A DNA stretch of 61,077 nt from Planctomycetia bacterium (GTDB taxonomy: Bacteria > Planctomycetota > Planctomycetia > Gemmatales > Gemmataceae): assembly GCA_005786805.1 (NCBI GenBank), contig SYCV01000039.1, positions 1 to 61,077 of the forward strand. The letters are read 5' to 3'. The notes under the pieces are model-generated. The model was not told the origin of the DNA. It ran no database searches and saw only the letters and a program-made list of their open reading frames with translations. Of this stretch, positions 1-61,077 are shown piece after piece (the stretch's first letter is position 1; every line of letters starts with the position of its first letter). Position numbers and translations under genes: made by a program.

Positions 1-26
1 AAGAAAAAAAAGGCATGTTGAAGCTT

Positions 27-1337
27 TCAAAACAAGGGGTCGATCTTCCTACCCTGGTTCACCGCCATGATAGGCCTGCCATCGGGGGTGATAAACTCAT
101 GTTCAGGATTCATCCCCAAGGAATGGCATATAGTCGCGAAAAGATCCTCCGGACCGTAAGGATCGGAAGCTGGTTTTTCAGCCTTGGCATCACTTTTCCC
201 CACAACAACGCCGCCTTTGATGCCGCCCCCGCCCAGAGCGACGGTGAACACCGGTCCCCAGTGGTCCCTGCCCGCGTTTTTATTGATTTTAGGGGTGCGA
301 CCAAATTCACCTGTTACCACCACAAGCGTGTCGTCAAGCATTCCACGCTCGGTTAAATCCTTGAACAGGGAGGCTATCGCCTTGTCAAAAATGGGAAGGA
401 GATCCTGCTTTAAAGTCGTGAAATTATTATCATGAGTGTCCCAATTGCTGTGGTCGATTGTGACACATCGAACACCGGACTCGACCAATCGCCTTGCAAG
501 CAGGCAGGATTGGCCAAGGGTGTTCCTGCCATATTCATCCCTTAATGCGTCTTTTTCCTTTTGCAATTGAAATGCGGCCTTGGTCTCCGGTGCGGTCATA
601 AGATCAAAGGCTTTTTGCTGAAAAGTTGAGACACTTTTGGCACCTTGATTGGCTTTCATTTCCCCTGAGGCCCGGAAACGATCAAGCTTTTCAAGAATTT
701 GCCTTCTTGATTCAAGCCTGTCAGCTCGAATTTCAAGGGGCGGAGAAAGATCAGGAACCTGGAAAGACGGCGAGTTTGGGTCACTTTCAACAACAAAAGG
801 GGATGCTGTAGGTCCAAGATACGCAGGACCACAACTTGAGTGCATTTTAGGCACACACACATATGGAGGTACACCTTGGTTGGCAGGCGCGAGCTTAGAA
901 ATAATTGAACCAATAGAAGGCCTGTGATTATTTGGACTCAATCCACCATTAAATCCAGCCTGTGGGAAATAACCAGTAAGCATGTAATGATCGGCTGGTC
1001 CATGATCAGAATTGTTATGACGAAAAGAACGAATCAAGCTAAGTTTGTTCATCTGCCTCGCTATGGAAGGCAACTGGTCACAAATCTTAATACCCGGGAC
1101 AGATGTATCGCCCTGCTTGAATTCTCCCCTATATTCAGACGGAGCATCGGGTTTCATGTCAAAAGTGTCAATGGTGCTGAGACCGCCATGCAAAAAGACA
1201 TAAATTAGTGATTTCTTGGATTTGGTGGAATCCTCGCTTGCAAGAAGCCTGGGAAGGGATAGTGACTGTCCAAGAATTCCCGCTGCGCCAATTCGCAAAA
1301 TATCCCGCCTGGATTTACCATCACAATATTTTTTCAT
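27..1337 (-). CDS. DUF1501 family protein, Tat-exported
   Basis: A 436-residue DUF1501 (PF07394) protein with an alkaline-phosphatase/sulfatase-like fold; no reaction is established for the family. The N-terminus carries a twin-arginine signal (SRRDILR, arginines at 10-11) followed by a hydrophobic stretch, so it should be folded in the cytoplasm and exported by Tat. The family signature HGGLSTIDTFD starts at residue 50, and a glycine-rich GGGGIKGG segment lies near the C-terminus. The ATG at 1337 sits 15 bp after the stop of the upstream PSCyt2-PSD1 gene, so the two form an operon. This pairing is characteristic of planctomycetes. The protein is full length and ends just inside the window edge. 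Confidence 0.93.
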   Translation of the reverse strand: MKKYCDGKSRRDILRIGAAGILGQSLSLPRLLASEDSTKSKKSLIYVFLHGGLSTIDTFDMKPDAPSEYRGEFKQGDTSVPGIKICDQLPSIARQMNKLSLIRSFRHNNSDHGPADHYMLTGYFPQAGFNGGLSPNNHRPSIGSIISKLAPANQGVPPYVCVPKMHSSCGPAYLGPTASPFVVESDPNSPSFQVPDLSPPLEIRADRLESRRQILEKLDRFRASGEMKANQGAKSVSTFQQKAFDLMTAPETKAAFQLQKEKDALRDEYGRNTLGQSCLLARRLVESGVRCVTIDHSNWDTHDNNFTTLKQDLLPIFDKAIASLFKDLTERGMLDDTLVVVTGEFGRTPKINKNAGRDHWGPVFTVALGGGGIKGGVVVGKSDAKAEKPASDPYGPEDLFATICHSLGMNPEHEFITPDGRPIMAVNQGRKIDPLF

Positions 1338-1352
1338 TGGTGCACCATAATC

Positions 1353-3755
1353 CTAATGATTAAAAAGAAATTCGAGGGAATTCATCATACTCCAAGCCAG
1401 GTCTTCCAATGCCTCACGCCTGCCATTGGTGTTCTTGGTCTTTGAAATCAGCGCGATTGCAAGATCCATTTCATCCTTGCCAGGGAATCTTGAAAAATAG
1501 GAAAGGAACAAGTCCTCAATTATTTCTTTCTGACTTGAATTCGCAGCAACCAACCGAGCTATCCTTCCCTGCTCGTGGCTTAATTTCCTATGTAATTCGG
1601 GGGAATTAAACTCATGAAGGACCTGGGCAACACCTGGTTCCTTTTGCCTTTCGCAGGAACATGAGGAAAGCCTCAATGGCCGCCCGTGAACTTTAAGAAA
1701 GTAATCCTGGTATCTTGAGTCCCACAATTGAATTGCACGAGTGCCGGCAGGATAACCTTCAAACACGGCTGGAACACCAGTGGCCATGGAGATTGCATCA
1801 AACAAAACCTCTGCAGGCAATGGCTTCAGTAAAAACCGAGAATAATTCAACTCGTCAGTCTCATTTCCTTTCACAGGATTGGAGGATCTTTGGTATGCTT
1901 CCGAGGCAATGATAAGCTTTACTAGCGATTTGACATCATAATTGTTACGCACAAGGAAATCCGCAAGCTTTTCAAGAAGCTCCGGGTGGCTTGCAGGGTT
2001 TGTGTCACGAAAATCGTCAATAGGCTCAACAAGTCCATGGCCAAACAATTGCGCCCAAATCCTGTTGGAAGCGTTTTTGGCAAACCATTGGTTTTCAGGG
2101 GAAACAACCCAATCAGCAAATAACCTCCTTGCATCACCCTTGGGTTGTTGTGCGGGAACAGGCTGGCCAAGTCCATGTGCCAGCACTTTTTCCCTGTAGC
2201 GGGCATTACTGCCGGGTGAGGTATTATCCCCAAGCAAAAGTTCTTTTTTGCCAATATTTTTAGATCGCACCCCGGTGAAAAAAGATTGCATGCCAAGATA
2301 ATCAGCCTGGGTCCATTTATCAAAGGGATGATGATGACATTCAGCACAGGTTATCCTCACACCTAGAAAAATCTGGGCGAAGGAACTCGAAAGCTCGCCA
2401 GGATTTTTAACCACCTTGTAAAACGAACCCTCTGGATGTTCATCCAGAAACCCGGTTGCGGTGATAATCTCATGGGCCATTTTATCGAGGGGTTTGTTTT
2501 GGCTGAAAGATTTCCTCAACCAACTGTAGTATGCATATGCCTGCTTGGCGCCCAAGGCCTGCCGGTCAACCCTGAGAATATCACTCCAAACCAAGGCGTT
2601 AAAGTCAGCGTAAGATTGCCGTCCCAGAAGATCTTCAACCAATTTTTCCCTTTTATCGGCTGCTTTATCAGAAAGAAATAATCTAACATCATCTGAAGAA
2701 GGCAAAGTCCCTGTAACATCAAGAAAAACCCTTCTACAAAACTCTTCGTCGCTGGATTTTGAAGATGCTGGTATCTTAAGCAGATCAAGTTTTTTTTGAA
2801 TTAAATGATCTATCCATTCTTGTTCTGAATATTTTTTACCATCGGCAATGTCATTTCCCGCCGGGAGAACAGCCCTGAAAACCGCAGTTTTATTTCGGTA
2901 GGATACAAGAATTACTGCTTCGCCTGGTATTGAAAAAGTTGAAACAACACCTAGCGAATCGACGGAGGCTAGAGACTCGTGGTTGGAGGAGAATTTGGCA
3001 TGGGCGGTGACCTCTTTACGGGTGCCATCACTTAATTTTGCAAAAACAGTAAGTCTCTGCCTGGTGTTTGGCTTCATTAATCTCACGGCAGGAAATACCT
3101 CGACCCCAACGACATCAGGCATTAATTCATTTGACTTTGGAGCCCCCGCGCCGATCCAATCAACAACAGTCTGATAATCAGGGTTGATCGCCGAAATTCT
3201 AGCACCGCCACCATGAGAAACACCACCGGACATTTTTCGAACGAACAGGCTATTAGATGGTGATTCAGTCAATAGCCTTCGACCCCTGCCTTCAAGAACT
3301 ATGGAGTCGAAATCAAAATCGGGGTCTGAACCGAAGACAGATAACTTGAAACCATTCTGCCCTTCCGCTTTTCCATGGCAACCTGAGGAATTACATTGGT
3401 GCCTGGCAAGAATAGGCTCAATGTCCTGTTTAAAGTTAGGCGGTAATGATTGACTTTCAATTTTAAAATTCACGGGAACGACAAGACTCTTTCCATGAAC
3501 ATCAACTAACAATCTGGTGGAACCCTGCTTTTTCCCATAAATTCTTCCCTGAAAAACGGTTGCAATCTCAGTATCTTCAACGCGTAAGGTAACAGCATCC
3601 GTAACATCAGTGATAGAATTGCTACTTTTGGCTTCAACGATAATCGTGGAATAGCTTCCATAGCCTGATAAATTTATGACCTCTGGAATAGTGTAAATAA
3701 CTTCATCGTTTTGAAAAGTGACCGATAACAGGACCATACAAATTAATAAAAACAA
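1353..3755 (-). CDS. BIG2 / PSCyt2-PSD1 (DUF1549-DUF1553) haem protein
   Basis: An 800-residue exported protein. Visible order: a hydrophobic signal, a bacterial Ig-like (BIG2-type) segment at about 25-100, an atypical haem motif C121-x4-C126-H127, a second Ig-like segment at about 215-300, a PSCyt2/DUF1549 region ending at the CAECH motif (C470/C473/H474), and a PSD1/DUF1553 C-terminus. The family is thought to be periplasmic or surface c-type cytochrome-like; its substrate is unknown. The start used here is a TTG with an AGGGGG Shine-Dalgarno five bases upstream. The next candidate, the ATG at 3737, would shorten the signal peptide. It is followed by the DUF1501 gene in the same operon. Confidence 0.9.
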   Translation of the reverse strand: MFLLICMVLLSVTFQNDEVIYTIPEVINLSGYGSYSTIIVEAKSSNSITDVTDAVTLRVEDTEIATVFQGRIYGKKQGSTRLLVDVHGKSLVVPVNFKIESQSLPPNFKQDIEPILARHQCNSSGCHGKAEGQNGFKLSVFGSDPDFDFDSIVLEGRGRRLLTESPSNSLFVRKMSGGVSHGGGARISAINPDYQTVVDWIGAGAPKSNELMPDVVGVEVFPAVRLMKPNTRQRLTVFAKLSDGTRKEVTAHAKFSSNHESLASVDSLGVVSTFSIPGEAVILVSYRNKTAVFRAVLPAGNDIADGKKYSEQEWIDHLIQKKLDLLKIPASSKSSDEEFCRRVFLDVTGTLPSSDDVRLFLSDKAADKREKLVEDLLGRQSYADFNALVWSDILRVDRQALGAKQAYAYYSWLRKSFSQNKPLDKMAHEIITATGFLDEHPEGSFYKVVKNPGELSSSFAQIFLGVRITCAECHHHPFDKWTQADYLGMQSFFTGVRSKNIGKKELLLGDNTSPGSNARYREKVLAHGLGQPVPAQQPKGDARRLFADWVVSPENQWFAKNASNRIWAQLFGHGLVEPIDDFRDTNPASHPELLEKLADFLVRNNYDVKSLVKLIIASEAYQRSSNPVKGNETDELNYSRFLLKPLPAEVLFDAISMATGVPAVFEGYPAGTRAIQLWDSRYQDYFLKVHGRPLRLSSCSCERQKEPGVAQVLHEFNSPELHRKLSHEQGRIARLVAANSSQKEIIEDLFLSYFSRFPGKDEMDLAIALISKTKNTNGRREALEDLAWSMMNSLEFLFNH

Positions 3756-3958
3756 AACGCCCCCTGGGAACTTAAATAGGTGGGATGATTAAGGAAGGCT
3801 ATATTATTATCGATAACACAACAAATGCATCAAGGCAACATATTTTAATCAAATATGAAGCTTGTAACATGCAATATACCCACATAATCACTAATAAAAA
3901 ACACGATGATTAATTTTAATTGAGTGATTGGCAAAAATCATTGTTTTATAATTTCGAA

Positions 3959-5128
3959 TCAAGGTGAAATAAGGTGATTTGAGGAAACTTCAAGCCCACG
4001 GTCATCAATAACAGAAATATAATAAACAATAGGTTTGCCCATCGGGATTTTGGCACTAGCATTACCTTCGGACACATTGGCTTTAACACTTTCCCACTGC
4101 CTTTTTTGCCAAGGTCCATCATTGATCGCATAATTGAGCATGGCACTTTTAACAGGGACTGAGGAAGCAAACTTAACTATGGCTTCTCCATCTTTAGTTT
4201 CCAAACCACTAAATTCAACAAGAGGAATGCCATTTTTAACATGACTATCAATGAATGCATCCACCTCCTTAAATGTCCAAATATGACCGTGTGGCATGCG
4301 GACCTTTATGGATAGCGTTTTCTTTTCCTTAACCAAATCATAGCATTTTTTATAACTGTCCAAAGGATACGCGAAATCGTTAGTACCATTGATAAACATA
4401 ATGGGGCAACCAACATTTGGAAGGTATGAGGACGGATCAAAATTACGAACCCAATTTAGTCTTCTTTGGACATCCATTTTATCCAATCGACTCTCCTTCC
4501 AGACGCTGTTTTCATGCAAAAAACCACATCCATAAACTGGAACAGCAGCCTTCAACCTGTCATCCAAACCTGCGATGATACAGGTCAGGTAACCACCCCA
4601 GCTTATGCCGGTAACCACAACTTTGTTTCGATCCACCTCGGGAAATGAGGCGATCATGGAGTGGCCGCGAATCACGGCCGCAACCGCATGGTAAGTCCAC
4701 ATGTCTTTGATTGTGTCATTCTGAAAGTAAAGAAATTTTTCCTCATCACCCTGCCCCGGGCCACCATCAGGCAATCTGCCATTAGGTCCGTTCCCCGCAA
4801 GATCCATCGCCAAGGCACAGTATCCTCGTTTATTCCAATGTTTAACCCAATCGGGAAAAGCCTTTCCACCACCACCATGAACCAAAAGCACGGCTGGGAA
4901 TGGCCCCTGCCCCTCTGGTTTTCCGTAGTAAGCAAAAACCTTGGTTGGTTTACCTTTGTAGTTTTCACCCTGATAATAAACTTCCTTGACACCATTTTTG
5001 GACTCACCCCAAACAGGCTCGATTTTTAAATTTTTAAGGTTGGATACATTCCATGGCCCGGCTGAATTGTTTGCTTCAAACCAAGAAGGAGCAAGGGCGG
5101 TCAACAATAAGAGGGAAAGTTGCAACAT
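3959..5128 (-). CDS. Exported alpha/beta hydrolase (acetyl xylan esterase/dienelactone hydrolase-like)
   Basis: A 389-residue protein with a short N-terminal signal peptide and an alpha/beta-hydrolase core. The oxyanion region is LLVHGGGG at 82-89. The nucleophile elbow GISWGG gives Ser176, NGTND gives a probable acid Asp251, and MPHGH gives the probable catalytic His280 or 282. The last 80-90 residues look like a beta-rich accessory domain. It probably hydrolyses an ester or peptide bond on an extracellular substrate; acetyl-xylan esterase is one guess, and the family does not fix the substrate. It is divergent from the PSCyt1 gene at 5292 and 203 bp upstream of the PSCyt2 operon start, so it is probably its own transcript. 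A GAGG lies four bases before the ATG. Confidence 0.8.
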   Translation of the reverse strand: MLQLSLLLLTALAPSWFEANNSAGPWNVSNLKNLKIEPVWGESKNGVKEVYYQGENYKGKPTKVFAYYGKPEGQGPFPAVLLVHGGGGKAFPDWVKHWNKRGYCALAMDLAGNGPNGRLPDGGPGQGDEEKFLYFQNDTIKDMWTYHAVAAVIRGHSMIASFPEVDRNKVVVTGISWGGYLTCIIAGLDDRLKAAVPVYGCGFLHENSVWKESRLDKMDVQRRLNWVRNFDPSSYLPNVGCPIMFINGTNDFAYPLDSYKKCYDLVKEKKTLSIKVRMPHGHIWTFKEVDAFIDSHVKNGIPLVEFSGLETKDGEAIVKFASSVPVKSAMLNYAINDGPWQKRQWESVKANVSEGNASAKIPMGKPIVYYISVIDDRGLEVSSNHLISP

Positions 5129-5291
5129 ATTGCCTCACTGATAAGTTTTAAATCTTTAAATGAAAACAATAACGGAAAATTTTGAACCATAAAAGAAAAT
5201 AGCGACAAGAAGGTTAAAGGTTGCGCTTTTGACATCTAAGTGCCATAATTGCTTGTTGTTATAAAAGCCTAATTAAACTGCGACAAACCGT
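5129..5291. promoter_or_regulatory. Divergent intergenic region
   Basis: These 163 AT-rich bases separate two diverging genes (esterase on minus, PSCyt1/PSD1 on plus) and must hold both promoters. A TTGACA occurs near 5229, but no TATAAT-like box sits at 16-18 bp from it, so I do not assign promoter elements. Confidence 0.35.
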
Positions 5292-7814
5292 ATGTTCCTG
5301 ACACTAAAACTTTTGGTTCTTTCATTGGTTGCTGGAGTAGAATCCCCCCAAAAAGTAACCTTTGAGGAAGATATAAGGCCTGTTTTCAAGACATACTGTC
5401 TTGATTGTCATGGAGCCACTGAAAAGCCAAAAGGCGGATTGGATTTAAGGTTAAAAAAACTATCCATTAAAGGTGGTAAATCGGGTGCATCATTCAAAGA
5501 AAATCAACCTGAACATAGTCTTTTGTTACAAAGAATCAAATCAGGCGAGATGCCCCCAGGCGAAAAAAAAGTTCCTTCTGAAAAAATCGCCCTTATTGAG
5601 CGATGGATCAAAAATGGTGCCCAAACTCTGAGACCAGAACCAGATAATATTCCTCCTGGTATTGGCATCACGGAAGAAGAGCGTAATTATTGGTTCTTTA
5701 AACCACTAGTTGAACCAAAGATCCCAGAAATCACAATTGATCAAAAAAAACTGGGCAACTTGGACGCTTTCATTTTTGAAAAACTACGACAAAAAAATCT
5801 GGGGTTCAATCCTGAAGCGGACAGAAGAACCTTGGTGCGAAGGGCTTACCTGGACCTGACTGGTTTACCACCAACAATAGAACAAGTTGAGCGGTTTGAA
5901 AAAAATGAAGCTCCAAACGCTTTCGAAACACTTGTGGATGAATTGCTGGCATCACCCGGTTATGGTGAAAGATGGGCAAGACATTGGCTAGATGTTGCTG
6001 GATACGCTGACACTGAGGGCGATTCGCCCAATGATACTCCCAGGCCACATTTATACAAATACCGTGATTATGTGATCCGTGCCCTCAATAATGACATCCC
6101 ATTCAACCAGTTTATAATCGAGCAACTGGCAGGTGACGAGCTTGCCCCAAAACCATGGGATGAACTTTCCACCCAACAACGGGAACTTCTTGCTGCAACA
6201 GGATTTTTGCGATGTGGACCCGACATTACTGCCGGAAAGTCTTCAATTGCAGAAGCAGAACAGACTTTTGCGGAATCCATAAAGATCATCAGTTCAGGCC
6301 TTCTTGGTTTATCAGTGGGCTGCGCCCAATGCCATGACCACCGCTACGACCCGATCAGTCAGGTTGACTACTTCCGTTTCAGGGCGATTTTTGAACCTGC
6401 ATTCAATCCATCGCAATGGCGAAAACCATCGGATAGAACAGCGGCATTGATGACAAAACCCGACAGGGAAAAAAGCGCGCAGATTGAAAAAGTGGCACTG
6501 GAACTTTCAGGCAAACTCCAGGAGGAAACAAACAGAGTCATCAAGGTTATTTTTGAAAAAGAACTGTTGAAAATCCCCGAGGAATTCCGTGAAACAGCCA
6601 AAAAAGCTTTTGAGACACCCGATGCAAAACGCTCTCCGGAACAGAAAAAACTGCTTGCGACATACCCAAAAATTAATGTTCGAGCCGGAATCATAGACCA
6701 ATATGATCCAAAAGCCATGGCCGAATTAAAGAAGGCACAGGCTAATATTGATGCTAAAAGGGCAGAAAAACCAAAGGAAGACATTTATGCGATCATGTCA
6801 GAGTTACCGGGAAAAATCCCCGCCACCAAGCTATTCAACAGGGGCGATTATCGCCAACCTTTGCAGGAGATAATCCCCGGCGATCTATCAATCGCCTCGA
6901 TTCATGACGCCAAATCCTGGGATTGCCCAACCAACAACAAAAGTGAAAGCTCTGGAAGAAGACTTGCCTACGCGCGGCATATAACCTCGGGTAATCACCC
7001 ACAATTTAATCGCACCATGGCTAATAGAATATGGAGCTATCACTTTGGGCAGGGAATTGTTGATTCACCCGGTGAATTTGGGAAACTGGGAACCAACCCA
7101 TCACATCCCGAATTATTGGATTGGCTCGCACTTCAACTCCCCAAAAACAACTGGAGTCTTAAGGCATTTCACAAACTCATAATGACATCCACCACTTACC
7201 GCCAAAGTTCGGTTCACCGCCCCGAACAGGATAAAGTGGACATCCACAACCAGCTATATGGAAGATTCCCACTACGAAGGCTTGAGGCGGAAAGCATCCG
7301 TGACAGCATACTAAAAATAAACAAAAGTCTAGACACCACATTGTATGGCCCCCCGGTTCCCTTAAAGGAAGACACTGCCGGGGTTATGCATTATCCACCT
7401 GAGTTTCCCAGAAAAACCATATATATGCAGGTACGAAGGCACAAACCATCCGCATTCTTGCTGACCTTCGATGGCCCAGGTTTGTCTCCAAACTGCGACA
7501 AGCGAACCAGGTCTGCTGGCACACCCCAGGCACTCGCGCTGATGAACAGTGACTTCATCCGTGCTGAATCCAGCAAGCTTGCCTCTTTACTTCTACAGAA
7601 TCAGGCAAATGACACAAAGACTCTGATAATTCAAGCATGGAAGACCGTATATCAGCGCCTACCCAACACCAATGAAATCACCCTTGCTATGACTTTTCTG
7701 TCAGAAAGTCAGGCCACATACACTGCTACAAAATCAAAAGAACCAAGACAAATGGCTTGGACCGACCTATGCCAGCAACTTCTGGCCTCAAATGAATTCA
7801 TCTACCTGGAGTGA
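5292..7814 (+). CDS. PSCyt1-PSCyt2-PSD1 haem protein
   Basis: An 840-residue protein with the full planctomycete architecture. A signal peptide (about 1-17) precedes a PSCyt1 cytochrome-like domain with CLDCHG (C36/C39/H40) and the usual KPKGGLDL stretch. PSCyt2 (DUF1549) follows from about 155 to 365, with CAQCHDHRYDPIS (C344/C347/H348), and PSD1 (DUF1553) from about 560 to 840. Two CxxCH motifs suggest covalent haem and an electron-transfer role outside the cytoplasm; no enzymatic reaction is proven. A lysine/alanine-rich helical linker lies around 390-500. The stop is four bases before the downstream DUF1501 ATG, indicating translational coupling. Confidence 0.93.
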   Translation: MFLTLKLLVLSLVAGVESPQKVTFEEDIRPVFKTYCLDCHGATEKPKGGLDLRLKKLSIKGGKSGASFKENQPEHSLLLQRIKSGEMPPGEKKVPSEKIALIERWIKNGAQTLRPEPDNIPPGIGITEEERNYWFFKPLVEPKIPEITIDQKKLGNLDAFIFEKLRQKNLGFNPEADRRTLVRRAYLDLTGLPPTIEQVERFEKNEAPNAFETLVDELLASPGYGERWARHWLDVAGYADTEGDSPNDTPRPHLYKYRDYVIRALNNDIPFNQFIIEQLAGDELAPKPWDELSTQQRELLAATGFLRCGPDITAGKSSIAEAEQTFAESIKIISSGLLGLSVGCAQCHDHRYDPISQVDYFRFRAIFEPAFNPSQWRKPSDRTAALMTKPDREKSAQIEKVALELSGKLQEETNRVIKVIFEKELLKIPEEFRETAKKAFETPDAKRSPEQKKLLATYPKINVRAGIIDQYDPKAMAELKKAQANIDAKRAEKPKEDIYAIMSELPGKIPATKLFNRGDYRQPLQEIIPGDLSIASIHDAKSWDCPTNNKSESSGRRLAYARHITSGNHPQFNRTMANRIWSYHFGQGIVDSPGEFGKLGTNPSHPELLDWLALQLPKNNWSLKAFHKLIMTSTTYRQSSVHRPEQDKVDIHNQLYGRFPLRRLEAESIRDSILKINKSLDTTLYGPPVPLKEDTAGVMHYPPEFPRKTIYMQVRRHKPSAFLLTFDGPGLSPNCDKRTRSAGTPQALALMNSDFIRAESSKLASLLLQNQANDTKTLIIQAWKTVYQRLPNTNEITLAMTFLSESQATYTATKSKEPRQMAWTDLCQQLLASNEFIYLE

Positions 7815-7818
7815 AGCC

Positions 7819-9252
7819 ATGATCTCAAGAAGAGAAGCTCTTTTTAAACTTGCAGGCGGAATCGGAGGTGTCGCACTATCCGACATGCTCCTACGCGAAG
7901 GATTACTTGCATCAGAGGGACCATCAAAACCTGGCGAGAATCTGCCCTTGGGAATGGTTTCCAGGGAACCGCATTTCCGACCACGCGCCAAGGCCATGAT
8001 TTCAATGTTCATGCACGGCGGCCCCTCCCATGTGGACCTATTCGATCCAAAACCCGAATTGCAAAAAAACCATGGCAAAGAATATTCAGGGGCAGTCACC
8101 TATAGTGCTGTTGGTCGAGCCAATAAAAAGCTCATGGGAAGCCCTTTTAAATTTTCAAAGCATGGGCAATCCGGTACCGAACTTTCCGAACTTCTTCCCC
8201 ACACCAGCATGATTGCGGATGACATATGTGTGATTCGTTCCATGCATACCGGTCATAATGGCCACGAGGTTTCAATTCGTTTTTTTCACGGGGGCATTGC
8301 GGGAATACTTGGGCGTCCCACCATGGGAAGCTGGCTTACCTACGCATTGGGAAATGAATCCCAGAATCTTCCAGCTTACATGGTCCTATCCGATGAGGGG
8401 GGACTACCTGTTGATGGAACCAACAACTGGTCAAGCGGATTCATGCCCGCTTATTATCAGGGCACAGTCCTCAGGCCCAGGGAGCCTCGTATTCTGAATC
8501 TTGAACCGCCAAGGGAACTCCAAGGGATCGCGCAGAATCGGAATCTTGCGTTATTGAAGCAACTCAACAAAAATTACAGCCTGTCACACCCCGGTGAACC
8601 CGAACTGGAAAGCAGGATTTCAAGTTATGAGCTTGCCGCTTCCATGCAGGATTCCGCAAGAGAGGCTTTTGACATTTCCTCTGAGCCAAAAAATATCCAG
8701 CAACTTTATGGATTGCATGAACCTGAAACCCGCTCCTATGGCACAAGATGCCTAATCGCAAGAAGACTGGTCGAAAGGGGAGTGCGGTTTGTCCAATTAT
8801 TTCTGAGCGGACAACCATGGGATAACCACAATACCATCACAAAAGGACTTCCTGCCATATGCAGAAAAACAGACCAACCCGCAGCGGCATTGGTGATGGA
8901 CCTAAAACAACGGGGGCTTTTGGACACCACATTGGTCCACTTTGGGGGCGAGATAGGCCGGCTTCCAGTGGTCGAAGGTGAAATTGGTCAAAACGCTGGA
9001 AGAGATCATAATGGCCAAGGGTTTTCAATCTGGCTTGCAGGCGGGGGAATTAAGCCGGGTATCACCTATGGCGAATCAGATGAGGTTGGACACAAGGCCG
9101 CGGTGAATATTGTGAATCCAAACGATTTCCAGGCGACCGTGATGCATCTTTTCGGACTGGACCATTCAAAATTAGTTTACTTTCATAATGGCCAGGCCCA
9201 GTATTTAACAGCAGAAAAGCCCGCCAGGGTGGTTAAGGAAATACTAAGTTGA
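7819..9252 (+). CDS. DUF1501 family protein, Tat-exported
   Basis: A 477-residue DUF1501 protein with a Tat motif at the very N-terminus (MISRREALF, arginines 4-5). I chose the ATG at 7819 over the in-frame ATG at 7792. It is preceded by GGAG at a good distance, puts the twin arginines next to the start, and avoids a 23-base overlap with the PSCyt gene. The HGGPSHVDLFDPKP signature is present near residue 65, and a glycine-rich AGGGIKPG lies near residue 400. It is the second gene of the plus-strand operon beginning at 5292. Function unknown; it is the standard partner of PSCyt2-PSD1 proteins. Confidence 0.92.
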   Translation: MISRREALFKLAGGIGGVALSDMLLREGLLASEGPSKPGENLPLGMVSREPHFRPRAKAMISMFMHGGPSHVDLFDPKPELQKNHGKEYSGAVTYSAVGRANKKLMGSPFKFSKHGQSGTELSELLPHTSMIADDICVIRSMHTGHNGHEVSIRFFHGGIAGILGRPTMGSWLTYALGNESQNLPAYMVLSDEGGLPVDGTNNWSSGFMPAYYQGTVLRPREPRILNLEPPRELQGIAQNRNLALLKQLNKNYSLSHPGEPELESRISSYELAASMQDSAREAFDISSEPKNIQQLYGLHEPETRSYGTRCLIARRLVERGVRFVQLFLSGQPWDNHNTITKGLPAICRKTDQPAAALVMDLKQRGLLDTTLVHFGGEIGRLPVVEGEIGQNAGRDHNGQGFSIWLAGGGIKPGITYGESDEVGHKAAVNIVNPNDFQATVMHLFGLDHSKLVYFHNGQAQYLTAEKPARVVKEILS

Positions 9253-9293
9253 CAACTTATTCCAAATCAAGATTTTAAGGACGCACGCAAACA

Positions 9294-10079
9294 ATGCTTT
9301 TTAACATTTCACTGGTGATGTTCATTGGTCTAGCAACTAATCAAGCCACCACAGGCGACAAGGTAACCCCAAAAATGGATTGGCAAAATCATCTTAAAAA
9401 AGAGTCCTTCGATTCTGGCGATGAAAAACTTCTATACAGGCTCATGACACCTGAAAAAATCGAACCATCGGTCAAATATCCATTAGTCGTTTTTCTTCAT
9501 GGCGCGGGGGAAAGAGGCTCTGATAATAGCGCTCAACTCGTCCATGGGGTGAAGGAATTTGCAAAACCAGATTCAAGATCATCCTATCCGTGCTTCTTGA
9601 TCGCACCACAATGCCCGATTGGTAAAAAATGGGCGGAAGTCGATTGGTCCGCAAGCTCTCATCAAAGGCCGGAAAAGCCCAGCGACCCCGCTGATCTATT
9701 ACTCAAATTGCTGGGAAAACTCCCCACCCAACTTCCAATCGATACCAATAGGATTTACATCACCGGATTATCCATGGGGGGATATGGAACCTGGGATTTG
9801 GTCGCGCGTAAACCCGAATTATTTGCAGCGGCTGCCCCAGTCTGCGGTGGTGGTGATGAAAAAGACGCGCAATTAATCTCAAAAATCCCGATCTGGGCAT
9901 TTCATGGTGGCAAAGACACTGTGGTTAAACCACAGAGAACCACGAATATGATCGAAGCGATCAAAAAAGCGGGCGGCAATCCAAAGGTCACAATCTACCC
10001 TAGTGTAGGGCACAATTCCTGGGACAACGCTTACTCCGACCCCGAACTTCTTAAATGGCTTTTCAATCAGAAGAGATAA
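9294..10079 (+). CDS. Exported alpha/beta hydrolase (esterase/peptidase-like)
   Basis: A 261-residue secreted serine hydrolase of the prolyl-oligopeptidase/PHB-depolymerase-like group common in planctomycetes. A hydrophobic N-terminal signal is followed by FLHGAGERG (68-75), the nucleophile elbow GLSMGG (Ser160), a probable acid Asp208 in HGGKDTV, and His240 in SVGHNSW. All three catalytic residues are visible, so it should be active. Substrate is not predictable; with its neighbours, an ester on an extracellular polymer is plausible. It lies 41 bp after the DUF1501 gene, and its stop is one base before the next ATG, so it is in the same operon. Confidence 0.85.
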   Translation: MLFNISLVMFIGLATNQATTGDKVTPKMDWQNHLKKESFDSGDEKLLYRLMTPEKIEPSVKYPLVVFLHGAGERGSDNSAQLVHGVKEFAKPDSRSSYPCFLIAPQCPIGKKWAEVDWSASSHQRPEKPSDPADLLLKLLGKLPTQLPIDTNRIYITGLSMGGYGTWDLVARKPELFAAAAPVCGGGDEKDAQLISKIPIWAFHGGKDTVVKPQRTTNMIEAIKKAGGNPKVTIYPSVGHNSWDNAYSDPELLKWLFNQKR

Positions 10080-10080
10080 G

Positions 10081-11334
10081 ATGAAACTTAAAATTGCAGC
10101 GTTAATTGCCATGATAATTCCTGCTAGTTTGCTCCATGCCGAAAACTGGCCCGGATTCAGGGGCCCCACAGGCAATGGAAAATCCAGCGAAAAAAATCCC
10201 CCCACGGCTTGGTCTCCAAGTGAAAACATCAAATGGAAACTAAAACTTCCCGCGCCGGGGAGCTCCAGCCCAATCATTTGGGAGAACAAGATATTTCTCT
10301 CACAATCAATGAACAAGGAAGGATCGGAAAGAGCGCTTCTTTGCATTGACAGGAAATCCGGAAAGACACTCTGGCAAAAATCCGTCAACTATAATGAAAA
10401 AGAACCCACTCATTCCACTAACCCATATTGTTCCGGAACGCCCGTCACAGATGGGTCCAGGGTTATCGTGTCTTTTGGATCTGCCGGTCTTTATTGCTAT
10501 GATTTCGATGGGAATATTCTTTGGAACAAGGATTTGGGGAAATGCATTCATCTTTGGGGAAACTCATCCTCTCCGATTCTCCACAAGGACCTTGTGATTC
10601 TAAATTTCGGCCCGGGGGAAAACTCGTTTGTCGTTGCACTTGACAAAAACTCTGGGAAAGAAATCTGGCGGGCCAATGAACCAGGCGGTTCTTCCGCTCT
10701 TGAAAAAGGGCAGGACTGGCTTGGCTCCTGGGCAACACCAGTTATCCATTCCAGAAATAACTCATCCCAACTCATCATGTCCTGGCCAAACAACATCAAG
10801 TCCTACAATCCGGAAAACGGCAGTTTGATTTGGACATGCAAGGGGCTGACCAAACTGGTTTACACCTCCCCGCTGATAGAAAAAGATATCGTTGTCGCCA
10901 TGTCTGGCTATCATGGAAGCGCGATGGCTGTAAGAACAGATGGCTTGGGAGATGTTACAGAATCCCACAAGGTTTGGTTGAATACTTCAAAAAACCCACA
11001 GCGCATCGGCACAGGTGTCATTCACAACAACCACCTTTTCATGGCTAATGCCGGGCCGGGAAACATCCAATGTATCGATATCCTCACAGGCAAAGATCTC
11101 TGGGAAAACCAAAGACTAGGCGCCAACCATTGGGGCAGTATCATTTATGCTGATGAAAAACTATACGCAACAGACCAGAATGGTGACACATTCATACTGG
11201 AGGCAAAGCCTGTATTCAAACAACTTGGGAAAAACTCATTAAAAGAAAACACTGACGCAACCCTTGCAATTTCAAATAATGAGATTTTCATTAGAACTTA
11301 CCAGCACCTATGGTGCGTGAGCACACAAAAATAG
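10081..11334 (+). CDS. PQQ-like beta-propeller protein
   Basis: A 417-residue secreted protein. A clear signal peptide ends at Ala20 (LLHA), followed by the planctomycete-typical NWPGFRGPTGNGKS start of a PQQ-binding-like beta-propeller (WD40/PQQ repeats). Repeated blades containing GKTLW, GKEIW, GSLIW and GKDLW strands are spread over the length. In planctomycetes such proteins are abundant. Whether they bind pyrroloquinoline quinone and oxidise alcohols or sugars, or act as binding scaffolds, cannot be told from sequence. The ATG follows the esterase stop after one base, so translation is coupled. Confidence 0.85.
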   Translation: MKLKIAALIAMIIPASLLHAENWPGFRGPTGNGKSSEKNPPTAWSPSENIKWKLKLPAPGSSSPIIWENKIFLSQSMNKEGSERALLCIDRKSGKTLWQKSVNYNEKEPTHSTNPYCSGTPVTDGSRVIVSFGSAGLYCYDFDGNILWNKDLGKCIHLWGNSSSPILHKDLVILNFGPGENSFVVALDKNSGKEIWRANEPGGSSALEKGQDWLGSWATPVIHSRNNSSQLIMSWPNNIKSYNPENGSLIWTCKGLTKLVYTSPLIEKDIVVAMSGYHGSAMAVRTDGLGDVTESHKVWLNTSKNPQRIGTGVIHNNHLFMANAGPGNIQCIDILTGKDLWENQRLGANHWGSIIYADEKLYATDQNGDTFILEAKPVFKQLGKNSLKENTDATLAISNNEIFIRTYQHLWCVSTQK

Positions 11335-11416
11335 ACTGAAATTAATTGCGCAAACACTGTATTTTTTTTACTCTTAAATTTCATATTTGATTCCAGTTTC
11401 ATAATGAGTACGAAAA

Positions 11417-13174
11417 ATGAACCATTTGATCCTAGCTGCATTGGTCTTACTCAATCAATCCTACGGTCCAAAAATCAAACCATCTCCAGACAACATGCCT
11501 CCGGGATCCATAGGCAGAAAAATCCCCAGTTTTGTGATACCGATGCCCACTGGAAAAATTGCCTCCCTAACTGATTTTAATGAAAGTAAATGCCTGGTAT
11601 TCGTATTCCTAGGAGCCAACTGCCCCGTCAGCAACGCCTATATACCCACACTCAACGAGCTGGGGCAAAAATACAAAAAAACTGAAGTGCAATTTCTTGG
11701 TATTTACGCCAACCCTGGTGACACTAGGGAATCTATCGAAAAGCATGTCCGGGAATTCAAGATAAATTTCCCTGTTCTCGAGGACTTGGAACAAATTTCC
11801 CTAAGGCTTTTAGGAGCCCGGAGAACAAGTGAGGTTCTTGTTTTGGACCAAAGACGAACTGTGCAATATCAAGGAAGAATCGATGACCAAATCACCAATA
11901 CAGTCAGAAAAGAAAAAGCTGCAACGAATGATCTTTCCGACGCAATTGATCAAATACTCAACCTTAAAAAACCAATGGTGGCTTACACTGAATCACCCGG
12001 ATGCCTGATAACTCCCATCACCAAGGTGAATGAATCAAAGATCACCTACGCCTCCCATATCGCCGGTATTCTTCACAAACACTGTGCTGATTGCCATCAT
12101 CCTGGAACTGCCGCACCTTTCTCATTGCTTTCCTACGATGACGCCAAAAACAACGCAGCCATGATTAAGGAGGTAACGGGACTTCACATCATGCCACCCT
12201 GGCATGCTGATCCAAGGTATGGTCACTTTGCCAACGAGCGAAGATTAAGTTCTTCTGAAATTTCCCAAATAGCATCATGGGTTGATGGAGGTATGCCGGC
12301 GGGTGATCTTTCGAAAGCGCCTTCGCCTCCGGTCTTTCAGGAGGGATGGTTGCTTGGAAAGCCAGATATTGTGTTTCAAATTCCTGAAGAGGTAAAAATT
12401 CAAGCCAAAGGTACGGTGGGTTACAAATACTTCAAGACAAAAACAAACTTCAAGGAAGACATGTGGTTACAGGCAGCAGAGGCAAAACCCGGTAACCGAT
12501 CTGTGGTACACCACATAATTGTCTTTTATAAGGAACCTGGAATTGGCAAAAGGCCGGTATGGATTGCTGCAACAGCCCCCGGAGCGGCACCAGTCATTCA
12601 CCCCCAAGGAACCGGGAGAAGAATTCCCGCGGGATCTGAAATTATTTGGCAAATCCACTACACCCCGACAGGCAAGGAAGAAACAGATCGATCAGAGGTA
12701 GCATTTGTTTTCTGCAAGGATAAACCCAGGCAGAATGTAGAGACTCATGGTATCGCGAATTCCATGTTTCTTATACCGCCACTCGCTTTTAACCACGAAG
12801 TAGTATCTTCAATCACCGCCAAAAAAGATGCCGTAATACTGGCGTTTTTTCCTCATATGCACCTTAGAGGTAAAGATTTTGAATACCAACTCCACCACCC
12901 TGATGGCAAAATTGAGACCATACTCTCCGTTCCGCAATACGATTTCAACTGGCAAAACACATACCGTCTTAAAGAACCTCTTAAAGTTCCCAAAGGTAGC
13001 AAAATCAAATGCATTGCCCACTTTGACAATTCCAAGTTAAACCCAGCCAACCCTGCCCCTTGGAAACCTGTTTTCTGGGGTGAACAAACCTGGGAGGAGA
13101 TGATGATAGGGTATATTGATTTTTACTATGTGGATGATCTTGGATTACCTAAAAAGACAGCTTTGGCAAATTAA
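11417..13174 (+). CDS. Redoxin - cytochrome - copper monooxygenase-like fusion
   Basis: A 585-residue exported fusion. Order: a hydrophobic N-terminus; a redoxin/AhpC-TSA-like domain (about 33-195) with a single cysteine, ANCPVSNAY (Cys69), where thioredoxins have CxxC; a c-type cytochrome segment with CADCHH (C223/C226/H227); and a C-terminal domain resembling copper type II ascorbate-dependent (PHM-like) monooxygenases. The last contains VHHIIVF (His365-366) and PHMHLRG (His480, His482), the usual copper-ligand patterns. The parts suggest haem-to-copper electron transfer with oxygen chemistry, but no substrate is known. It is separated by 82 bp from the propeller gene, so it may share or restart the transcript. 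Confidence 0.83.
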   Translation: MNHLILAALVLLNQSYGPKIKPSPDNMPPGSIGRKIPSFVIPMPTGKIASLTDFNESKCLVFVFLGANCPVSNAYIPTLNELGQKYKKTEVQFLGIYANPGDTRESIEKHVREFKINFPVLEDLEQISLRLLGARRTSEVLVLDQRRTVQYQGRIDDQITNTVRKEKAATNDLSDAIDQILNLKKPMVAYTESPGCLITPITKVNESKITYASHIAGILHKHCADCHHPGTAAPFSLLSYDDAKNNAAMIKEVTGLHIMPPWHADPRYGHFANERRLSSSEISQIASWVDGGMPAGDLSKAPSPPVFQEGWLLGKPDIVFQIPEEVKIQAKGTVGYKYFKTKTNFKEDMWLQAAEAKPGNRSVVHHIIVFYKEPGIGKRPVWIAATAPGAAPVIHPQGTGRRIPAGSEIIWQIHYTPTGKEETDRSEVAFVFCKDKPRQNVETHGIANSMFLIPPLAFNHEVVSSITAKKDAVILAFFPHMHLRGKDFEYQLHHPDGKIETILSVPQYDFNWQNTYRLKEPLKVPKGSKIKCIAHFDNSKLNPANPAPWKPVFWGEQTWEEMMIGYIDFYYVDDLGLPKKTALAN

Positions 13175-13332
13175 TCGTCATAAGCATGAGCAAATCATTG
13201 CTATATTCATTCCATTAACCAGTGAAATGATTGCAAATTTATTCTGAAAGCCTCATAATCATTTATATTCTGGTTGTCCCACTGTAGGATATCCAAACCT
13301 TCCCCCCAAAGGCGACACAAGGCCTTGGTAAA

Positions 13333-14709
13333 ATGTTTGAATACAAACTAAACACGAAAAATAAACCCACAAGGCGAAACTTGCTTGAAATTGGTTCTCT
13401 GTCCGCCTTGGGTTTGACCCTTCCTCATTTTCTGCTAGCAGACCAAAAGCAAAAACCTAACAGTGCCAAATCGTGTATTTTCATTTATCAATATGGTGGT
13501 CTTAGCCAGCTTGATTCATGGGACCCAAAGCCAGATTCCCCCGAAGGCATCAGGGGGCCATACAAGACCATTGCAACTCGTATCCCCGGTTTCAGAACAG
13601 GGGAGTTGATGCCAAAACTGGCGCAGAGAGCCGACAAATACACCGTGATTCGCTCCATGAGTCATTCAGTTCCCGTGCATGACATTGCGAATAGAATGCT
13701 GCTTGCCGGCCAATCGAACCCCCCGATGAACGCACCTTCCTTCGGGTCCATATTATCCAAATTAAAACCAAGCCCGGGAGATGTTCCATCCTATGTTTGG
13801 CTTCAAAAATTTGGTGGCGGAGCTTCCCCACCTGACAGCACTTATTTGACCGGTGGATATCTTGGAATGGGAAACAGTCCCCTTCTTGTTGGAACCACAC
13901 ATCTTGAAAACCCATCCATACCTGGTTACAAAATCAAAGCTTTCGAGTCATCAGGCTTTTCCCATGAGCAACTTATCAGTCGAAAAAATTTACTTTCAAA
14001 AATCGAAGAATCGTCAAACAGTGATAAACCCAGGCACTCCATAAGTGACTTCCGTGAAAAAGCCTTCAACATCCTGACCGGGGACAAGGCTAAAACAGCA
14101 TTTGATATTGACCGGGAGCCCACAAAAACACGTGAACAATATGGAATGCACCCAATGGGGCAAAATCTCCTGTTGGCGCGAAGGTTGATCGAGTCCGGGG
14201 TTCGCACCGTTGGTGTTGTGGCTTGGACCGGACTGGCCCCGAAAGACAAATTTGTAAGCTTGGAAACATGGGACATGCATGGGAATGCAGGCATAAGTAT
14301 ATTTGAGAATGGCTGGAATGGCCTGGGTTGGGCACTACCTCGTTGTGACGAGGCTGTAAGCGCCCTCCTTGATGACCTTGAAACAAGGGGCATGCTTGAT
14401 TCCACCCTGGTGGTTTTGGTTGGGGAATTTGGCAGAACCCCAAAAATCAGCAAGGGTGGTTCCGCCATTGGCAGGGATCATTGGCCTAAATGCTATAGTG
14501 CGATGATCGCGGGTGGGGGCGCTAAAAAGGGATTGGTTTACGGGGCCTCCGATTCAACAGCAGCTTATGTGAAAGACAACCCTGTGTCTCCGGAGGATTT
14601 TTCCGCCACTATTTTGCATATGATGGGGATCGCCCCCGAAACCAGGCTTAGCCCGGATGGATTCACTCTTCCAGCAAGCATCGGCACCCCGGTACAAGGT
14701 TTGGTTTAA
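13333..14709 (+). CDS. DUF1501 family protein, Tat-exported
   Basis: A 458-residue DUF1501 protein with Tat motif TRRNLLEIG (arginines 14-15) and the QYGGLSQLDSWDPKP signature. It ends with the conserved GGGAKKGLVYGASD-type segment and a family-typical C-terminus. It starts a second plus-strand operon: the next gene (LamG-PSCyt/PSD1) begins three bases after its stop, and another DUF1501 gene follows that one. A PSCyt2-PSD1 gene flanked by two DUF1501 genes is less usual than the simple pair. The 158 bp upstream contain no recognisable gene and probably its promoter. Function unknown. Confidence 0.92.
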   Translation: MFEYKLNTKNKPTRRNLLEIGSLSALGLTLPHFLLADQKQKPNSAKSCIFIYQYGGLSQLDSWDPKPDSPEGIRGPYKTIATRIPGFRTGELMPKLAQRADKYTVIRSMSHSVPVHDIANRMLLAGQSNPPMNAPSFGSILSKLKPSPGDVPSYVWLQKFGGGASPPDSTYLTGGYLGMGNSPLLVGTTHLENPSIPGYKIKAFESSGFSHEQLISRKNLLSKIEESSNSDKPRHSISDFREKAFNILTGDKAKTAFDIDREPTKTREQYGMHPMGQNLLLARRLIESGVRTVGVVAWTGLAPKDKFVSLETWDMHGNAGISIFENGWNGLGWALPRCDEAVSALLDDLETRGMLDSTLVVLVGEFGRTPKISKGGSAIGRDHWPKCYSAMIAGGGAKKGLVYGASDSTAAYVKDNPVSPEDFSATILHMMGIAPETRLSPDGFTLPASIGTPVQGLV

Positions 14710-14712
14710 ACA

Positions 14713-17697
14713 ATGTTGAACAATTTAAAATTCATTTGTTTATGTTGCATTATTTTCACCTTTCCAATCGTCGCTATCGCCCAGTCCAAAGATGATATTG
14801 CGACAAGGATCATCCTAGAAAACTGCATTGACTGCCATTCAGGATCAAAACCCAAAGGTGGGTTGGACCTGACAACACGGGACAAACTTTTAATTGGTGG
14901 TGACAATGGCCCGGGCTTGGGAGAAAACAATAAAAATGGCCAATTACTTGAAGTGCTGAAAGATGGCCGGATGCCTCCCAAAAAACCATTGGATAAAACT
15001 TCAACCATGCACCTTATTAACTGGATAGCATCCGGAGCCAGATACCCGACTCCAAAAATAGATGCATTAAACACAACAACTTCAAAAAGGGCTGGCAAGG
15101 ACTGGTGGTCTTTTCAACCTTTGCAAATAAAACCTGTTCAAATAAATCACGATTCCCTCCCCGGTATGGAACCCTTGGACCATTTCATCGCCCAGGGGTT
15201 AAATCAAAAAGGATTAAAACCAAATGGGCTGGCTGAAAAAAGAACCCTGATAAGAAGAATAAGCCATGACTTAACAGGTTTACCACCCACCCCAAGTGAG
15301 GTTGAGGATTTTATCGCGGACAAATCCCCCACAGCTTATGTGAAATTAGTGGACAGGCTTCTTTCCTCACCAGCATATGGGGAAAAATGGGCAAGACATT
15401 GGCTGGATATCGTGCGATACGGGGAATCCGATGGTTTTGAAAGAAATGCTCCAAGGGCAAACGCTTGGTACTATCGGGATTGGATAATCAAGGCCTTAAA
15501 CAATGACATGCCCTATGACCAGTTCGTCAAAATGCAGATTGCTGGTGATAGCATTTTCCCGGGGGATTCGGACTCAATTTTCGCACTTGGTTTTCTGGTT
15601 GCCGGCATCCACAACACTGTCCTGGGATCCAACGCTGAGGCAAGGGAGCAGGCAAGACAAGATGAAATGGAAGATCTTGTTGGATCAATCGGACAGACAT
15701 TCCTGGGGCTAACCATAAATTGCGCCAGATGCCATGACCATAAGTTTGACCCGATTAGCCAGCATGATTATTACCAAATGACTGCGAATCTTTCAGGAGT
15801 AAGACAAGGGAATAAAAGCATTCCCAACATTAAAGTCGCACAGGAAATTGAAAAAGCCGGGAAAGAAAAATCATTCCTGGAAAAGGAACTTAATGAGATT
15901 GAAAAAATCGCCCTGCAAAAAATCAGTTCCGGGACTGGCCAGGTGGTATCAAGACCCATCGCAGAATGGGACTTCAGAAAAGGTCTTTCCGATATCCAAA
16001 AAAACTTGACTCTAAAGCTCGAAGGCGGTGCCATACTGACCCCTTCGGGTTTGGAATTTAATGGAAAGACCTCTGTTGCAAGGTCTTCAAAATTATCAAT
16101 AGGTCTACGGGAAAAAACATTGGAAGCTGTGGTTTTGCTGAAAAACCTGGAGCAAAAAGGTGGTGGCGTCATAACTGTTGAAACAACCAGCGGAAACCTT
16201 TTTGATTCCATAGTATTCGCTGAGTTAGAACCGGCAAAATGGATGGCGGGAAGCAATTTCCATCATCGCACCCAATCATTCAAGGGGTTAACTGAGAAAG
16301 AGGCTCAACTTAAACCAATCCACATAGCAATCACATACTCCGATGACGGCAAAGTGACAGCTTATCGTAATGGGGAAATTTACGGCTCCACTTATCAAAG
16401 CAAAGGTATCGCAGAATTTCCCGCTAACGACACCATCATCGCCATGGGTATCAGACACGAACCTCCCGGCGGAAACCATTCACTGGCTTGCACAATCGTC
16501 AAAGCGAGAGTTTTTGATAAATCCTTGAAACCGGAGGAAATCAAAACACTCCATAAAGAATCTGAGGTCTTTGTTTCTGAGAACCAGATAATCTCGAATC
16601 TTTCTTCTGATTTTCAAAAAAAACGACAAAGTATCATCGAATCGATCTCATCCATTGAGTCCAGATTAAAAGAATTAACGACCAAAAAAGATGATAGAAC
16701 GGTTTATTCAGCTATATCATCCACGCCCCTCCCAACACGGTTTTTAAACCGAGGCCAGGTATCGGACCCAGGAGACCAGGTTTCTCCGGGTTTCATCAAC
16801 ACCTTGACCTTTCCGGGAAACATACCCCCGGCGAATCCAAACTCCTCCGACATTGACAGAAGAGGCACACTTGCCCGGTGGATAAGTTCCCCTAATAACC
16901 CCTTATTTTCCAGGGTGATTGTAAACAGGATTTGGCAATACCATTTTGGAACCGGGATAGTGGACACACCCAGTGACTTCGGGTTCAATGGCTCAAGACC
17001 AACCCATCCCGATTTATTGGATTTTTTATGCGGACAATTTATTGAATCTGGATATTCAATGAAAAACCTACATCGGATGATTGTCCTTTCACGAACCTAC
17101 CAACAAGATTCAAAGCCATCTGATGAGGCCCTCAAAATTGATTTTGACAATCGAATGCTGTGGCGCTGGTCCCCAAGGAGGCATGATGCGGAAGTCTTGC
17201 GTGACTCCACCTTGAAAGTTTGCGGGACTTTGAACCAGGAAATGCATGGGGCAGGATTTTCGGATTACAAAACCGAGTCAAATAATGGAACCACATACTA
17301 TACGCCTTTGGATAAATTAGATTTCACTCTTTCAAGGCATAGCATATATCGTTTCACGCCTCGAGGAGCCAACCAAGGATTACTTGACAGCTTCGACTGC
17401 CCTGACAATTCCTCCGCGGCGCCAAAGCGAAGCAAAACGATAACCCCCATACAAGCAATGGCTTTTTGGAACGGGGAATTCACTCGGATTATCGCAGAAT
17501 CCTATGAAAAAAATCATGTGGGATTTTCCGCTCTTGGATCCACCGAACTTAAAATCAACCATATCTACAAAAATATTCTTCAGCGGCATCCGTCAAAAAA
17601 CGAATTAAAAATCGCAACTGATCTTGTTCAAAACCATGGATTACCACCTTTAATCCGAGTCCTTATAAATTCAAATGAATTTCTAACCATGGAATAA
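14713..17697 (+). CDS. PSCyt1-PSCyt2-LamG-PSD1 haem protein
   Basis: A 994-residue exported protein. A signal peptide (1-23) is followed by PSCyt1 with CIDCHSG (C38/C41/H42) and PKGGLDL, and by PSCyt2 up to CARCHDHKFDPIS (C337/C340/H341). A concanavalin A-like/LamG domain at about 417-615 (EFNGKTSVARSS, ITYSDDGKVTAYRNGE, ARVFDKSLKPEEI) sits inside the linker, and PSD1 spans about 675-994. The inserted lectin-like jelly roll suggests carbohydrate or surface binding, and the CxxCH motifs suggest covalent haem. It lies between two DUF1501 genes with gaps of three and six bases, so they are surely one transcript. Confidence 0.92.
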   Translation: MLNNLKFICLCCIIFTFPIVAIAQSKDDIATRIILENCIDCHSGSKPKGGLDLTTRDKLLIGGDNGPGLGENNKNGQLLEVLKDGRMPPKKPLDKTSTMHLINWIASGARYPTPKIDALNTTTSKRAGKDWWSFQPLQIKPVQINHDSLPGMEPLDHFIAQGLNQKGLKPNGLAEKRTLIRRISHDLTGLPPTPSEVEDFIADKSPTAYVKLVDRLLSSPAYGEKWARHWLDIVRYGESDGFERNAPRANAWYYRDWIIKALNNDMPYDQFVKMQIAGDSIFPGDSDSIFALGFLVAGIHNTVLGSNAEAREQARQDEMEDLVGSIGQTFLGLTINCARCHDHKFDPISQHDYYQMTANLSGVRQGNKSIPNIKVAQEIEKAGKEKSFLEKELNEIEKIALQKISSGTGQVVSRPIAEWDFRKGLSDIQKNLTLKLEGGAILTPSGLEFNGKTSVARSSKLSIGLREKTLEAVVLLKNLEQKGGGVITVETTSGNLFDSIVFAELEPAKWMAGSNFHHRTQSFKGLTEKEAQLKPIHIAITYSDDGKVTAYRNGEIYGSTYQSKGIAEFPANDTIIAMGIRHEPPGGNHSLACTIVKARVFDKSLKPEEIKTLHKESEVFVSENQIISNLSSDFQKKRQSIIESISSIESRLKELTTKKDDRTVYSAISSTPLPTRFLNRGQVSDPGDQVSPGFINTLTFPGNIPPANPNSSDIDRRGTLARWISSPNNPLFSRVIVNRIWQYHFGTGIVDTPSDFGFNGSRPTHPDLLDFLCGQFIESGYSMKNLHRMIVLSRTYQQDSKPSDEALKIDFDNRMLWRWSPRRHDAEVLRDSTLKVCGTLNQEMHGAGFSDYKTESNNGTTYYTPLDKLDFTLSRHSIYRFTPRGANQGLLDSFDCPDNSSAAPKRSKTITPIQAMAFWNGEFTRIIAESYEKNHVGFSALGSTELKINHIYKNILQRHPSKNELKIATDLVQNHGLPPLIRVLINSNEFLTME

Positions 17698-17703
17698 ACC
17701 AGC

Positions 17704-19113
17704 ATGCTGACAAACAACCATCGCAGATCGTTTATTTGCAATGCTAGCCGGGGACTTTCAATGGCGGCTCTCGCGACATTAATCAATGGCAATTCATTAG
17801 CATCAAGCCATAAACCTCCTGCCCCAAAAGCCAAGAGAATTGTCCAAATTTCCCTGGTGGGAGGGCTTTCCCATTTGGATTCATTTGACTACAAACCGGA
17901 ACTGTCAAAATTCCACGGAAAAAAACTTAACGCGGACAAGGCCCCCGATGTTTTTTTTGGTCAAATCGGACTCATCCGAAAAAACGACTGGGATTTCAAG
18001 CCTAGGGGAAAATCCGGACTGCATATTTCTGAAATGTTCCCTAACATTGCAAAATGCGCGGATGACTTGACCATCATTCGTTCCATGGTTTCAGACTCTG
18101 CAAATCATACCCCGGCGTTGTTTATAGAAAACAGCGGGTTCAGTTCGAATGGTTTCCCTTCCATGGGAAGCTGGATTTCATACGGCCTCGGTTCAGAAAA
18201 TTCAAACCTGCCAGTATATATTGTTCTTCCCGACGGCAGAGGCGAACCAAATGGCTGTGCCTCCAATTGGTCAAACGGATTCCTTCCAGCCAATCATCAA
18301 GGGACTATTTTTCAATCAGGGGATCAACCTTTAAAAAACTTGAAACCATCCCGTCCCCGTTCACCAACAGAAGAAAAAACCACCTTGGAATTTCTAAACA
18401 CAATGAATTCAGAGCATCTTGCCAGATTTCCGGGTGATACTCAGCTTGCCGCGCGCATAAAGTCACATGAAATGGCTGCCCGGATGCAACTTTCAGTTCC
18501 CGAAGCAACATCAATAAATAGCGAACCCTCGCACATACTCAAATTTTACGGCATGGATAATCCGGAAACCGCCGATTGTGCCCGAAGATGCATTCTCGCT
18601 AGAAGATTACTGGAACGGGGAGTGCGATTTGTACAGATATACTCCGGAGGTCCAATAGCGGGAAACCCACGGGCAAGCTGGGATGCCCACGAAAATGTAA
18701 AAGAAAATCATTCCAAGGAAGCATTAAAAATCGACCAGCCAGTGGCTGCATTGGTCATGGATCTTAAACAACGGGGTATGCTGGATGACACTTTGGTTTT
18801 ATTCACCACTGAATTTGGAAGAACCCCTTTCGCCCAATCCGCTTCTGGAACAATTGGAACTGGAAGGGATCATAACAAATACGCCTTTTCAATCTGGATG
18901 GCAGGGGCTGGGCTAAAAAATGGCATCTCTTTCGGGGAATCAGATCCAATTGGCTGGAAAGTCGCAAATAATCCCGTTGAATGGCATGATTTTCATGCGA
19001 CTGTACTTCATCTTTTGGGAATTGATCATGAACAACTGACTTTTTACCACAATGGCATTCAACGAAGGTTGACCAATGTGCATGGAAATATCATCAAGCA
19101 AATACTCGTATAA
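17704..19113 (+). CDS. DUF1501 family protein, Tat-exported
   Basis: A 469-residue DUF1501 protein; Tat-like N-terminus HRRSFICNA (arginines 7-8), then LVGGLSHLDSFDYKPEL, and a conserved MAGAGLKNGISFGESD segment near the C-terminus. It resembles the 7819-9252 protein more than the 13333 protein (both keep GRDHN in place of GRDHW and end with a YFHNG/FYHNG stretch). This suggests two DUF1501 subtypes within one operon. The start is six bases after the PSCyt gene. Function unknown. Confidence 0.92.
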   Translation: MLTNNHRRSFICNASRGLSMAALATLINGNSLASSHKPPAPKAKRIVQISLVGGLSHLDSFDYKPELSKFHGKKLNADKAPDVFFGQIGLIRKNDWDFKPRGKSGLHISEMFPNIAKCADDLTIIRSMVSDSANHTPALFIENSGFSSNGFPSMGSWISYGLGSENSNLPVYIVLPDGRGEPNGCASNWSNGFLPANHQGTIFQSGDQPLKNLKPSRPRSPTEEKTTLEFLNTMNSEHLARFPGDTQLAARIKSHEMAARMQLSVPEATSINSEPSHILKFYGMDNPETADCARRCILARRLLERGVRFVQIYSGGPIAGNPRASWDAHENVKENHSKEALKIDQPVAALVMDLKQRGMLDDTLVLFTTEFGRTPFAQSASGTIGTGRDHNKYAFSIWMAGAGLKNGISFGESDPIGWKVANNPVEWHDFHATVLHLLGIDHEQLTFYHNGIQRRLTNVHGNIIKQILV

Positions 19114-19123
19114 AATTCAAATC

Positions 19124-20131
19124 ATGAAAAAACCAACCTTATCAATAGCCATCAAATTCGCATGTTTATTATTTATTTCCCAAATTTTCCCTTTGATATC
19201 ATTTGGTACTGAAGACCAGGAGATAAAAAAATCGTTGGATTTACTTCGAATCGCAGCAAAGGGACATATTGAAAAAAAGAGTTGTTTCGCCTGCCATAAC
19301 CAGGCTTTTCCAATGCTCGCCTTTTCAACCGCCATCAAAAAAAATTATCCGATTCCAAGTTCAGAGATCAAGGCGCAGACCGATTTCATCTTAAATTTTT
19401 TACAAAAGAATGAGGAGAGATACCTCCAGGGAAAGGGGACTGGTGGAGATGCCGACACCGCCGGGTATGCTATGCTGACTCTTGAACTTGCGGGAATCAA
19501 GCCAAATAAAACCACCGACGCCGTGGTGGTTTATTTTTTAAAGCACCAGGCAGCTAATGGATATTGGAAAGTGACATCGAACCGTCCCCCATCCGAGGCC
19601 AGTAATTTCACCACAAATTACCTGGCTATCCGCGCATTAAAATTTTGGGGAAGCCCCTCATTAAAAAAAGAAATCGAAGATAGATCTGGCAAATCTTTGT
19701 CATACATTCTGGAGACAAATCCCGTTTCAAACGAAGACCAGGTGTTTAAACTCCTGGCACTCAATGAACTCAATGCGGAAAAAAGTCAAATTCAAAGCTC
19801 CGCTGGCCAAATCATAGGCAGACAGAAACCTGATGGAGGCTGGGCCCAGATCGAAGGGATGGAAACTGATCCCTACGCAACTGCGACTGCATTGGTCTCA
19901 TTGCATATGGCCGGGATAATAAACAATGACAGCAAGGTTTTCAAGGATGGCATAAAATACCTTTCAGGCAAACGGAAAGAAGATGGTTCGTGGTTTGTAA
20001 AATCGAGAAGCAAACCTTTTCAAACCTATTATGAAAGCGGATTCCCGCACAAAAACGACCAATTCATATCAGTAACAGCATCAGGATGGGCGACAACGGC
20101 CTTGCTTCTTTCATTGCCGGAAAAGAACTAA
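19124..20131 (+). CDS. Haem-tagged prenyltransferase/squalene-cyclase-like toroid
   Basis: A 335-residue secreted protein. I chose the ATG at 19124 (MKKPTLSIAIKF, a good signal peptide) over 19076, which overlaps the DUF1501 gene. After the signal lies KKSCFACHNQ (C54/C57/H58), a c-type haem motif of the kind seen in PSCyt proteins. The rest shows alpha-alpha-barrel repeats with QxxDGGW/EDGSW signatures (QKPDGGWAQ, KRKEDGSWF) as in prenyltransferases and squalene-hopene cyclases. The DxDD catalytic motif of cyclases is not seen, so cyclisation activity is doubtful. It is last in the DUF1501-PSCyt-DUF1501 operon and convergent with the gene at 20138 (6 bp gap). Confidence 0.8.
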   Translation: MKKPTLSIAIKFACLLFISQIFPLISFGTEDQEIKKSLDLLRIAAKGHIEKKSCFACHNQAFPMLAFSTAIKKNYPIPSSEIKAQTDFILNFLQKNEERYLQGKGTGGDADTAGYAMLTLELAGIKPNKTTDAVVVYFLKHQAANGYWKVTSNRPPSEASNFTTNYLAIRALKFWGSPSLKKEIEDRSGKSLSYILETNPVSNEDQVFKLLALNELNAEKSQIQSSAGQIIGRQKPDGGWAQIEGMETDPYATATALVSLHMAGIINNDSKVFKDGIKYLSGKRKEDGSWFVKSRSKPFQTYYESGFPHKNDQFISVTASGWATTALLLSLPEKN

Positions 20132-20137
20132 TTTAAA

Positions 20138-21466
20138 TCAATCCTGAATTGGTATTTTGATCTGGATGACTGATTTATTTCTTTTCAACTTAAGGGAAAC
20201 CATATCTCCCGGTTTTTTAGAATCAATGGCGTAAAAGAAAACATCTGTTTCACGCTTTAAATCCGACTGGTCATCAAACCCGAGTAGTATATCGCCTTTT
20301 TGAACACCAGCTTTATGGGCTGTGGCATGAGGGCCGAATTGCCCCACATGTTTAACTCTTAATGCCATTGAATTTCCATCCAATCCCTCACTCTTTAATT
20401 CTTCATCAGTCATATTTTCCAGAAAAATCCCGCCAAGAACCATTCTTCGAAGCATCCATGATGATGATCTCCAAGATATATCATCCAACCTTCTCCATGA
20501 AGGTGGTAAAGCCAATTCCAAAGCCAAATTTTGATTGTTTCTTGTCACATCAACCATGACTTTGCCGCCATTGGCGGAAATGGAATTCAAAACCCACTGC
20601 ACATCGGCAATGGAAATAATTGGCTGTCCGTTCATTGTGTTAATCACATCATTTTTTCTTAATCCAGCCGCAAAACCGATTGATTTATCTTTAACCTCAA
20701 CCAGGGTGGCGGGTAAATCAGGATCAAACATGAGACCAATCGATTTGGGATGAGGATGAGGAAATAAAACCTCCTCAGGAATCTTGGATTTCACGGTTCT
20801 AAAATTCTGCCTGATGGCTTCACCAACCTGATGGCAATGAATGCAACTTTGCACCACTTTGCCCTCGTAATCCAGCTTGGGGCCATATTTCCCTTTTAAT
20901 GTTGGAAAAAGCTCGGGAGAGGAAAAATCAGGGGTTAAGCCCTTTTTACCCGCAAGCGCGGGCTTGTTCGTCGGATAATCAGCATGCAATTTCAGGACTG
21001 ATTGCATCGCCTTCCCCAGTCCCGTGATTGAAACATCACCAGTCCAATTGGTCCTGTGGGAGCGGGTGCCATACCTTCCATAAATGGTTCCGTCTGAATT
21101 TAAAAACAGGATTGCAAATGACTGGTCATAATCAAATTGAAAAATGGAAAGATCAAGTCCATTTGTCCCGACAATTCTCACCCGCACAAATTTTTCAAGC
21201 AGTGATTTTATTACAGTGTCTTTTTCCATTAATTCATCATCAAGTTTCACACATTCCTCACAAGGCAGACAGCGTAGAACCACCATCATCGGTTTTTTAT
21301 TTTTTCTGGCATCTTCAATTCCTTTTTGAAAATCATTGTAATGCCAGAAACCAGAAGCTTCATTTTTAGCCTTGTCATCCTTTACTTTTTGCTCCCTTGT
21401 CTGTGCAACTGAAATTGATGAAAATGCAGAAAAACAAATTAATCCGATGGCAATCAACTTCCTCAT
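20138..21466 (-). CDS. Thioredoxin-like - haem - double PDZ protein
   Basis: A 442-residue exported protein. Signal peptide 1-21; a thioredoxin-like domain (about 40-180) whose active-site position reads RCLPCEECV (C66, C69, C72), keeping CxxC and adding a third cysteine; a haem motif SCIHCHQ (C208/C211/H212); then two PDZ domains (about 245-325 and 350-440; KNDVINTMNGQPI and QKGDILLGFDD are the typical carboxylate-loop/strand segments). The order suggests a periplasmic redox sensor or adaptor; no protease domain is present despite the HtrA-like PDZ pair. It is last gene of a minus-strand operon (DUF1501, ceramidase-LamG, this), 17 bp after its neighbour. Confidence 0.8.
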   Translation of the reverse strand: MRKLIAIGLICFSAFSSISVAQTREQKVKDDKAKNEASGFWHYNDFQKGIEDARKNKKPMMVVLRCLPCEECVKLDDELMEKDTVIKSLLEKFVRVRIVGTNGLDLSIFQFDYDQSFAILFLNSDGTIYGRYGTRSHRTNWTGDVSITGLGKAMQSVLKLHADYPTNKPALAGKKGLTPDFSSPELFPTLKGKYGPKLDYEGKVVQSCIHCHQVGEAIRQNFRTVKSKIPEEVLFPHPHPKSIGLMFDPDLPATLVEVKDKSIGFAAGLRKNDVINTMNGQPIISIADVQWVLNSISANGGKVMVDVTRNNQNLALELALPPSWRRLDDISWRSSSWMLRRMVLGGIFLENMTDEELKSEGLDGNSMALRVKHVGQFGPHATAHKAGVQKGDILLGFDDQSDLKRETDVFFYAIDSKKPGDMVSLKLKRNKSVIQIKIPIQD

Positions 21467-21483
21467 TCTGATTTCTCCAAAAG

Positions 21484-23607
21484 CTAGGGTTTCAACCTTA
21501 GTGCAGCCCTGGGCCCGATTTCATTGAAAGGCAACTCTCTTGGATAAATTGCGACCTCATCAATTTTCCCCTCCCAGCCAAGCAATCCATCCGCCCGCCC
21601 CCCAATATAAAAATCCGAACTTAAAATCGGGTCTCCCGCTTCACCCTCGATATCTTTCTTCCCATCCAGGTAAACCTCGATTTTTTTCCCCTTGCGAATC
21701 AATGCCACATGATGCCACCCCTTGGTGGAAATGGCTGTTTTACCAATCTGAATTGGTGTGAAACTACTACCCCGGGAATAGAAAATTTTTCCGGGATTGG
21801 AAACTCCACCAATTCCCAAATGCTCGCCCATTGAATCCTTACCATTGGGATTTCCCCTGCTAAAAAAGAAACCCGCTATATTTCGGGAACCAAGGGGCAG
21901 CCCATTCCAAATCCAAGCCTCAAATGAATATTGATCCTGGATATTTTTAATATCAGAAGCCATACATCCGCCTACAAAATGAACAGCATGGTTCGATTTG
22001 TTATCACCAAAGGAATCCGACTGGGGGCCTGGAAGATAAAAGGCTTTGCCTTCCAAAAAACGACCATGATTTTTAAATGAAGATGAATCCAAGGCGGTAT
22101 TTCCCTCTATATCTTCAAAGCGCCAGTATGCAAGCGGAGAAGACTTTGCAATTATTTCGGAATAGGCACAAGCCCTCGGAATCCTTGATTTTCTTTTACT
22201 TTGAGAGAGCTGCTCAAATGAAAGAAGAATAGATTCAACAATACGAGGCTCAGCACCAACTTCAAGTGCTGCGGTGCGGGCCGGCCAGGTGGTATATCCG
22301 CCCAATGCATGTTGTTCAGGAGGCGGGATATAGCCCTCGGCACCATTTGCTAGTTCAATGTTCATGGTCAACTCAAACGGGCTTTGTTCCTTGATTTTAA
22401 TCCCGGTAATACCAAACACTTCGTTTGGAATCGCGGCAATACCCATTTCCCCTATCCTTATGGCCTGGAGTTTCAACGCCGCATTTGGTTGGTCCAACAA
22501 ATAAAACTGTTCTTTTGCGTAAACTTCCTCCCTATTCTTGGGTAGATCTGAATTCATTTTTGTAATCAAAGCCTTTGCCCATTCCTGTTTTTTCATATCT
22601 GGAATTCGCTTTTTAAATTTTAATTCATTCTCACGAATCTCGAGCGGAACCCAATCTTTGTACTTAACATTCTGAAGGGCATGAAAACATTGATCTGCAA
22701 TCTCCGCCGCATATGTGTGAATATCCCTTTTTGGCGCGACTTCCCCATAATTCATCCACATAAGATCACCACTTGTACCCTGGGACATGAAAGACACATT
22801 CCTTGAATCCGGAAATTTCCCGATGATTCTTTTGTCCAATTGATTGCAAAAATGTCCAAAATAATCTGCTGAAACAGCCTGGGAACCATAGTAATGCATT
22901 GAATAATTTGCAAACACCGCAAGCGGTTGCGCCTTGTCCGTCTGGACTGAAAGCATTGTGATGACAGGATCAACGGGACCTGACGGCCCTATTACATTCG
23001 GATTTTTATGCCCGGGATGCATATTAGCCCTGACCGTTTTATCACCAAACGGGTCAGATAACATCTTGTCAGGTTGGTAAATCCAACGCCTGCAATAGGT
23101 GTGCGCGTAATCCTCAAAAGCTGTCCATCCAATCCTGGCACGGACTTTATTTTTATGGGCAAGCGTCACGACCCTTACAATTTGTGGCGCAAGGAAAGAT
23201 TTATATGCTTCATCAGTCCTTGTTCCCAACACCCCCATCACGGACGGAGCGGAATGGGTATGGGTTGCACTTATCATGATGTTTGCCTGCAGGATACCAG
23301 TCGTTTCCTGAATCATGAGTTTAATCGAATCAAGAAAATCACGCGGCATCATGCAAGTGTCAACAACAACCAGTGCGATTTGGTTTTTCCCATTATCAAG
23401 AACCAAGGCACGCGCATATAGATTATCAACCTTCGACTTGGCTGTAGCTTCAAGAAATCCACCATTGACAATCACTGGGAAGTTTGCGGGAGAAATATCA
23501 ACAACCGCAGCACCGGCTTTAAAAACCATGCCTAAGGGGTCCTGGTCATTTGAAAAAACCGGGGAGACCAAAATTAGGGTCAACAAAAGACACACACGAT
23601 TCATCAT
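21484..23607 (-). CDS. Neutral/alkaline ceramidase-like protein with C-terminal LamG
   Basis: About 707 residues. The N-terminal two thirds match the neutral/alkaline non-lysosomal ceramidase family, with the zinc-site pattern ATHTHSAP (histidines near 116 and 118 of the chosen start). The C-terminal third is a LamG/concanavalin A-like jelly roll (YWRFEDIEGNTALDSS through IGGRADGLLGWEGKIDEVAIY). Planctomycete members of this family need not act on ceramide; an amide or other lipid or sugar bond is possible. I use ATG 23607; 23604 is equally possible and a TTG at 23616 is less likely. A signal peptide is clear. It is the middle gene of the DUF1501-ceramidase-thioredoxin/PDZ operon. Confidence 0.85.
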   Translation of the reverse strand: MMNRVCLLLTLILVSPVFSNDQDPLGMVFKAGAAVVDISPANFPVIVNGGFLEATAKSKVDNLYARALVLDNGKNQIALVVVDTCMMPRDFLDSIKLMIQETTGILQANIMISATHTHSAPSVMGVLGTRTDEAYKSFLAPQIVRVVTLAHKNKVRARIGWTAFEDYAHTYCRRWIYQPDKMLSDPFGDKTVRANMHPGHKNPNVIGPSGPVDPVITMLSVQTDKAQPLAVFANYSMHYYGSQAVSADYFGHFCNQLDKRIIGKFPDSRNVSFMSQGTSGDLMWMNYGEVAPKRDIHTYAAEIADQCFHALQNVKYKDWVPLEIRENELKFKKRIPDMKKQEWAKALITKMNSDLPKNREEVYAKEQFYLLDQPNAALKLQAIRIGEMGIAAIPNEVFGITGIKIKEQSPFELTMNIELANGAEGYIPPPEQHALGGYTTWPARTAALEVGAEPRIVESILLSFEQLSQSKRKSRIPRACAYSEIIAKSSPLAYWRFEDIEGNTALDSSSFKNHGRFLEGKAFYLPGPQSDSFGDNKSNHAVHFVGGCMASDIKNIQDQYSFEAWIWNGLPLGSRNIAGFFFSRGNPNGKDSMGEHLGIGGVSNPGKIFYSRGSSFTPIQIGKTAISTKGWHHVALIRKGKKIEVYLDGKKDIEGEAGDPILSSDFYIGGRADGLLGWEGKIDEVAIYPRELPFNEIGPRAALRLKP

Positions 23608-23651
23608 TAGCCCCAAAGGTTAAGTAACAAGACGCGAGGGCACTATATAAA

Positions 23652-25085
23652 TCAAGTTTTTGAAAGCTCTGCGATCGCTTCCCCAGAACGAATAATTGGC
23701 GTAGGCCTGCCACTGAAATCTTTTAGGGTGATGTTTTTGTAATCAATCCCTAGGTGCTGATAAATAGTCGCAAGAAAATCCTCGGGAGAAACCTTCCGAG
23801 AAACGGGATCCTCCCCTTTTTTATCGGTTGCGCCAATAATCTGGCCGGTGTTGATACCACCACCCGCAAAAAGAAAAGAGCCTGCCCTGGGCCAGTGGTC
23901 TCTTCCCGGTTGAACAACTCCGGCAGCAGCACTGGCAATTCCACCTCCGCTGCTTGCCACATGAGAAATTCTCGGAGTGCGGCCAAATTCACCACCGACA
24001 GCGACTAGAACCCTCTTATCCAAACCTCTGGCATAAATATCCTCGATAAGGGCGGTGACCGCCTGGTCGAAGAAAGGAGCACGGTATTTTAACGCATCAA
24101 ACACATGATGGTTGACTGCATGGTCATCCCAATTTGCAACTCTTCCACAAAGCGGGCCATCAAACTCGGTGGTGACAATTTCCACTCCAGATTCAACCAA
24201 GCGCCTTGCCATCAAGCATTGCTGTCCCCAGGAATTCAAACCATAGCGCTCCCGCAATTTCTGGGGTTCTTTTGAAAGATCAAATGCTATTTGAGCCTTT
24301 GTGCTTAGAAACATATCCAGTGCCTGGCGTTCAAATTGATCCATGGCAAGGGCATCACCCGATCTATCAATCGACTTCATGATTTGCGCCAGGGATTCGC
24401 GAAGGCCTATTCTTTCAGAAAGTCTTTTCCTCTGTCCATCATCCCTCAGGCCAATATTTGGAATCGAAAAGTTGGGATTACTGGGATCACCTAAAATCTT
24501 GAAAGCATCATAACCGCTTCCTAGGTATGTCGAACCGGCGATGGTGAAACTGTCATATCGATCAACTGGGTTTACTGCAACATAGTTGGGTATTCCCTTC
24601 GCACCCCCTGAGCGAAGAAAATTTGCGATTGACATCCAATCAGGATATCGGGGGCCGGGTTTATCCTGGGCGTCGGGGTCACCCGAAAGCATTTGCAGTG
24701 AACCAGCAGGATGACCGCCGCCCGTATGGGCGATTGAGCGTAAAATTGTGTATTTATTGGCAATACCGGCCAATCCCGGGAGCAACTCCGTCAAATGGAT
24801 ACCCGGCACATTGGTATTTATCTGCTTGAAAGGCCCCCGATACTCGGAAGGCGCATCGGGTTTTGGATCAAAAGTATCAAGGTGACTGCAACCACCTCTA
24901 AGCCAGACAAGAATGATTGCTGAATTTTCCGAAGGCCTCGAATTGGAAGCAAGACTCCGCAGGTTGAATAACCCAGGCAACCCAAGACTTGTAAACCCAC
25001 CCAATCCCAGGCGAAGCAATTCCCTTCTGCCAATCTTATACTTACTCGAAAAAACATTTTTGCCAGGCATGGGTAAATTACTCAT
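23652..25085 (-). CDS. DUF1501 family protein, Tat-exported
   Basis: A 477-residue DUF1501 protein with Tat motif GRRELLRLG (arginines 20-21), LRGGCSHLDTFDPKPD, and a C-terminal AGGGINTGQIIGATD. Unlike the other DUF1501 genes here it has no adjacent PSCyt2-PSD1 partner. Instead it leads an operon with a ceramidase-like protein (44 bp gap) and a thioredoxin/haem/PDZ protein. An extra glycine/serine-rich loop (ASSGGGIASAAAGV) sits before the GRDHW motif. Function unknown. Confidence 0.92.
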   Translation of the reverse strand: MSNLPMPGKNVFSSKYKIGRRELLRLGLGGFTSLGLPGLFNLRSLASNSRPSENSAIILVWLRGGCSHLDTFDPKPDAPSEYRGPFKQINTNVPGIHLTELLPGLAGIANKYTILRSIAHTGGGHPAGSLQMLSGDPDAQDKPGPRYPDWMSIANFLRSGGAKGIPNYVAVNPVDRYDSFTIAGSTYLGSGYDAFKILGDPSNPNFSIPNIGLRDDGQRKRLSERIGLRESLAQIMKSIDRSGDALAMDQFERQALDMFLSTKAQIAFDLSKEPQKLRERYGLNSWGQQCLMARRLVESGVEIVTTEFDGPLCGRVANWDDHAVNHHVFDALKYRAPFFDQAVTALIEDIYARGLDKRVLVAVGGEFGRTPRISHVASSGGGIASAAAGVVQPGRDHWPRAGSFLFAGGGINTGQIIGATDKKGEDPVSRKVSPEDFLATIYQHLGIDYKNITLKDFSGRPTPIIRSGEAIAELSKT

Positions 25086-25307
25086 TCAAAATTCCCGGAG
25101 AGGAATTAACATCGACTAATTGAATTTAGTCAATCAACTTGCTTGATTGTAACCTTTCCAAATCAGTCTTTCATAGTGATAATTGAGATTTAACAGGCTA
25201 ATTTGAAAAACTGAAACTTTCAAAGATTTAGAGGAATTATAATTGACCCAAAGTCCAATCAAGATTACGAATTAACCATTGAACAATAAAGTAAAGGAAT
25301 TATAAGA

Positions 25308-25952
25308 ATGCGAAATTCATTACCATTTATTGCCTCCCTATGCTTTCTAAGCCTTGCGATTTCACAGGAAACCAATGAAAGCAAAGTCATATTTGATGGC
25401 AAATCCCTTCAAGGTTGGGATGGGAATGAAAAAGTATGGTGAGTAAAAGATGGGGTCATTGTTGGTGGTTCCTTCGATGGGAATCCCAGGAACGAATTTC
25501 TCACCTATAAATCCAGCTATAAAAACTTTATTCTTGAACTTGATTACAAACTCATCTGCAAGGATGGAGACCCAAATGCAGGGATTCAATTCAGAAGTAA
25601 ACGCATTGAAAATCCGCCCAACGAAATGTATGGTTTCCAAGCCGACATAGGTAGTTACAAGAAAGGCAATTTAATCTCAGGGAGTTTGTACGATGAATCC
25701 CGCAGAAAAAAATTCCTGGTTCAATCAGACCCAAAGCTTGTGAAGGAAATCGAAAAGCTTGAAGACTGGAATACTTATAAAATTGTGGCCAATGGAAATA
25801 GCATCGAACTTTACCTCAATGGAAAAAAAACCTGTGATTACACTGAAACAGACAAATCCATTGAAAGCACAGGTTTTATCGGCCTCCAGATCCATGGCAA
25901 CTGCAAAGCTGAGGTTTATTACAGGAATATAAAGGTTAAAGAATTACCTTAA
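25308..25952 (+). pseudogene. DUF1080 gene interrupted by an in-frame TGA
   Basis: A signal peptide and DUF1080 (PF06439; 3-keto-disaccharide hydrolase/LamG-like) open reading frame starts at ATG 25308 with AAGGA upstream. It runs 44 codons (FDGKSLQGWDGNEKVW) to a TGA at 25440-25442, then continues in the same frame without further damage to TAA at 25952 (VKDGVIVGG, NAGIQFRSKR, IGLQIHGNC). The paralogue at 38744-39478 has Ser at the TGA position (KLWSVEDG), so a single base change explains the stop. The part after the stop would be 170 residues with no signal peptide. It is either a fresh pseudogene, a sequencing error or readthrough. TGA is a normal stop elsewhere in the window, so an altered genetic code is unlikely. 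Confidence 0.85.
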
Positions 25953-25966
25953 AAACTTCCTAAAAA

Positions 25967-27595
25967 ATGGTTCAAGACTTTGAAAGCAAGCCTGTGATTT
26001 GCAAGAAAAGCCTTCTAGGTTTTGCAATAGCCTGCATCACTTTATTCTGTATGTCGTATTCCCAGGCACCGTTATTTTACTCCAATCAAAACCAATATTT
26101 CCTTCATGGCTTCACCAAGGCAAAACTAGGCTATCTTGAAAACGACTGGCTTGGTAACACCACAGACCCCACCCCCTTGTTTAGCCAGCTTGTCAGTGTC
26201 ACCATTCGCTGGCTTGATAAAAATATTTTTTATTTTTATTACGCCTTTCTCCAGGGATTTTTTCTTTTTTCCGCATGGATCATTTTCCATCAAAAAGCAA
26301 AATCCAAGAATCTTGAAATTGGCCATTACGCCCTATTCAGCGCGACATTCATCCTGATTCATTCCGCGGCTTTAAGATGGTTATCCTATCGAATATTGGG
26401 GGATGATTACCCATGGTTTTTCCAAGCTGGGGTTGCAGGCCAATACATCTTAGGAGCGATGTTCCAACCGTCAAATTTTGGCGTATTTCTACTTTTGGGT
26501 GTTTCACTTTTTTTAATCAAAAGACATTTTGTCGCGACTTTTTTCACTTGCCTGGCTGGCATACTGCACACCACTTATCTGCTAAGTGGCGCTTTAATCA
26601 TCATCGGTTTCCAGGTATACCTTATTCTCGAGGGTAAAACTAAAAAGGCGTTTCTCATCGGAGTCCTCGCGTTATCACTTGTTGCACCATCTGTATTTTA
26701 TGCCGCTGGAAACTTCCAACCATCAAGCATGGATGGATTCAAGGAAGCCCAGGAATTTCTTGTGAAGTTCAGGTTACCCCATCACTGCCTGCCCCATTTA
26801 TGGCTCGACTGGGTCGCATGCCTGCAAATAAGTTGGATCATTTTCGCATTATTTTTATCCAGAAAAAACAGGGAATCATTGATTATTTTGATCCCGTTCC
26901 TATTGGGATTGATCCTGACCATCTTGCAGGTTATCACAAGTAGCAACACCCTCGCACTTCTTTTCCCATGGCGAATAAGTTCCGTACTAGTCCCCCTTTC
27001 AACCATGATTATTCTTTCGGAATTCATTGTTAATCTGAAACCCGCGATAGAAACCAAAAAAATACTCCATGGATCCCTGATCGCTATTATTCCTGTCGCC
27101 ATACTCGGTATTTTAATTCCCCTTTCCAATTCAGGATTCATGGTGAACCAGAATGAAATCGGGATTCTGAACCACATAAAAAACACCAAACAACTGGGAG
27201 ATTTATATCTTATCCCCGTGAATGTTCCCGACCTCGCCAGCACAACCAAAGGTTCGCTTTCAAGCGATTTCAAACCTGTGGGAAAGAAAAAGATAGAAGC
27301 CAGGATTGTGCCTGTTGACATGCAAAGATTCCGCCTGTATACCCAGGCACCTCTTTTTGTCGATTTCAAATCAATTCCTTACAAGGATGCTGATGTACTT
27401 GAATGGCACAGAAGACTGGTTTTAGCCCGAAACTGGCAGAAAAGAATGGCCGACAACTTTTCCCCAGAATTAATTCAAGAATTACATGAAAATAAAATCA
27501 ATCACATCATCACCAATTCAAAAACCGAGCTTCCATTAACTGGCCTGGAATTAAAATATTCCGATGAGTATTTCAAACTGTGGAAAATAAAATAG
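25967..27595 (+). CDS. Polytopic membrane protein of unknown function
   Basis: A 542-residue integral membrane protein with about ten hydrophobic segments (first near 14-34, then through about 385), followed by a soluble C-terminal domain of about 140 residues. Features such as LENDWLGNTTDPTPLFS and a charged loop after the first helix recall planctomycete DUF6798-like proteins or GT-C-type membrane proteins; I am not certain of the family. The start ATG is 14 bp after the DUF1080 reading frame and has no obvious Shine-Dalgarno, suggesting coupling to it. Function not assigned. Confidence 0.7.
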   Translation: MVQDFESKPVICKKSLLGFAIACITLFCMSYSQAPLFYSNQNQYFLHGFTKAKLGYLENDWLGNTTDPTPLFSQLVSVTIRWLDKNIFYFYYAFLQGFFLFSAWIIFHQKAKSKNLEIGHYALFSATFILIHSAALRWLSYRILGDDYPWFFQAGVAGQYILGAMFQPSNFGVFLLLGVSLFLIKRHFVATFFTCLAGILHTTYLLSGALIIIGFQVYLILEGKTKKAFLIGVLALSLVAPSVFYAAGNFQPSSMDGFKEAQEFLVKFRLPHHCLPHLWLDWVACLQISWIIFALFLSRKNRESLIILIPFLLGLILTILQVITSSNTLALLFPWRISSVLVPLSTMIILSEFIVNLKPAIETKKILHGSLIAIIPVAILGILIPLSNSGFMVNQNEIGILNHIKNTKQLGDLYLIPVNVPDLASTTKGSLSSDFKPVGKKKIEARIVPVDMQRFRLYTQAPLFVDFKSIPYKDADVLEWHRRLVLARNWQKRMADNFSPELIQELHENKINHIITNSKTELPLTGLELKYSDEYFKLWKIK

Positions 27596-27624
27596 GCCCG
27601 GGACCAATAGGATCACCCGGGCCT
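27594..27624. terminator. Bidirectional intrinsic terminator
   Basis: A perfect 9-bp GC-rich stem, AGGCCCGGG at 27594-27602 and CCCGGGCCT at 27616-27624, with a 13-base loop. It overlaps the stop of the membrane protein gene and faces the end of the convergent gene at 27646. On the minus strand the stem is followed by an ATTTTATTTT tail, so it is a good terminator for that gene; the plus-side tail is AT-rich but lacks a long T run. Confidence 0.8.
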
Positions 27625-27645
27625 TGCAATAATAATTATTGATTA

Positions 27646-30600
27646 TTATTTCTTGAACATCTGATGATTCGGATCTCCCCTTGAAAGCAGATACGCGAGC
27701 AAATCGAGAACCTCATTCTCATTAAGGGTTTTTAATAGATCCTGGGGCATCAGGGATACAGGTGAAGCTTTAACAGATTCTATATCCTTCTTTTTCAAGT
27801 CCTGAACTTTGCTGGAATCTTCAGGATCTGTAACCACGATAAGGGATTCGGTGTTTTCGCTCACCACTTTTCCCGTGATGAATTTACCACTCTTGGTCTC
27901 TATCACGGATGCCTTGTACTGATCAGAAATAACCTTGTTGGGCTCGACGATCGATTCACAAAGATCTTTCAAGCTGAATCGTCCAGCAACCTGGCTTAGG
28001 TCCGGACCAGTCGCACCGCCCTCGCCATTGTAACGATGGCATACAACACATCGTGAGGCAGCATACATTTTTTGACCATTTTTAAAATCCCTTTTGACCA
28101 ACTTACCATCAGCAAGCTGAACTAATTCCGTGAGCTTGTATTCCCTGCCTGGCCCCACAGCTTTGGGCAATGCCGGAGCTTTATATGGTTTTTTCAAACC
28201 CAACGCCTCGATTGCAAGTCTTTCGACATCGGTGGCATTATCAAAGGCTTCTTTTTCTATGTTGTTTAAAAAGCCTTGATAACTAGCCCCTCCGCTTTTT
28301 GCACGGGCGTCATTCAATGCTGTGAAATAAATCTTCCTTTGGTCAATGGTCCAATTTTCCTTCAAATTCCTAAGGGAGTAGATATAGTAATTTTTTTGCA
28401 GATCAGGAAAATTTGAAAACATCCTTGATATTCCCCCGCCGTATCCACGATTCCTAAGGAGCAATTCCTCCATCTCCTTGCCATCAACAGCTTTCGATGG
28501 TTGAAGAAGCAACTGGGTGACTTTCCCTGCAATCGTGGCAGATTTCAAATAAACCAAAAGATCCCCAAGATCCCTGTTCAATCTTTCATCGTTTGAAGGA
28601 AAGAAAGGATCAAGCTTGGCAGCCAACTTCGAGGCAACTTCTTTGGCAGGTTCTCCCATGCGAATAAATAGAAGTTGATACGCCCTGACAATTTCCAACT
28701 TCTGGTTCTCACTGAGTGAGGAAAATTCTAATTTTCCCAAGGCATCCAAACCGGCTGGCTGCAAGCTCTTATCGGCCTGCCTTGCAAAAGCTACTATCCC
28801 CTGAATCAGCGCCTCCGGGTTCTTTTCAGACAGTACCTTATCCTGCCAAGTTTTTGGATCCTGGTGTTCGAGGGCAACTCTTGCAGCATAACGAATGAAT
28901 CGATCTTCATGTCCAAGGTTTTCCAAAATGAATTTCAACTGCTCAGCGTTGACTTTCGAGGGGTTATGAAAAGCTTCAAGCTTCTTTCGGAACTCTCGTT
29001 CCTTAGCGCCTTCCTTGTCATTCAACTCCACTGGTGCTGTGGACTCATTACCCACATAAGTGACCCTGAATAATTCAGACTGGGCACCTCTTCCGCCTAT
29101 TGAAAAATACAAGGCACCATCCTTGCCAGCAACAACATCCGTCAATGGAAGCGGTGTCCTCGAGACAAACTCTTCCTTGACAGCCTTGTAACTGCTGCCC
29201 ATGGGGGTGATATGAATTGCGTACATGGTTCCAAAAGTCCAATCGCAAATATAAAGAGCCTTTTGATATTTCGCCGGGAACTTTGTTCCATAGCCAAAAT
29301 CAACTCCAACAGGCGATCCAGGACCTATATCCACCATCGCGGGAAGGCTATCAACATAGTGGGCAGGCCATTTGCCAGTTCCACTTCTCCAACCGAGTTC
29401 ACTGCCGCTGGAAGCATGGTTCACCCGGGTTGGGCGATACCAAGGCATTCCCATGTCCCATTCCATATCCGCGTCATAAACAAACATTTCGCCATCCGCA
29501 TTCAAGGCAATGTCATACTGATTGCGATATCCACTGCTAACAATTTCCCATTCCTTGCCATCTGGATCAGTTTTGGCAATATAACCACCAGGGGCAAGAA
29601 TACCTCTGGCATGGCCATTTGCATCCCATTGCCTGGGTAACAAATGATCCTCCCCCCAATTACTTGGCAACCGGCTAGCGTTGAAATTTTCGGGTGGAAG
29701 AGTGTGATTTCCACATACAACCAAAATGGATTTACCATCGGGAGACAACCGTAGCGCATGGGGTCCGTGCTCACCACCGCCCCGCAAGGCCTTAAGCTTT
29801 ACAACTTCATCAAATTGATCATCATTATTTGTATCGCGGAGCCTATACAACCCACTACCCTGCCCACCATTTACAGAAACATACAAACTGCCAAAGGCAA
29901 AAAGCATACCTTGGGCGGAACTCATCTTAACATCAAGTTTCTCAACCTTGACATCACCAGCAACTCCAGGCGCGGGAACCGTGATCCGGTAAAGCCCCTT
30001 ATCACCCTGATCAGAAGCTATAATTCGCCCCTTCGGATCAACCGTAAGGCACACCCATGATCCAAGTTTATCCTTGGGCACGGTGAAAAGCCTTTCCACT
30101 TGAAAACCCGGAAGCAAATTGAAAGAAGAACTTGGAGCAGATGCGACACCTTCACCAGACAATACATTACCCCATGGGTTGTCACCGAGCTTGGCGACCT
30201 TCTTGGCAGCAACCATTTTGTCTGATTTACCAGATTCAACAGCTTTCCAAGAATCATCAGAAACCACATACGATACCTTGCCATCGGAACTGGTAAGAAC
30301 CATCTTGAATACAAAACCCGCAACCCCTCCTTCATTCTCCACAAATGCTTCCAGGGTATTGGTACCGGCTTTAAGAACCTTGGACACATCAACTTCGACG
30401 GGTGTTTGCCACTCGGAACTTTTGCCGATATCTTGACCGTTGATTTTCATTTTAACAATATTATCGCAGGAGAATTTAACCTTCCCTTTACCACCGTTAA
30501 AGTCAAAAGCCTTGGTTAAAACATATTTGGAATTGTTGCTGGCGCCCCAGATCCAAAATGGATTAGGACCTCCGGAAAAATCATTGCCACGCTTGGTTTT

Positions 30601-30753
30601 CGCCGTGGCGGCAGTTGAAACATCCTTCGTACCGGAGGATGTCAAAACTTCAGGGGTCTGGGTATAAACTTCTTTTTCTAATGCAAACAAATCAGATTGC
30701 AATACGGTTAGCAATCCACCCAAAACCAATAAAAGTCTGTTTCTTAAAAACAT
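27646..30753 (-). CDS. PVC-type dehydrogenase / HEAT / cytochrome c protein
   Basis: A 1,035-residue exported protein. Signal peptide 1-24; an N-terminal galactose-binding-like beta domain (about 30-205; FWIWGASNNSKY, VKMKINGQDIG); a six-bladed sugar-dehydrogenase-like (NHL/GDH) propeller (about 215-580); helical repeats (about 600-860); and a c-type cytochrome domain with CVVCHRYNGEGG and GPDLSQVAG (C904/C907/H908 in the GTG-started numbering). The ATG at 30753 is preferred over GTG 30759 because an AGGGG lies about seven bases before it. The family is thought to oxidise sugars or alcohols in the periplasm and pass electrons to the fused haem. Monocistronic, ended by the terminator at 27594. 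Confidence 0.9.
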   Translation of the reverse strand: MFLRNRLLLVLGGLLTVLQSDLFALEKEVYTQTPEVLTSSGTKDVSTAATAKTKRGNDFSGGPNPFWIWGASNNSKYVLTKAFDFNGGKGKVKFSCDNIVKMKINGQDIGKSSEWQTPVEVDVSKVLKAGTNTLEAFVENEGGVAGFVFKMVLTSSDGKVSYVVSDDSWKAVESGKSDKMVAAKKVAKLGDNPWGNVLSGEGVASAPSSSFNLLPGFQVERLFTVPKDKLGSWVCLTVDPKGRIIASDQGDKGLYRITVPAPGVAGDVKVEKLDVKMSSAQGMLFAFGSLYVSVNGGQGSGLYRLRDTNNDDQFDEVVKLKALRGGGEHGPHALRLSPDGKSILVVCGNHTLPPENFNASRLPSNWGEDHLLPRQWDANGHARGILAPGGYIAKTDPDGKEWEIVSSGYRNQYDIALNADGEMFVYDADMEWDMGMPWYRPTRVNHASSGSELGWRSGTGKWPAHYVDSLPAMVDIGPGSPVGVDFGYGTKFPAKYQKALYICDWTFGTMYAIHITPMGSSYKAVKEEFVSRTPLPLTDVVAGKDGALYFSIGGRGAQSELFRVTYVGNESTAPVELNDKEGAKEREFRKKLEAFHNPSKVNAEQLKFILENLGHEDRFIRYAARVALEHQDPKTWQDKVLSEKNPEALIQGIVAFARQADKSLQPAGLDALGKLEFSSLSENQKLEIVRAYQLLFIRMGEPAKEVASKLAAKLDPFFPSNDERLNRDLGDLLVYLKSATIAGKVTQLLLQPSKAVDGKEMEELLLRNRGYGGGISRMFSNFPDLQKNYYIYSLRNLKENWTIDQRKIYFTALNDARAKSGGASYQGFLNNIEKEAFDNATDVERLAIEALGLKKPYKAPALPKAVGPGREYKLTELVQLADGKLVKRDFKNGQKMYAASRCVVCHRYNGEGGATGPDLSQVAGRFSLKDLCESIVEPNKVISDQYKASVIETKSGKFITGKVVSENTESLIVVTDPEDSSKVQDLKKKDIESVKASPVSLMPQDLLKTLNENEVLDLLAYLLSRGDPNHQMFKK

Positions 30754-30942
30754 AACCACACCCCTGGAGAAATATCAACAATTTCAGAAAATCACACCAA
30801 TATTAAATATTACCGAACTTGTGGCAAATTAACAACCAATTACATTCATATTGCATTACCATTCAAGCCATGCTGGTAGATGCATCAAAGGTATGTTAGG
30901 ATGCCTTTGGATTCCAAATAAAACAGGATGTAACTAACGCAT

Positions 30943-32193
30943 ATGAGCACCGGTTCGCCGACCAATCAAAGTTCATCATTTAACACGCAGGAAACAACCG
31001 CTAGCACAATAATCCTTGTGGTTGATGACAATGCGTGGAATCGTGAAACCTTAGTCAAGTCGCTGATGGAAAAAGGATTACAAGTAGTATCAGCTGAAAA
31101 CGGCCCCAGAGCTTTGGAATTAATCAGCGCCAACAATTTCAATCTTATTCTACTTGATTCCAAGATGCCAAAATTCAGTGGTGTTGAGGTGCTTAAAAAG
31201 GCGAGGGTTGATTTCACCCCACTTGAACTCCCCATCATCATGATGACCGCCAGGGGTGAAGCAAAGGATATCATCGCAGCATTGGAACTGGGTGCGAACG
31301 ATTACATAACCAAGCCGATTGATTTTCCGATCGCGTTCGCCCGCATCCAGACCCATTTGCTTCTTAACAAGTCATTCCGTGAAATCGAGGAATTGAAACA
31401 AAACCTGGGGGACAAAAACGAAAAACTTGAGAGGGCTAACCGTAGATTAAACAGGGATCTTGAAGCAGCAGCAGCGATTCAACAAGCCCAATTACCCGAT
31501 GTATTGCCAAACTTCCCCGGAGTCAATTTCGCATGGATTTTTGAACCACATGAAAAACTTGCTGGCGACATGCTTCATGTGTTCCCAATCGGCGCATCAA
31601 AAGTGGCTTTTTTTGTACTCGATGTTAGCGGCCATGGTGCGCCAGCGGCTCTTCTTTCAGTCACGGTTTCACGACATATCACCGGATTGCAGGGGGACGC
31701 TAACCACAAATTGCTCGAACACCCCCAAAAAATGCTCGCATCACTAAACCAAAAATTCACCATGGACAACATGGGGGAAAACTTTTTCACAATCGCATAC
31801 TGCGTCCTGGACCTCAACAGCCTTGAACTAACCTACAGCCTGGCGGGTCACCCCGGCATGATTCACCTGAAAATCGGCAATGTTCCCACAGTTCTCGACA
31901 AACCGGCCATACCGATCGGCCTTTTTGACAACTCCATTTACACTGAGGAAAAACTTCAACTCACTGAAGGGGACAGGCTGGTGTTATATTCCGATGGAAT
32001 CATCGAGGCGTTGAATCCTGAAAGAGTATCCTTTGGAAAGGATAATTTAAAAGCAAGCCTGCATCGATCGGTTACAAATCAATTACCCGAATCATTTAAA
32101 AAAGTATTGCAGGATGTCAAGGAGTGGTGTAAGCCAGGCAGGCCGACCGATGACCTTACAATCCTTGGCATAGAAATCAAAAATAACAAATAG
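30943..32193 (+). CDS. Response regulator with PP2C (SpoIIE/RsbU-type) phosphatase output
   Basis: A 416-residue cytoplasmic protein. Receiver domain (about 22-140) with the acidic pair D28-D29, phospho-acceptor D72 in LLDSKMP and the TKPID lysine; a coiled-coil linker (about 150-185); then a SpoIIE/PP2C-type serine phosphatase (about 195-412) with LAGDM, DVSGHG and TDDLTIL metal-binding motifs. Family knowledge: such proteins dephosphorylate anti-sigma-factor antagonists or similar partners in partner-switching pathways. No kinase, anti-sigma factor or antagonist gene is nearby, so it acts on a partner encoded elsewhere. It diverges from the dehydrogenase-cytochrome gene; the 189-bp gap holds both promoters. 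Confidence 0.93.
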   Translation: MSTGSPTNQSSSFNTQETTASTIILVVDDNAWNRETLVKSLMEKGLQVVSAENGPRALELISANNFNLILLDSKMPKFSGVEVLKKARVDFTPLELPIIMMTARGEAKDIIAALELGANDYITKPIDFPIAFARIQTHLLLNKSFREIEELKQNLGDKNEKLERANRRLNRDLEAAAAIQQAQLPDVLPNFPGVNFAWIFEPHEKLAGDMLHVFPIGASKVAFFVLDVSGHGAPAALLSVTVSRHITGLQGDANHKLLEHPQKMLASLNQKFTMDNMGENFFTIAYCVLDLNSLELTYSLAGHPGMIHLKIGNVPTVLDKPAIPIGLFDNSIYTEEKLQLTEGDRLVLYSDGIIEALNPERVSFGKDNLKASLHRSVTNQLPESFKKVLQDVKEWCKPGRPTDDLTILGIEIKNNK

Positions 32194-32261
32194 TTTGCCC
32201 AACCGCGATTTGTCCGGTAACTTCAATTCCTTACCTTGTTCAAAATAATGGAGCAAAAACC

Positions 32262-33035
32262 ATGTTGCCAGGCATTAAACTTTTCGATCTCACCAACAAA
32301 ACCGCTATCATCACCGGGGGTTCAAAAGGATTAGGTCTGGCCATGGCTGAAGGCCTTGCATCCGCAGGGGCAAATCTGGTCGTGATCAGCAGGAACGAAA
32401 AAGAAGCGGGTGCCGCAGCGGAAAAAATCACCAGGGAATACAAGACAAAAGCCATCGCCATCAGCGCAACTGTAACTTCCGAGGATGAAATTCAAAAGGC
32501 GGTGGCAACCGCCGCCAGTGAATTTGGCTCAATTGATATTTTAATCAACAATGCAGGAATTAACATTCGCGGTCCCATTGACGAGCTTTCTTACGAGGAC
32601 TTTAAAAAAGTCCAGCAAACAAATGTTGACGGCACATGGATCCCCAGCAAAGCTGTCGTGCCTCACATGAAAAAACAAAAATCTGGAAGGATCATAAACA
32701 TCGCAAGCACCCTGGGAGTTGTGGGGCTGGCAAATCGGACGCCTTATGCCACCAGCAAAGGGGCTGTTGTTCAAATGACCAGGGCTCTTGCCCTTGAACT
32801 CGCGCCCTTCAATGTCACGGTAAATGCTATCTGCCCCGGGCCATTCCTCACAGACATGAACATCCCCATCAAGGATGATGAGAACACGAAAAAATTCATC
32901 ATCGGTGCAGTCGCATTGGAAAGGTGGGGCGAACTTAAAGAAATTCAGGGAGCCGCTATCTATCTTGCAAGCGCTGCTTCAAGCTACACGACAGGCAGTC
33001 TTATCACGGTTGATGGTGGATGGACCGCCCGCTGA
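32262..33035 (+). CDS. SDR family NAD(P)-dependent oxidoreductase
   Basis: A 257-residue classical short-chain dehydrogenase/reductase. The Rossmann motif TGGSKGLG starts near residue 18, NNAGI is near 94, the catalytic Ser is in NIAST, YATSKG gives the Tyr-xxx-Lys pair, and PGPF closes the cofactor site. It most resembles gluconate 5-dehydrogenase/3-oxoacyl reductase-like members; the substrate is not certain, and a sugar acid would fit the neighbourhood. GGAG lies eight bases upstream of the ATG. It stands alone, 68 bp after the phosphatase gene and convergent with the next dehydrogenase-cytochrome. Confidence 0.92.
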   Translation: MLPGIKLFDLTNKTAIITGGSKGLGLAMAEGLASAGANLVVISRNEKEAGAAAEKITREYKTKAIAISATVTSEDEIQKAVATAASEFGSIDILINNAGINIRGPIDELSYEDFKKVQQTNVDGTWIPSKAVVPHMKKQKSGRIINIASTLGVVGLANRTPYATSKGAVVQMTRALALELAPFNVTVNAICPGPFLTDMNIPIKDDENTKKFIIGAVALERWGELKEIQGAAIYLASAASSYTTGSLITVDGGWTAR

Positions 33036-33051
33036 TCATCGCACAAACATA

Positions 33052-36000
33052 TCATTTTGAAGCCTTAAGGAATGCCACCAGATCGGCCAGTTCCTGGGGA
33101 GTGAACTGCTGGTCAAGGCCGGCGGGCATTACTGATACATTTCCGGGTTCCATGGTTTCAATATCAGACCTTAGAATCCGAGCCTGCTGGTCAGGACCGG
33201 TAATTAGAACAATTTCGTCAGGAGATTCAGATTTAATCAAACCTTGAAAAATCTTCCCCGCGGAAGTTGCGACTTTTATCGGCTCATAACTTCTCACAAA
33301 GCTCGCGCTTGGCAAGAGAATCGCCTCAAGTAGGTCTCGCTCACTACGAATCTGACCAATCTTGGTTAAATCAGGTCCAACCTTGCCTCCCAGGTAACCG
33401 ATGGCATGGCATACCATGCACGCAGCCTTTGCATTTTGGAACACGACCTTTCCCTTGCTGATATCTCCCATCGAAACCAATGGAAGAATCGCTTCCAACT
33501 TTTCGTTCTGCCTGGATATCTGGGCACGCATGTCAACTTGCAACTGCTCAATTTCTTTTTGAACATCAGCACCAAGCTTCTTGAGCTTATCCTTGACAAG
33601 TTCCATCCGAATTGAGCCAACCGAAGGGGATTTGCGAATTGAGGAAAGTAACGCTTTGCCTATTGCTTCATCATTCAGGCCCGTGTAAACATCCAGCAAC
33701 CTGTCTATTTCAGCAGGGCTTGCTTTTTCGAAAACCTTGACAAGGGATGATAACTGAACCATGGATAACTTCGCTTTTCCCATGGTTTCAGCAGTGCTTA
33801 TCCTTGTTGATATGGGCTTATCGGAACCAAGGCTTTTCAAAAACAAGGATTCAAAATCACCATCGGTTATCTTGAACCCCGATGGCATAAGTGAAAAAGC
33901 TAAAAGCCTCATTTCAGGATCTTTTCCGCCATCAACTGCGAGTGCCAAAACATTATCAGCAACCAGCGCAAACCGGGCTGAACTCAACCTTAGGGCTTTC
34001 AAAGTTTTTAATGATTCCAACTCGACAGATTTATCCCCGGACTTCATTGAGGTTAAGATTGATTTTATCCACGATTCCGGTGCATCCTTGATTCCGGAAG
34101 AAGCCATGGTCCTTAATGCCATCATACGAAGAGCGGGCTTGGCTGATTCCTTCGACACCAAATCGGCTAAAATCCCCGATATCAAAGGCGCTTGATGCAA
34201 GGTCCCCAATCGACCGAACAAATCTAAAATTGCAGGATCATTCTCTTTTGTATTCTCAAGGGCTTTTTGTAAATAGGGGGCTAATTTATCTCCCCATTCA
34301 CCATGCCTGGAGACTATCCACCATGCGGAATCTCGTAAAGATTTGTCGCCTGAATTCAAATCCGCCAACAACCAGTCCACTTCCAATTTTTCAGGCTTAC
34401 CCATCTCCAATGCGTGAAGGCAGACCCTTCTAATATTGGGATTCTTACTTGAAAGCCCATCGCACACGGCATCAAAATCCTGAATCTCATAAAGTGCATA
34501 AGTCAAGGCATGCGACAAAACCCGGTCATTTGTCTTTTCCGCAACACTTAAAATCAATGAAATAGCCTTTGCATCTTTTGTCCGGCCCGCTATCTCCGCT
34601 GCCAACCTTTGCTCGGGAGGGGTGGAATTTTTCAGCAAGGCGTGAATTTCAGGACCATGCAAATTACTCCGATGAAGCGAAATGGCATTCAATGCTGCAA
34701 GCCTGACCTTCTGCGAGGAATCTTTCAGTTTAGTTTTCAAGGCGAGTAACGCCTTGGGAGTTCCCAATTTGCACAGCGCCCAAACCCCGGCGATTCTAGT
34801 ATCTTCATGATTATCAGAGACTTTGGACTCCAGTATTGCCTCCACCGCTGTATCACCCTTCAATACAAGCGCATCAATTGCTTTTTTCCTGACAATAAAT
34901 CGATCATCAGAAAGCAGGTGAACCAACTCCTTCACAGTGCTGTTTTTAAAATCAATCTTGATTCCATGGGGATCAGCTTTGGCAACAGAGTTTATTTTGC
35001 GGATTCGATAAATTGCACCTCGAACATCGGGTTTCACCAAGCCTGGCTGGGAGGTTGGACAGCAAAGTTTATACCAACCACCAGTATCGATCACCAATAG
35101 TGAGCCATCAGCATCCTCGATCACATCAGTGGGATGAAAATCAATCTGGTCTGATACTAAAAAATCGGAGTCTTTTGAAACCAAGCCCGCTCCCTGATAT
35201 TCAAGCTGATGCCTGGTTATCTTCCTCATGTTGAAGGAACAGGCGAATAAATCACCCTGATAATCAACACCAAATGAACCAGATTCATAGGCATGCAAAC
35301 CACAAGGTGCGGCGGCACCCATGTGACTAAGCACAGGCATCACTTCCGGGGAAGTCCAGGGGTGAGAGTTTAATACGCCATGAACTTTTCCATAAATTCC
35401 TCCATACACGGCATGGATCAGGCCATCGCGAAGCCCATTGGCAGGATGTTGGAAAAAAGTCGTGGTGAAGATTCTTTCACCTGTTGGGGTGAACGCGACA
35501 TCAACCGGGTTATCCATTCCTCCGGTCATTACATGTTCAAAACTTGTCCCATCAGCCTTTGACCGAAAGATATGCGAGGCATTCGTGCTTAGAGGAAAAG
35601 ACCCCGATAGTTTGTAATCCTGTTTGGCAAACGCGCCTTTGCACCAATAAACAAAACCATCAGGGCCGGCATAAGGACCATGGAGGTCATTGGCACAACC
35701 CGTTAGTGTTTTGCCTTGAAACCATTCTTCCCTAAACTCTGCAACTCCATCACCATCCTTGTCGGTTAATTTCCAAATCGAAGGTGGCGCGGCAACATAC
35801 AAAGACCCATCAAGCCACATGGTGCCCTCGGGGAACATCATGTTATCCGCAAACACGGTCACATGTTCAAATCTGCCATCGGCATCTTTGTCTTCCAACC
35901 TTAAAATACGATGGGGCTTTTTCTGGAGTTGCACATCGGGTTTTTCATTCGAACCTGAGGAATCCGAAACATACAACCGGCCTTTATCATCAAATGCGGC

Positions 36001-36210
36001 ACTTATCGGCCTTGGCACCACATCCGAGGACGCGCAAAGGGTGATTTCAAAACCAACGGGAAGTGTGAACTTATGCCCGTTCAACTTCACATCCTTGTAC
36101 TGAACAACAGGCTTGACAATTTCCGAAGCTCCCGATAATCCTGCTTGATCAACACCAAGCACAAAAAGGATTAATCCAAGGAAAGCCCCAAAAGCAAAAA
36201 ATCTACACAT
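33052..36210 (-). CDS. PVC-type dehydrogenase / HEAT / cytochrome c protein
   Basis: A 1,052-residue exported protein. Signal peptide; a sugar-dehydrogenase-like propeller starting almost directly after it (FTLPVGFEITLC near residue 50, to about 400); an extended run of HEAT-like repeats (about 420-890); and a c-type cytochrome with CMVCHAIGYLGGKVGPDL (C931/C934/H935). It lacks the extra N-terminal domains of its paralogues. It lies 11 bp downstream of the frameshifted DUF1080-dehydrogenase gene, so the two are co-transcribed, and it converges on the SDR gene. Substrate unknown. Confidence 0.9.
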   Translation of the reverse strand: MCRFFAFGAFLGLILFVLGVDQAGLSGASEIVKPVVQYKDVKLNGHKFTLPVGFEITLCASSDVVPRPISAAFDDKGRLYVSDSSGSNEKPDVQLQKKPHRILRLEDKDADGRFEHVTVFADNMMFPEGTMWLDGSLYVAAPPSIWKLTDKDGDGVAEFREEWFQGKTLTGCANDLHGPYAGPDGFVYWCKGAFAKQDYKLSGSFPLSTNASHIFRSKADGTSFEHVMTGGMDNPVDVAFTPTGERIFTTTFFQHPANGLRDGLIHAVYGGIYGKVHGVLNSHPWTSPEVMPVLSHMGAAAPCGLHAYESGSFGVDYQGDLFACSFNMRKITRHQLEYQGAGLVSKDSDFLVSDQIDFHPTDVIEDADGSLLVIDTGGWYKLCCPTSQPGLVKPDVRGAIYRIRKINSVAKADPHGIKIDFKNSTVKELVHLLSDDRFIVRKKAIDALVLKGDTAVEAILESKVSDNHEDTRIAGVWALCKLGTPKALLALKTKLKDSSQKVRLAALNAISLHRSNLHGPEIHALLKNSTPPEQRLAAEIAGRTKDAKAISLILSVAEKTNDRVLSHALTYALYEIQDFDAVCDGLSSKNPNIRRVCLHALEMGKPEKLEVDWLLADLNSGDKSLRDSAWWIVSRHGEWGDKLAPYLQKALENTKENDPAILDLFGRLGTLHQAPLISGILADLVSKESAKPALRMMALRTMASSGIKDAPESWIKSILTSMKSGDKSVELESLKTLKALRLSSARFALVADNVLALAVDGGKDPEMRLLAFSLMPSGFKITDGDFESLFLKSLGSDKPISTRISTAETMGKAKLSMVQLSSLVKVFEKASPAEIDRLLDVYTGLNDEAIGKALLSSIRKSPSVGSIRMELVKDKLKKLGADVQKEIEQLQVDMRAQISRQNEKLEAILPLVSMGDISKGKVVFQNAKAACMVCHAIGYLGGKVGPDLTKIGQIRSERDLLEAILLPSASFVRSYEPIKVATSAGKIFQGLIKSESPDEIVLITGPDQQARILRSDIETMEPGNVSVMPAGLDQQFTPQELADLVAFLKASK

Positions 36211-36221
36211 AGCAATGCCCT

Positions 36222-38762
36222 TTATTTGGCGAACATTGGCCCAGCGGGATTTCCACGCGAAAGGATATAGGCAAGAAGATCAAATATTTCATCCTCCTTC
36301 AAGGTATCAATAAGGCCCGCAGGCATCATAGAAACCTTTGAAGTCACTATTGATTCAACCTTCCGATGATCCACGACTGTTATCGCGGTGGGATTAAGCA
36401 TGTCCGTGTTCACCATGATGTTATTCCCTGAAAGATTGATAATTCTGCCCGTGACAAGTTTTCCATCATCGGTGCTTATTATCACTCCCGCGTATTGGTC
36501 ACTGATCACCTTGCTGGGCTCGATCAATGACTCGAGAAGATCGCGTTTATTAAACCTACCGGCAGCATTGGTAAGGTCTGGTCCCTGTGCTCCCCCCTCG
36601 TTCTCATAACGATGGCAGGCAACACATCGGGCTTCCGCAAACAATCGTTTTCCTTTTTCGAAGTTTCTTCCCCCAGCCAGATTGGCATCTAGCTTATCAG
36701 TTGAAAGATCTGTCATTTTCCAGGTCTTTACAAAGTCTCTCTTCACAGCAGGCGCTGAAACTTCTGTCAAGGCTGGCTTTGCCTCCAGGATTGATTTTAA
36801 GTCTTCTTTTTCCTTATCAGAAAGAACAACCAAAGCATCACGCTTGATGTTTTCAACAAAGGCACCAAAACTCATTCCACCTTTATAGCCTGCAGCCTTG
36901 ATGAACCATGAGAAGTAATCTTTTTTCAAATCGGCATTCCAGCCTGTGCGAAGCATTCTTAAAGCACGGGCGATTTCCATCTGGTCTTCCTGAGTTGCGG
37001 CATTTTTAAGAAGCGCAACGCCCTTCATCGCAATTGTTGGCGATTGAAGGTAAACAAGCATCTGGCAAAGTTCAGAATTGACAGTCTTGTTATTACCGGG
37101 AAGAAACGCATCCAATTGGCCTGCAAGTTTAGCACCCATGGTTTCATCAGGGGGACCCATTCGAACAAAAAGCACCCCAAGGGTCCTTAGCAAATCAAGC
37201 TTTCGAACATCATCAAGTTTATCAAATGCTATGCCCTGCAAGGCGGAAACGACCTTGGTTTTCAAACCCTGATCAACTTCCTCTTTTTTATGCTGGGGAT
37301 CGGATGAAGTGGAACGAATAAGGGCAAGCAATGCGGGTATAGCCTTGTTGGGATCTTTTTCAGCAAGAGCTTTGTCCCGCCATAGCTTTACATCCTGATG
37401 CTCAAGCGCGACCCTTGCAGCATAACGGATGAATCGATCCGGGCTTCCTAGATGATCCCATGCCTTTGAAACCGCCTCAGGATGGTTGGGTTCATGAAAT
37501 TTTTCCAAACCCAATCGAATAGCCCGATCTTCAGAACCCCTGATATCACCCTTTGAAAGCGCGGTGGATTCCTCCCCATTGTAGGTGACGCGATAAAGTC
37601 CGGATTTGGTTTTTCTGCCACCGATGGTGAAATACAAAGCTCCATCCTTTGGATTCACCAGCAAGTCGGTCAAAGGCAATGGAGAACCGGAAATAAACTC
37701 CTCCACATCAGCTTTGTAGCTGCTACCCAAAGGTGAAAGATGAACAGCATACATTTTGCCATAGCTCCAATCGCATGCGAAAAAAGCCTCCTGATACTTT
37801 GCAGGGAACTTGGCGCCATAACCGAAGGTTACTCCCGTGGGCGAACCGGGACCGATATCCACAACCGCAGGAAGGCTGTCCGCGTAATATGCAGGCCATT
37901 TTCCAGCACCGTTTCTCCAGCCAAACTCGGCACCACTGGTTACATGACAAATTCTCGTGGGACGATACCAAGGAGTGTTGAAATCCCATTCCATATCCGC
38001 ATCGTAAGTGAACAACTCACCCTGCCTGTTGAATGCGGCATCGTATTCATTGCGAAAACCAACTGCCATTATTTCCCAGTTCTTGGCATCCGGGTCGATT
38101 TTGTAAATCGTTCCTCCCGGCCCCATCACCCCAGCCATGAATCCCCTGCCATCGGGCATTCGAGGGAGCAAATGGTCCTCACCCCAGCGGGTGGGAACCC
38201 TACTTGATTTAAAATCAACCAGCTTGGTTTGATTCCCAATGACAACAACCAGGTTTTTACCATCCGGAGAGAGCAAAATTGCATGTGGACCGTGCTCGCC
38301 ACCCCCTGAAAACTTCTGAAGCATGGTAACCTGGTCAAGTTGATCATCCCCATTGGTATCTCTGACCCTGTACAAGCCATGATCATATTTTCCACCTTTG
38401 TTAACCATGACATAAAGGCTGTCGAAAGCCCAGAGAAGCCCTTGAGCCTCACCGATATCCGCTGGGATTTTCTCAACCAAAGTGGGAGTTTTTGAATCAC
38501 CAATTGGGGAAGGAGTAACCCTGAAAAGGCCGCCATTCTGATCTGAAACAATCAGCCTGCCTTTAGGGTCGGTACACATCGAAACCCAAGAGCCTTGGGA
38601 TGATGCGGGAACCGAGTGGAGAAGTTCAACTTTAAAACCTTTGAGAGTTTTGATTTGAGAGGGAGAAGTAGCTGGCGGTTCTTTACCCGCCAGCCTTGGA
38701 TCATCGGGAGCCTTCTTTTTGCCCCCTGTTTTTCCTGGTTTAGTTACTTCTTTTTTTTTTCC
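36222..38762 (-). CDS. PVC-type dehydrogenase-cytochrome, -1 frame continuation of the DUF1080 gene
   Basis: An open frame from 38762 to the stop at 36222 encodes a sugar-dehydrogenase-like propeller, helical repeats and a cytochrome c domain with CVACHRYENEGGAQGPDL, closely like the 27646-30753 protein. The only ATG near the front (38579) lies inside the conserved propeller start. Residues before it (TLKGFKVELLHSV, SSQGSWV) still align with the paralogue's LLPGFQVERLFTV and KLGSWV. No ATG, GTG or TTG exists between 38579 and the in-frame stop at 38763-38765. Starting at 38579 would also leave the haem domain without an export signal. I read this as the 3' part of one gene with the DUF1080 ORF, total about 1,085 residues. 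Confidence 0.85.
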   Translation of the reverse strand, partial: GKKKEVTKPGKTGGKKKAPDDPRLAGKEPPATSPSQIKTLKGFKVELLHSVPASSQGSWVSMCTDPKGRLIVSDQNGGLFRVTPSPIGDSKTPTLVEKIPADIGEAQGLLWAFDSLYVMVNKGGKYDHGLYRVRDTNGDDQLDQVTMLQKFSGGGEHGPHAILLSPDGKNLVVVIGNQTKLVDFKSSRVPTRWGEDHLLPRMPDGRGFMAGVMGPGGTIYKIDPDAKNWEIMAVGFRNEYDAAFNRQGELFTYDADMEWDFNTPWYRPTRICHVTSGAEFGWRNGAGKWPAYYADSLPAVVDIGPGSPTGVTFGYGAKFPAKYQEAFFACDWSYGKMYAVHLSPLGSSYKADVEEFISGSPLPLTDLLVNPKDGALYFTIGGRKTKSGLYRVTYNGEESTALSKGDIRGSEDRAIRLGLEKFHEPNHPEAVSKAWDHLGSPDRFIRYAARVALEHQDVKLWRDKALAEKDPNKAIPALLALIRSTSSDPQHKKEEVDQGLKTKVVSALQGIAFDKLDDVRKLDLLRTLGVLFVRMGPPDETMGAKLAGQLDAFLPGNNKTVNSELCQMLVYLQSPTIAMKGVALLKNAATQEDQMEIARALRMLRTGWNADLKKDYFSWFIKAAGYKGGMSFGAFVENIKRDALVVLSDKEKEDLKSILEAKPALTEVSAPAVKRDFVKTWKMTDLSTDKLDANLAGGRNFEKGKRLFAEARCVACHRYENEGGAQGPDLTNAAGRFNKRDLLESLIEPSKVISDQYAGVIISTDDGKLVTGRIINLSGNNIMVNTDMLNPTAITVVDHRKVESIVTSKVSMMPAGLIDTLKEDEIFDLLAYILSRGNPAGPMFAK
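38671..38694 (-). other. GC-rich hairpin downstream of the A-tract
   Basis: A perfect 8-bp inverted repeat, GCTGGCGG (38671-38678) and CCGCCAGC (38687-38694), with an 8-base loop, lies inside the coding linker. On the minus strand it begins about 55 bases after the slippery tract. That is much farther than the usual 5-10 bases for a frameshift stimulator, so a role is only possible. Confidence 0.4.
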
Positions 38763-39478
38763 TCAGATGCCGTACCCAGTTTCTTAAGTGTCAAGTCCTT
38801 GAATTGCACGGTCATAACAGGTCCCACATGAATCTGCAGGGCTAAAATCCCACTTTTGACGGCCTTGGGAGACTCATCAAGAATTTCAGCGGTGACATTT
38901 CCGTTGATCATATGAACCAGTTTGTTGCCATTGGCAATGATCACATATTCGTTCCAGTCATCTTTTTTAATTGCAGCCTGAAGTTCAGCGGATGATTTTT
39001 CAGTCTTTCCGACAACTTCCTTCTTGTTATCAGAATTCCATTTAACCTTTTCACCACGACCACACATGATACCTCTTCCACCAGCGACACCGCCTTCGTC
39101 ATAAAGAATTCCAGAAAAAGTGGTGCCAGCCTCAAAATCACCCTGATAACCACCAACTCTGGGGCCAAAATCGCCCTGACCCATTAATTTACTTCGATAT
39201 TGAATCCCTGAATTTCCACCAACGATCTTATATTTACATTTAAATTCAAAATCGCTGACTTCTCCACCTTTCCACACGAGAAAAGTATTATGCTTTAACT
39301 TGTTATGGGGTTCAGTACCAGTCTTACCAGTGATGGCGCCATCTTCAACGGACCAAAGCTTGGGGTTACCTTCCCAACCAGTAAGATCTTTCCCATTAAA
39401 AATAGATACAGCTTCCTCAGCAGAATATGAGGAGATTGCAAATACAAAGCCTAAAAACAAAATCGAAAGAATTCTCAT
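38744..39478 (-). CDS. DUF1080 (3-keto-disaccharide hydrolase-like) domain, 5' part of a fusion gene
   Basis: A 244-residue ORF: signal peptide (MRILSILFLGFVFAISSYS), then a DUF1080 domain (about 25-225) with IFNGKDLTGWEGNPKLWSV, NSGIQYRSKL, YQGDFEAG and GILALQIHVG, all typical. Family members hydrolyse 3-keto-glycosides or bind carbohydrate with a jelly-roll fold. ATG 39478 is chosen over 39481 and 39529 because GGAG then lies six bases upstream. The ORF ends SEEKKKK-stop directly on an A10 tract. The -1 frame continues for over 800 codons into a dehydrogenase-cytochrome, through a lysine/proline-rich linker (KEVTKPGKTGGKKKAPDD). Confidence 0.88.
   Translation of the reverse strand: MRILSILFLGFVFAISSYSAEEAVSIFNGKDLTGWEGNPKLWSVEDGAITGKTGTEPHNKLKHNTFLVWKGGEVSDFEFKCKYKIVGGNSGIQYRSKLMGQGDFGPRVGGYQGDFEAGTTFSGILYDEGGVAGGRGIMCGRGEKVKWNSDNKKEVVGKTEKSSAELQAAIKKDDWNEYVIIANGNKLVHMINGNVTAEILDESPKAVKSGILALQIHVGPVMTVQFKDLTLKKLGTASEEKKKK
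38750..38760 (-). other. A10-G slippery tract, putative -1 frameshift site
   Basis: On the coding (minus) strand ten A residues and a G follow GAGG. In the DUF1080 frame the codons read GAA AAA AAA AAG AAG TAA, so A AAA AAG is in the phase needed for -1 slippage, the same heptamer as in E. coli dnaX. A -1 shift reads on as AAA GAA GTA ACT into the dehydrogenase frame. One extra A in the DNA or the mRNA gives the same result. Confidence 0.65.
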
Positions 39479-39736
39479 CATTGACTCCGGTTTAACATCC
39501 AAGGCGTGAAAATATACTAAGTCATTCAAATATTCATTAACTGAACATTAAACTACGATAATAAAATCCAAAAGAATAATCCAGCATTAGTTCCGAGTTA
39601 CATGAAAATATTTCATAGTCCGACCCATCAAAAATGCAGTAAAGTTAATTGTTGCCCCTTGCAAGAACAGACTATAAATTAACTGTTGGATTTATTCCCA
39701 TACAACACCTTCAAATATAATTACCAAGGATTTTTC
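39479..39736. promoter_or_regulatory. Divergent intergenic region
   Basis: These 258 AT-rich bases separate the DUF1080-dehydrogenase operon (minus) from the Gfo/Idh/MocA-ThuA genes (plus) and probably carry both promoters. An 8-bp inverted repeat AGTTAATT...AATTAACT lies at about 39644-39682, and a near-palindrome ATGAAAATATTTCAT near 39602; either could be an operator. AAGGA six bases before ATG 39737 is the Shine-Dalgarno of the next gene. Confidence 0.4.
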
Positions 39737-40855
39737 ATGAGCACCAAGAAATGGAATGTGGCGATGGTTGGCTTGGGATTTGGAGCGGAATTCATTCCAA
39801 TTTATCAAAACCACCCGCTTGGAAACATTTATGCCATCTGCCAGCGAAACAAAGAAAAACTTCACAAAATTGGTGACACCTTTAAAATTGAGAAGCGCTT
39901 CACAAATTATGAAGATGTTTTAAAGGATCCTAATGTTGATTTTGTTCACATTAACTCCCCAATCCCTGACCATGCACCCATGTCCATAGCCGCGTTAAAA
40001 GCTGGCAAGCATGTCATGTGCACCGTGCCTATGGCTACAACGGTCGAGGATTGCAAAACCATCGTTGATTTGGTTAAAAAAACCGGCCTTAAATACATGA
40101 TGGCGGAAACCGTCGTTTACTCAAGGGAATTTCTTTTCATCAAGGATATGTTCCAAAAAGGTGAGCTTGGAAAAATTCAATACATGGCGGCATCCCACCC
40201 ACAAGACATGGATGGATGGCCCGACTATTGGCAGAAAATGATACCCATGCATTACGCCACCCATGTTGTCAGCCCCTGCCTGGGTTTGGTGAATGGCAAG
40301 GCGGAAAATGTCAGTTGCTTTGGTTCCGGGACTGTCAGGGAGGAAATCCAAAAGTTATCAGGCAACAAATTCGCTGTTGAATCCTGCCATATTAAAATAA
40401 AGGATTCTGATATCGCATGCCATATTTGGCGATTCTTATACGACACGGCAAGGCAATACCGCGAAAGCTTTGATGTTTATGGCACAAAGAAAAGCTTCGA
40501 GTGGAGCCTTGTGGAACATGAACCACATATAATTCACACCGCCAAAAAGCCTGAGCCTGAAATTCCAAGTAAAATTACCGTGCCTGATTTCGCGCATCTT
40601 CTACCGGAACCGATCAGGAAATTCACGCTTCCCTCAGAAATCCATGATGCCGAGCACCTATCCTTTTTACAGGGCGGCGGGCATGGTGGTTCCCATCCTC
40701 ACATGGTCAATGAATTCCTGAGTGCATTGTCCAACAACCGCGATCCTTGGCCAAATGCCACTCAAAGCGCGAACTGGACCTGCGTGGGCATTCTCGCGCA
40801 TGAGTCGGCATTACAAGGTGGGAAAGTACTAAACCTCCCCGACTTCACTCTTTAA
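39737..40855 (+). CDS. Gfo/Idh/MocA family oxidoreductase
   Basis: A 372-residue NAD(P)-dependent sugar-type oxidoreductase without a signal peptide. N-terminal Rossmann fold with VGLGFG (glycines 12/14/16) and the family's alpha/beta C-terminal domain. Where most members have EKP with the catalytic lysine, this protein reads CTVPMA (Val97 in the lysine position); I recall a planctomycete subgroup with the same substitution. ATG 39737 is chosen over 39686 because of AAGGA and because the family N-terminus then fits. It precedes the ThuA-dehydrogenase-cytochrome gene by 41 bp, probably one operon. It could reduce a 3-keto sugar to the parent sugar, which is inference. Confidence 0.9.
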   Translation: MSTKKWNVAMVGLGFGAEFIPIYQNHPLGNIYAICQRNKEKLHKIGDTFKIEKRFTNYEDVLKDPNVDFVHINSPIPDHAPMSIAALKAGKHVMCTVPMATTVEDCKTIVDLVKKTGLKYMMAETVVYSREFLFIKDMFQKGELGKIQYMAASHPQDMDGWPDYWQKMIPMHYATHVVSPCLGLVNGKAENVSCFGSGTVREEIQKLSGNKFAVESCHIKIKDSDIACHIWRFLYDTARQYRESFDVYGTKKSFEWSLVEHEPHIIHTAKKPEPEIPSKITVPDFAHLLPEPIRKFTLPSEIHDAEHLSFLQGGGHGGSHPHMVNEFLSALSNNRDPWPNATQSANWTCVGILAHESALQGGKVLNLPDFTL

Positions 40856-40896
40856 ACAATCTTGATGCCATCAACCTCAAACCAACGGTATTAGAA

Positions 40897-43800
40897 ATGA
40901 AAAAATATATTCTATGCGTTTCAATCATCATCGCGATGTCACTTGGACTCGAGATAAACTCTTATACCCGGGCGCAAGACACCAAGATCAAGCTGCTTTT
41001 CCTCGGTGACAATGGTCACCATAAACCCAACGATCGGTTCAGGCAAATCCAGCCCGTGTTGGCAGCAAAAGGCATTGATATCACATACACGGACAAAGTG
41101 GACGCCCTAAACCCCAAGGTATTGAATTCTTACCAGGGTTTGATGATTTTTGCAAACCTGACGGTGCTCTCACCCGATCAAGAAAAAGCATTGCTTGATT
41201 ATGTTGAACAGGGCAACGCGCTTATTCCATTGCATTGCGCGAGTTACTGCTTTTTAAACTCCCAAAAATATATAGACCTGGTTGGGGCTCAATTTTCCAA
41301 GCATGGCACCGGCACTTTTCGCGTGGACAATGTGCTTCCCGAGCACCCAATCATGAAAGGCTACAAGAGTTTTGAAAGTTGGGACGAAACCTATGTGCAT
41401 ACCAAACATAATCCCAAAAACCGAACAGTGCTTGAAGAGAGAAAAGACGCCTCAGGTTCTGAACCATGGACCTGGGTTCGCACCCAAGGGAAAGGCAAGA
41501 TTTTTTACACAGCATGGGGTCATGATGCCCGCACTTGGTCAAATCCGGGTTTTCAAAACCTTCTTGAGAGGGGTATCCGATGGGCCACCAACAGCGACCT
41601 TTCAAAAGTTGAGGCTTTTTCTGATCAACCCCTTATGACTGAATTACCCAAAAATCTTAAGCCTTTTGATTACGTCGAAGCTGATGTGCCTTTTTATCCT
41701 GCGAACAAACAATGGGGAAAAATGGGAGAAAACATCCGCAAAATGCAAAAACCCCTCGAGCCAAAGGAATCACAACAGCATTATGTCATGCCTGAGGGAT
41801 TCGAACTAAAACTCTTCGCCTCTGAACCAGACTTGCAGGGCAAACCCATCGCCATGAATTGGGATGAGCGGGGCCGCTTATGGGTTGCACTTACCATTGA
41901 TTACCCCAATGAATTACAACCACCCGGCCAGGGAAGGGATAAAATCGTCATATGCGAGGATACCAACGGTGACAATGTTGCTGATAAATTCACAACTTTT
42001 GCTGACAAACTCAGTATTCCAACAAGTTTGATATTCTCCAATGGCGGCCTCATCGTCCATCAGGCCCCGGACACTCTTTTTCTCAAGGACACCAATGGCG
42101 ACGATATTGCTGACGAAAGACGAACCCTTTTCACAGGGTGGAACACCGGTGACACACATGCCGGGCCAAGCAATTTAAATTATGGTCTTGATAACTGGAT
42201 CTACGGAATGGTGGGTTACTCAGGTTTTTCGGGAACAGTGGGAGATGAAAAACAATCATTCCGTACTGGGTTCTATCGAATGAAACCCGATGGTTCCAAA
42301 ATTGAATTCCTTCGGAACACAAACAATAATTCCTGGGGCGTGGGATTTAGTGAGGAAGGAATTCTTTTTGGTTCAACAGCAAATGGTAATCCCAGCGTTC
42401 ATCTGCCAATTCCAAACCGGTATTATGAAAAGGTTAGAGGTTGGTCCAGCAGCGTTTTAGACGGAATCGCAGGCAGTGCCCCCATCCACCCGATCACCAA
42501 GCAAATCAGGCAGGTTGATCACCATGACAGGTTCACCGCTGCCGCAGGGCATGCGCTATATACCGCCAGAAATTACCCATCAAATTATTGGAACAAAACC
42601 GCCTTTGTGACGGAACCCACGGGGCATCTTATCGCCACATTCCCAATCACTCCTGAAGGTGCCAGCTTCACCTCCCGGAACGCATTCAACTTGGTGGCCA
42701 GCGATGACGAATGGAGTTCACCGATTGTTGCAGAAGTGGGTCCAGATGGAAATGTATGGTTTGTTGATTGGTATAATTTCATCGTGCAACATAATCCCAC
42801 TCCCGCTGGTTTTAAAACGGGCAAGGGAAATGCCTATGAAACGAATCTTCGCGACAAGAAACATGGTCGGATCTACAGGCTGGTGCACAAAAAAGGTAAT
42901 GGTGGTGGAACCATGAGTCTTGCAAACGCCGACACCAGCAAACTTGTGGAAACGCTTAGAAATGACAACTTTTTTTGGCGCAGGCATGCCCAGAGGCTTC
43001 TGGTTGAAAAACAAAGCAAAGATGCCATACCCGGCCTTATGGAACTCGCGAAAGAAACAAAACTTGATGGCGCCGGTTTAACCCCTTGTGTTATACATGC
43101 ACTTTGGACCTTAAAAGCGCTTGGCGCGCTGGAGGACGAAAAATCCCCGGCAACTAGAATCGCAATCGATTCCTTAAAGCATCCTTCGGCAGGTGTAAGA
43201 CTCAATGCATTGAAAGTTCTGCCCTCAAAAGTAAGTTCAATCGAGGCAATCCTGAATGCGAACCTGCTAAATGATGCCAACCTTCAGGTTCAACTTGCCA
43301 CCCTACTTGCATTATCTGACATGCCTCCTTCTGAACTTTCGAGCAAGGCGATTGTCCAGTTGTTGAAATCACCCAGGCAGGCCATGGACAAATGGTTGCT
43401 TGATGGAGTGACCACGGCTGCGGCGAACAATGATGCCCTTTTCCTGAACTCGATATCTCAAAAAAACACGGCCCCCTCAAATGAACTATTAACCATCATT
43501 GAAAGGGTCGCTGATCATCATGCCAGGGGTAAACCGGATGATAGCATCGCTGAAACCCTTGAAAAATTACTGCAAGCTGATCCGTTGGTGCAAACCGCGA
43601 CTTTAAAAGGTTTAGCCAGAGGCTGGCCTGCAAACCAACCGCCCAAGTTAAATGATCGGATTGAAAAATCCCTTAAGGATCTATTTGGGGTTCTTCCAAT
43701 ATCAGCCAGGGGGCAATTGGCGCAATTGGCAAAGAAATGGGGAAGTAATTCCCTGGCGGAACAATCCAAGATTATCGTGCAGGGGTTTTTAAAATCAGCA

Positions 43801-45264
43801 GCCGATTCAAAGCAAACAGATGCTGATAGAATTTCTTCCGCAAGACAGGCATGCGAATTTGGATCTTCCGATCCTGCTGTCGCAAAAGCCATATTGGAAC
43901 TTATCACCGCCCAAATGCCTCCGGAAGTAGGAACCGGAATGCTGGAAGCAGTTTCACTTTCCGACCAACCCGGAACTGCCAAAGAAATTGTCGATCGGTT
44001 CTCGGATTGGACTCCGAACCTTAGGCAGACTGCGATTCGAATCCTTCTTTCAAGGGCTGCATGGACGGAATCACTGGTTGCCTCACTTGACAATAATAAA
44101 CTGAGAATATCTGAACTAAGCCTTGACCAAAAACAAGCTCTTATGCAAACCGGCAATAAGAAAATCACTGACAAGGCCAAAGCCATACTTTCCCGTGGGG
44201 GTGGCCTGCCCAATGCGGACAGGCAGAAAGTGATTGAGGATTTCATGTTCGCAACATCCCAGTCTGGAGATGCTATCGCGGGAAAAATCGTCTACAAAAA
44301 CCAATGCGCCAAATGCCACCAACACCAGGGCGAAGGTGTCAAGATAGGCCCGGATTTGACAGGCATGGCTGCACATCCGAAAAAGGAACTTTTGATCCAC
44401 ATCATGGATCCCAACCGTGATGTGGAGGGAAATTTCCGCCAATATGTCGTCTCAACCAAAAGCGGCAAAATACTCACCGGGATGCTTGCGTCGGAGACAA
44501 AATCATCCATCGAATTGATTGACACCGAGGCGAAAAAACAATCCGTACTGCGTGAGGACATCGATGAAATCAAGGCCTCGGATCGTTCGCTCATGCCGGA
44601 AGGATTTGAAAAACAACTTTCCAAGCCTGACTTGGTCAATCTCCTTGAGTTTCTAACCCAACGAGGCAAGTTTCTACCGCTTCCACTCGACAAAGTCGCC
44701 ACCATCGTCAGCACAAAGGGTATGTTTTTTGGTGAAGAAGGGATTGTTGAACGACTTATTTTCCCTGACTGGAAACCGAAAGTTTTCCAAGGAGTACCAT
44801 TTAATCTGGTCGACCCACAAGTTGACAAACATCCCAATGTGATCATGCTTCACGGCACCAATGGAAACACTCCTCCAAAGATGCCCAAGCAGGTAAAGCT
44901 TTCATGCAACGGCCCAGCCAACGCAATCCATTTATTGAGTGGTATAAGCGGGTGGGGATATCCGGCAACACCAAAGGGATCGGTGTCCATGATTGTAAGG
45001 CTGCACTACGCTGATGATAAAACTGAAGATCACCCATTAAAGAACGGCGAGGTTTTCGCGGACTACATTCGCCGGGTTGATGTCCCTGGTTCCACTTTTG
45101 CATTCCCATTGCGAGGACAACAGGTCCGTTACCTTGCCATAATTCCCAAACGTCCAAACGAAATCATCAAGGATATTGAATTCGTGAAAGGGCCTGATGC
45201 AACTGCCCCGGTCGTTATGGCCGTCACAATTGAAGGCCCTGAAAACAAGGATAAAAGCAAATGA
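40897..45264 (+). CDS. ThuA - PVC-type dehydrogenase - HEAT - cytochrome c protein
   Basis: A very large (1,455-residue) exported protein. Signal peptide about 1-26; ThuA-like (trehalose-utilisation, class I glutamine-amidotransferase-like fold) domain about 30-245 with LGDNGHHKPNDRF and LHCASYCFLNS; sugar-dehydrogenase-like propeller about 290-665 (MPEGFELKLFASEP, DTNGDNVADKF); HEAT-like repeats about 680-1090; cytochrome c with CAKCHQHQGEG and GPDLTGM (C1137/C1140/H1141); and a C-terminal region of about 170 residues that may be a beta-sandwich. Family knowledge links ThuA to 3-keto-disaccharide metabolism. It follows the Gfo/Idh/MocA gene in the same direction. No frameshift seen. Confidence 0.92.
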   Translation: MKKYILCVSIIIAMSLGLEINSYTRAQDTKIKLLFLGDNGHHKPNDRFRQIQPVLAAKGIDITYTDKVDALNPKVLNSYQGLMIFANLTVLSPDQEKALLDYVEQGNALIPLHCASYCFLNSQKYIDLVGAQFSKHGTGTFRVDNVLPEHPIMKGYKSFESWDETYVHTKHNPKNRTVLEERKDASGSEPWTWVRTQGKGKIFYTAWGHDARTWSNPGFQNLLERGIRWATNSDLSKVEAFSDQPLMTELPKNLKPFDYVEADVPFYPANKQWGKMGENIRKMQKPLEPKESQQHYVMPEGFELKLFASEPDLQGKPIAMNWDERGRLWVALTIDYPNELQPPGQGRDKIVICEDTNGDNVADKFTTFADKLSIPTSLIFSNGGLIVHQAPDTLFLKDTNGDDIADERRTLFTGWNTGDTHAGPSNLNYGLDNWIYGMVGYSGFSGTVGDEKQSFRTGFYRMKPDGSKIEFLRNTNNNSWGVGFSEEGILFGSTANGNPSVHLPIPNRYYEKVRGWSSSVLDGIAGSAPIHPITKQIRQVDHHDRFTAAAGHALYTARNYPSNYWNKTAFVTEPTGHLIATFPITPEGASFTSRNAFNLVASDDEWSSPIVAEVGPDGNVWFVDWYNFIVQHNPTPAGFKTGKGNAYETNLRDKKHGRIYRLVHKKGNGGGTMSLANADTSKLVETLRNDNFFWRRHAQRLLVEKQSKDAIPGLMELAKETKLDGAGLTPCVIHALWTLKALGALEDEKSPATRIAIDSLKHPSAGVRLNALKVLPSKVSSIEAILNANLLNDANLQVQLATLLALSDMPPSELSSKAIVQLLKSPRQAMDKWLLDGVTTAAANNDALFLNSISQKNTAPSNELLTIIERVADHHARGKPDDSIAETLEKLLQADPLVQTATLKGLARGWPANQPPKLNDRIEKSLKDLFGVLPISARGQLAQLAKKWGSNSLAEQSKIIVQGFLKSAADSKQTDADRISSARQACEFGSSDPAVAKAILELITAQMPPEVGTGMLEAVSLSDQPGTAKEIVDRFSDWTPNLRQTAIRILLSRAAWTESLVASLDNNKLRISELSLDQKQALMQTGNKKITDKAKAILSRGGGLPNADRQKVIEDFMFATSQSGDAIAGKIVYKNQCAKCHQHQGEGVKIGPDLTGMAAHPKKELLIHIMDPNRDVEGNFRQYVVSTKSGKILTGMLASETKSSIELIDTEAKKQSVLREDIDEIKASDRSLMPEGFEKQLSKPDLVNLLEFLTQRGKFLPLPLDKVATIVSTKGMFFGEEGIVERLIFPDWKPKVFQGVPFNLVDPQVDKHPNVIMLHGTNGNTPPKMPKQVKLSCNGPANAIHLLSGISGWGYPATPKGSVSMIVRLHYADDKTEDHPLKNGEVFADYIRRVDVPGSTFAFPLRGQQVRYLAIIPKRPNEIIKDIEFVKGPDATAPVVMAVTIEGPENKDKSK

Positions 45265-45278
45265 CCTGCGATTGTACC

Positions 45279-45317
45279 ACCACTTAATTATCAAGCATTG
45301 CTTGCCAAGGAAGTGGT
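45279..45317. terminator. Weak terminator between convergent genes
   Basis: A 7-bp stem ACCACTT (45279-45285)/AAGTGGT (45311-45317) encloses a 5-bp hairpin CAAGC/GCTTG, followed by CGGATTATTTTTC. It lies between the ends of the ThuA-dehydrogenase gene and the pseudopilin operon. Stem strength is modest. Confidence 0.35.
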
Positions 45318-45321
45318 CGGA

Positions 45322-45738
45322 TTATTTTTCAATCTCTGTCAGTGATCTTTTCCCGCCTTGGGTATCAAGGAGAAAAACACCAGTAAAGCTTGCCCGGACA
45401 GGCTTTTTGTCTCTCTCTGAGCACTCGGCGTTAACATCGACTTGATAGCAGTTTTTTCTAGTCTCGACGACCTTTAATATTATCCCTGAGGCTGGTTCGG
45501 GATTGATTGTCAACGGCATTTTTCCAAGCTCATCTTGCAAGATAAAGCTTAAAGCCAAATCTCTGCCGGAAAAAGCGAGATTTTGGGCTTTTGTATCAAG
45601 ATTAATGAACTCAAATTTCTTACGGGTGAAAATTTCCTGGAAAACGACCGCTGCCAAAATCGAGGCCCCTATCGCCATCACGACTAGACAACTCAAAAGT
45701 GCGACTCCTTTTCTGCCCACCCCAGGCTTCTTGATCAT
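45322..45738 (-). CDS. GspK-like minor pseudopilin (short)
   Basis: A 138-residue protein with a prepilin-type N-terminus. The basic leader ends GRKG, then VALLSCLVVMAIGASILAAVVF; there is no glutamate at +5, as in GspK-type minor pseudopilins. Only a short globular domain follows, whereas GspK is usually near 300 residues, so the family call is tentative and a PilX-like or unassigned minor pseudopilin is possible. It overlaps the preceding pseudopilin gene by four bases (ATGA) and is the last gene of the operon. Confidence 0.6.
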   Translation of the reverse strand: MIKKPGVGRKGVALLSCLVVMAIGASILAAVVFQEIFTRKKFEFINLDTKAQNLAFSGRDLALSFILQDELGKMPLTINPEPASGIILKVVETRKNCYQVDVNAECSERDKKPVRASFTGVFLLDTQGGKRSLTEIEK

Positions 45739-46229
45739 CGTCCACCTCTATTCAAAGCTGCCCGGAAGCTGAAATCACGGTTCTTAAGTTTCTCGGGACT
45801 TGATTTTTCGAGGCAGTAAAGTTCAACGACAGAATCACCATTGAACAAACTGAATGATACCTCCCCAAATAAATCCCCCTTGAGCACGCGTTGTTTGCCC
45901 TGAGTTGAAATCCTTATTAAATCCCCATTTTCCAAGGCATAAGATATCTCTTCACCTGACAACAAGGTAAGTTTCAATCCTTCACTTTTTAAATTTGTTT
46001 TTTTAGTCAACTGGGCGGATTTGCAAGCCCGCACATCCCTTCGAAAAAGACCCGCCAAGTTCACTGCTTCCATGTTTCTGTTCGACAATTCCGATTCCAC
46101 GGAAGACAACCGCATCAGGCCAATGGTAATCGCACCAACAACACCCATCACAACCACAAGCAATGCGATCACCACGACCATTTCAATGAGCGTGAAGGCG
46201 ATTCTGGATCTCGAATTACTTACCACCAT
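45735..46229 (-). CDS. GspJ-like minor pseudopilin
   Basis: A 164-residue protein with an N-terminal methylation signature, IA|FTLIEMVVVIALLVVV, and a C-terminal beta-rich domain. The residue before the cleavage site is Ala rather than the usual Gly, which prepilin peptidases tolerate less well. Position after a GspI-like gene suggests GspJ, but identity among minor pseudopilins cannot be fixed by eye. Overlaps its upstream neighbour by 14 bases and its downstream neighbour by four. Confidence 0.7.
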   Translation of the reverse strand: MVVSNSRSRIAFTLIEMVVVIALLVVVMGVVGAITIGLMRLSSVESELSNRNMEAVNLAGLFRRDVRACKSAQLTKKTNLKSEGLKLTLLSGEEISYALENGDLIRISTQGKQRVLKGDLFGEVSFSLFNGDSVVELYCLEKSSPEKLKNRDFSFRAALNRGGR

Positions 46230-46665
46230 TTTCCCCCTTTAAAGCAACCGACCTTGGGGATATTGAGGTTTCAACGATGCATTCCGCGGGGTCAAAAACA
46301 CGGCCATTCTTCCAATTAACCACAACCTTCACATTCTTGACCAACTTGAATTCTTTTGAAGGCAACACACTTACTTTTATCTCACATCCAACGGGCAATG
46401 ACTTGTAATTGCCAATATCCTGAGCCGCCTTCGCCCAGGTATCATCCAACTTTTCATACGGTGTGCCGCGAGCCATCTCAAGAATATTTAAGCCAGCCTG
46501 GTTTGCCAAAAACAGATTATTATTTCGATGTCTTTCATGCACACACCAACTTGCGACTTGGGCCACCACAACCATGACGATCGCCAAGATCGAGAAAGAT
46601 GCGACTATTTCCATGATCGTGAAACCATTTCGCAAAGAAAAAATCGTCTGGGATTTTTTGATCAT
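46216..46665 (-). CDS. GspI-like minor pseudopilin
   Basis: A 149-residue protein with a classical prepilin signature: leader ending RNG, then FTIMEIVASFSILAIVMVV with Glu at +5. The soluble part is about 110 residues. Its ATG overlaps the TGA of the second GspF gene (ATGA), so translation is coupled. GspI is the likely equivalent from order and size; GspG, the major pseudopilin, is usually adjacent but is not in this operon. Confidence 0.7.
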   Translation of the reverse strand: MIKKSQTIFSLRNGFTIMEIVASFSILAIVMVVVAQVASWCVHERHRNNNLFLANQAGLNILEMARGTPYEKLDDTWAKAAQDIGNYKSLPVGCEIKVSVLPSKEFKLVKNVKVVVNWKNGRVFDPAECIVETSISPRSVALKGENGGK

Positions 46666-47954
46666 GACAACTCCACGATCATTTTAAGCAGGGGCATGAA
46701 CATTGCGATTGCGATAAATCCAATCAACACACCCAGGCAAAGCATAAGCAAGGGAAAAATCACCAGGGAAAAACGCTGTGCGATCAGGGAAGCCAGACGC
46801 AGTCTTTGGTTTCCAACCTCAGTCAAAGCCCACGAGAGATTAGCAACCCCTTGGGAAGACTGGATGAAGGGTTTCATTGATTTGGGAAGCCAACCGGATG
46901 AATAAAGACTGTCTTCAAGTGAAAAGCCTGACTTTATGGCTAAATTGAGATTTATCAATTGTTTTTGGGCGGGCCCGCTGAAGCATTTGGAATCTTCAAG
47001 AAAATCAAGCGCTTTGGGAATCACAATCTGCCCCTGCAAGGTGATTCCAAGCATTTTAAGGAAATTACCCTGCATGTGGATTCTATAGATTGCGCCAACC
47101 ACAGGAAAATACCACCGGACTGTGGTGTTCCAAAATGGCATCAATGCCAGGAAAGGCAGCAAGATGACAATTGCAAGCCAGAATAAAGGAGCAATTTCAG
47201 CGATCAAATTTCCTTTGTTCCCAAATGTTGGCAGCCAATTGAATATATTGAGCAGGATGGTGGTCACCCATGGAAGAGTGTAATCAAAATCCTTGAAAAT
47301 TCGCTCGTATTTGGGCGCGATGAAAACCATGAAGAATACCGCGACATTAAGAGATGCGACCACCATGAAAAACAAATAAGCCAATCGAGGAAGAACCACC
47401 AACCAGAACAAATCCTTGTGCCAGCGCACGACCATTGAGAGACAGTTGGAAATTTTCCCTGAGGCTTCTCCAAGGGAAAGCGCGAGATAAACCTCCCGCG
47501 AAACCAACCTGGGGTATTGCCTCAGTGCGCTGGTTAAAGTAAGGCCGTTTTCCAAAAGCCTTGTCAAACCCTCCACCTGTTTGTCAAAGCGCCAACGCTT
47601 GTAACAGATAAAGTAATAAGCAGGGTTTAAAAAAGATAAAAAACAAAAAATGAACCATTCACGAAAAAAACCTTTGGGCCGGTCTTCCAGATAGGAATTC
47701 AACATGGGCACGACGGAGGTTTCAGACTCAAAAGTTGATTGAAGCAGGTTTCTAAACTCCTCTTGCCTGACATGCCTGTAATAAAAAAAGGAAACCAAAG
47801 CCCAGACTGAGAAAGCCATATGAAGCATGACATAATAGAAAGCGATCAATTCAACCCGGGCAATGCATAGCAGGATGAAAACAACCAGGGGAAACAATCC
47901 CGCCGTGAGAATCATGACGATAAACAACAGGATTTCCAATTTCCTTTGGCTCAT
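46662..47954 (-). CDS. Second GspF-like inner-membrane platform protein
   Basis: A 430-residue type II secretion F-domain protein. It has extra hydrophobic segments at the N-terminus (about 8-65), then the F-domain pattern LEDRPKGFFREWF..., ESGLTLTSALRQYP-like and GEASGKISN segments, and typical transmembrane helices (about 195-215, 240-270, 405-425). It is more divergent than the GspF gene immediately upstream. Two GspF-type proteins in tandem suggest a heteromeric platform. Start 31 bp after the upstream gene. Confidence 0.75.
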   Translation of the reverse strand: MSQRKLEILLFIVMILTAGLFPLVVFILLCIARVELIAFYYVMLHMAFSVWALVSFFYYRHVRQEEFRNLLQSTFESETSVVPMLNSYLEDRPKGFFREWFIFCFLSFLNPAYYFICYKRWRFDKQVEGLTRLLENGLTLTSALRQYPRLVSREVYLALSLGEASGKISNCLSMVVRWHKDLFWLVVLPRLAYLFFMVVASLNVAVFFMVFIAPKYERIFKDFDYTLPWVTTILLNIFNWLPTFGNKGNLIAEIAPLFWLAIVILLPFLALMPFWNTTVRWYFPVVGAIYRIHMQGNFLKMLGITLQGQIVIPKALDFLEDSKCFSGPAQKQLINLNLAIKSGFSLEDSLYSSGWLPKSMKPFIQSSQGVANLSWALTEVGNQRLRLASLIAQRFSLVIFPLLMLCLGVLIGFIAIAMFMPLLKMIVELS

Positions 47955-47985
47955 GAGAACTTAAACCCTGAATTCAATCGGTATT

Positions 47986-49062
47986 TCACTTGCTAAGCCC
48001 TTCAAGCAATTTGATCAATGGAAAAAAAACCGCAAACACAAACACCGAAGTTATCAATCCGGCGCACACGACAATTATCAATGGCGGAAAAACACTTTGA
48101 ACCATCGAGGATCGCATCGCAACCTGCCTCGAATACATTTGGGCGGCCTGCTTCAATGCCTGGGGCAGATTCCCCTTTAATTCCCCCAATCCCGCCATCC
48201 AGGAAACAACCTCTGGCAGAATCCTGCACTCTTTTAATGCAACGGAAAGGGAAGCGCCCTGGCGTAATTTGCCTGCTATTTTATTTGCTCCATCTTTTAG
48301 TATCGGATCTGAACCAGCTTCAGCCGCAAGCTCAAAAGCCTCAGGCAAAGGCATCTGATTTTCAACCAATATCGCGAGTAAGTCGGTAAATGCCGCAAGT
48401 CTCGCGGATCGGATTAAAACTCCAAACACAGGCAGGGAATATAAGATCCTGGCAAGTATGCAACGCCCGGATTCTGTCGCGTTGAGTATCCCACGAAGCA
48501 CCAAACCAATTATCCCGATTCCGCCCAGCGGTATAACAAGGGTGTGGAATGGATTTTGACAAACATCAACGATCATTTGCGTTAAAAAAGGTAATCGCAT
48601 GCCAAATTCGTTGAATATTGCTATGAATTGCGGCATGACAAAAATCATGATCATCGCAACCAATAATATCGCTACAAAAATCACCATTATTGGATAAATC
48701 AAGGCTGTGTATAAAACTGAATAAAGATCAGATATGCTTCTTGCATAAGTTGTCAGCAACGCGAGAACATCTGGAAGATTTCCACCACGGATCCCCGCAT
48801 TCATAAGACTGGAATAAAATTTTGGAACCCGTCCCTGCTGCATTGCGATTGCTTCAGGAAGGGACTTTCCTCGTTTCAAATCATCAGCAAGGCTTTGAGT
48901 GGCGTTTTTCAGGTTTCCCCGGGACATTTCCCTTGCAATGGAAGCAAGTCCCTCCTCGAGAGGCAAACCAGCCTTTGCCATGCCTGCTATTTCCTCATTG
49001 AGATATATCAACTGGTCAGCAGTCAGAACTCCGAATTTTTGTTCTTTATTTTCATCGTTCAT
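47986..49062 (-). CDS. gspF: GspF-like type II secretion platform protein
   Basis: A 358-residue T2SS/T4P F-domain protein. Two cytoplasmic F domains, each with the LxEGLASIAREM and GASLSVALKECRILP pattern, and three transmembrane helices (about 133-155, 185-205, 330-352). In the type II secretion and pilus machines this protein couples the ATPase to pseudopilus assembly. The ATG overlaps the GspE stop by four bases (ATGA), a strong sign of coupled translation. Confidence 0.88.
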   Translation of the reverse strand: MNDENKEQKFGVLTADQLIYLNEEIAGMAKAGLPLEEGLASIAREMSRGNLKNATQSLADDLKRGKSLPEAIAMQQGRVPKFYSSLMNAGIRGGNLPDVLALLTTYARSISDLYSVLYTALIYPIMVIFVAILLVAMIMIFVMPQFIAIFNEFGMRLPFLTQMIVDVCQNPFHTLVIPLGGIGIIGLVLRGILNATESGRCILARILYSLPVFGVLIRSARLAAFTDLLAILVENQMPLPEAFELAAEAGSDPILKDGANKIAGKLRQGASLSVALKECRILPEVVSWMAGLGELKGNLPQALKQAAQMYSRQVAMRSSMVQSVFPPLIIVVCAGLITSVFVFAVFFPLIKLLEGLSK

Positions 49063-50243
49063 AGGACATCCGAATGGTTATTGAAAAAAGCCATGCACTC
49101 TGATGGGCCCAGCACTCTTAAAACTTCTTCCTTTGTGGTCGTTCCGTTTTTTACAGCATTAAAAGCATGACTGGCCAGTGTTATACCGCCACTGCTTTTA
49201 AAAATACCCTGAAGAATGGACTTGTCCGCGCGTTGCAGAATGGCTTGTCGCATTTCCGAACACAACACCATAGCTTCCACCAGCAAAAATCTTCCTTGAT
49301 AACCTGTGTGATTGCAAATTTCACAAGCGCCACCATTGCAACGGCTGCATAATTTCCTTAAAAGCCTTTGATTTAAAACAAGCCTGAGGGAACTGTTTAA
49401 CAAATAAGGTTCCAACCCCATCTCCAACAAACGCGAGATAACCCCGCAGGATGAGCCAGCATGGAGAGTGCTGAACAACAAGTGGCCTGACAGCGCCGCC
49501 TCGGTAGCAACCCTCGCAGTTTCAGAGTCCCGTATTTCCCCAACCAGAATCACCTCCGGGTCCTGCCTGAGCAAACTTCGCAAACCCAGGGCGAAATCAA
49601 ATCCATTGCTGGGCGATACCTGGGTCTGGCTGACACCCTTGAGAACCTGTTCAACGGGATCTTCAAGCGTCACGATATGTCTTCGATTTTTCTCAGCCCT
49701 GGAGATATGACTAAGGCAAGAGTAGATGCTGGTGGTTTTACCACTTCCTCCAGGTCCCGTAAAAAGAATGGCTCCTGAACGCTCATTGATCGCATTTTCA
49801 AGAAGCCTAAAGACTTCAATTTCAAGGCCAAGGTCTTCCAGGTTGAAGCTCCTATTTTCACCACGAAACAAACGAAGTGCAATCCTCTCACCATGAATGG
49901 TTGGGAAAGTACTGACGCGAATCTCGGTGCCATGGAGGGAACCCTCCTTAATACGGCCTTCCTGGGGAATGTCTTGCCTGTAAGAGAGCAAATTAGCCAG
50001 AAACTTAAACCGGGCCACGATGTTTGGATTGAGTTCCCGGGGCAGGTCTGCAACATGGATCATCACCCCATCCACTCGGAAGCATAACTGGACTTTGTCC
50101 ACGGATGGTTCGATATAAGCATCCGTCGCCTTGAAATCTTGGGCTTTTTCAAGAATACTGGAAACCAACAAAGGCACTTGTTCAGCCTCCCATGGCATGC
50201 CTTGATCAAAGTGTCTAAACCTTGTGGAATTTAAGGTGTTCAT
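49059..50243 (-). CDS. gspE: GspE/PilB-type secretion ATPase
   Basis: A 394-residue hexameric ATPase that powers pseudopilus assembly. Walker A GPGGSGKT at 163-170, Asp box and LEDPVEQ near 193, Walker B DPEVILVGEIRD at 228-239, and a tetracysteine zinc motif CSRCNGGACEIC near 317. It lacks the long N-terminal N1E domain of canonical GspE and starts directly with N2E. The start is ATG 50243; an upstream in-frame TTG at 50258 is possible, and neither has a clear Shine-Dalgarno. First gene of the six-gene minus-strand operon. Confidence 0.92.
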   Translation of the reverse strand: MNTLNSTRFRHFDQGMPWEAEQVPLLVSSILEKAQDFKATDAYIEPSVDKVQLCFRVDGVMIHVADLPRELNPNIVARFKFLANLLSYRQDIPQEGRIKEGSLHGTEIRVSTFPTIHGERIALRLFRGENRSFNLEDLGLEIEVFRLLENAINERSGAILFTGPGGSGKTTSIYSCLSHISRAEKNRRHIVTLEDPVEQVLKGVSQTQVSPSNGFDFALGLRSLLRQDPEVILVGEIRDSETARVATEAALSGHLLFSTLHAGSSCGVISRLLEMGLEPYLLNSSLRLVLNQRLLRKLCSRCNGGACEICNHTGYQGRFLLVEAMVLCSEMRQAILQRADKSILQGIFKSSGGITLASHAFNAVKNGTTTKEEVLRVLGPSECMAFFNNHSDVL

Positions 50244-50371
50244 TTTAATACGAGTCAAATACGAGCTTGAGAATATGCGGTCACTTTCTTATGTGTAACA
50301 AAACCAAATATAATAACAATTAAATAATTGGATTATGTTCCCATAATCGAGCGGTTGCGCTTAAAATACCA

Positions 50372-51268
50372 ATGTTTTCCATCGGACTCAAATATATGCT
50401 GGATGCAAAAAAAAGAGCTGTGCTTGACGCAATATTCCTGCGCACCCGCAAGGCATTGGAAGGTTGGCCCTCAGGCCCAATGAAAGCCCGCATTCCCAGT
50501 GGTGGAATGGATTTTCTAGACCTTCGGGAATACCAACCAGGTGATGAGGTCAGGCATATTGACTGGAAATCAACATCCCGCTCTGGCAAAGTTTTGGTTA
50601 AAAAATTCATACATGACCAGGAAATTTCTGTGCTTATTTTCGCCAGCACAAGCCCCAGCATGAATTTCTCAACTATCACATCGACAAAACTGGAAGTAAT
50701 GACGGAAATTGCCACGGCGTTGGCATGGATAACAATCAATTCCGGAAATAGATTTTCCCTTTATAAGTTCAGCAAAACAGCAGAATATTGCATCCGCAAT
50801 GCCAACAATGAAAAACATGTCCGTGCCGCGGGTGCGATTCTTTTAGGTGGTCAAAAACCAAAAACGGATAAAAGTATGGATATATGGAAAATTCTTTCAG
50901 GAAAAAAAACACCCCGAAGCATGGTTTTTATACTTTCGGATTTTTATGAAAAACTTGATCCGCGACTTTTTTCAGCTTGTGCACAAAAACATGATCTGCA
51001 TCTTTTTCGGATTCTTGATAAAAGTGAAATCAATCTTCCCGACACTCCAGATATAATCTGCAAGCATCCAGAAAAATTTCAAACCCATTTAATGCGAAGC
51101 TCGGAAAAAGAATTCCGATCCAATTACCAGAGACTATTCAATGAACATGAGAACCAAATAATTGAGCTATGCAAGTCAAATGAAACTGGTTTTCTTCGTA
51201 TCAACACTTGTGAACCATATCTGGCTATTTTGGTTGATTACTTTAATCAATTATTCCATGGTCAATGA
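50372..51268 (+). CDS. DUF58 domain protein
   Basis: A 298-residue cytoplasmic DUF58 protein (PF01882), with the diagnostic RPYQPGDEVRHIDW-like segment (REYQPGDEVRHIDWKS near 51-66) and a VWA-like fold (ASTSPSMNF in the MIDAS region). DUF58 proteins normally work with MoxR AAA ATPases and VWA membrane proteins in envelope or chaperone functions. Only the BatD-like gene follows here, overlapping by four bases. It is divergent from gspE with a 128-bp gap. Confidence 0.88.
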   Translation: MFSIGLKYMLDAKKRAVLDAIFLRTRKALEGWPSGPMKARIPSGGMDFLDLREYQPGDEVRHIDWKSTSRSGKVLVKKFIHDQEISVLIFASTSPSMNFSTITSTKLEVMTEIATALAWITINSGNRFSLYKFSKTAEYCIRNANNEKHVRAAGAILLGGQKPKTDKSMDIWKILSGKKTPRSMVFILSDFYEKLDPRLFSACAQKHDLHLFRILDKSEINLPDTPDIICKHPEKFQTHLMRSSEKEFRSNYQRLFNEHENQIIELCKSNETGFLRINTCEPYLAILVDYFNQLFHGQ

Positions 51269-52143
51269 TAAAAATGCATCCACCTATTTTTTTATCAATC
51301 TTGGCGGTTTTCCTGGTCCAACAACCAATCCCCCAGGACTTGACCATTCCCGCCTTTTCTTCCCCGGAAGGACTCGAATCATCATTGCAGGTTAATTTGA
51401 GGGAAGAAAGGCTTCCCGGTGCCACTTTTTCCATCGTGTTTAAGTTCCAAACTGAAAAGACATTTTCTGCCAGGGAATTCAAATTGGAAGAACCACATGG
51501 CCAGGAATGGGAACTGCTATCAGCCGGCAAGGAATCTATCTCCCGGGATTTAGGCAAGAACATTCATGTTGTGCCATTTATTTTAAGAGCCAAAAAAAGC
51601 GGGGATATAAACATCCCCAACTTGGAAGTCTCAGCACTCCTTGATTCAAAATTAATAAAAGTTTTGTGGAACAAATGGCTAATTCCAGAATACCCCTTCC
51701 CTTTCAAGGAACTGGATATTGACAAAAAAAATATTTTGAAGACCAATGATAAGCATCCCTCATGGCTTGCTGGGGTCATCCTGATCATAATTGCTGGGGG
51801 AACATTTATATTGATTTCCCAAAAATCTATTCCGATTTCATCCAAATCAAATTCAAAAAAAGTCTTGGATATGTGGATCAACAAAATCGACAACTCAAGC
51901 ATCGAGGAATGCATAAATGTTATTGAACCGATAATCAGATCTGAAATTGGTTTGAAAACCAGTTTAAAAACCGATTCAATCACATCCGATGATTTGGAAT
52001 CCAAAATAATTGAAGGAATATCGCAATCTGAAAAGCAGTTGTTTGTAAAAACTCTCCAAACCATAGAAAAAATCAAATATTCAAATCATAAAGACTTGGA
52101 TTTATTAAAAACCACCGTGAAAGAACTGGCTGAATCTTTGTAG
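51265..52143 (+). CDS. BatD-like single-pass membrane protein
   Basis: A 292-residue protein with an N-terminal signal segment (about 5-20), a periplasmic beta-sandwich-like domain (about 30-150), one transmembrane helix (about 169-187, WLAGVILIIIAGGTFILIS) and a cytoplasmic helical domain of about 100 residues. This layout is that of BatD/DUF4381-type partners of DUF58 proteins. Sequence identity is too low for certainty by eye. The ATG overlaps the DUF58 stop. Confidence 0.65.
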   Translation: MIKMHPPIFLSILAVFLVQQPIPQDLTIPAFSSPEGLESSLQVNLREERLPGATFSIVFKFQTEKTFSAREFKLEEPHGQEWELLSAGKESISRDLGKNIHVVPFILRAKKSGDINIPNLEVSALLDSKLIKVLWNKWLIPEYPFPFKELDIDKKNILKTNDKHPSWLAGVILIIIAGGTFILISQKSIPISSKSNSKKVLDMWINKIDNSSIEECINVIEPIIRSEIGLKTSLKTDSITSDDLESKIIEGISQSEKQLFVKTLQTIEKIKYSNHKDLDLLKTTVKELAESL

Positions 52144-52345
52144 ATTCACGGAAATTGCGTTTTTTAATCATTGTATCGATTAACCTACATATCAAAAACA
52201 AGAGAACTAGGCATCCCTGATAAATAGAGTAAACCCGGGTATTTGGAAAGACGATATCTTAGGTACTAATCTTCCAGCCGATTCTCGAGATATATTTCGA
52301 AAAAGCTGAAAGAAAAATTAAATACTGTTTTATTGGAGACTCATC

Positions 52346-52795
52346 ATGAATGATTTCAATCCCTCAAATAGAAATATTTTTATCGCAATTGTTGTGACAC
52401 TTGGAATCTGGGGTTGCTCTCAAAATCCGGGACCTTCTCCAAAAGTTCAAGCTGAAAAGATCAAAACACTGGAGGAAAAAATCGCCAAGATGGAGGATGA
52501 GCACCAAACACTTTTATCCGCCAGAGACCAGATGAAAACTCGGATCACCGCCTTGGAAGAAGACCGTAGCGCTTTGGAAAAAAAACTTATCCACCACAAG
52601 GAAGTGGTTCAAGAACGGGATGAACTCAAAGCTTTGGCAGATTTAAGGACCAGCGAAAGAGATGCCAGCCAACTCAGGTGCGAACTATTCAAAAAGGGAT
52701 TACAAGAATTACTTGGACAGGATGAATCGATGATATCCACATCCAAACCTTCATCAAGCAGGGCAACAGCGGGAATCCCCTTCAATCAAAAATAA
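52346..52795 (+). CDS. Coiled-coil lipoprotein
   Basis: A 149-residue protein. The N-terminus has a hydrophobic stretch and lipobox LGIWGC, so it is probably lipidated and cleaved at Cys24. Residues 35-110 are a heptad-rich coiled coil (KIKTLEEKIAKMEDE). The C-terminal 30 residues are low-complexity. No family is recognised. TTGGAG lies about nine bases upstream of the ATG. It is monocistronic, ended by the terminator at 52807, and convergent with the PpiC gene. Confidence 0.8.
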   Translation: MNDFNPSNRNIFIAIVVTLGIWGCSQNPGPSPKVQAEKIKTLEEKIAKMEDEHQTLLSARDQMKTRITALEEDRSALEKKLIHHKEVVQERDELKALADLRTSERDASQLRCELFKKGLQELLGQDESMISTSKPSSSRATAGIPFNQK

Positions 52796-52806
52796 ATTGA
52801 TTCAAA

Positions 52807-52847
52807 AACGCCAGTTTGGCTCACATGAGGTGGCCCAAGCTGGCGTT
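52807..52847. terminator. Bidirectional intrinsic terminator
   Basis: A 13-bp stem with one G-T pair, AACGCCAGTTTGG (52807-52819) and CCAAGCTGGCGTT (52835-52847), with a 15-base loop. A TTTT run lies on the plus side (CTCTTTTA) and a T5 run on the minus side. It sits exactly between two convergent genes and should serve both. Confidence 0.85.
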
Positions 52848-52853
52848 GCTCTT

Positions 52854-53984
52854 TTAATCATGGATATACTCAATCACGGCCTGGCGTTTCATATCTGAAA
52901 GCATGCGCTTCATTTCATATTGGCCTGCCTCATTACGCAAACGGTCACGAACTTGCTTTTGCACTTTTTCATCAAAAACTTTAATACCGGCGTATTCCCG
53001 CTTAACCAACATGATGACATGAACACCCGTGGGCAATTCTACCAGGGGGCCAACTTCCCCATCCTTCATTTCAAAAAGATATTTTTCAACTTGTACGGGC
53101 TTTATTTCCCCTCTTTTTCTGCCAATCCCCTCACCGTTCCTAAACGCACCATCACCATGGCAATACTCCTTGCTTAACTTGGAGAAATCCTCGCCCTTTT
53201 TCGCCTTTTCAGCAATCTTTTTCGCTGTTTCCAATGCTTCCTCATGAGACTTTGAATTTCTGTAACTTATGAAGATGTCCTTCCATTCCACACTATCCTG
53301 GATTTGAAACTCCTCGGGGTGGGTATCGTAATAATCCCGAATCTGCTTGTGGCCTATCCGATCAAGATTTGGAATTATCCTCGTTTGCATGTATTGCATG
53401 GCGATAAAGTTTCTTTCAGACTGTCTACGGAGCAAATCTAGCGAGACTCCCTGCGATTCCAATAATGTTTTAAATTCAGCATCACTCAACGATTTGTTTC
53501 TTTCCTTGAGTAATCGCACATATCTGTCAAATTCCTTGCCAGCCATTTCCTGAAGTTTATCAAGGAACTTTTTAGCCTGTGGATTTTTGGTCAGCCGATT
53601 GTAGGCATCTTGAATGACAATCTCCCGTTCAACCAGTTGGTTTATCGCTGCTTTTCTTCTAGCGGCATCATTCGCCCCACCCTCACCAATTCCCTGGCTA
53701 AGCGTCAGCAAAACTTCCTCTTCCAAGACAGCTTCACCATTAACCAATGCGACGATATTGCTTCCTGTGTTTTTTTGTCCCGGCTTTGCAATGTTTTCCG
53801 CAGGTTCAACTTTTATCTCGTCTGCGGAGGCGTTTAGATCATTTTCGGGGGATTGCGCCCTTGCGCCGTTTGAAACAGTTGCAGGAGGATAGTTTTGTGC
53901 GTTATCTTTTACAGGTGTGGAGACACAACCAATCAAGCCGATGAATAAAATTGAAAAACCAACAAGTAATCTTCCCGTCAACAT
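52854..53984 (-). CDS. PpiC-type peptidyl-prolyl isomerase lipoprotein (SurA/PrsA-like)
   Basis: A 376-residue lipoprotein; lipobox LIGC with Cys20. After a low-complexity spacer (21-75) comes a SurA-N-like helical domain (about 77-210; VALVNGEAVLEEEVL, LVEREIVIQDAY), then one parvulin domain (about 235-345; EWKDIFISY, DFSKLSKEYCHGDGA, LPTGVHVIMLVKRE). Role: folding of exported or outer-membrane proteins. It fits with the many secreted cytochromes in the window, though there is no direct link. Confidence 0.9.
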   Translation of the reverse strand: MLTGRLLVGFSILFIGLIGCVSTPVKDNAQNYPPATVSNGARAQSPENDLNASADEIKVEPAENIAKPGQKNTGSNIVALVNGEAVLEEEVLLTLSQGIGEGGANDAARRKAAINQLVEREIVIQDAYNRLTKNPQAKKFLDKLQEMAGKEFDRYVRLLKERNKSLSDAEFKTLLESQGVSLDLLRRQSERNFIAMQYMQTRIIPNLDRIGHKQIRDYYDTHPEEFQIQDSVEWKDIFISYRNSKSHEEALETAKKIAEKAKKGEDFSKLSKEYCHGDGAFRNGEGIGRKRGEIKPVQVEKYLFEMKDGEVGPLVELPTGVHVIMLVKREYAGIKVFDEKVQKQVRDRLRNEAGQYEMKRMLSDMKRQAVIEYIHD

Positions 53985-54329
53985 AAATTCTCCACCATTA
54001 ATTGGGAGCCTATTTTAGCCGAATGCGACCGGCTTATAACTTGTTTTCAAACTAAAACAAGAGGAACTAACATAGTCAAACAACTTGTAAAACTGGGTAA
54101 ATTGATTTATTTTGAGCGAAAGGTCGGATTGATCAAAATCAAATTAGTTGGAATACTTCCCGCAAGCCCCAAATTATCTAGACACAAGGTCCCATCTCTG
54201 GTTAGTATTCTCAAATATTGAAAACAAGTTACTAAGCTTGCCTTTCTTGCATAAGTTTCATTTATGCAGGTTTAAAATGCAACCTTCAGAAACTCTCCCC
54301 GTGTTCCTTTTTCCAAAGGGTGAACCTTT
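53985..54329. other. 345-bp intergenic region with an inverted repeat
   Basis: No gene is seen between the diverging PpiC and MFS genes. The region contains an 8-bp inverted repeat CTTGTTTT/AAAACAAG (54040-54047 and 54054-54061). A 12-bp motif TAACTTGTTTTC at 54037-54048 is repeated in inverted orientation at 54220-54231, and a partial copy CAACTTGTAAAAC lies near 54077. These could be binding sites for a regulator of the MFS gene. Confidence 0.4.
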
Positions 54330-55970
54330 ATGTCTAGTGCAACTGTTTCAAACCAAGCACCGAATGCAATGCGATTACTCTGGGCTGGATTCATGGCCAT
54401 TTTGGCTGCAGGGGTCGGCTTCGCAATCCGAGGCGGTATTTTTGATAACTGGGGCAAAGAATATGGATTTACCGGGGCACAATTGGGTGCCATCGGCGGG
54501 GGTGGCTTTAGCGGGTTTTGTTTTGGAATCATTATTGGTGGTGTTATCGTTGATAAAATTGGCTATGGAAAGCTAGTCGCACTTGCCTTAGTTGGCCATA
54601 TTATCTCAGCTTTTGTAACTTTTGGCGCAAGCACACCTGAGAACGCTTACAACTTCTTATTCTGGGGAATGTTCATTTTTGCTTTCGCAAATGGAACACT
54701 CGAAGCTGTTGCCAATCCACTGGTTGCAACTCTTTTTCCTGAAAACCGAACCCATTATCTCAATATTCTTCATGCATCATGGCCAGCAGGAATGATTCTT
54801 GGCTCAGTTGCGGGTTGGATTCTTGATGACAAGATGGAAGTGCCATGGAAGTATCAACTTGCCTTGTACCTTGTCCCAACAGTGCTTTACGCGCTTATGT
54901 TTCTTGGCCAGAAATTTCCAAAGTCGGAGGCTGCTGAAAAAGGTTCAAGCTTTGTCGAGATGTTCCGAAGCGTGGGTATTCTTGGGGCCCTCGTTGCATG
55001 TTATCTGCTCGCCCTGTTTTTTGGCGACATTTTCAAAAGCTTCGCCCCTGAGAATGCCAAATTAATTGGATATGGAATCGGTGGCGCACTTCTAATAATC
55101 GTTTCAGTGATGACCAAGTTTTCAATCGGATCTTTTCTCCTATTCATTCTCTTCGTGGTTCATGCATTGGTTGGTGCGGTTGAATTGGGAACTGATGGTT
55201 GGATACAGAACATCACCGGCAACTTGTTTAATTCTGAAGAAGGCAAATACCTTTTCATATGGACCTCCTCCATCATGTTCGGCCTGCGCTTCTGCGCTCA
55301 TTTTATCGAGACCAAACTTAAATTATCACCCATTGGACTTCTGCTTGTTTGTGCGGGTCTTGCCTGCCTCGGTCTAAACCTTGCAAGCAGTATGCAAACT
55401 TTCTCTATGGCACTTGTCGCCTTGGGAATTTATGCGGTTGGAAAAACTTTCTTCTGGCCGACCATGCTGGCAGTGGTTGGCGATCGATACCCACAGACTG
55501 GTGCGGTCGCGATGTCCATCATGGGGGGTATAGGGATGCTTTCCGCTGGTCTTATTGGTGGACCAGGCCTGGGTTATTGCAAGGACCGTTTTGCAGGAGA
55601 AGCACTAAACAAGAGTAATGCAGCTCTCTATGCGGAATACAAAGCAAAGGAACCAAGCACATTTTTAAATCTTTCAAGCACCGAGGCATTTGGCCTTGAT
55701 GGGAAGAAACTTGGCGAAGCCAACGACAAGCTTGCTGCAATTCGCAAAAAAATCGAGGCTGAAAAAGGTGATTTAAGCACCGCGTTAAGCAAGCTTGAAC
55801 CTAACGACAAAGCAATCATAGAAGCAAGCACTTATGGAGACCGTGCAACCTTGAAAGCTGATGCTTATATCCCACTAACCATGGCAATCGTTTATCTTAT
55901 TTTACTTGTGTATTTCCAATTAATTGGTGGCTACAAGCCTGTCAGCATTGATACCGGTTCAGGAAAATAG
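54330..55970 (+). CDS. MFS transporter
   Basis: A 546-residue integral membrane protein with twelve predicted helices of the major facilitator superfamily: [15 protein letters not shown]-like helix 1 loop, [13 protein letters not shown] (A-motif position) after helix 2. Between helix 11 and helix 12 there is a hydrophilic insert of about 95 residues (about 418-515) with helical, lysine/glutamate-rich content. Planctomycete members of this kind are often annotated as sugar or nucleoside transporters, but substrate cannot be told. Monocistronic, with the inverted-repeat region upstream. Confidence 0.88.
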
Positions 55971-55997
55971 CAAACTGACATCTTATTTTTATAAACC

Positions 55998-56038
55998 GAA
56001 CGCATACTCGATATACTAGGATACATGAGTATGCGTTC
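55998..56038 (+). promoter_or_regulatory. 12-bp perfect inverted repeat over the start of the MBL gene
   Basis: GAACGCATACTC (55998-56009) and GAGTATGCGTTC (56027-56038) are perfectly complementary with a 17-base loop. The Shine-Dalgarno AGGA (56018-56021) lies in the loop and both candidate ATGs (56025, 56031) touch or lie in the 3' arm. It could be an mRNA hairpin that hides the start codon, or a DNA operator. Confidence 0.6.
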
Positions 56039-56804
56039 CTTCACATTTCTAGGCACTGGAACTTCGGTTGGTGTTCCAATGATTGGCTGTGATTGCAGGG
56101 TTTGCACATCAGACAACCCCCGCAACCACCGGTTTCGCTGTGCTGGCCTGATAAAACTCCCTAATGGCAATATCCTTATTGATACCCCGCCTGAATTAAG
56201 GCTTCAATTACTCCGGGCAAAAGTTGGCGCAATTCATAGTGTTCTTTTCACGCACTACCATGCCGACCATCTGCATGGCTTGGACGACTTACGACCTATT
56301 CAGCACTTTTTGGGTCAACCGGTACCTCTTTTTTGCGCTGAAGATGTGGAAGAGAGAATCAGGTCCGCATTTTCCTACGCTTTTGACAGCACAAAGCCCG
56401 GCAAAATCAAAACTTATGTTCCAAACCTTTCCTTTGAGCGCATTAAATTAACACCCGTTAATGTCCTTGGCGAAATTGTCACCCCAGTGCCTCTGATTCA
56501 TGGCAATTTTGATGTTTTAGGTTTTAGAATCAAAGACCTCGCATATTGCACGGATGTTAACCACATCCCTGAAAACAGCATGAAACTATTGCAAAACTTG
56601 GATATTCTTGTCTTGGATGCATTGCGGGATAAACCGCATCCAGCGCACTTTAATTTGAAACAAGCACTGGAAATAGTGGAGATCTTAAAACCAAAGCAGA
56701 CTTACTTTACCCACCTCTGCCATGACCTGGACCATGATGAAGTCGAGGCGATGTTGCCTAAAGGTGTCAATCTGGCCTATGATGGCCTCACCTTTGAATT
56801 CTAG
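56031..56804 (+). CDS. MBL-fold metallo-hydrolase (PhnP-like)
   Basis: A 257-residue cytoplasmic metallo-beta-lactamase-fold phosphodiesterase-like protein. GTGTSVGVPMIGCDCRVC carries the PhnP-type zinc cysteines, LIDTPPELR follows, the metal motif HYHADH is near residue 77, and later ligands include His (VPLIHGNFD) and Asp (YCTDVNHIP). PhnP acts on cyclic phosphates such as ribosyl cyclic phosphate; homologues include ribonuclease Z-like and other phosphodiesterases, so the substrate is open. Start at ATG 56031 (nine bases after AGGA) is preferred to 56025, which would leave only three. Confidence 0.88.
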   Translation: MRSFTFLGTGTSVGVPMIGCDCRVCTSDNPRNHRFRCAGLIKLPNGNILIDTPPELRLQLLRAKVGAIHSVLFTHYHADHLHGLDDLRPIQHFLGQPVPLFCAEDVEERIRSAFSYAFDSTKPGKIKTYVPNLSFERIKLTPVNVLGEIVTPVPLIHGNFDVLGFRIKDLAYCTDVNHIPENSMKLLQNLDILVLDALRDKPHPAHFNLKQALEIVEILKPKQTYFTHLCHDLDHDEVEAMLPKGVNLAYDGLTFEF

Positions 56805-56820
56805 GTTGAATAATTAGCCC

Positions 56821-56826
56821 AGGAGG
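56821..56826 (+). promoter_or_regulatory. Shine-Dalgarno that fixes a TTG start
   Basis: A perfect AGGAGG eight bases before TTG 56835. The next in-frame ATG is about 80 codons downstream, inside the conserved nucleotide-binding domain, so TTG is the start of the pyrophosphorylase gene. Confidence 0.75.
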
Positions 56827-56834
56827 GGCCGGAT

Positions 56835-58211
56835 TTGCGACAGGTTTTACAAAACAAATTATCATCCACCAACCAAGGAGAGATAATTTCCCGATGGGAG
56901 AAGCTTTCACTCCCAGAGCAAAACTTGATTGAAAAACAACTTGAATCGGTTGACCTTGAACTCGTTGCAAGTTTATATCAAAAAAGAAATCAAACAATCA
57001 GCCTGCCAGACATAAGAAAAATCGAGACCGTTCCGGTTCTAAATCCATCTTCCAACAGTATCGAAGCAAAGATGGAAGGCCTAAGATCCCTGGAGCAAGG
57101 GGAAGTGGCCATATTGATGGTGGCGGGCGGGCAGGGTAGCAGACTGGGCACCATGCAACCCAAGGGCATGTGGCCCATCACTCCGATAACTCAAAAAAGC
57201 TTGTTCCAGCTTCACTCCGAGAAAATCCTGGCGATCTCAAGAAAAGTGAATCGTGATATTCCATTTTTGATAATGACCAGCCCGGCAACGCATGAACAAA
57301 CCCTGGAATTCTTTCATGCGCAAAGATTCTTTGGCCTCAAAAGGGACCAGGTGTTTTTTTTCACCCAGGGGACAATGCCAGCAGTTGATATAAACACCGG
57401 TGCAATTCTTTTTGAGGAACCATCAAAGATATTCACCAGTCCGGATGGCCATGGCGGAACACTGACTGCCCTAAAAAACTCTGGTTTGCTTGAGAATCTC
57501 AAGGTTAAAGGAATCAGGCATATTTTCTTTTTCCAAGTGGACAACCCATTGGTTCAAATAGCTGACCCGGTTTTTATTGGGCACCACATTTCACAAAAGT
57601 CTCAATTGAGCAGCAAGGTCATTCCAAAGGAATCGCCCACCGATAAACTTGGAAATTTCATCCAGGTGAACGGGCGCTGCCAGATCATTGAGTATTCCGA
57701 CCTTCCACTTGAACTTGCAAACCGCAAAAAACCAGACAACACCCTTTTTATCTCTGCTGGAAACCCGGCGATTCATTTATTCGATATCGAATTCCTGGAT
57801 GATATATGCCTCAACGCGAAGGCGCTACCTTTCCATCTTGCCAGAAAAAAAGTCCCCTATTTGGATTCAAATCTAAAGAGGGTGATTCCAGAAAAAGAAA
57901 ACGCACTTAAGTTTGAGCGCTTCATCTTTGATATTTTCCCCTTTGCGGAAAAGTGGTTGTTGGTATCAACAAGTAAAGAGGAAGAATTTGCTCCCCTGAA
58001 AAACGCCACAGGCGAAGATTCTCCTGAAACTGCAAAGCTGGCCCAATGCAAACTTTTCACAAAGTGGCTTGAAAAAGCAGGCATAACCTGCCCCAATGAT
58101 GCAAATACACCAGAAATCGAAATATGCCCCTTATTTGCAATCGATACCGAGGAATTCCTTCAAAGACTACCCAAAAACTTCAACCCAAAGTACCCTTTGT
58201 TAATGGAATGA
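56835..58211 (+). CDS. UDPGP-type (UDP-N-acetylhexosamine/UTP-glucose) pyrophosphorylase
   Basis: A 458-residue nucleotide-sugar pyrophosphorylase of the eukaryote-like UDPGP/UAP1 family, which transfers UMP from UTP onto a sugar-1-phosphate. VAGGQGSRLGTMQPKG near 95-110 is the nucleotide-binding loop, with QVDNPL near 234 and SAGNPAIHLFD near 309. Eukaryotic-type UDPGP enzymes are common in planctomycetes; GlcNAc-1-P and Glc-1-P are both possible substrates. TTG start, see the Shine-Dalgarno entry. It lies 30 bp after the MBL gene and 35 bp before the mannose-1-phosphate guanylyltransferase. Confidence 0.88.
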   Translation: MRQVLQNKLSSTNQGEIISRWEKLSLPEQNLIEKQLESVDLELVASLYQKRNQTISLPDIRKIETVPVLNPSSNSIEAKMEGLRSLEQGEVAILMVAGGQGSRLGTMQPKGMWPITPITQKSLFQLHSEKILAISRKVNRDIPFLIMTSPATHEQTLEFFHAQRFFGLKRDQVFFFTQGTMPAVDINTGAILFEEPSKIFTSPDGHGGTLTALKNSGLLENLKVKGIRHIFFFQVDNPLVQIADPVFIGHHISQKSQLSSKVIPKESPTDKLGNFIQVNGRCQIIEYSDLPLELANRKKPDNTLFISAGNPAIHLFDIEFLDDICLNAKALPFHLARKKVPYLDSNLKRVIPEKENALKFERFIFDIFPFAEKWLLVSTSKEEEFAPLKNATGEDSPETAKLAQCKLFTKWLEKAGITCPNDANTPEIEICPLFAIDTEEFLQRLPKNFNPKYPLLME

Positions 58212-58246
58212 AATCCTGATAAATAAGCAATCTAAAGGAGTTATAA

Positions 58247-59329
58247 ATGTTACATGCGATGATAATGGCTGGTGGTGGTGGGACAAGGTTCTGGCCCCGA
58301 AGCAGGCAAAAAAAACCGAAACAATTCCTGCAACTGGGGGGAGATCGATCACTCATTCAACAAGCATATGAGAGACTTGAAGCTGCCGTGCCACCTGAGC
58401 GAATGTGGGTTATCACCTCGGAGGCATACCGGCAGGAAACACAGGCACACCTTCCCACGCTTTCGAATGACCACATTATTGGGGAACCTGTTGGCCGGGA
58501 CACCGCCCCCTGTGTCGCACTTGGCGCGGCATTAATCGCCAAAAATGATCCTGAAGCTGTGATGTTGGTGAGCCCTGCGGACCATGTGATTGAACCGGTA
58601 CAGGAATTCAGAAGGGCGGTTCATGCAGCCCACGAAATATGCAAGGATAGCCCGGGTACTTTTTTGACTTTTGGAATACCGCCCACCTATCCCTCGGTGG
58701 GATATGGCTACATTCAAAAGGGACAGGAGGCTGCTCAAAAACAGGGTCTCACGGCATACAAAGTATCAGCTTTCAAGGAAAAACCCTCCCTTGAGATTGC
58801 ACAACAATTCTTTGCATCCGGGAATTATTTCTGGAATAGCGGTATCTTCGTATGGCGCGCAAGCACCGTGCTAGCATCACTCAAGGAACATAAGCCGGCT
58901 ATGCACGACGCCGCATTAAAAATCGCAGCGGCATGGGATACCCCGCAACGCAAAGAGGTGCTGGAAACTGAATTCTCCGCAATGGAAAAAATAAGCGTGG
59001 ACTATGCGATAATGGAAAAAGCCAAAGAAGTGATGGTTCTTCAAACACCTTACAAATGGGACGATGTGGGCAGTTGGCAGGCACTTGAAAGACTGCACCC
59101 ACAGGATGCGGATGGTAACACCGTCGTGGCATCACATTGCGGAATTCGAACAAATAATTGCATTATAGTTTCAGATAATCGCAGCAACCTCACCACCACC
59201 ATCGGGGTTGAAAACCTGATTATTGTGCGGGATGGCGATGCCATCCTGGTTGCTGACAAGAGAGATGAAGCCGGGGTCAAACAACTTGTCGATTTGCTAA
59301 GAAAACGCGGCTTGGATCAATACCTCTAA
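58247..59329 (+). CDS. manC: Mannose-1-phosphate guanylyltransferase
   Basis: A 360-residue enzyme that makes GDP-mannose from GTP and mannose-1-phosphate. N-terminal MAGGGGTRFWPRSR with KPKQFL is the GTP site; EPVGRDTAP, the FKEKPS lysine motif, YFWNSGIF and VDYAIMEKA are all present. It lacks the C-terminal phosphomannose isomerase domain of bifunctional ManC/AlgA proteins. AAAGGAG lies before the ATG. The next gene's ATG overlaps the stop (TAATG). With the UDPGP gene it supplies activated sugars for polysaccharide or glycoprotein synthesis. Confidence 0.93.
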   Translation: MLHAMIMAGGGGTRFWPRSRQKKPKQFLQLGGDRSLIQQAYERLEAAVPPERMWVITSEAYRQETQAHLPTLSNDHIIGEPVGRDTAPCVALGAALIAKNDPEAVMLVSPADHVIEPVQEFRRAVHAAHEICKDSPGTFLTFGIPPTYPSVGYGYIQKGQEAAQKQGLTAYKVSAFKEKPSLEIAQQFFASGNYFWNSGIFVWRASTVLASLKEHKPAMHDAALKIAAAWDTPQRKEVLETEFSAMEKISVDYAIMEKAKEVMVLQTPYKWDDVGSWQALERLHPQDADGNTVVASHCGIRTNNCIIVSDNRSNLTTTIGVENLIIVRDGDAILVADKRDEAGVKQLVDLLRKRGLDQYL

Positions 59330-59778
59330 TGGGAAGATGGCTAGGAATTGATTTTGGCAAAGTACGGGTAGGGCTGGCATCTGCGGATTCCACAGTGGGT
59401 ATTGCATTTCCGCTTGAGACCCGCACACGCATCAATGAGAAAGCTGACGCCGCGTATTTCAAACGGATCGCCCTGGATGAAAAAATCACAGGAGTTGTCA
59501 TAGGCCTACCAATTCATTCCGATGGCAGGGAGGGGGATAAAGCAAAGGAAGCCCGGGAGTTTGGTGAGTGGATACAAAAAACCTTGAACCTCCCCGTTTA
59601 TTTCTTTGATGAACGGTTCAGCACCTTTGAGGCAAACTCGTATATGCGTGAAGCGGGATTAAACCCCATGAAACGAAAAGAAAAACGCGACCAGATCGCG
59701 GCGCAGATAATTCTACAGGGATTCATTGACGCTGGTTATCCAGAAGATGGCGGATACCTTGGCCCCTTGCAAGGCTAA
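59329..59778 (+). CDS. ruvX: RuvX/YqgF-type Holliday-junction resolvase-like nuclease
   Basis: A 149-residue RNase H-fold protein of the YqgF/RuvX family, implicated in 16S rRNA 5' end processing and, in some bacteria, Holliday-junction cleavage. GIDFGKVRVGLA contains the first catalytic Asp, GLPIHSDGREGDKA and FDERFST are the standard central motifs, and RDQIAAQIIL carries the C-terminal Asp. Length is typical. It is coupled to manC by a one-base stop/start overlap and converges on purL with a four-base overlap of the two stops. Confidence 0.93.
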   Translation: MGRWLGIDFGKVRVGLASADSTVGIAFPLETRTRINEKADAAYFKRIALDEKITGVVIGLPIHSDGREGDKAKEAREFGEWIQKTLNLPVYFFDERFSTFEANSYMREAGLNPMKRKEKRDQIAAQIILQGFIDAGYPEDGGYLGPLQG

Positions 59779-61077
59779 AGCTTCAATGATGAAAGCCACG
59801 ATTTCCTTAAATCTTCCAACGATGTCCAGAGTGCCCATTCCCCGGTTGGCCCGGCAATTCTCAGACGCTTCTCAGCGCAGGTGACGCCTATTTCATGTAC
59901 TGGCAGACTATTGAATTTAGCTTTAAAATTCGCAACATTCTGAGGCTCAACCTCCACCACATAACAGGCCGGCGGTTCCGCAAACAGCATGGCTTCAAAT
60001 GGGACTTTCCCCAAGGCGGATAGGCCATTAATATCAGCTCCAATACCGCCAGCAAAAGCCATTTCGGCTATCGTGACAGCCAAACCACCCTCACTAACAT
60101 CATGACATGAACGAACCGTAGCAGCATTGATTGCATCATGCATGGACCTGTGAATTAAAATCGCCTCTTTTGCGTCAGGCTTGGGAACAATGCCCCCTTT
60201 TAATTGATGAATTTTTGCGAACTGCGAACCCCCGATGTTTCCGGTAAGACGCCCGACCAGAAATAATTTGTTGCCTGCCTTTTTCATGTCCATTGTTATG
60301 CATTTACGAATATCCTGGACTATACCAATGGCACTTATCAACAATGTAGGAGGAATTACAATACTTTTTCCTTTTGCATGAAATTCATTTTTAAGACTAT
60401 CCTTGCCACTGATGAAAGGCATTTCATAAGTGATCGCGAAATCCTTGCAAGCTTCGGCAGCCAACACCAACGATCCAAGAACTTCAGGCCGGTCGGTGTT
60501 TCCCCAGCAAAAATTATCAAGTATTGCAATTCGGGAAGGGTCGGCCCCGACAGCAACGACATTTCGCACAGCCTCATCAATGGCACAAGCAGCCATTGCA
60601 TAAGGATCAAGGTCTCCATAATCAGGCAATAAACCACATCCCACAGCAAAGCCCTTTGTGGAACCCAATACAGGGTTGACCACGGATGAATCGGAGGGGC
60701 CCTCCTCCAAAATTCCAACCAGTGGCTTGATTACACTCCCGCCCTGAACTTCATGATCATATTGCCGGATTATCCATTCTTTGCTGCAAACATTGAACGA
60801 GGAGAGAAGCTTTAATAATGTATCGCCAAGGTTCTGGCCAGCAGGAATTGATGGGTTAGTGGTTGATTCAACAGGAGTTTTCCAAGCAGCCATTCGGACT
60901 TGCTTTGGCCGGCCATTATGGAGAAAATCCAAATCGATGTCACCAACTTCGGCCCCCTGGTAGAAAAGCCTAAGGCGACCGGTATTTTCAAAAACACCCA
61001 GTTCAGCAGCTTCCACCCCCTCCCATTTGCATACCTCCTTCAACTTTGCGAGTTTCTCCTTGGGAACGGAAAGAATC
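59775..61077 (-). CDS. purL: Phosphoribosylformylglycinamidine synthase (PurL), partial
   Basis: The C-terminal 434 or so codons of PurL, which makes FGAM from FGAR, glutamine and ATP in purine synthesis. The frame stays open to the window edge, so the start is missing; the TTG at 61043 is an internal leucine. Recognisable motifs are KPLVGILEEGPSD, GCGLLPDYGDLDP, AVGADPSRIAILDNFCWGN, FISGKDSLKNEF and SCHDVSEGGL, all typical of the second half. The stop is TAG at 59777-59775. No glutaminase domain is visible downstream, so the glutamine-hydrolysing subunit (PurQ) is probably encoded elsewhere. Confidence 0.95.
   Translation of the reverse strand, partial: ILSVPKEKLAKLKEVCKWEGVEAAELGVFENTGRLRLFYQGAEVGDIDLDFLHNGRPKQVRMAAWKTPVESTTNPSIPAGQNLGDTLLKLLSSFNVCSKEWIIRQYDHEVQGGSVIKPLVGILEEGPSDSSVVNPVLGSTKGFAVGCGLLPDYGDLDPYAMAACAIDEAVRNVVAVGADPSRIAILDNFCWGNTDRPEVLGSLVLAAEACKDFAITYEMPFISGKDSLKNEFHAKGKSIVIPPTLLISAIGIVQDIRKCITMDMKKAGNKLFLVGRLTGNIGGSQFAKIHQLKGGIVPKPDAKEAILIHRSMHDAINAATVRSCHDVSEGGLAVTIAEMAFAGGIGADINGLSALGKVPFEAMLFAEPPACYVVEVEPQNVANFKAKFNSLPVHEIGVTCAEKRLRIAGPTGEWALWTSLEDLRKSWLSSLKL

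Follow-up and report, generated by a model that had tools for sequence, protein, structure and literature searches.

How can a cytochrome gene with neither a usual start codon nor a signal peptide give rise to an exported protein? This question is raised by a locus on the minus strand of a planctomycete contig (SYCV01000039.1; "the window" denotes the whole stretch of 61,077 nucleotides analysed), where an open reading frame for a DUF1080 hydrolase (ORF 1) ends on a run of ten A residues (A10) and a dehydrogenase-cytochrome reading frame (ORF 2) follows in the −1 frame (Table 1). An earlier note on this DNA had suggested that the two genes are joined at the tract, and had left programmed frameshifting, transcriptional slippage and an A10/A11 sequencing error as options that all fit. 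Haem c attachment occurs outside the cytoplasm.

Two reading frames meet at a run of ten A residues

The 3' end of ORF 1 reads GAG GAA AAA AAA AAG AAG TAA, as previously described, and its ATG is at 39481. A GGAG sequence (39488-39485) was seen by eye upstream of the ATG codons 39481/39478, and an N-terminal hydrophobic, signal-like stretch was likewise judged by eye. The −1 frame does run directly into the cytochrome ORF and stays open for 846 codons, from a TGA just upstream of the tract. A codon scan of this frame in the window found no GTG or TTG before its first ATG (38579, residue 62). That codon lies within the conserved domain, and ORF 2 shows no signal-like stretch at its N terminus. 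The residues upstream of this ATG align, as claimed, with a paralogue at 27646-30759 (BLASTP, 47% over 866 columns, alignment from residue 24). By arithmetic, joining ORF 1 and ORF 2 would give a product of about 1,085 residues, in agreement with the earlier estimate. Rfam gave 0 matches in the window at gathering thresholds.

ORF 1 matched PF06439 with E 7.4e-35 and 121.1 bits (curated cut-off 26.8); its putative activity, 3-keto-glycoside cleavage, is assigned from membership of this family alone. ORF 2 matched TIGR02603, the CxxCH domain, with E 3.6e-26 and 91.8 bits (cut-off 68.15). The TIGR02604 N-terminal domain scored 69.1 bits, below its cut-off of 122.2, and with respect to this domain ORF 2 is, as judged from profile scores, a divergent relative. 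Residues C713, C716 and H717 are invariant in 27 of 27 aligned sequences, and H157, H160, R237 and N238 are invariant as well. The best Foldseek matches of the AF2 model were 8re0, 5min, 3das and 2ism (E 1e-11 to 2e-10; TM by target 0.52-0.71; identity 12-17%), and the modelled beta-propeller is thus predicted to have a soluble GDH-like (quinoprotein sugar dehydrogenase) fold; a sequence search with ORF 2 matched no sGDH entry at E 0.01. A putative role of the joined product would be 3-keto-glycoside cleavage coupled to sugar oxidation, the electrons passing to the haem.

Table 1. Features of the candidate slippage locus in the window.
Feature	Positions	Strand	Basis
ORF 1, DUF1080 (PF06439, 3-keto-disaccharide hydrolase), 245 aa	38744..39481	-	profile match and reading by eye
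A10 slippage tract (candidate)	38751..38760	-	read from sequence
ORF 1 stop TAA, 4 bases past A10	38744..38746	-	read from sequence
TGA closing the −1 frame just upstream of A10	38763..38765	-	frame reading
ORF 2 (−1 frame), 846 aa: linker, predicted beta-propeller, HEAT-like helices, c-type haem domain	36222..38762	-	ORF, TIGR02603, AF2/Foldseek
Linker, −1 frame alone open, 37 codons in the window	38640..38750	-	codon comparison across six loci
CVACH haem-binding motif of ORF 2	36612..36626	-	read from sequence and alignment
Predicted hairpin, 9 bp, 8-base loop, 55 nt past A10	38670..38695	-	folding prediction

The tract and the frame split are conserved in two genera

Five of the seven congeneric genomes searched carry the locus (G000, G001, G003, G004 and G006), and no ortholog was found in G002 (73% complete) or G005 (86% complete). 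A sixth locus, with 67% DNA identity, comes from another genus (G034). Comparing relatives for A10 versus A11, as the earlier note had advised, gave exactly ten A residues and the −1 split in all six. In the MAFFT DNA alignment the G034 tract is offset by 3 columns, and the count of six is based on the position of the tract relative to the frames. The cytochromes of the six loci form a single clade with 100/100 support. A TGA occupies the codon bordering the tract or the preceding one in every locus; linker lengths differ between species by whole codons, and the remaining two frames stop within three codons (6/6). Since the A10 and the −1 split are conserved throughout the clade, a slip on the A tract that joins the DUF1080 and cytochrome genes is strongly supported by these comparisons.

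Both ORFs are under purifying selection, which is strong on the cytochrome part. Within the genus, dN/dS was 0.019-0.054 for both ORFs (pairs with finite dS) and 0.019-0.049 for ORF 2, while two G034 pairs gave 0.085 and 0.132 for DUF1080. The linker gave 0.68-1.84 in three G001 pairs, a comparison based on just 23-28 synonymous sites.

RNA polymerase or ribosome?

The A AAA AAG heptamer that had been noted in slippage phase is present in the window and in five of the six loci overall. It is not universal: in G001 a C follows the tract, giving A AAA AAC, whereas the A10 is identical in all six. A ribosomal slip, either −1 frameshifting on the heptamer or sliding of the ribosome along the AAA-lysine run, keeps some weight, and we regard it as a possible but rather unlikely origin of the fusion. 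There are precedents in the literature, as E. coli ribosomes are reported to slide on iterated AAA codons (PMC4363877), and an IS-cluster case on A AAA AAC is described as proven, with no established stimulator (PMC4066793).

The stretch +1..+60 past the tract folds no better than shuffles in the six genomes (z −1.45 to 1.16). The longer stretch +1..+110 does so in the five congeners (z −4.10 to −3.08; −1.81 in G034), because of a hairpin located 43-55 nt downstream of the tract and kept in 5/5 congeneric loci. In two of them, G000 and G006, the five bases immediately 3' of the tract are paired as well in the minimum-energy structure. The kept hairpin together with pairing next to the tract would suit a ribosomal signal, but the hairpin is far from the tract and its distance varies, the SD-like GAGG just upstream of the tract is found in one locus of six, that of the window, and a run of exactly ten exceeds what a heptamer requires. 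Given the C after the G001 tract, the single GAGG and the unstructured first 60 nt, transcriptional slippage is favoured over a shift of the E. coli dnaX type. The locus also shares features of genes with programmed transcriptional slippage: a run of about 8-9 or more A or T residues at the junction of two frames, conserved tract and frames, and selection on the downstream coding sequence.

Sequencing error, phase variation and a separate start

The third option of the earlier note, a sequencing or assembly error concealing an ordinary in-frame fusion gene, is very unlikely, because the A10 and the −1 split recur in six distinct sequences, drawn from two genera, whose synonymous sites approach saturation when G000 or G034 is compared with the rest (pS 0.61-0.90). 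The genome of the window is nevertheless a fragmented draft of 259 contigs. Chance is a poor explanation of the A10, which is the sole A/T run of at least nine in the window, where 2 overlapping A/T 9-mers were seen against 11.65 expected from shuffles. The 3.92 Mb genome contains three runs of exactly ten, including the locus tract, and none longer. Among its 78 runs of at least nine, the script flagged two as lying between two ORFs, one being the locus A10. No such flag was set for 45 A-sense runs of at least nine, out of 47 inside ORFs, which argues against the error reading. The other flagged split, L299 (G000:C140), lies at an A9 run in a gene that is intact in the four orthologs found. 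It was rejected as a second conserved slippage gene, the split being absent from relatives and a singleton among the orthologs found, and it indicates that single-genome indels at A runs do happen.

DUF1080 and cytochrome ORFs likewise lie in different frames in L026/L252 (A10) and L059 (A9). Neither L026 nor L059 was kept as support for slippage. L026 is possibly an indel, since its three congeners in the search (G045, G130 and G121) lack an A run and have both ORFs in one frame, and so is L059, whose tree neighbour L032 is in frame with an A10; both may be singletons comparable to L299.

Just as improbable is that replication slippage toggles the fusion between cells, even though phase variation by slipped-strand events at homopolymers is well known (PMC3711429). 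Another tract length was found in none of the six loci, while the other state would be expected in some genomes.

Least credible of all are the readings that ORF 2 is made as a separate protein from a non-canonical start, or that it is in decay: a CTG is kept at linker codon 16-20 in 6/6 loci (followed by a GTG in G034), but it lies inside the hairpin stem, the region before it stays free of stops in the −1 frame and its indels are whole codons, no signal-like stretch follows it although haem c attachment takes place outside the cytoplasm, and the dN/dS of ORF 2 given above speaks against decay.

A probable slippage-dependent cytochrome

Taken together, we consider it probable that programmed slippage at A10, most likely by RNA polymerase, yields a free hydrolase and an exported hydrolase-dehydrogenase-cytochrome fusion. 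Slippage of RNA polymerase at the tract would generate two classes of mRNA. The unslipped one would be translated into a secreted, stand-alone DUF1080 hydrolase with the C terminus KKKK; on mRNAs whose tract length gives the −1 frame, translation would continue into ORF 2, and the exported fusion would comprise the hydrolase, a lysine-rich linker, a quinoprotein-like beta-propeller, HEAT-like helices and cytochrome c. The signal peptide of the hydrolase would serve both products, whose ratio would be set by the slip rate. The sequences themselves show the tract, the frames, their conservation, the purifying selection on both ORFs, the lack of a usual start and signal in ORF 2 and the single clade of the six cytochromes; from these we infer that slippage occurs and is transcriptional, and its rate and the biochemical role of the fusion are likewise inferences.

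With somewhat less assurance, we favour the idea that in the ancestor of the two genera the cytochrome gene came to be without its own start and signal and wholly dependent on A10 slippage, which would export the dehydrogenase-cytochrome and fix its ratio to the free hydrolase. As the dnaX of the genus also keeps an A9/A10, A-run slippage may be a general recoding tool here, runs of at least ten being almost purged elsewhere in the genome. The single origin rests on the cytochrome tree, because the branching of g1, G034 and g22 is not settled by the DUF1080 tree. The related genus g22 (G027, G096 and G097) encodes hydrolase and cytochrome in two genes, the second of which starts at an ATG of its own and has a signal-like N terminus. 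The g22 DUF1080 groups with the clade (90/88); its cytochrome, 58-69% identical over the compared part, is not in sister position, and the comparison, as far as the trees indicate, is not between nearest relatives throughout. Other planctomycetes and Verrucomicrobia contain in-frame fusions of DUF1080 with a PVC-type cytochrome (e.g. L027, L034, L064 and L071). These bring the same two kinds of domain into one chain, as predicted here, but in a single reading frame that makes a slip unnecessary. Such slip-free solutions, separate genes or plain fusion, offer a natural comparison for how dependence on slippage arises.

The locus would provide an exported haem-carrying enzyme that six species-level genomes seemingly make only via slippage. 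Automated gene calling will probably start ORF 2 wrongly at 38579 or label it a fragment.

Comparison with known systems

The kind of mechanism is known, dnaX and tssM1 being cellular cases of slippage; the gene with the proposed A10 slippage is new. No earlier report of a DUF1080-cytochrome pair or of planctomycete slippage was among the matches listed in the open-licence literature. A recoding survey reported 146 clusters of predicted recoding genes, and the passages matched in its text mention neither DUF1080 nor a cytochrome (PMC3711429). In the LacABC 3-dehydrogenase system, DUF1080 is described as a periplasmic 3-keto-glycoside hydrolase and proposed partner of the sugar dehydrogenase (PMC9007349). 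Both cases pair a putative 3-keto-glycoside hydrolase with a protein of sugar-dehydrogenase type; there the genes are separate, unlike the slip-joined ORFs, and the propeller here is a candidate for the same chemistry.

E. coli dnaX has an internal SD sequence upstream and a stem-loop 5-6 nt downstream. At our locus, GAGG occurs in 1/6, no stem-loop within 60 nt beats shuffles and the G001 heptamer is altered. The in-phase A AAA AAG used by E. coli dnaX for −1 ribosomal frameshifting (PMC3711429) is shared by five of the six loci, and this style of shift fits the locus less well than RNA polymerase slippage.

Citrobacter rodentium tssM1 is reported to undergo about 20-25% transcriptional frameshifting at an A11, both forms being required (PMC4256274). 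It resembles our locus in having a poly-A run shortly upstream of a stop and in giving short and full-length products from a single gene, but in tssM1 one interrupted gene is restored, whereas here two domains that are elsewhere separate or plainly fused would be joined. Two-ORF dnaX genes with ten A residues likewise have their ORFs in different frames and obtain the long product by recoding (PMC3711429); they encode a DNA polymerase subunit, while the slip proposed here would also provide the export signal and join two enzymes.

In Thermus thermophilus dnaX, RNA polymerase is reported to slip on an A9 (PMC5009743, PMC3711429), so that a single gene has two products, one long and one short, as predicted for our locus. 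The protein family differs, the long Thermus product comes from the unslipped mRNA whereas that of the A10 locus would require the slip, and slippage here is predicted from DNA. The dnaX of the genus itself carries an A9 in six of seven genomes and an A10 in the seventh, and in 7/7 the gain or loss of one A puts a stop codon within 4-7 codons after the run starts, the design described for Thermus (PMC5009743, PMC3711429). Thermus dnaX is a better dnaX comparison for the A10 locus than that of E. coli.

A run of ten A's at the junction of the DUF1080 and cytochrome reading frames

As the earlier note described, the DUF1080 gene (ORF 1) ends in ten A's (GAG GAA AAA AAA AAG AAG TAA), and from there the −1 frame runs into a cytochrome ORF (ORF 2; cytochrome c, PF00034 and TIGR02603). 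The −1 frame contains no ATG, GTG or TTG before 38579, which already lies within the conserved domain; likewise, the likeness to the paralogue at 27646-30759 does begin upstream of that ATG, the alignment running from residue 24 on (47% identity, 866 columns). The genome containing the window (G000) comprises 3.92 Mb in 259 contigs and is 88.7% complete.

Features of the junction and of the dnaX run
Feature	Position	Strand	Basis or remark
ORF 1, DUF1080	ATG 39481	minus	PF06439, E 7.4e-35
A10 tract	38751-38760	minus	sequence
TGA shutting −1 frame	38765-38763	minus	sequence
ORF 2, −1 frame	open 846 codons to 36222	minus	sequence
Predicted 9-bp hairpin	38670-38695	minus	55 nt after tract (43 nt in G001)
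dnaX A10 in G000	C108:8614-8623		L002; genus loci L172-L178

In the AlphaFold2 model of ORF 2 (mean pLDDT 80.8), residues 1-32 form an N-terminal linker modelled with low confidence; the rest consists of a region rich in strands, a helical region and the haem domain. Solved structures searched by sequence matched at the haem end only. The top Foldseek matches of the model were soluble PQQ glucose dehydrogenase and aldose sugar dehydrogenases, so "dehydrogenase-cytochrome" is a fair label by predicted fold.

Conservation of the junction

Among 59 genomes searched, close DUF1080 orthologs (89% identity, E < 1e-148) were found in the congeners G001, G003, G004 and G006 and not in G002 or G005 (best E 9e-15 and 8e-19; genomes 73% and 86% complete). 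The next-best matches were G027, from the related genus g22 (76% identity), and G034, from another genus (71%). The five genus loci and G034 all have exactly ten A's with the ORF 1 stop just after, a −1-frame TGA at the tract border or one codon before, and a −1 frame open into the cytochrome; L005 (QWPF01000028.1) was treated as the G003 locus, the junctions being identical. This arrangement is absent from G027. The base 3' of the tract is G in five loci and C in G001.

Synonymous divergence (pS) between G000 and the other congeners was 0.72-0.75 for DUF1080 and 0.61-0.62 for the first 240 cytochrome codons, and 0.70-0.90 against G034. Within the genus, where dS was finite, the DUF1080 dN/dS was 0.025-0.054 and that of the cytochrome 0.019-0.049; two G034 pairs gave 0.085 and 0.132 for DUF1080. 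As far as sequence comparison goes, selection on the cytochrome shows ORF 2 to be expressed. The linker (37, 33 or 34 codons) is constrained only loosely, since in three pairs involving G001, with some 24 synonymous sites, its dN/dS reached 0.68-1.84; for G000 against congeners it was 0.13-0.37. The other two linker frames meet a stop within three codons at all six loci. Altogether, the A10 junction is real and conserved, and very probably a programmed frameshift.

Runs of ten are scarce in the genome

Overlapping A/T 9-mers and 10-mers numbered 2 and 1 in the window, all from the A10 tract, against 11.65 and 3.83 expected from window shuffles, a rate that may not hold genome-wide. Across the genome, 78 runs account for 81 overlapping 9-mers, and no run exceeds ten. 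Runs of exactly ten are clearly scarce, three in all: the A10 tract, one in dnaX, and a T10 close to where another gene begins. Counting ORFs of at least 450 nt, our script placed 47 of the 78 runs in A-sense ORFs, 16 in T-sense ORFs and 15 in neither. By its length criteria, two runs had one ORF before them and another after: the A10 tract and L299, an A9 run (G000:C140:5746-5754) splitting a PSCyt2/PSD1 (DUF1549/DUF1553) gene. L299 looks like a single-genome indel, because the four orthologs found (G001, G004, G005, G006) are unbroken and lack the run. It exemplifies how an error or private mutation appears, and the A10 tract contrasts with it: with ten A's at 6/6 loci, the A10/A11 sequencing error considered in the earlier note becomes very unlikely.

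Separately, G002 stands apart with 63 A10 matches, counted with overlaps, and runs of as many as 20, versus 2-7 matches in the other six genus genomes, reflecting either an unusual tolerance for long runs of A or an assembly peculiarity. Four further loci (L120, L125, L127 and L140, in G005, G004, G006 and G001) have A10 with similar flanks and A-sense ORFs of at most 85 codons.

Gene arrangements in relatives

The junction script covered 149 loci (80 named and 69 from genomes of the family, with some sequences in both sets). With the window's DUF1080 as query, which may miss distant DUF1080 domains, no DUF1080 was found upstream of the cytochrome at 118. The other 31 comprised 20 in-frame fusions, eight shifted pairs with an A run of at least nine (six from the A10 clade, L005 and L182-L186, together with L026 and L059) and three shifted without one (L188, L197, L202). 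A wider class search (397 genomes) gave, for 30 loci among the matches listed, 12 in-frame fusions and a single split, L252, which is the L026 locus; the other 17 had no DUF1080 match. L026/L252 (A10) and L059 (A9) are out-of-frame pairs, each with in-frame relatives; either may be a private indel, an assembly error or a slippage site of recent origin.

The fused ORFs sought in relatives exist. In g22 (G027, G096, G097) the genes are separate, and the cytochrome has both an ATG of its own and a signal-like N terminus. The six A10 loci form one clade in a 42-row cytochrome tree (100/100; G001 and G097 partial) and group with g22 in a 35-row DUF1080 tree (90/88), where the branching order within is not settled. 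By these trees, g22 is best read as the same DUF1080 adjoining a less closely related cytochrome, a comparison rather than a clean ancestor.

Proposed slippage mechanism and comparison with known systems

Without a slip ORF 2 has neither start nor signal; a slip at A10 would carry translation into it and provide its export signal. Between the other two mechanisms of the earlier note we favour RNA-polymerase slippage, since the invariant element is the run of ten rather than the heptamer A AAA AAG, an SD-like GAGG lies upstream at only one of six loci, and the 60 nt after the tract are not more strongly structured than shuffles (z −1.45, 0.08, −0.67, 0.07, −0.18, 1.16). The same points weaken the main rival, ribosomal shifting or sliding at A10, the latter having a precedent described in PMC4363877. 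Counting for this rival and against RNA-polymerase slippage, the +1..+110 region folds better than shuffles (z −3.67, −3.08, −4.10, −1.81, −3.93, −3.24) because of the predicted hairpin, kept in 5/5 congeneric loci and altered in G034. Frameshift stimulators, however, usually lie 5-9 nt away, closer than the 43-55 nt seen here. In the best fold of G000 and G006, bases adjoining the tract are also paired. By eye, synonymous positions of the stem look unusually conserved.

DUF1080 proteins, abundant in planctomycetes (PMC5673643), are proposed in PMC9007349 to be 3-keto-glycoside hydrolases adjoining LacABC-type dehydrogenases. Fusion with a sugar-dehydrogenase-like propeller and a haem could combine oxidation, electron transfer and cleavage in a single chain, and unslipped mRNA would yield additional free hydrolase. 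The divergent neighbour of the DUF1080 gene, a Gfo/Idh/MocA oxidoreductase gene (39737-40855), is in keeping with sugar oxidation.

In the genus, dnaX has A9 in six of seven genomes and A10 in that of the window, and gaining or losing one A leads both shifted frames to a stop after a few codons (7/7). By analogy with Thermus dnaX, which it resembles in having an A run with a stop soon after in the shifted frames, this is likely a Thermus-type slippage site. The Thermus run is described as yielding about half of the product through transcriptional slippage (PMC5009743, PMC3711429), and 20-25% is given for the A11 run of Citrobacter rodentium tssM1 (PMC4256274). The DUF1080-cytochrome pair would be a new gene within this known recoding class, and here the slip would have the further role of supplying an export signal.
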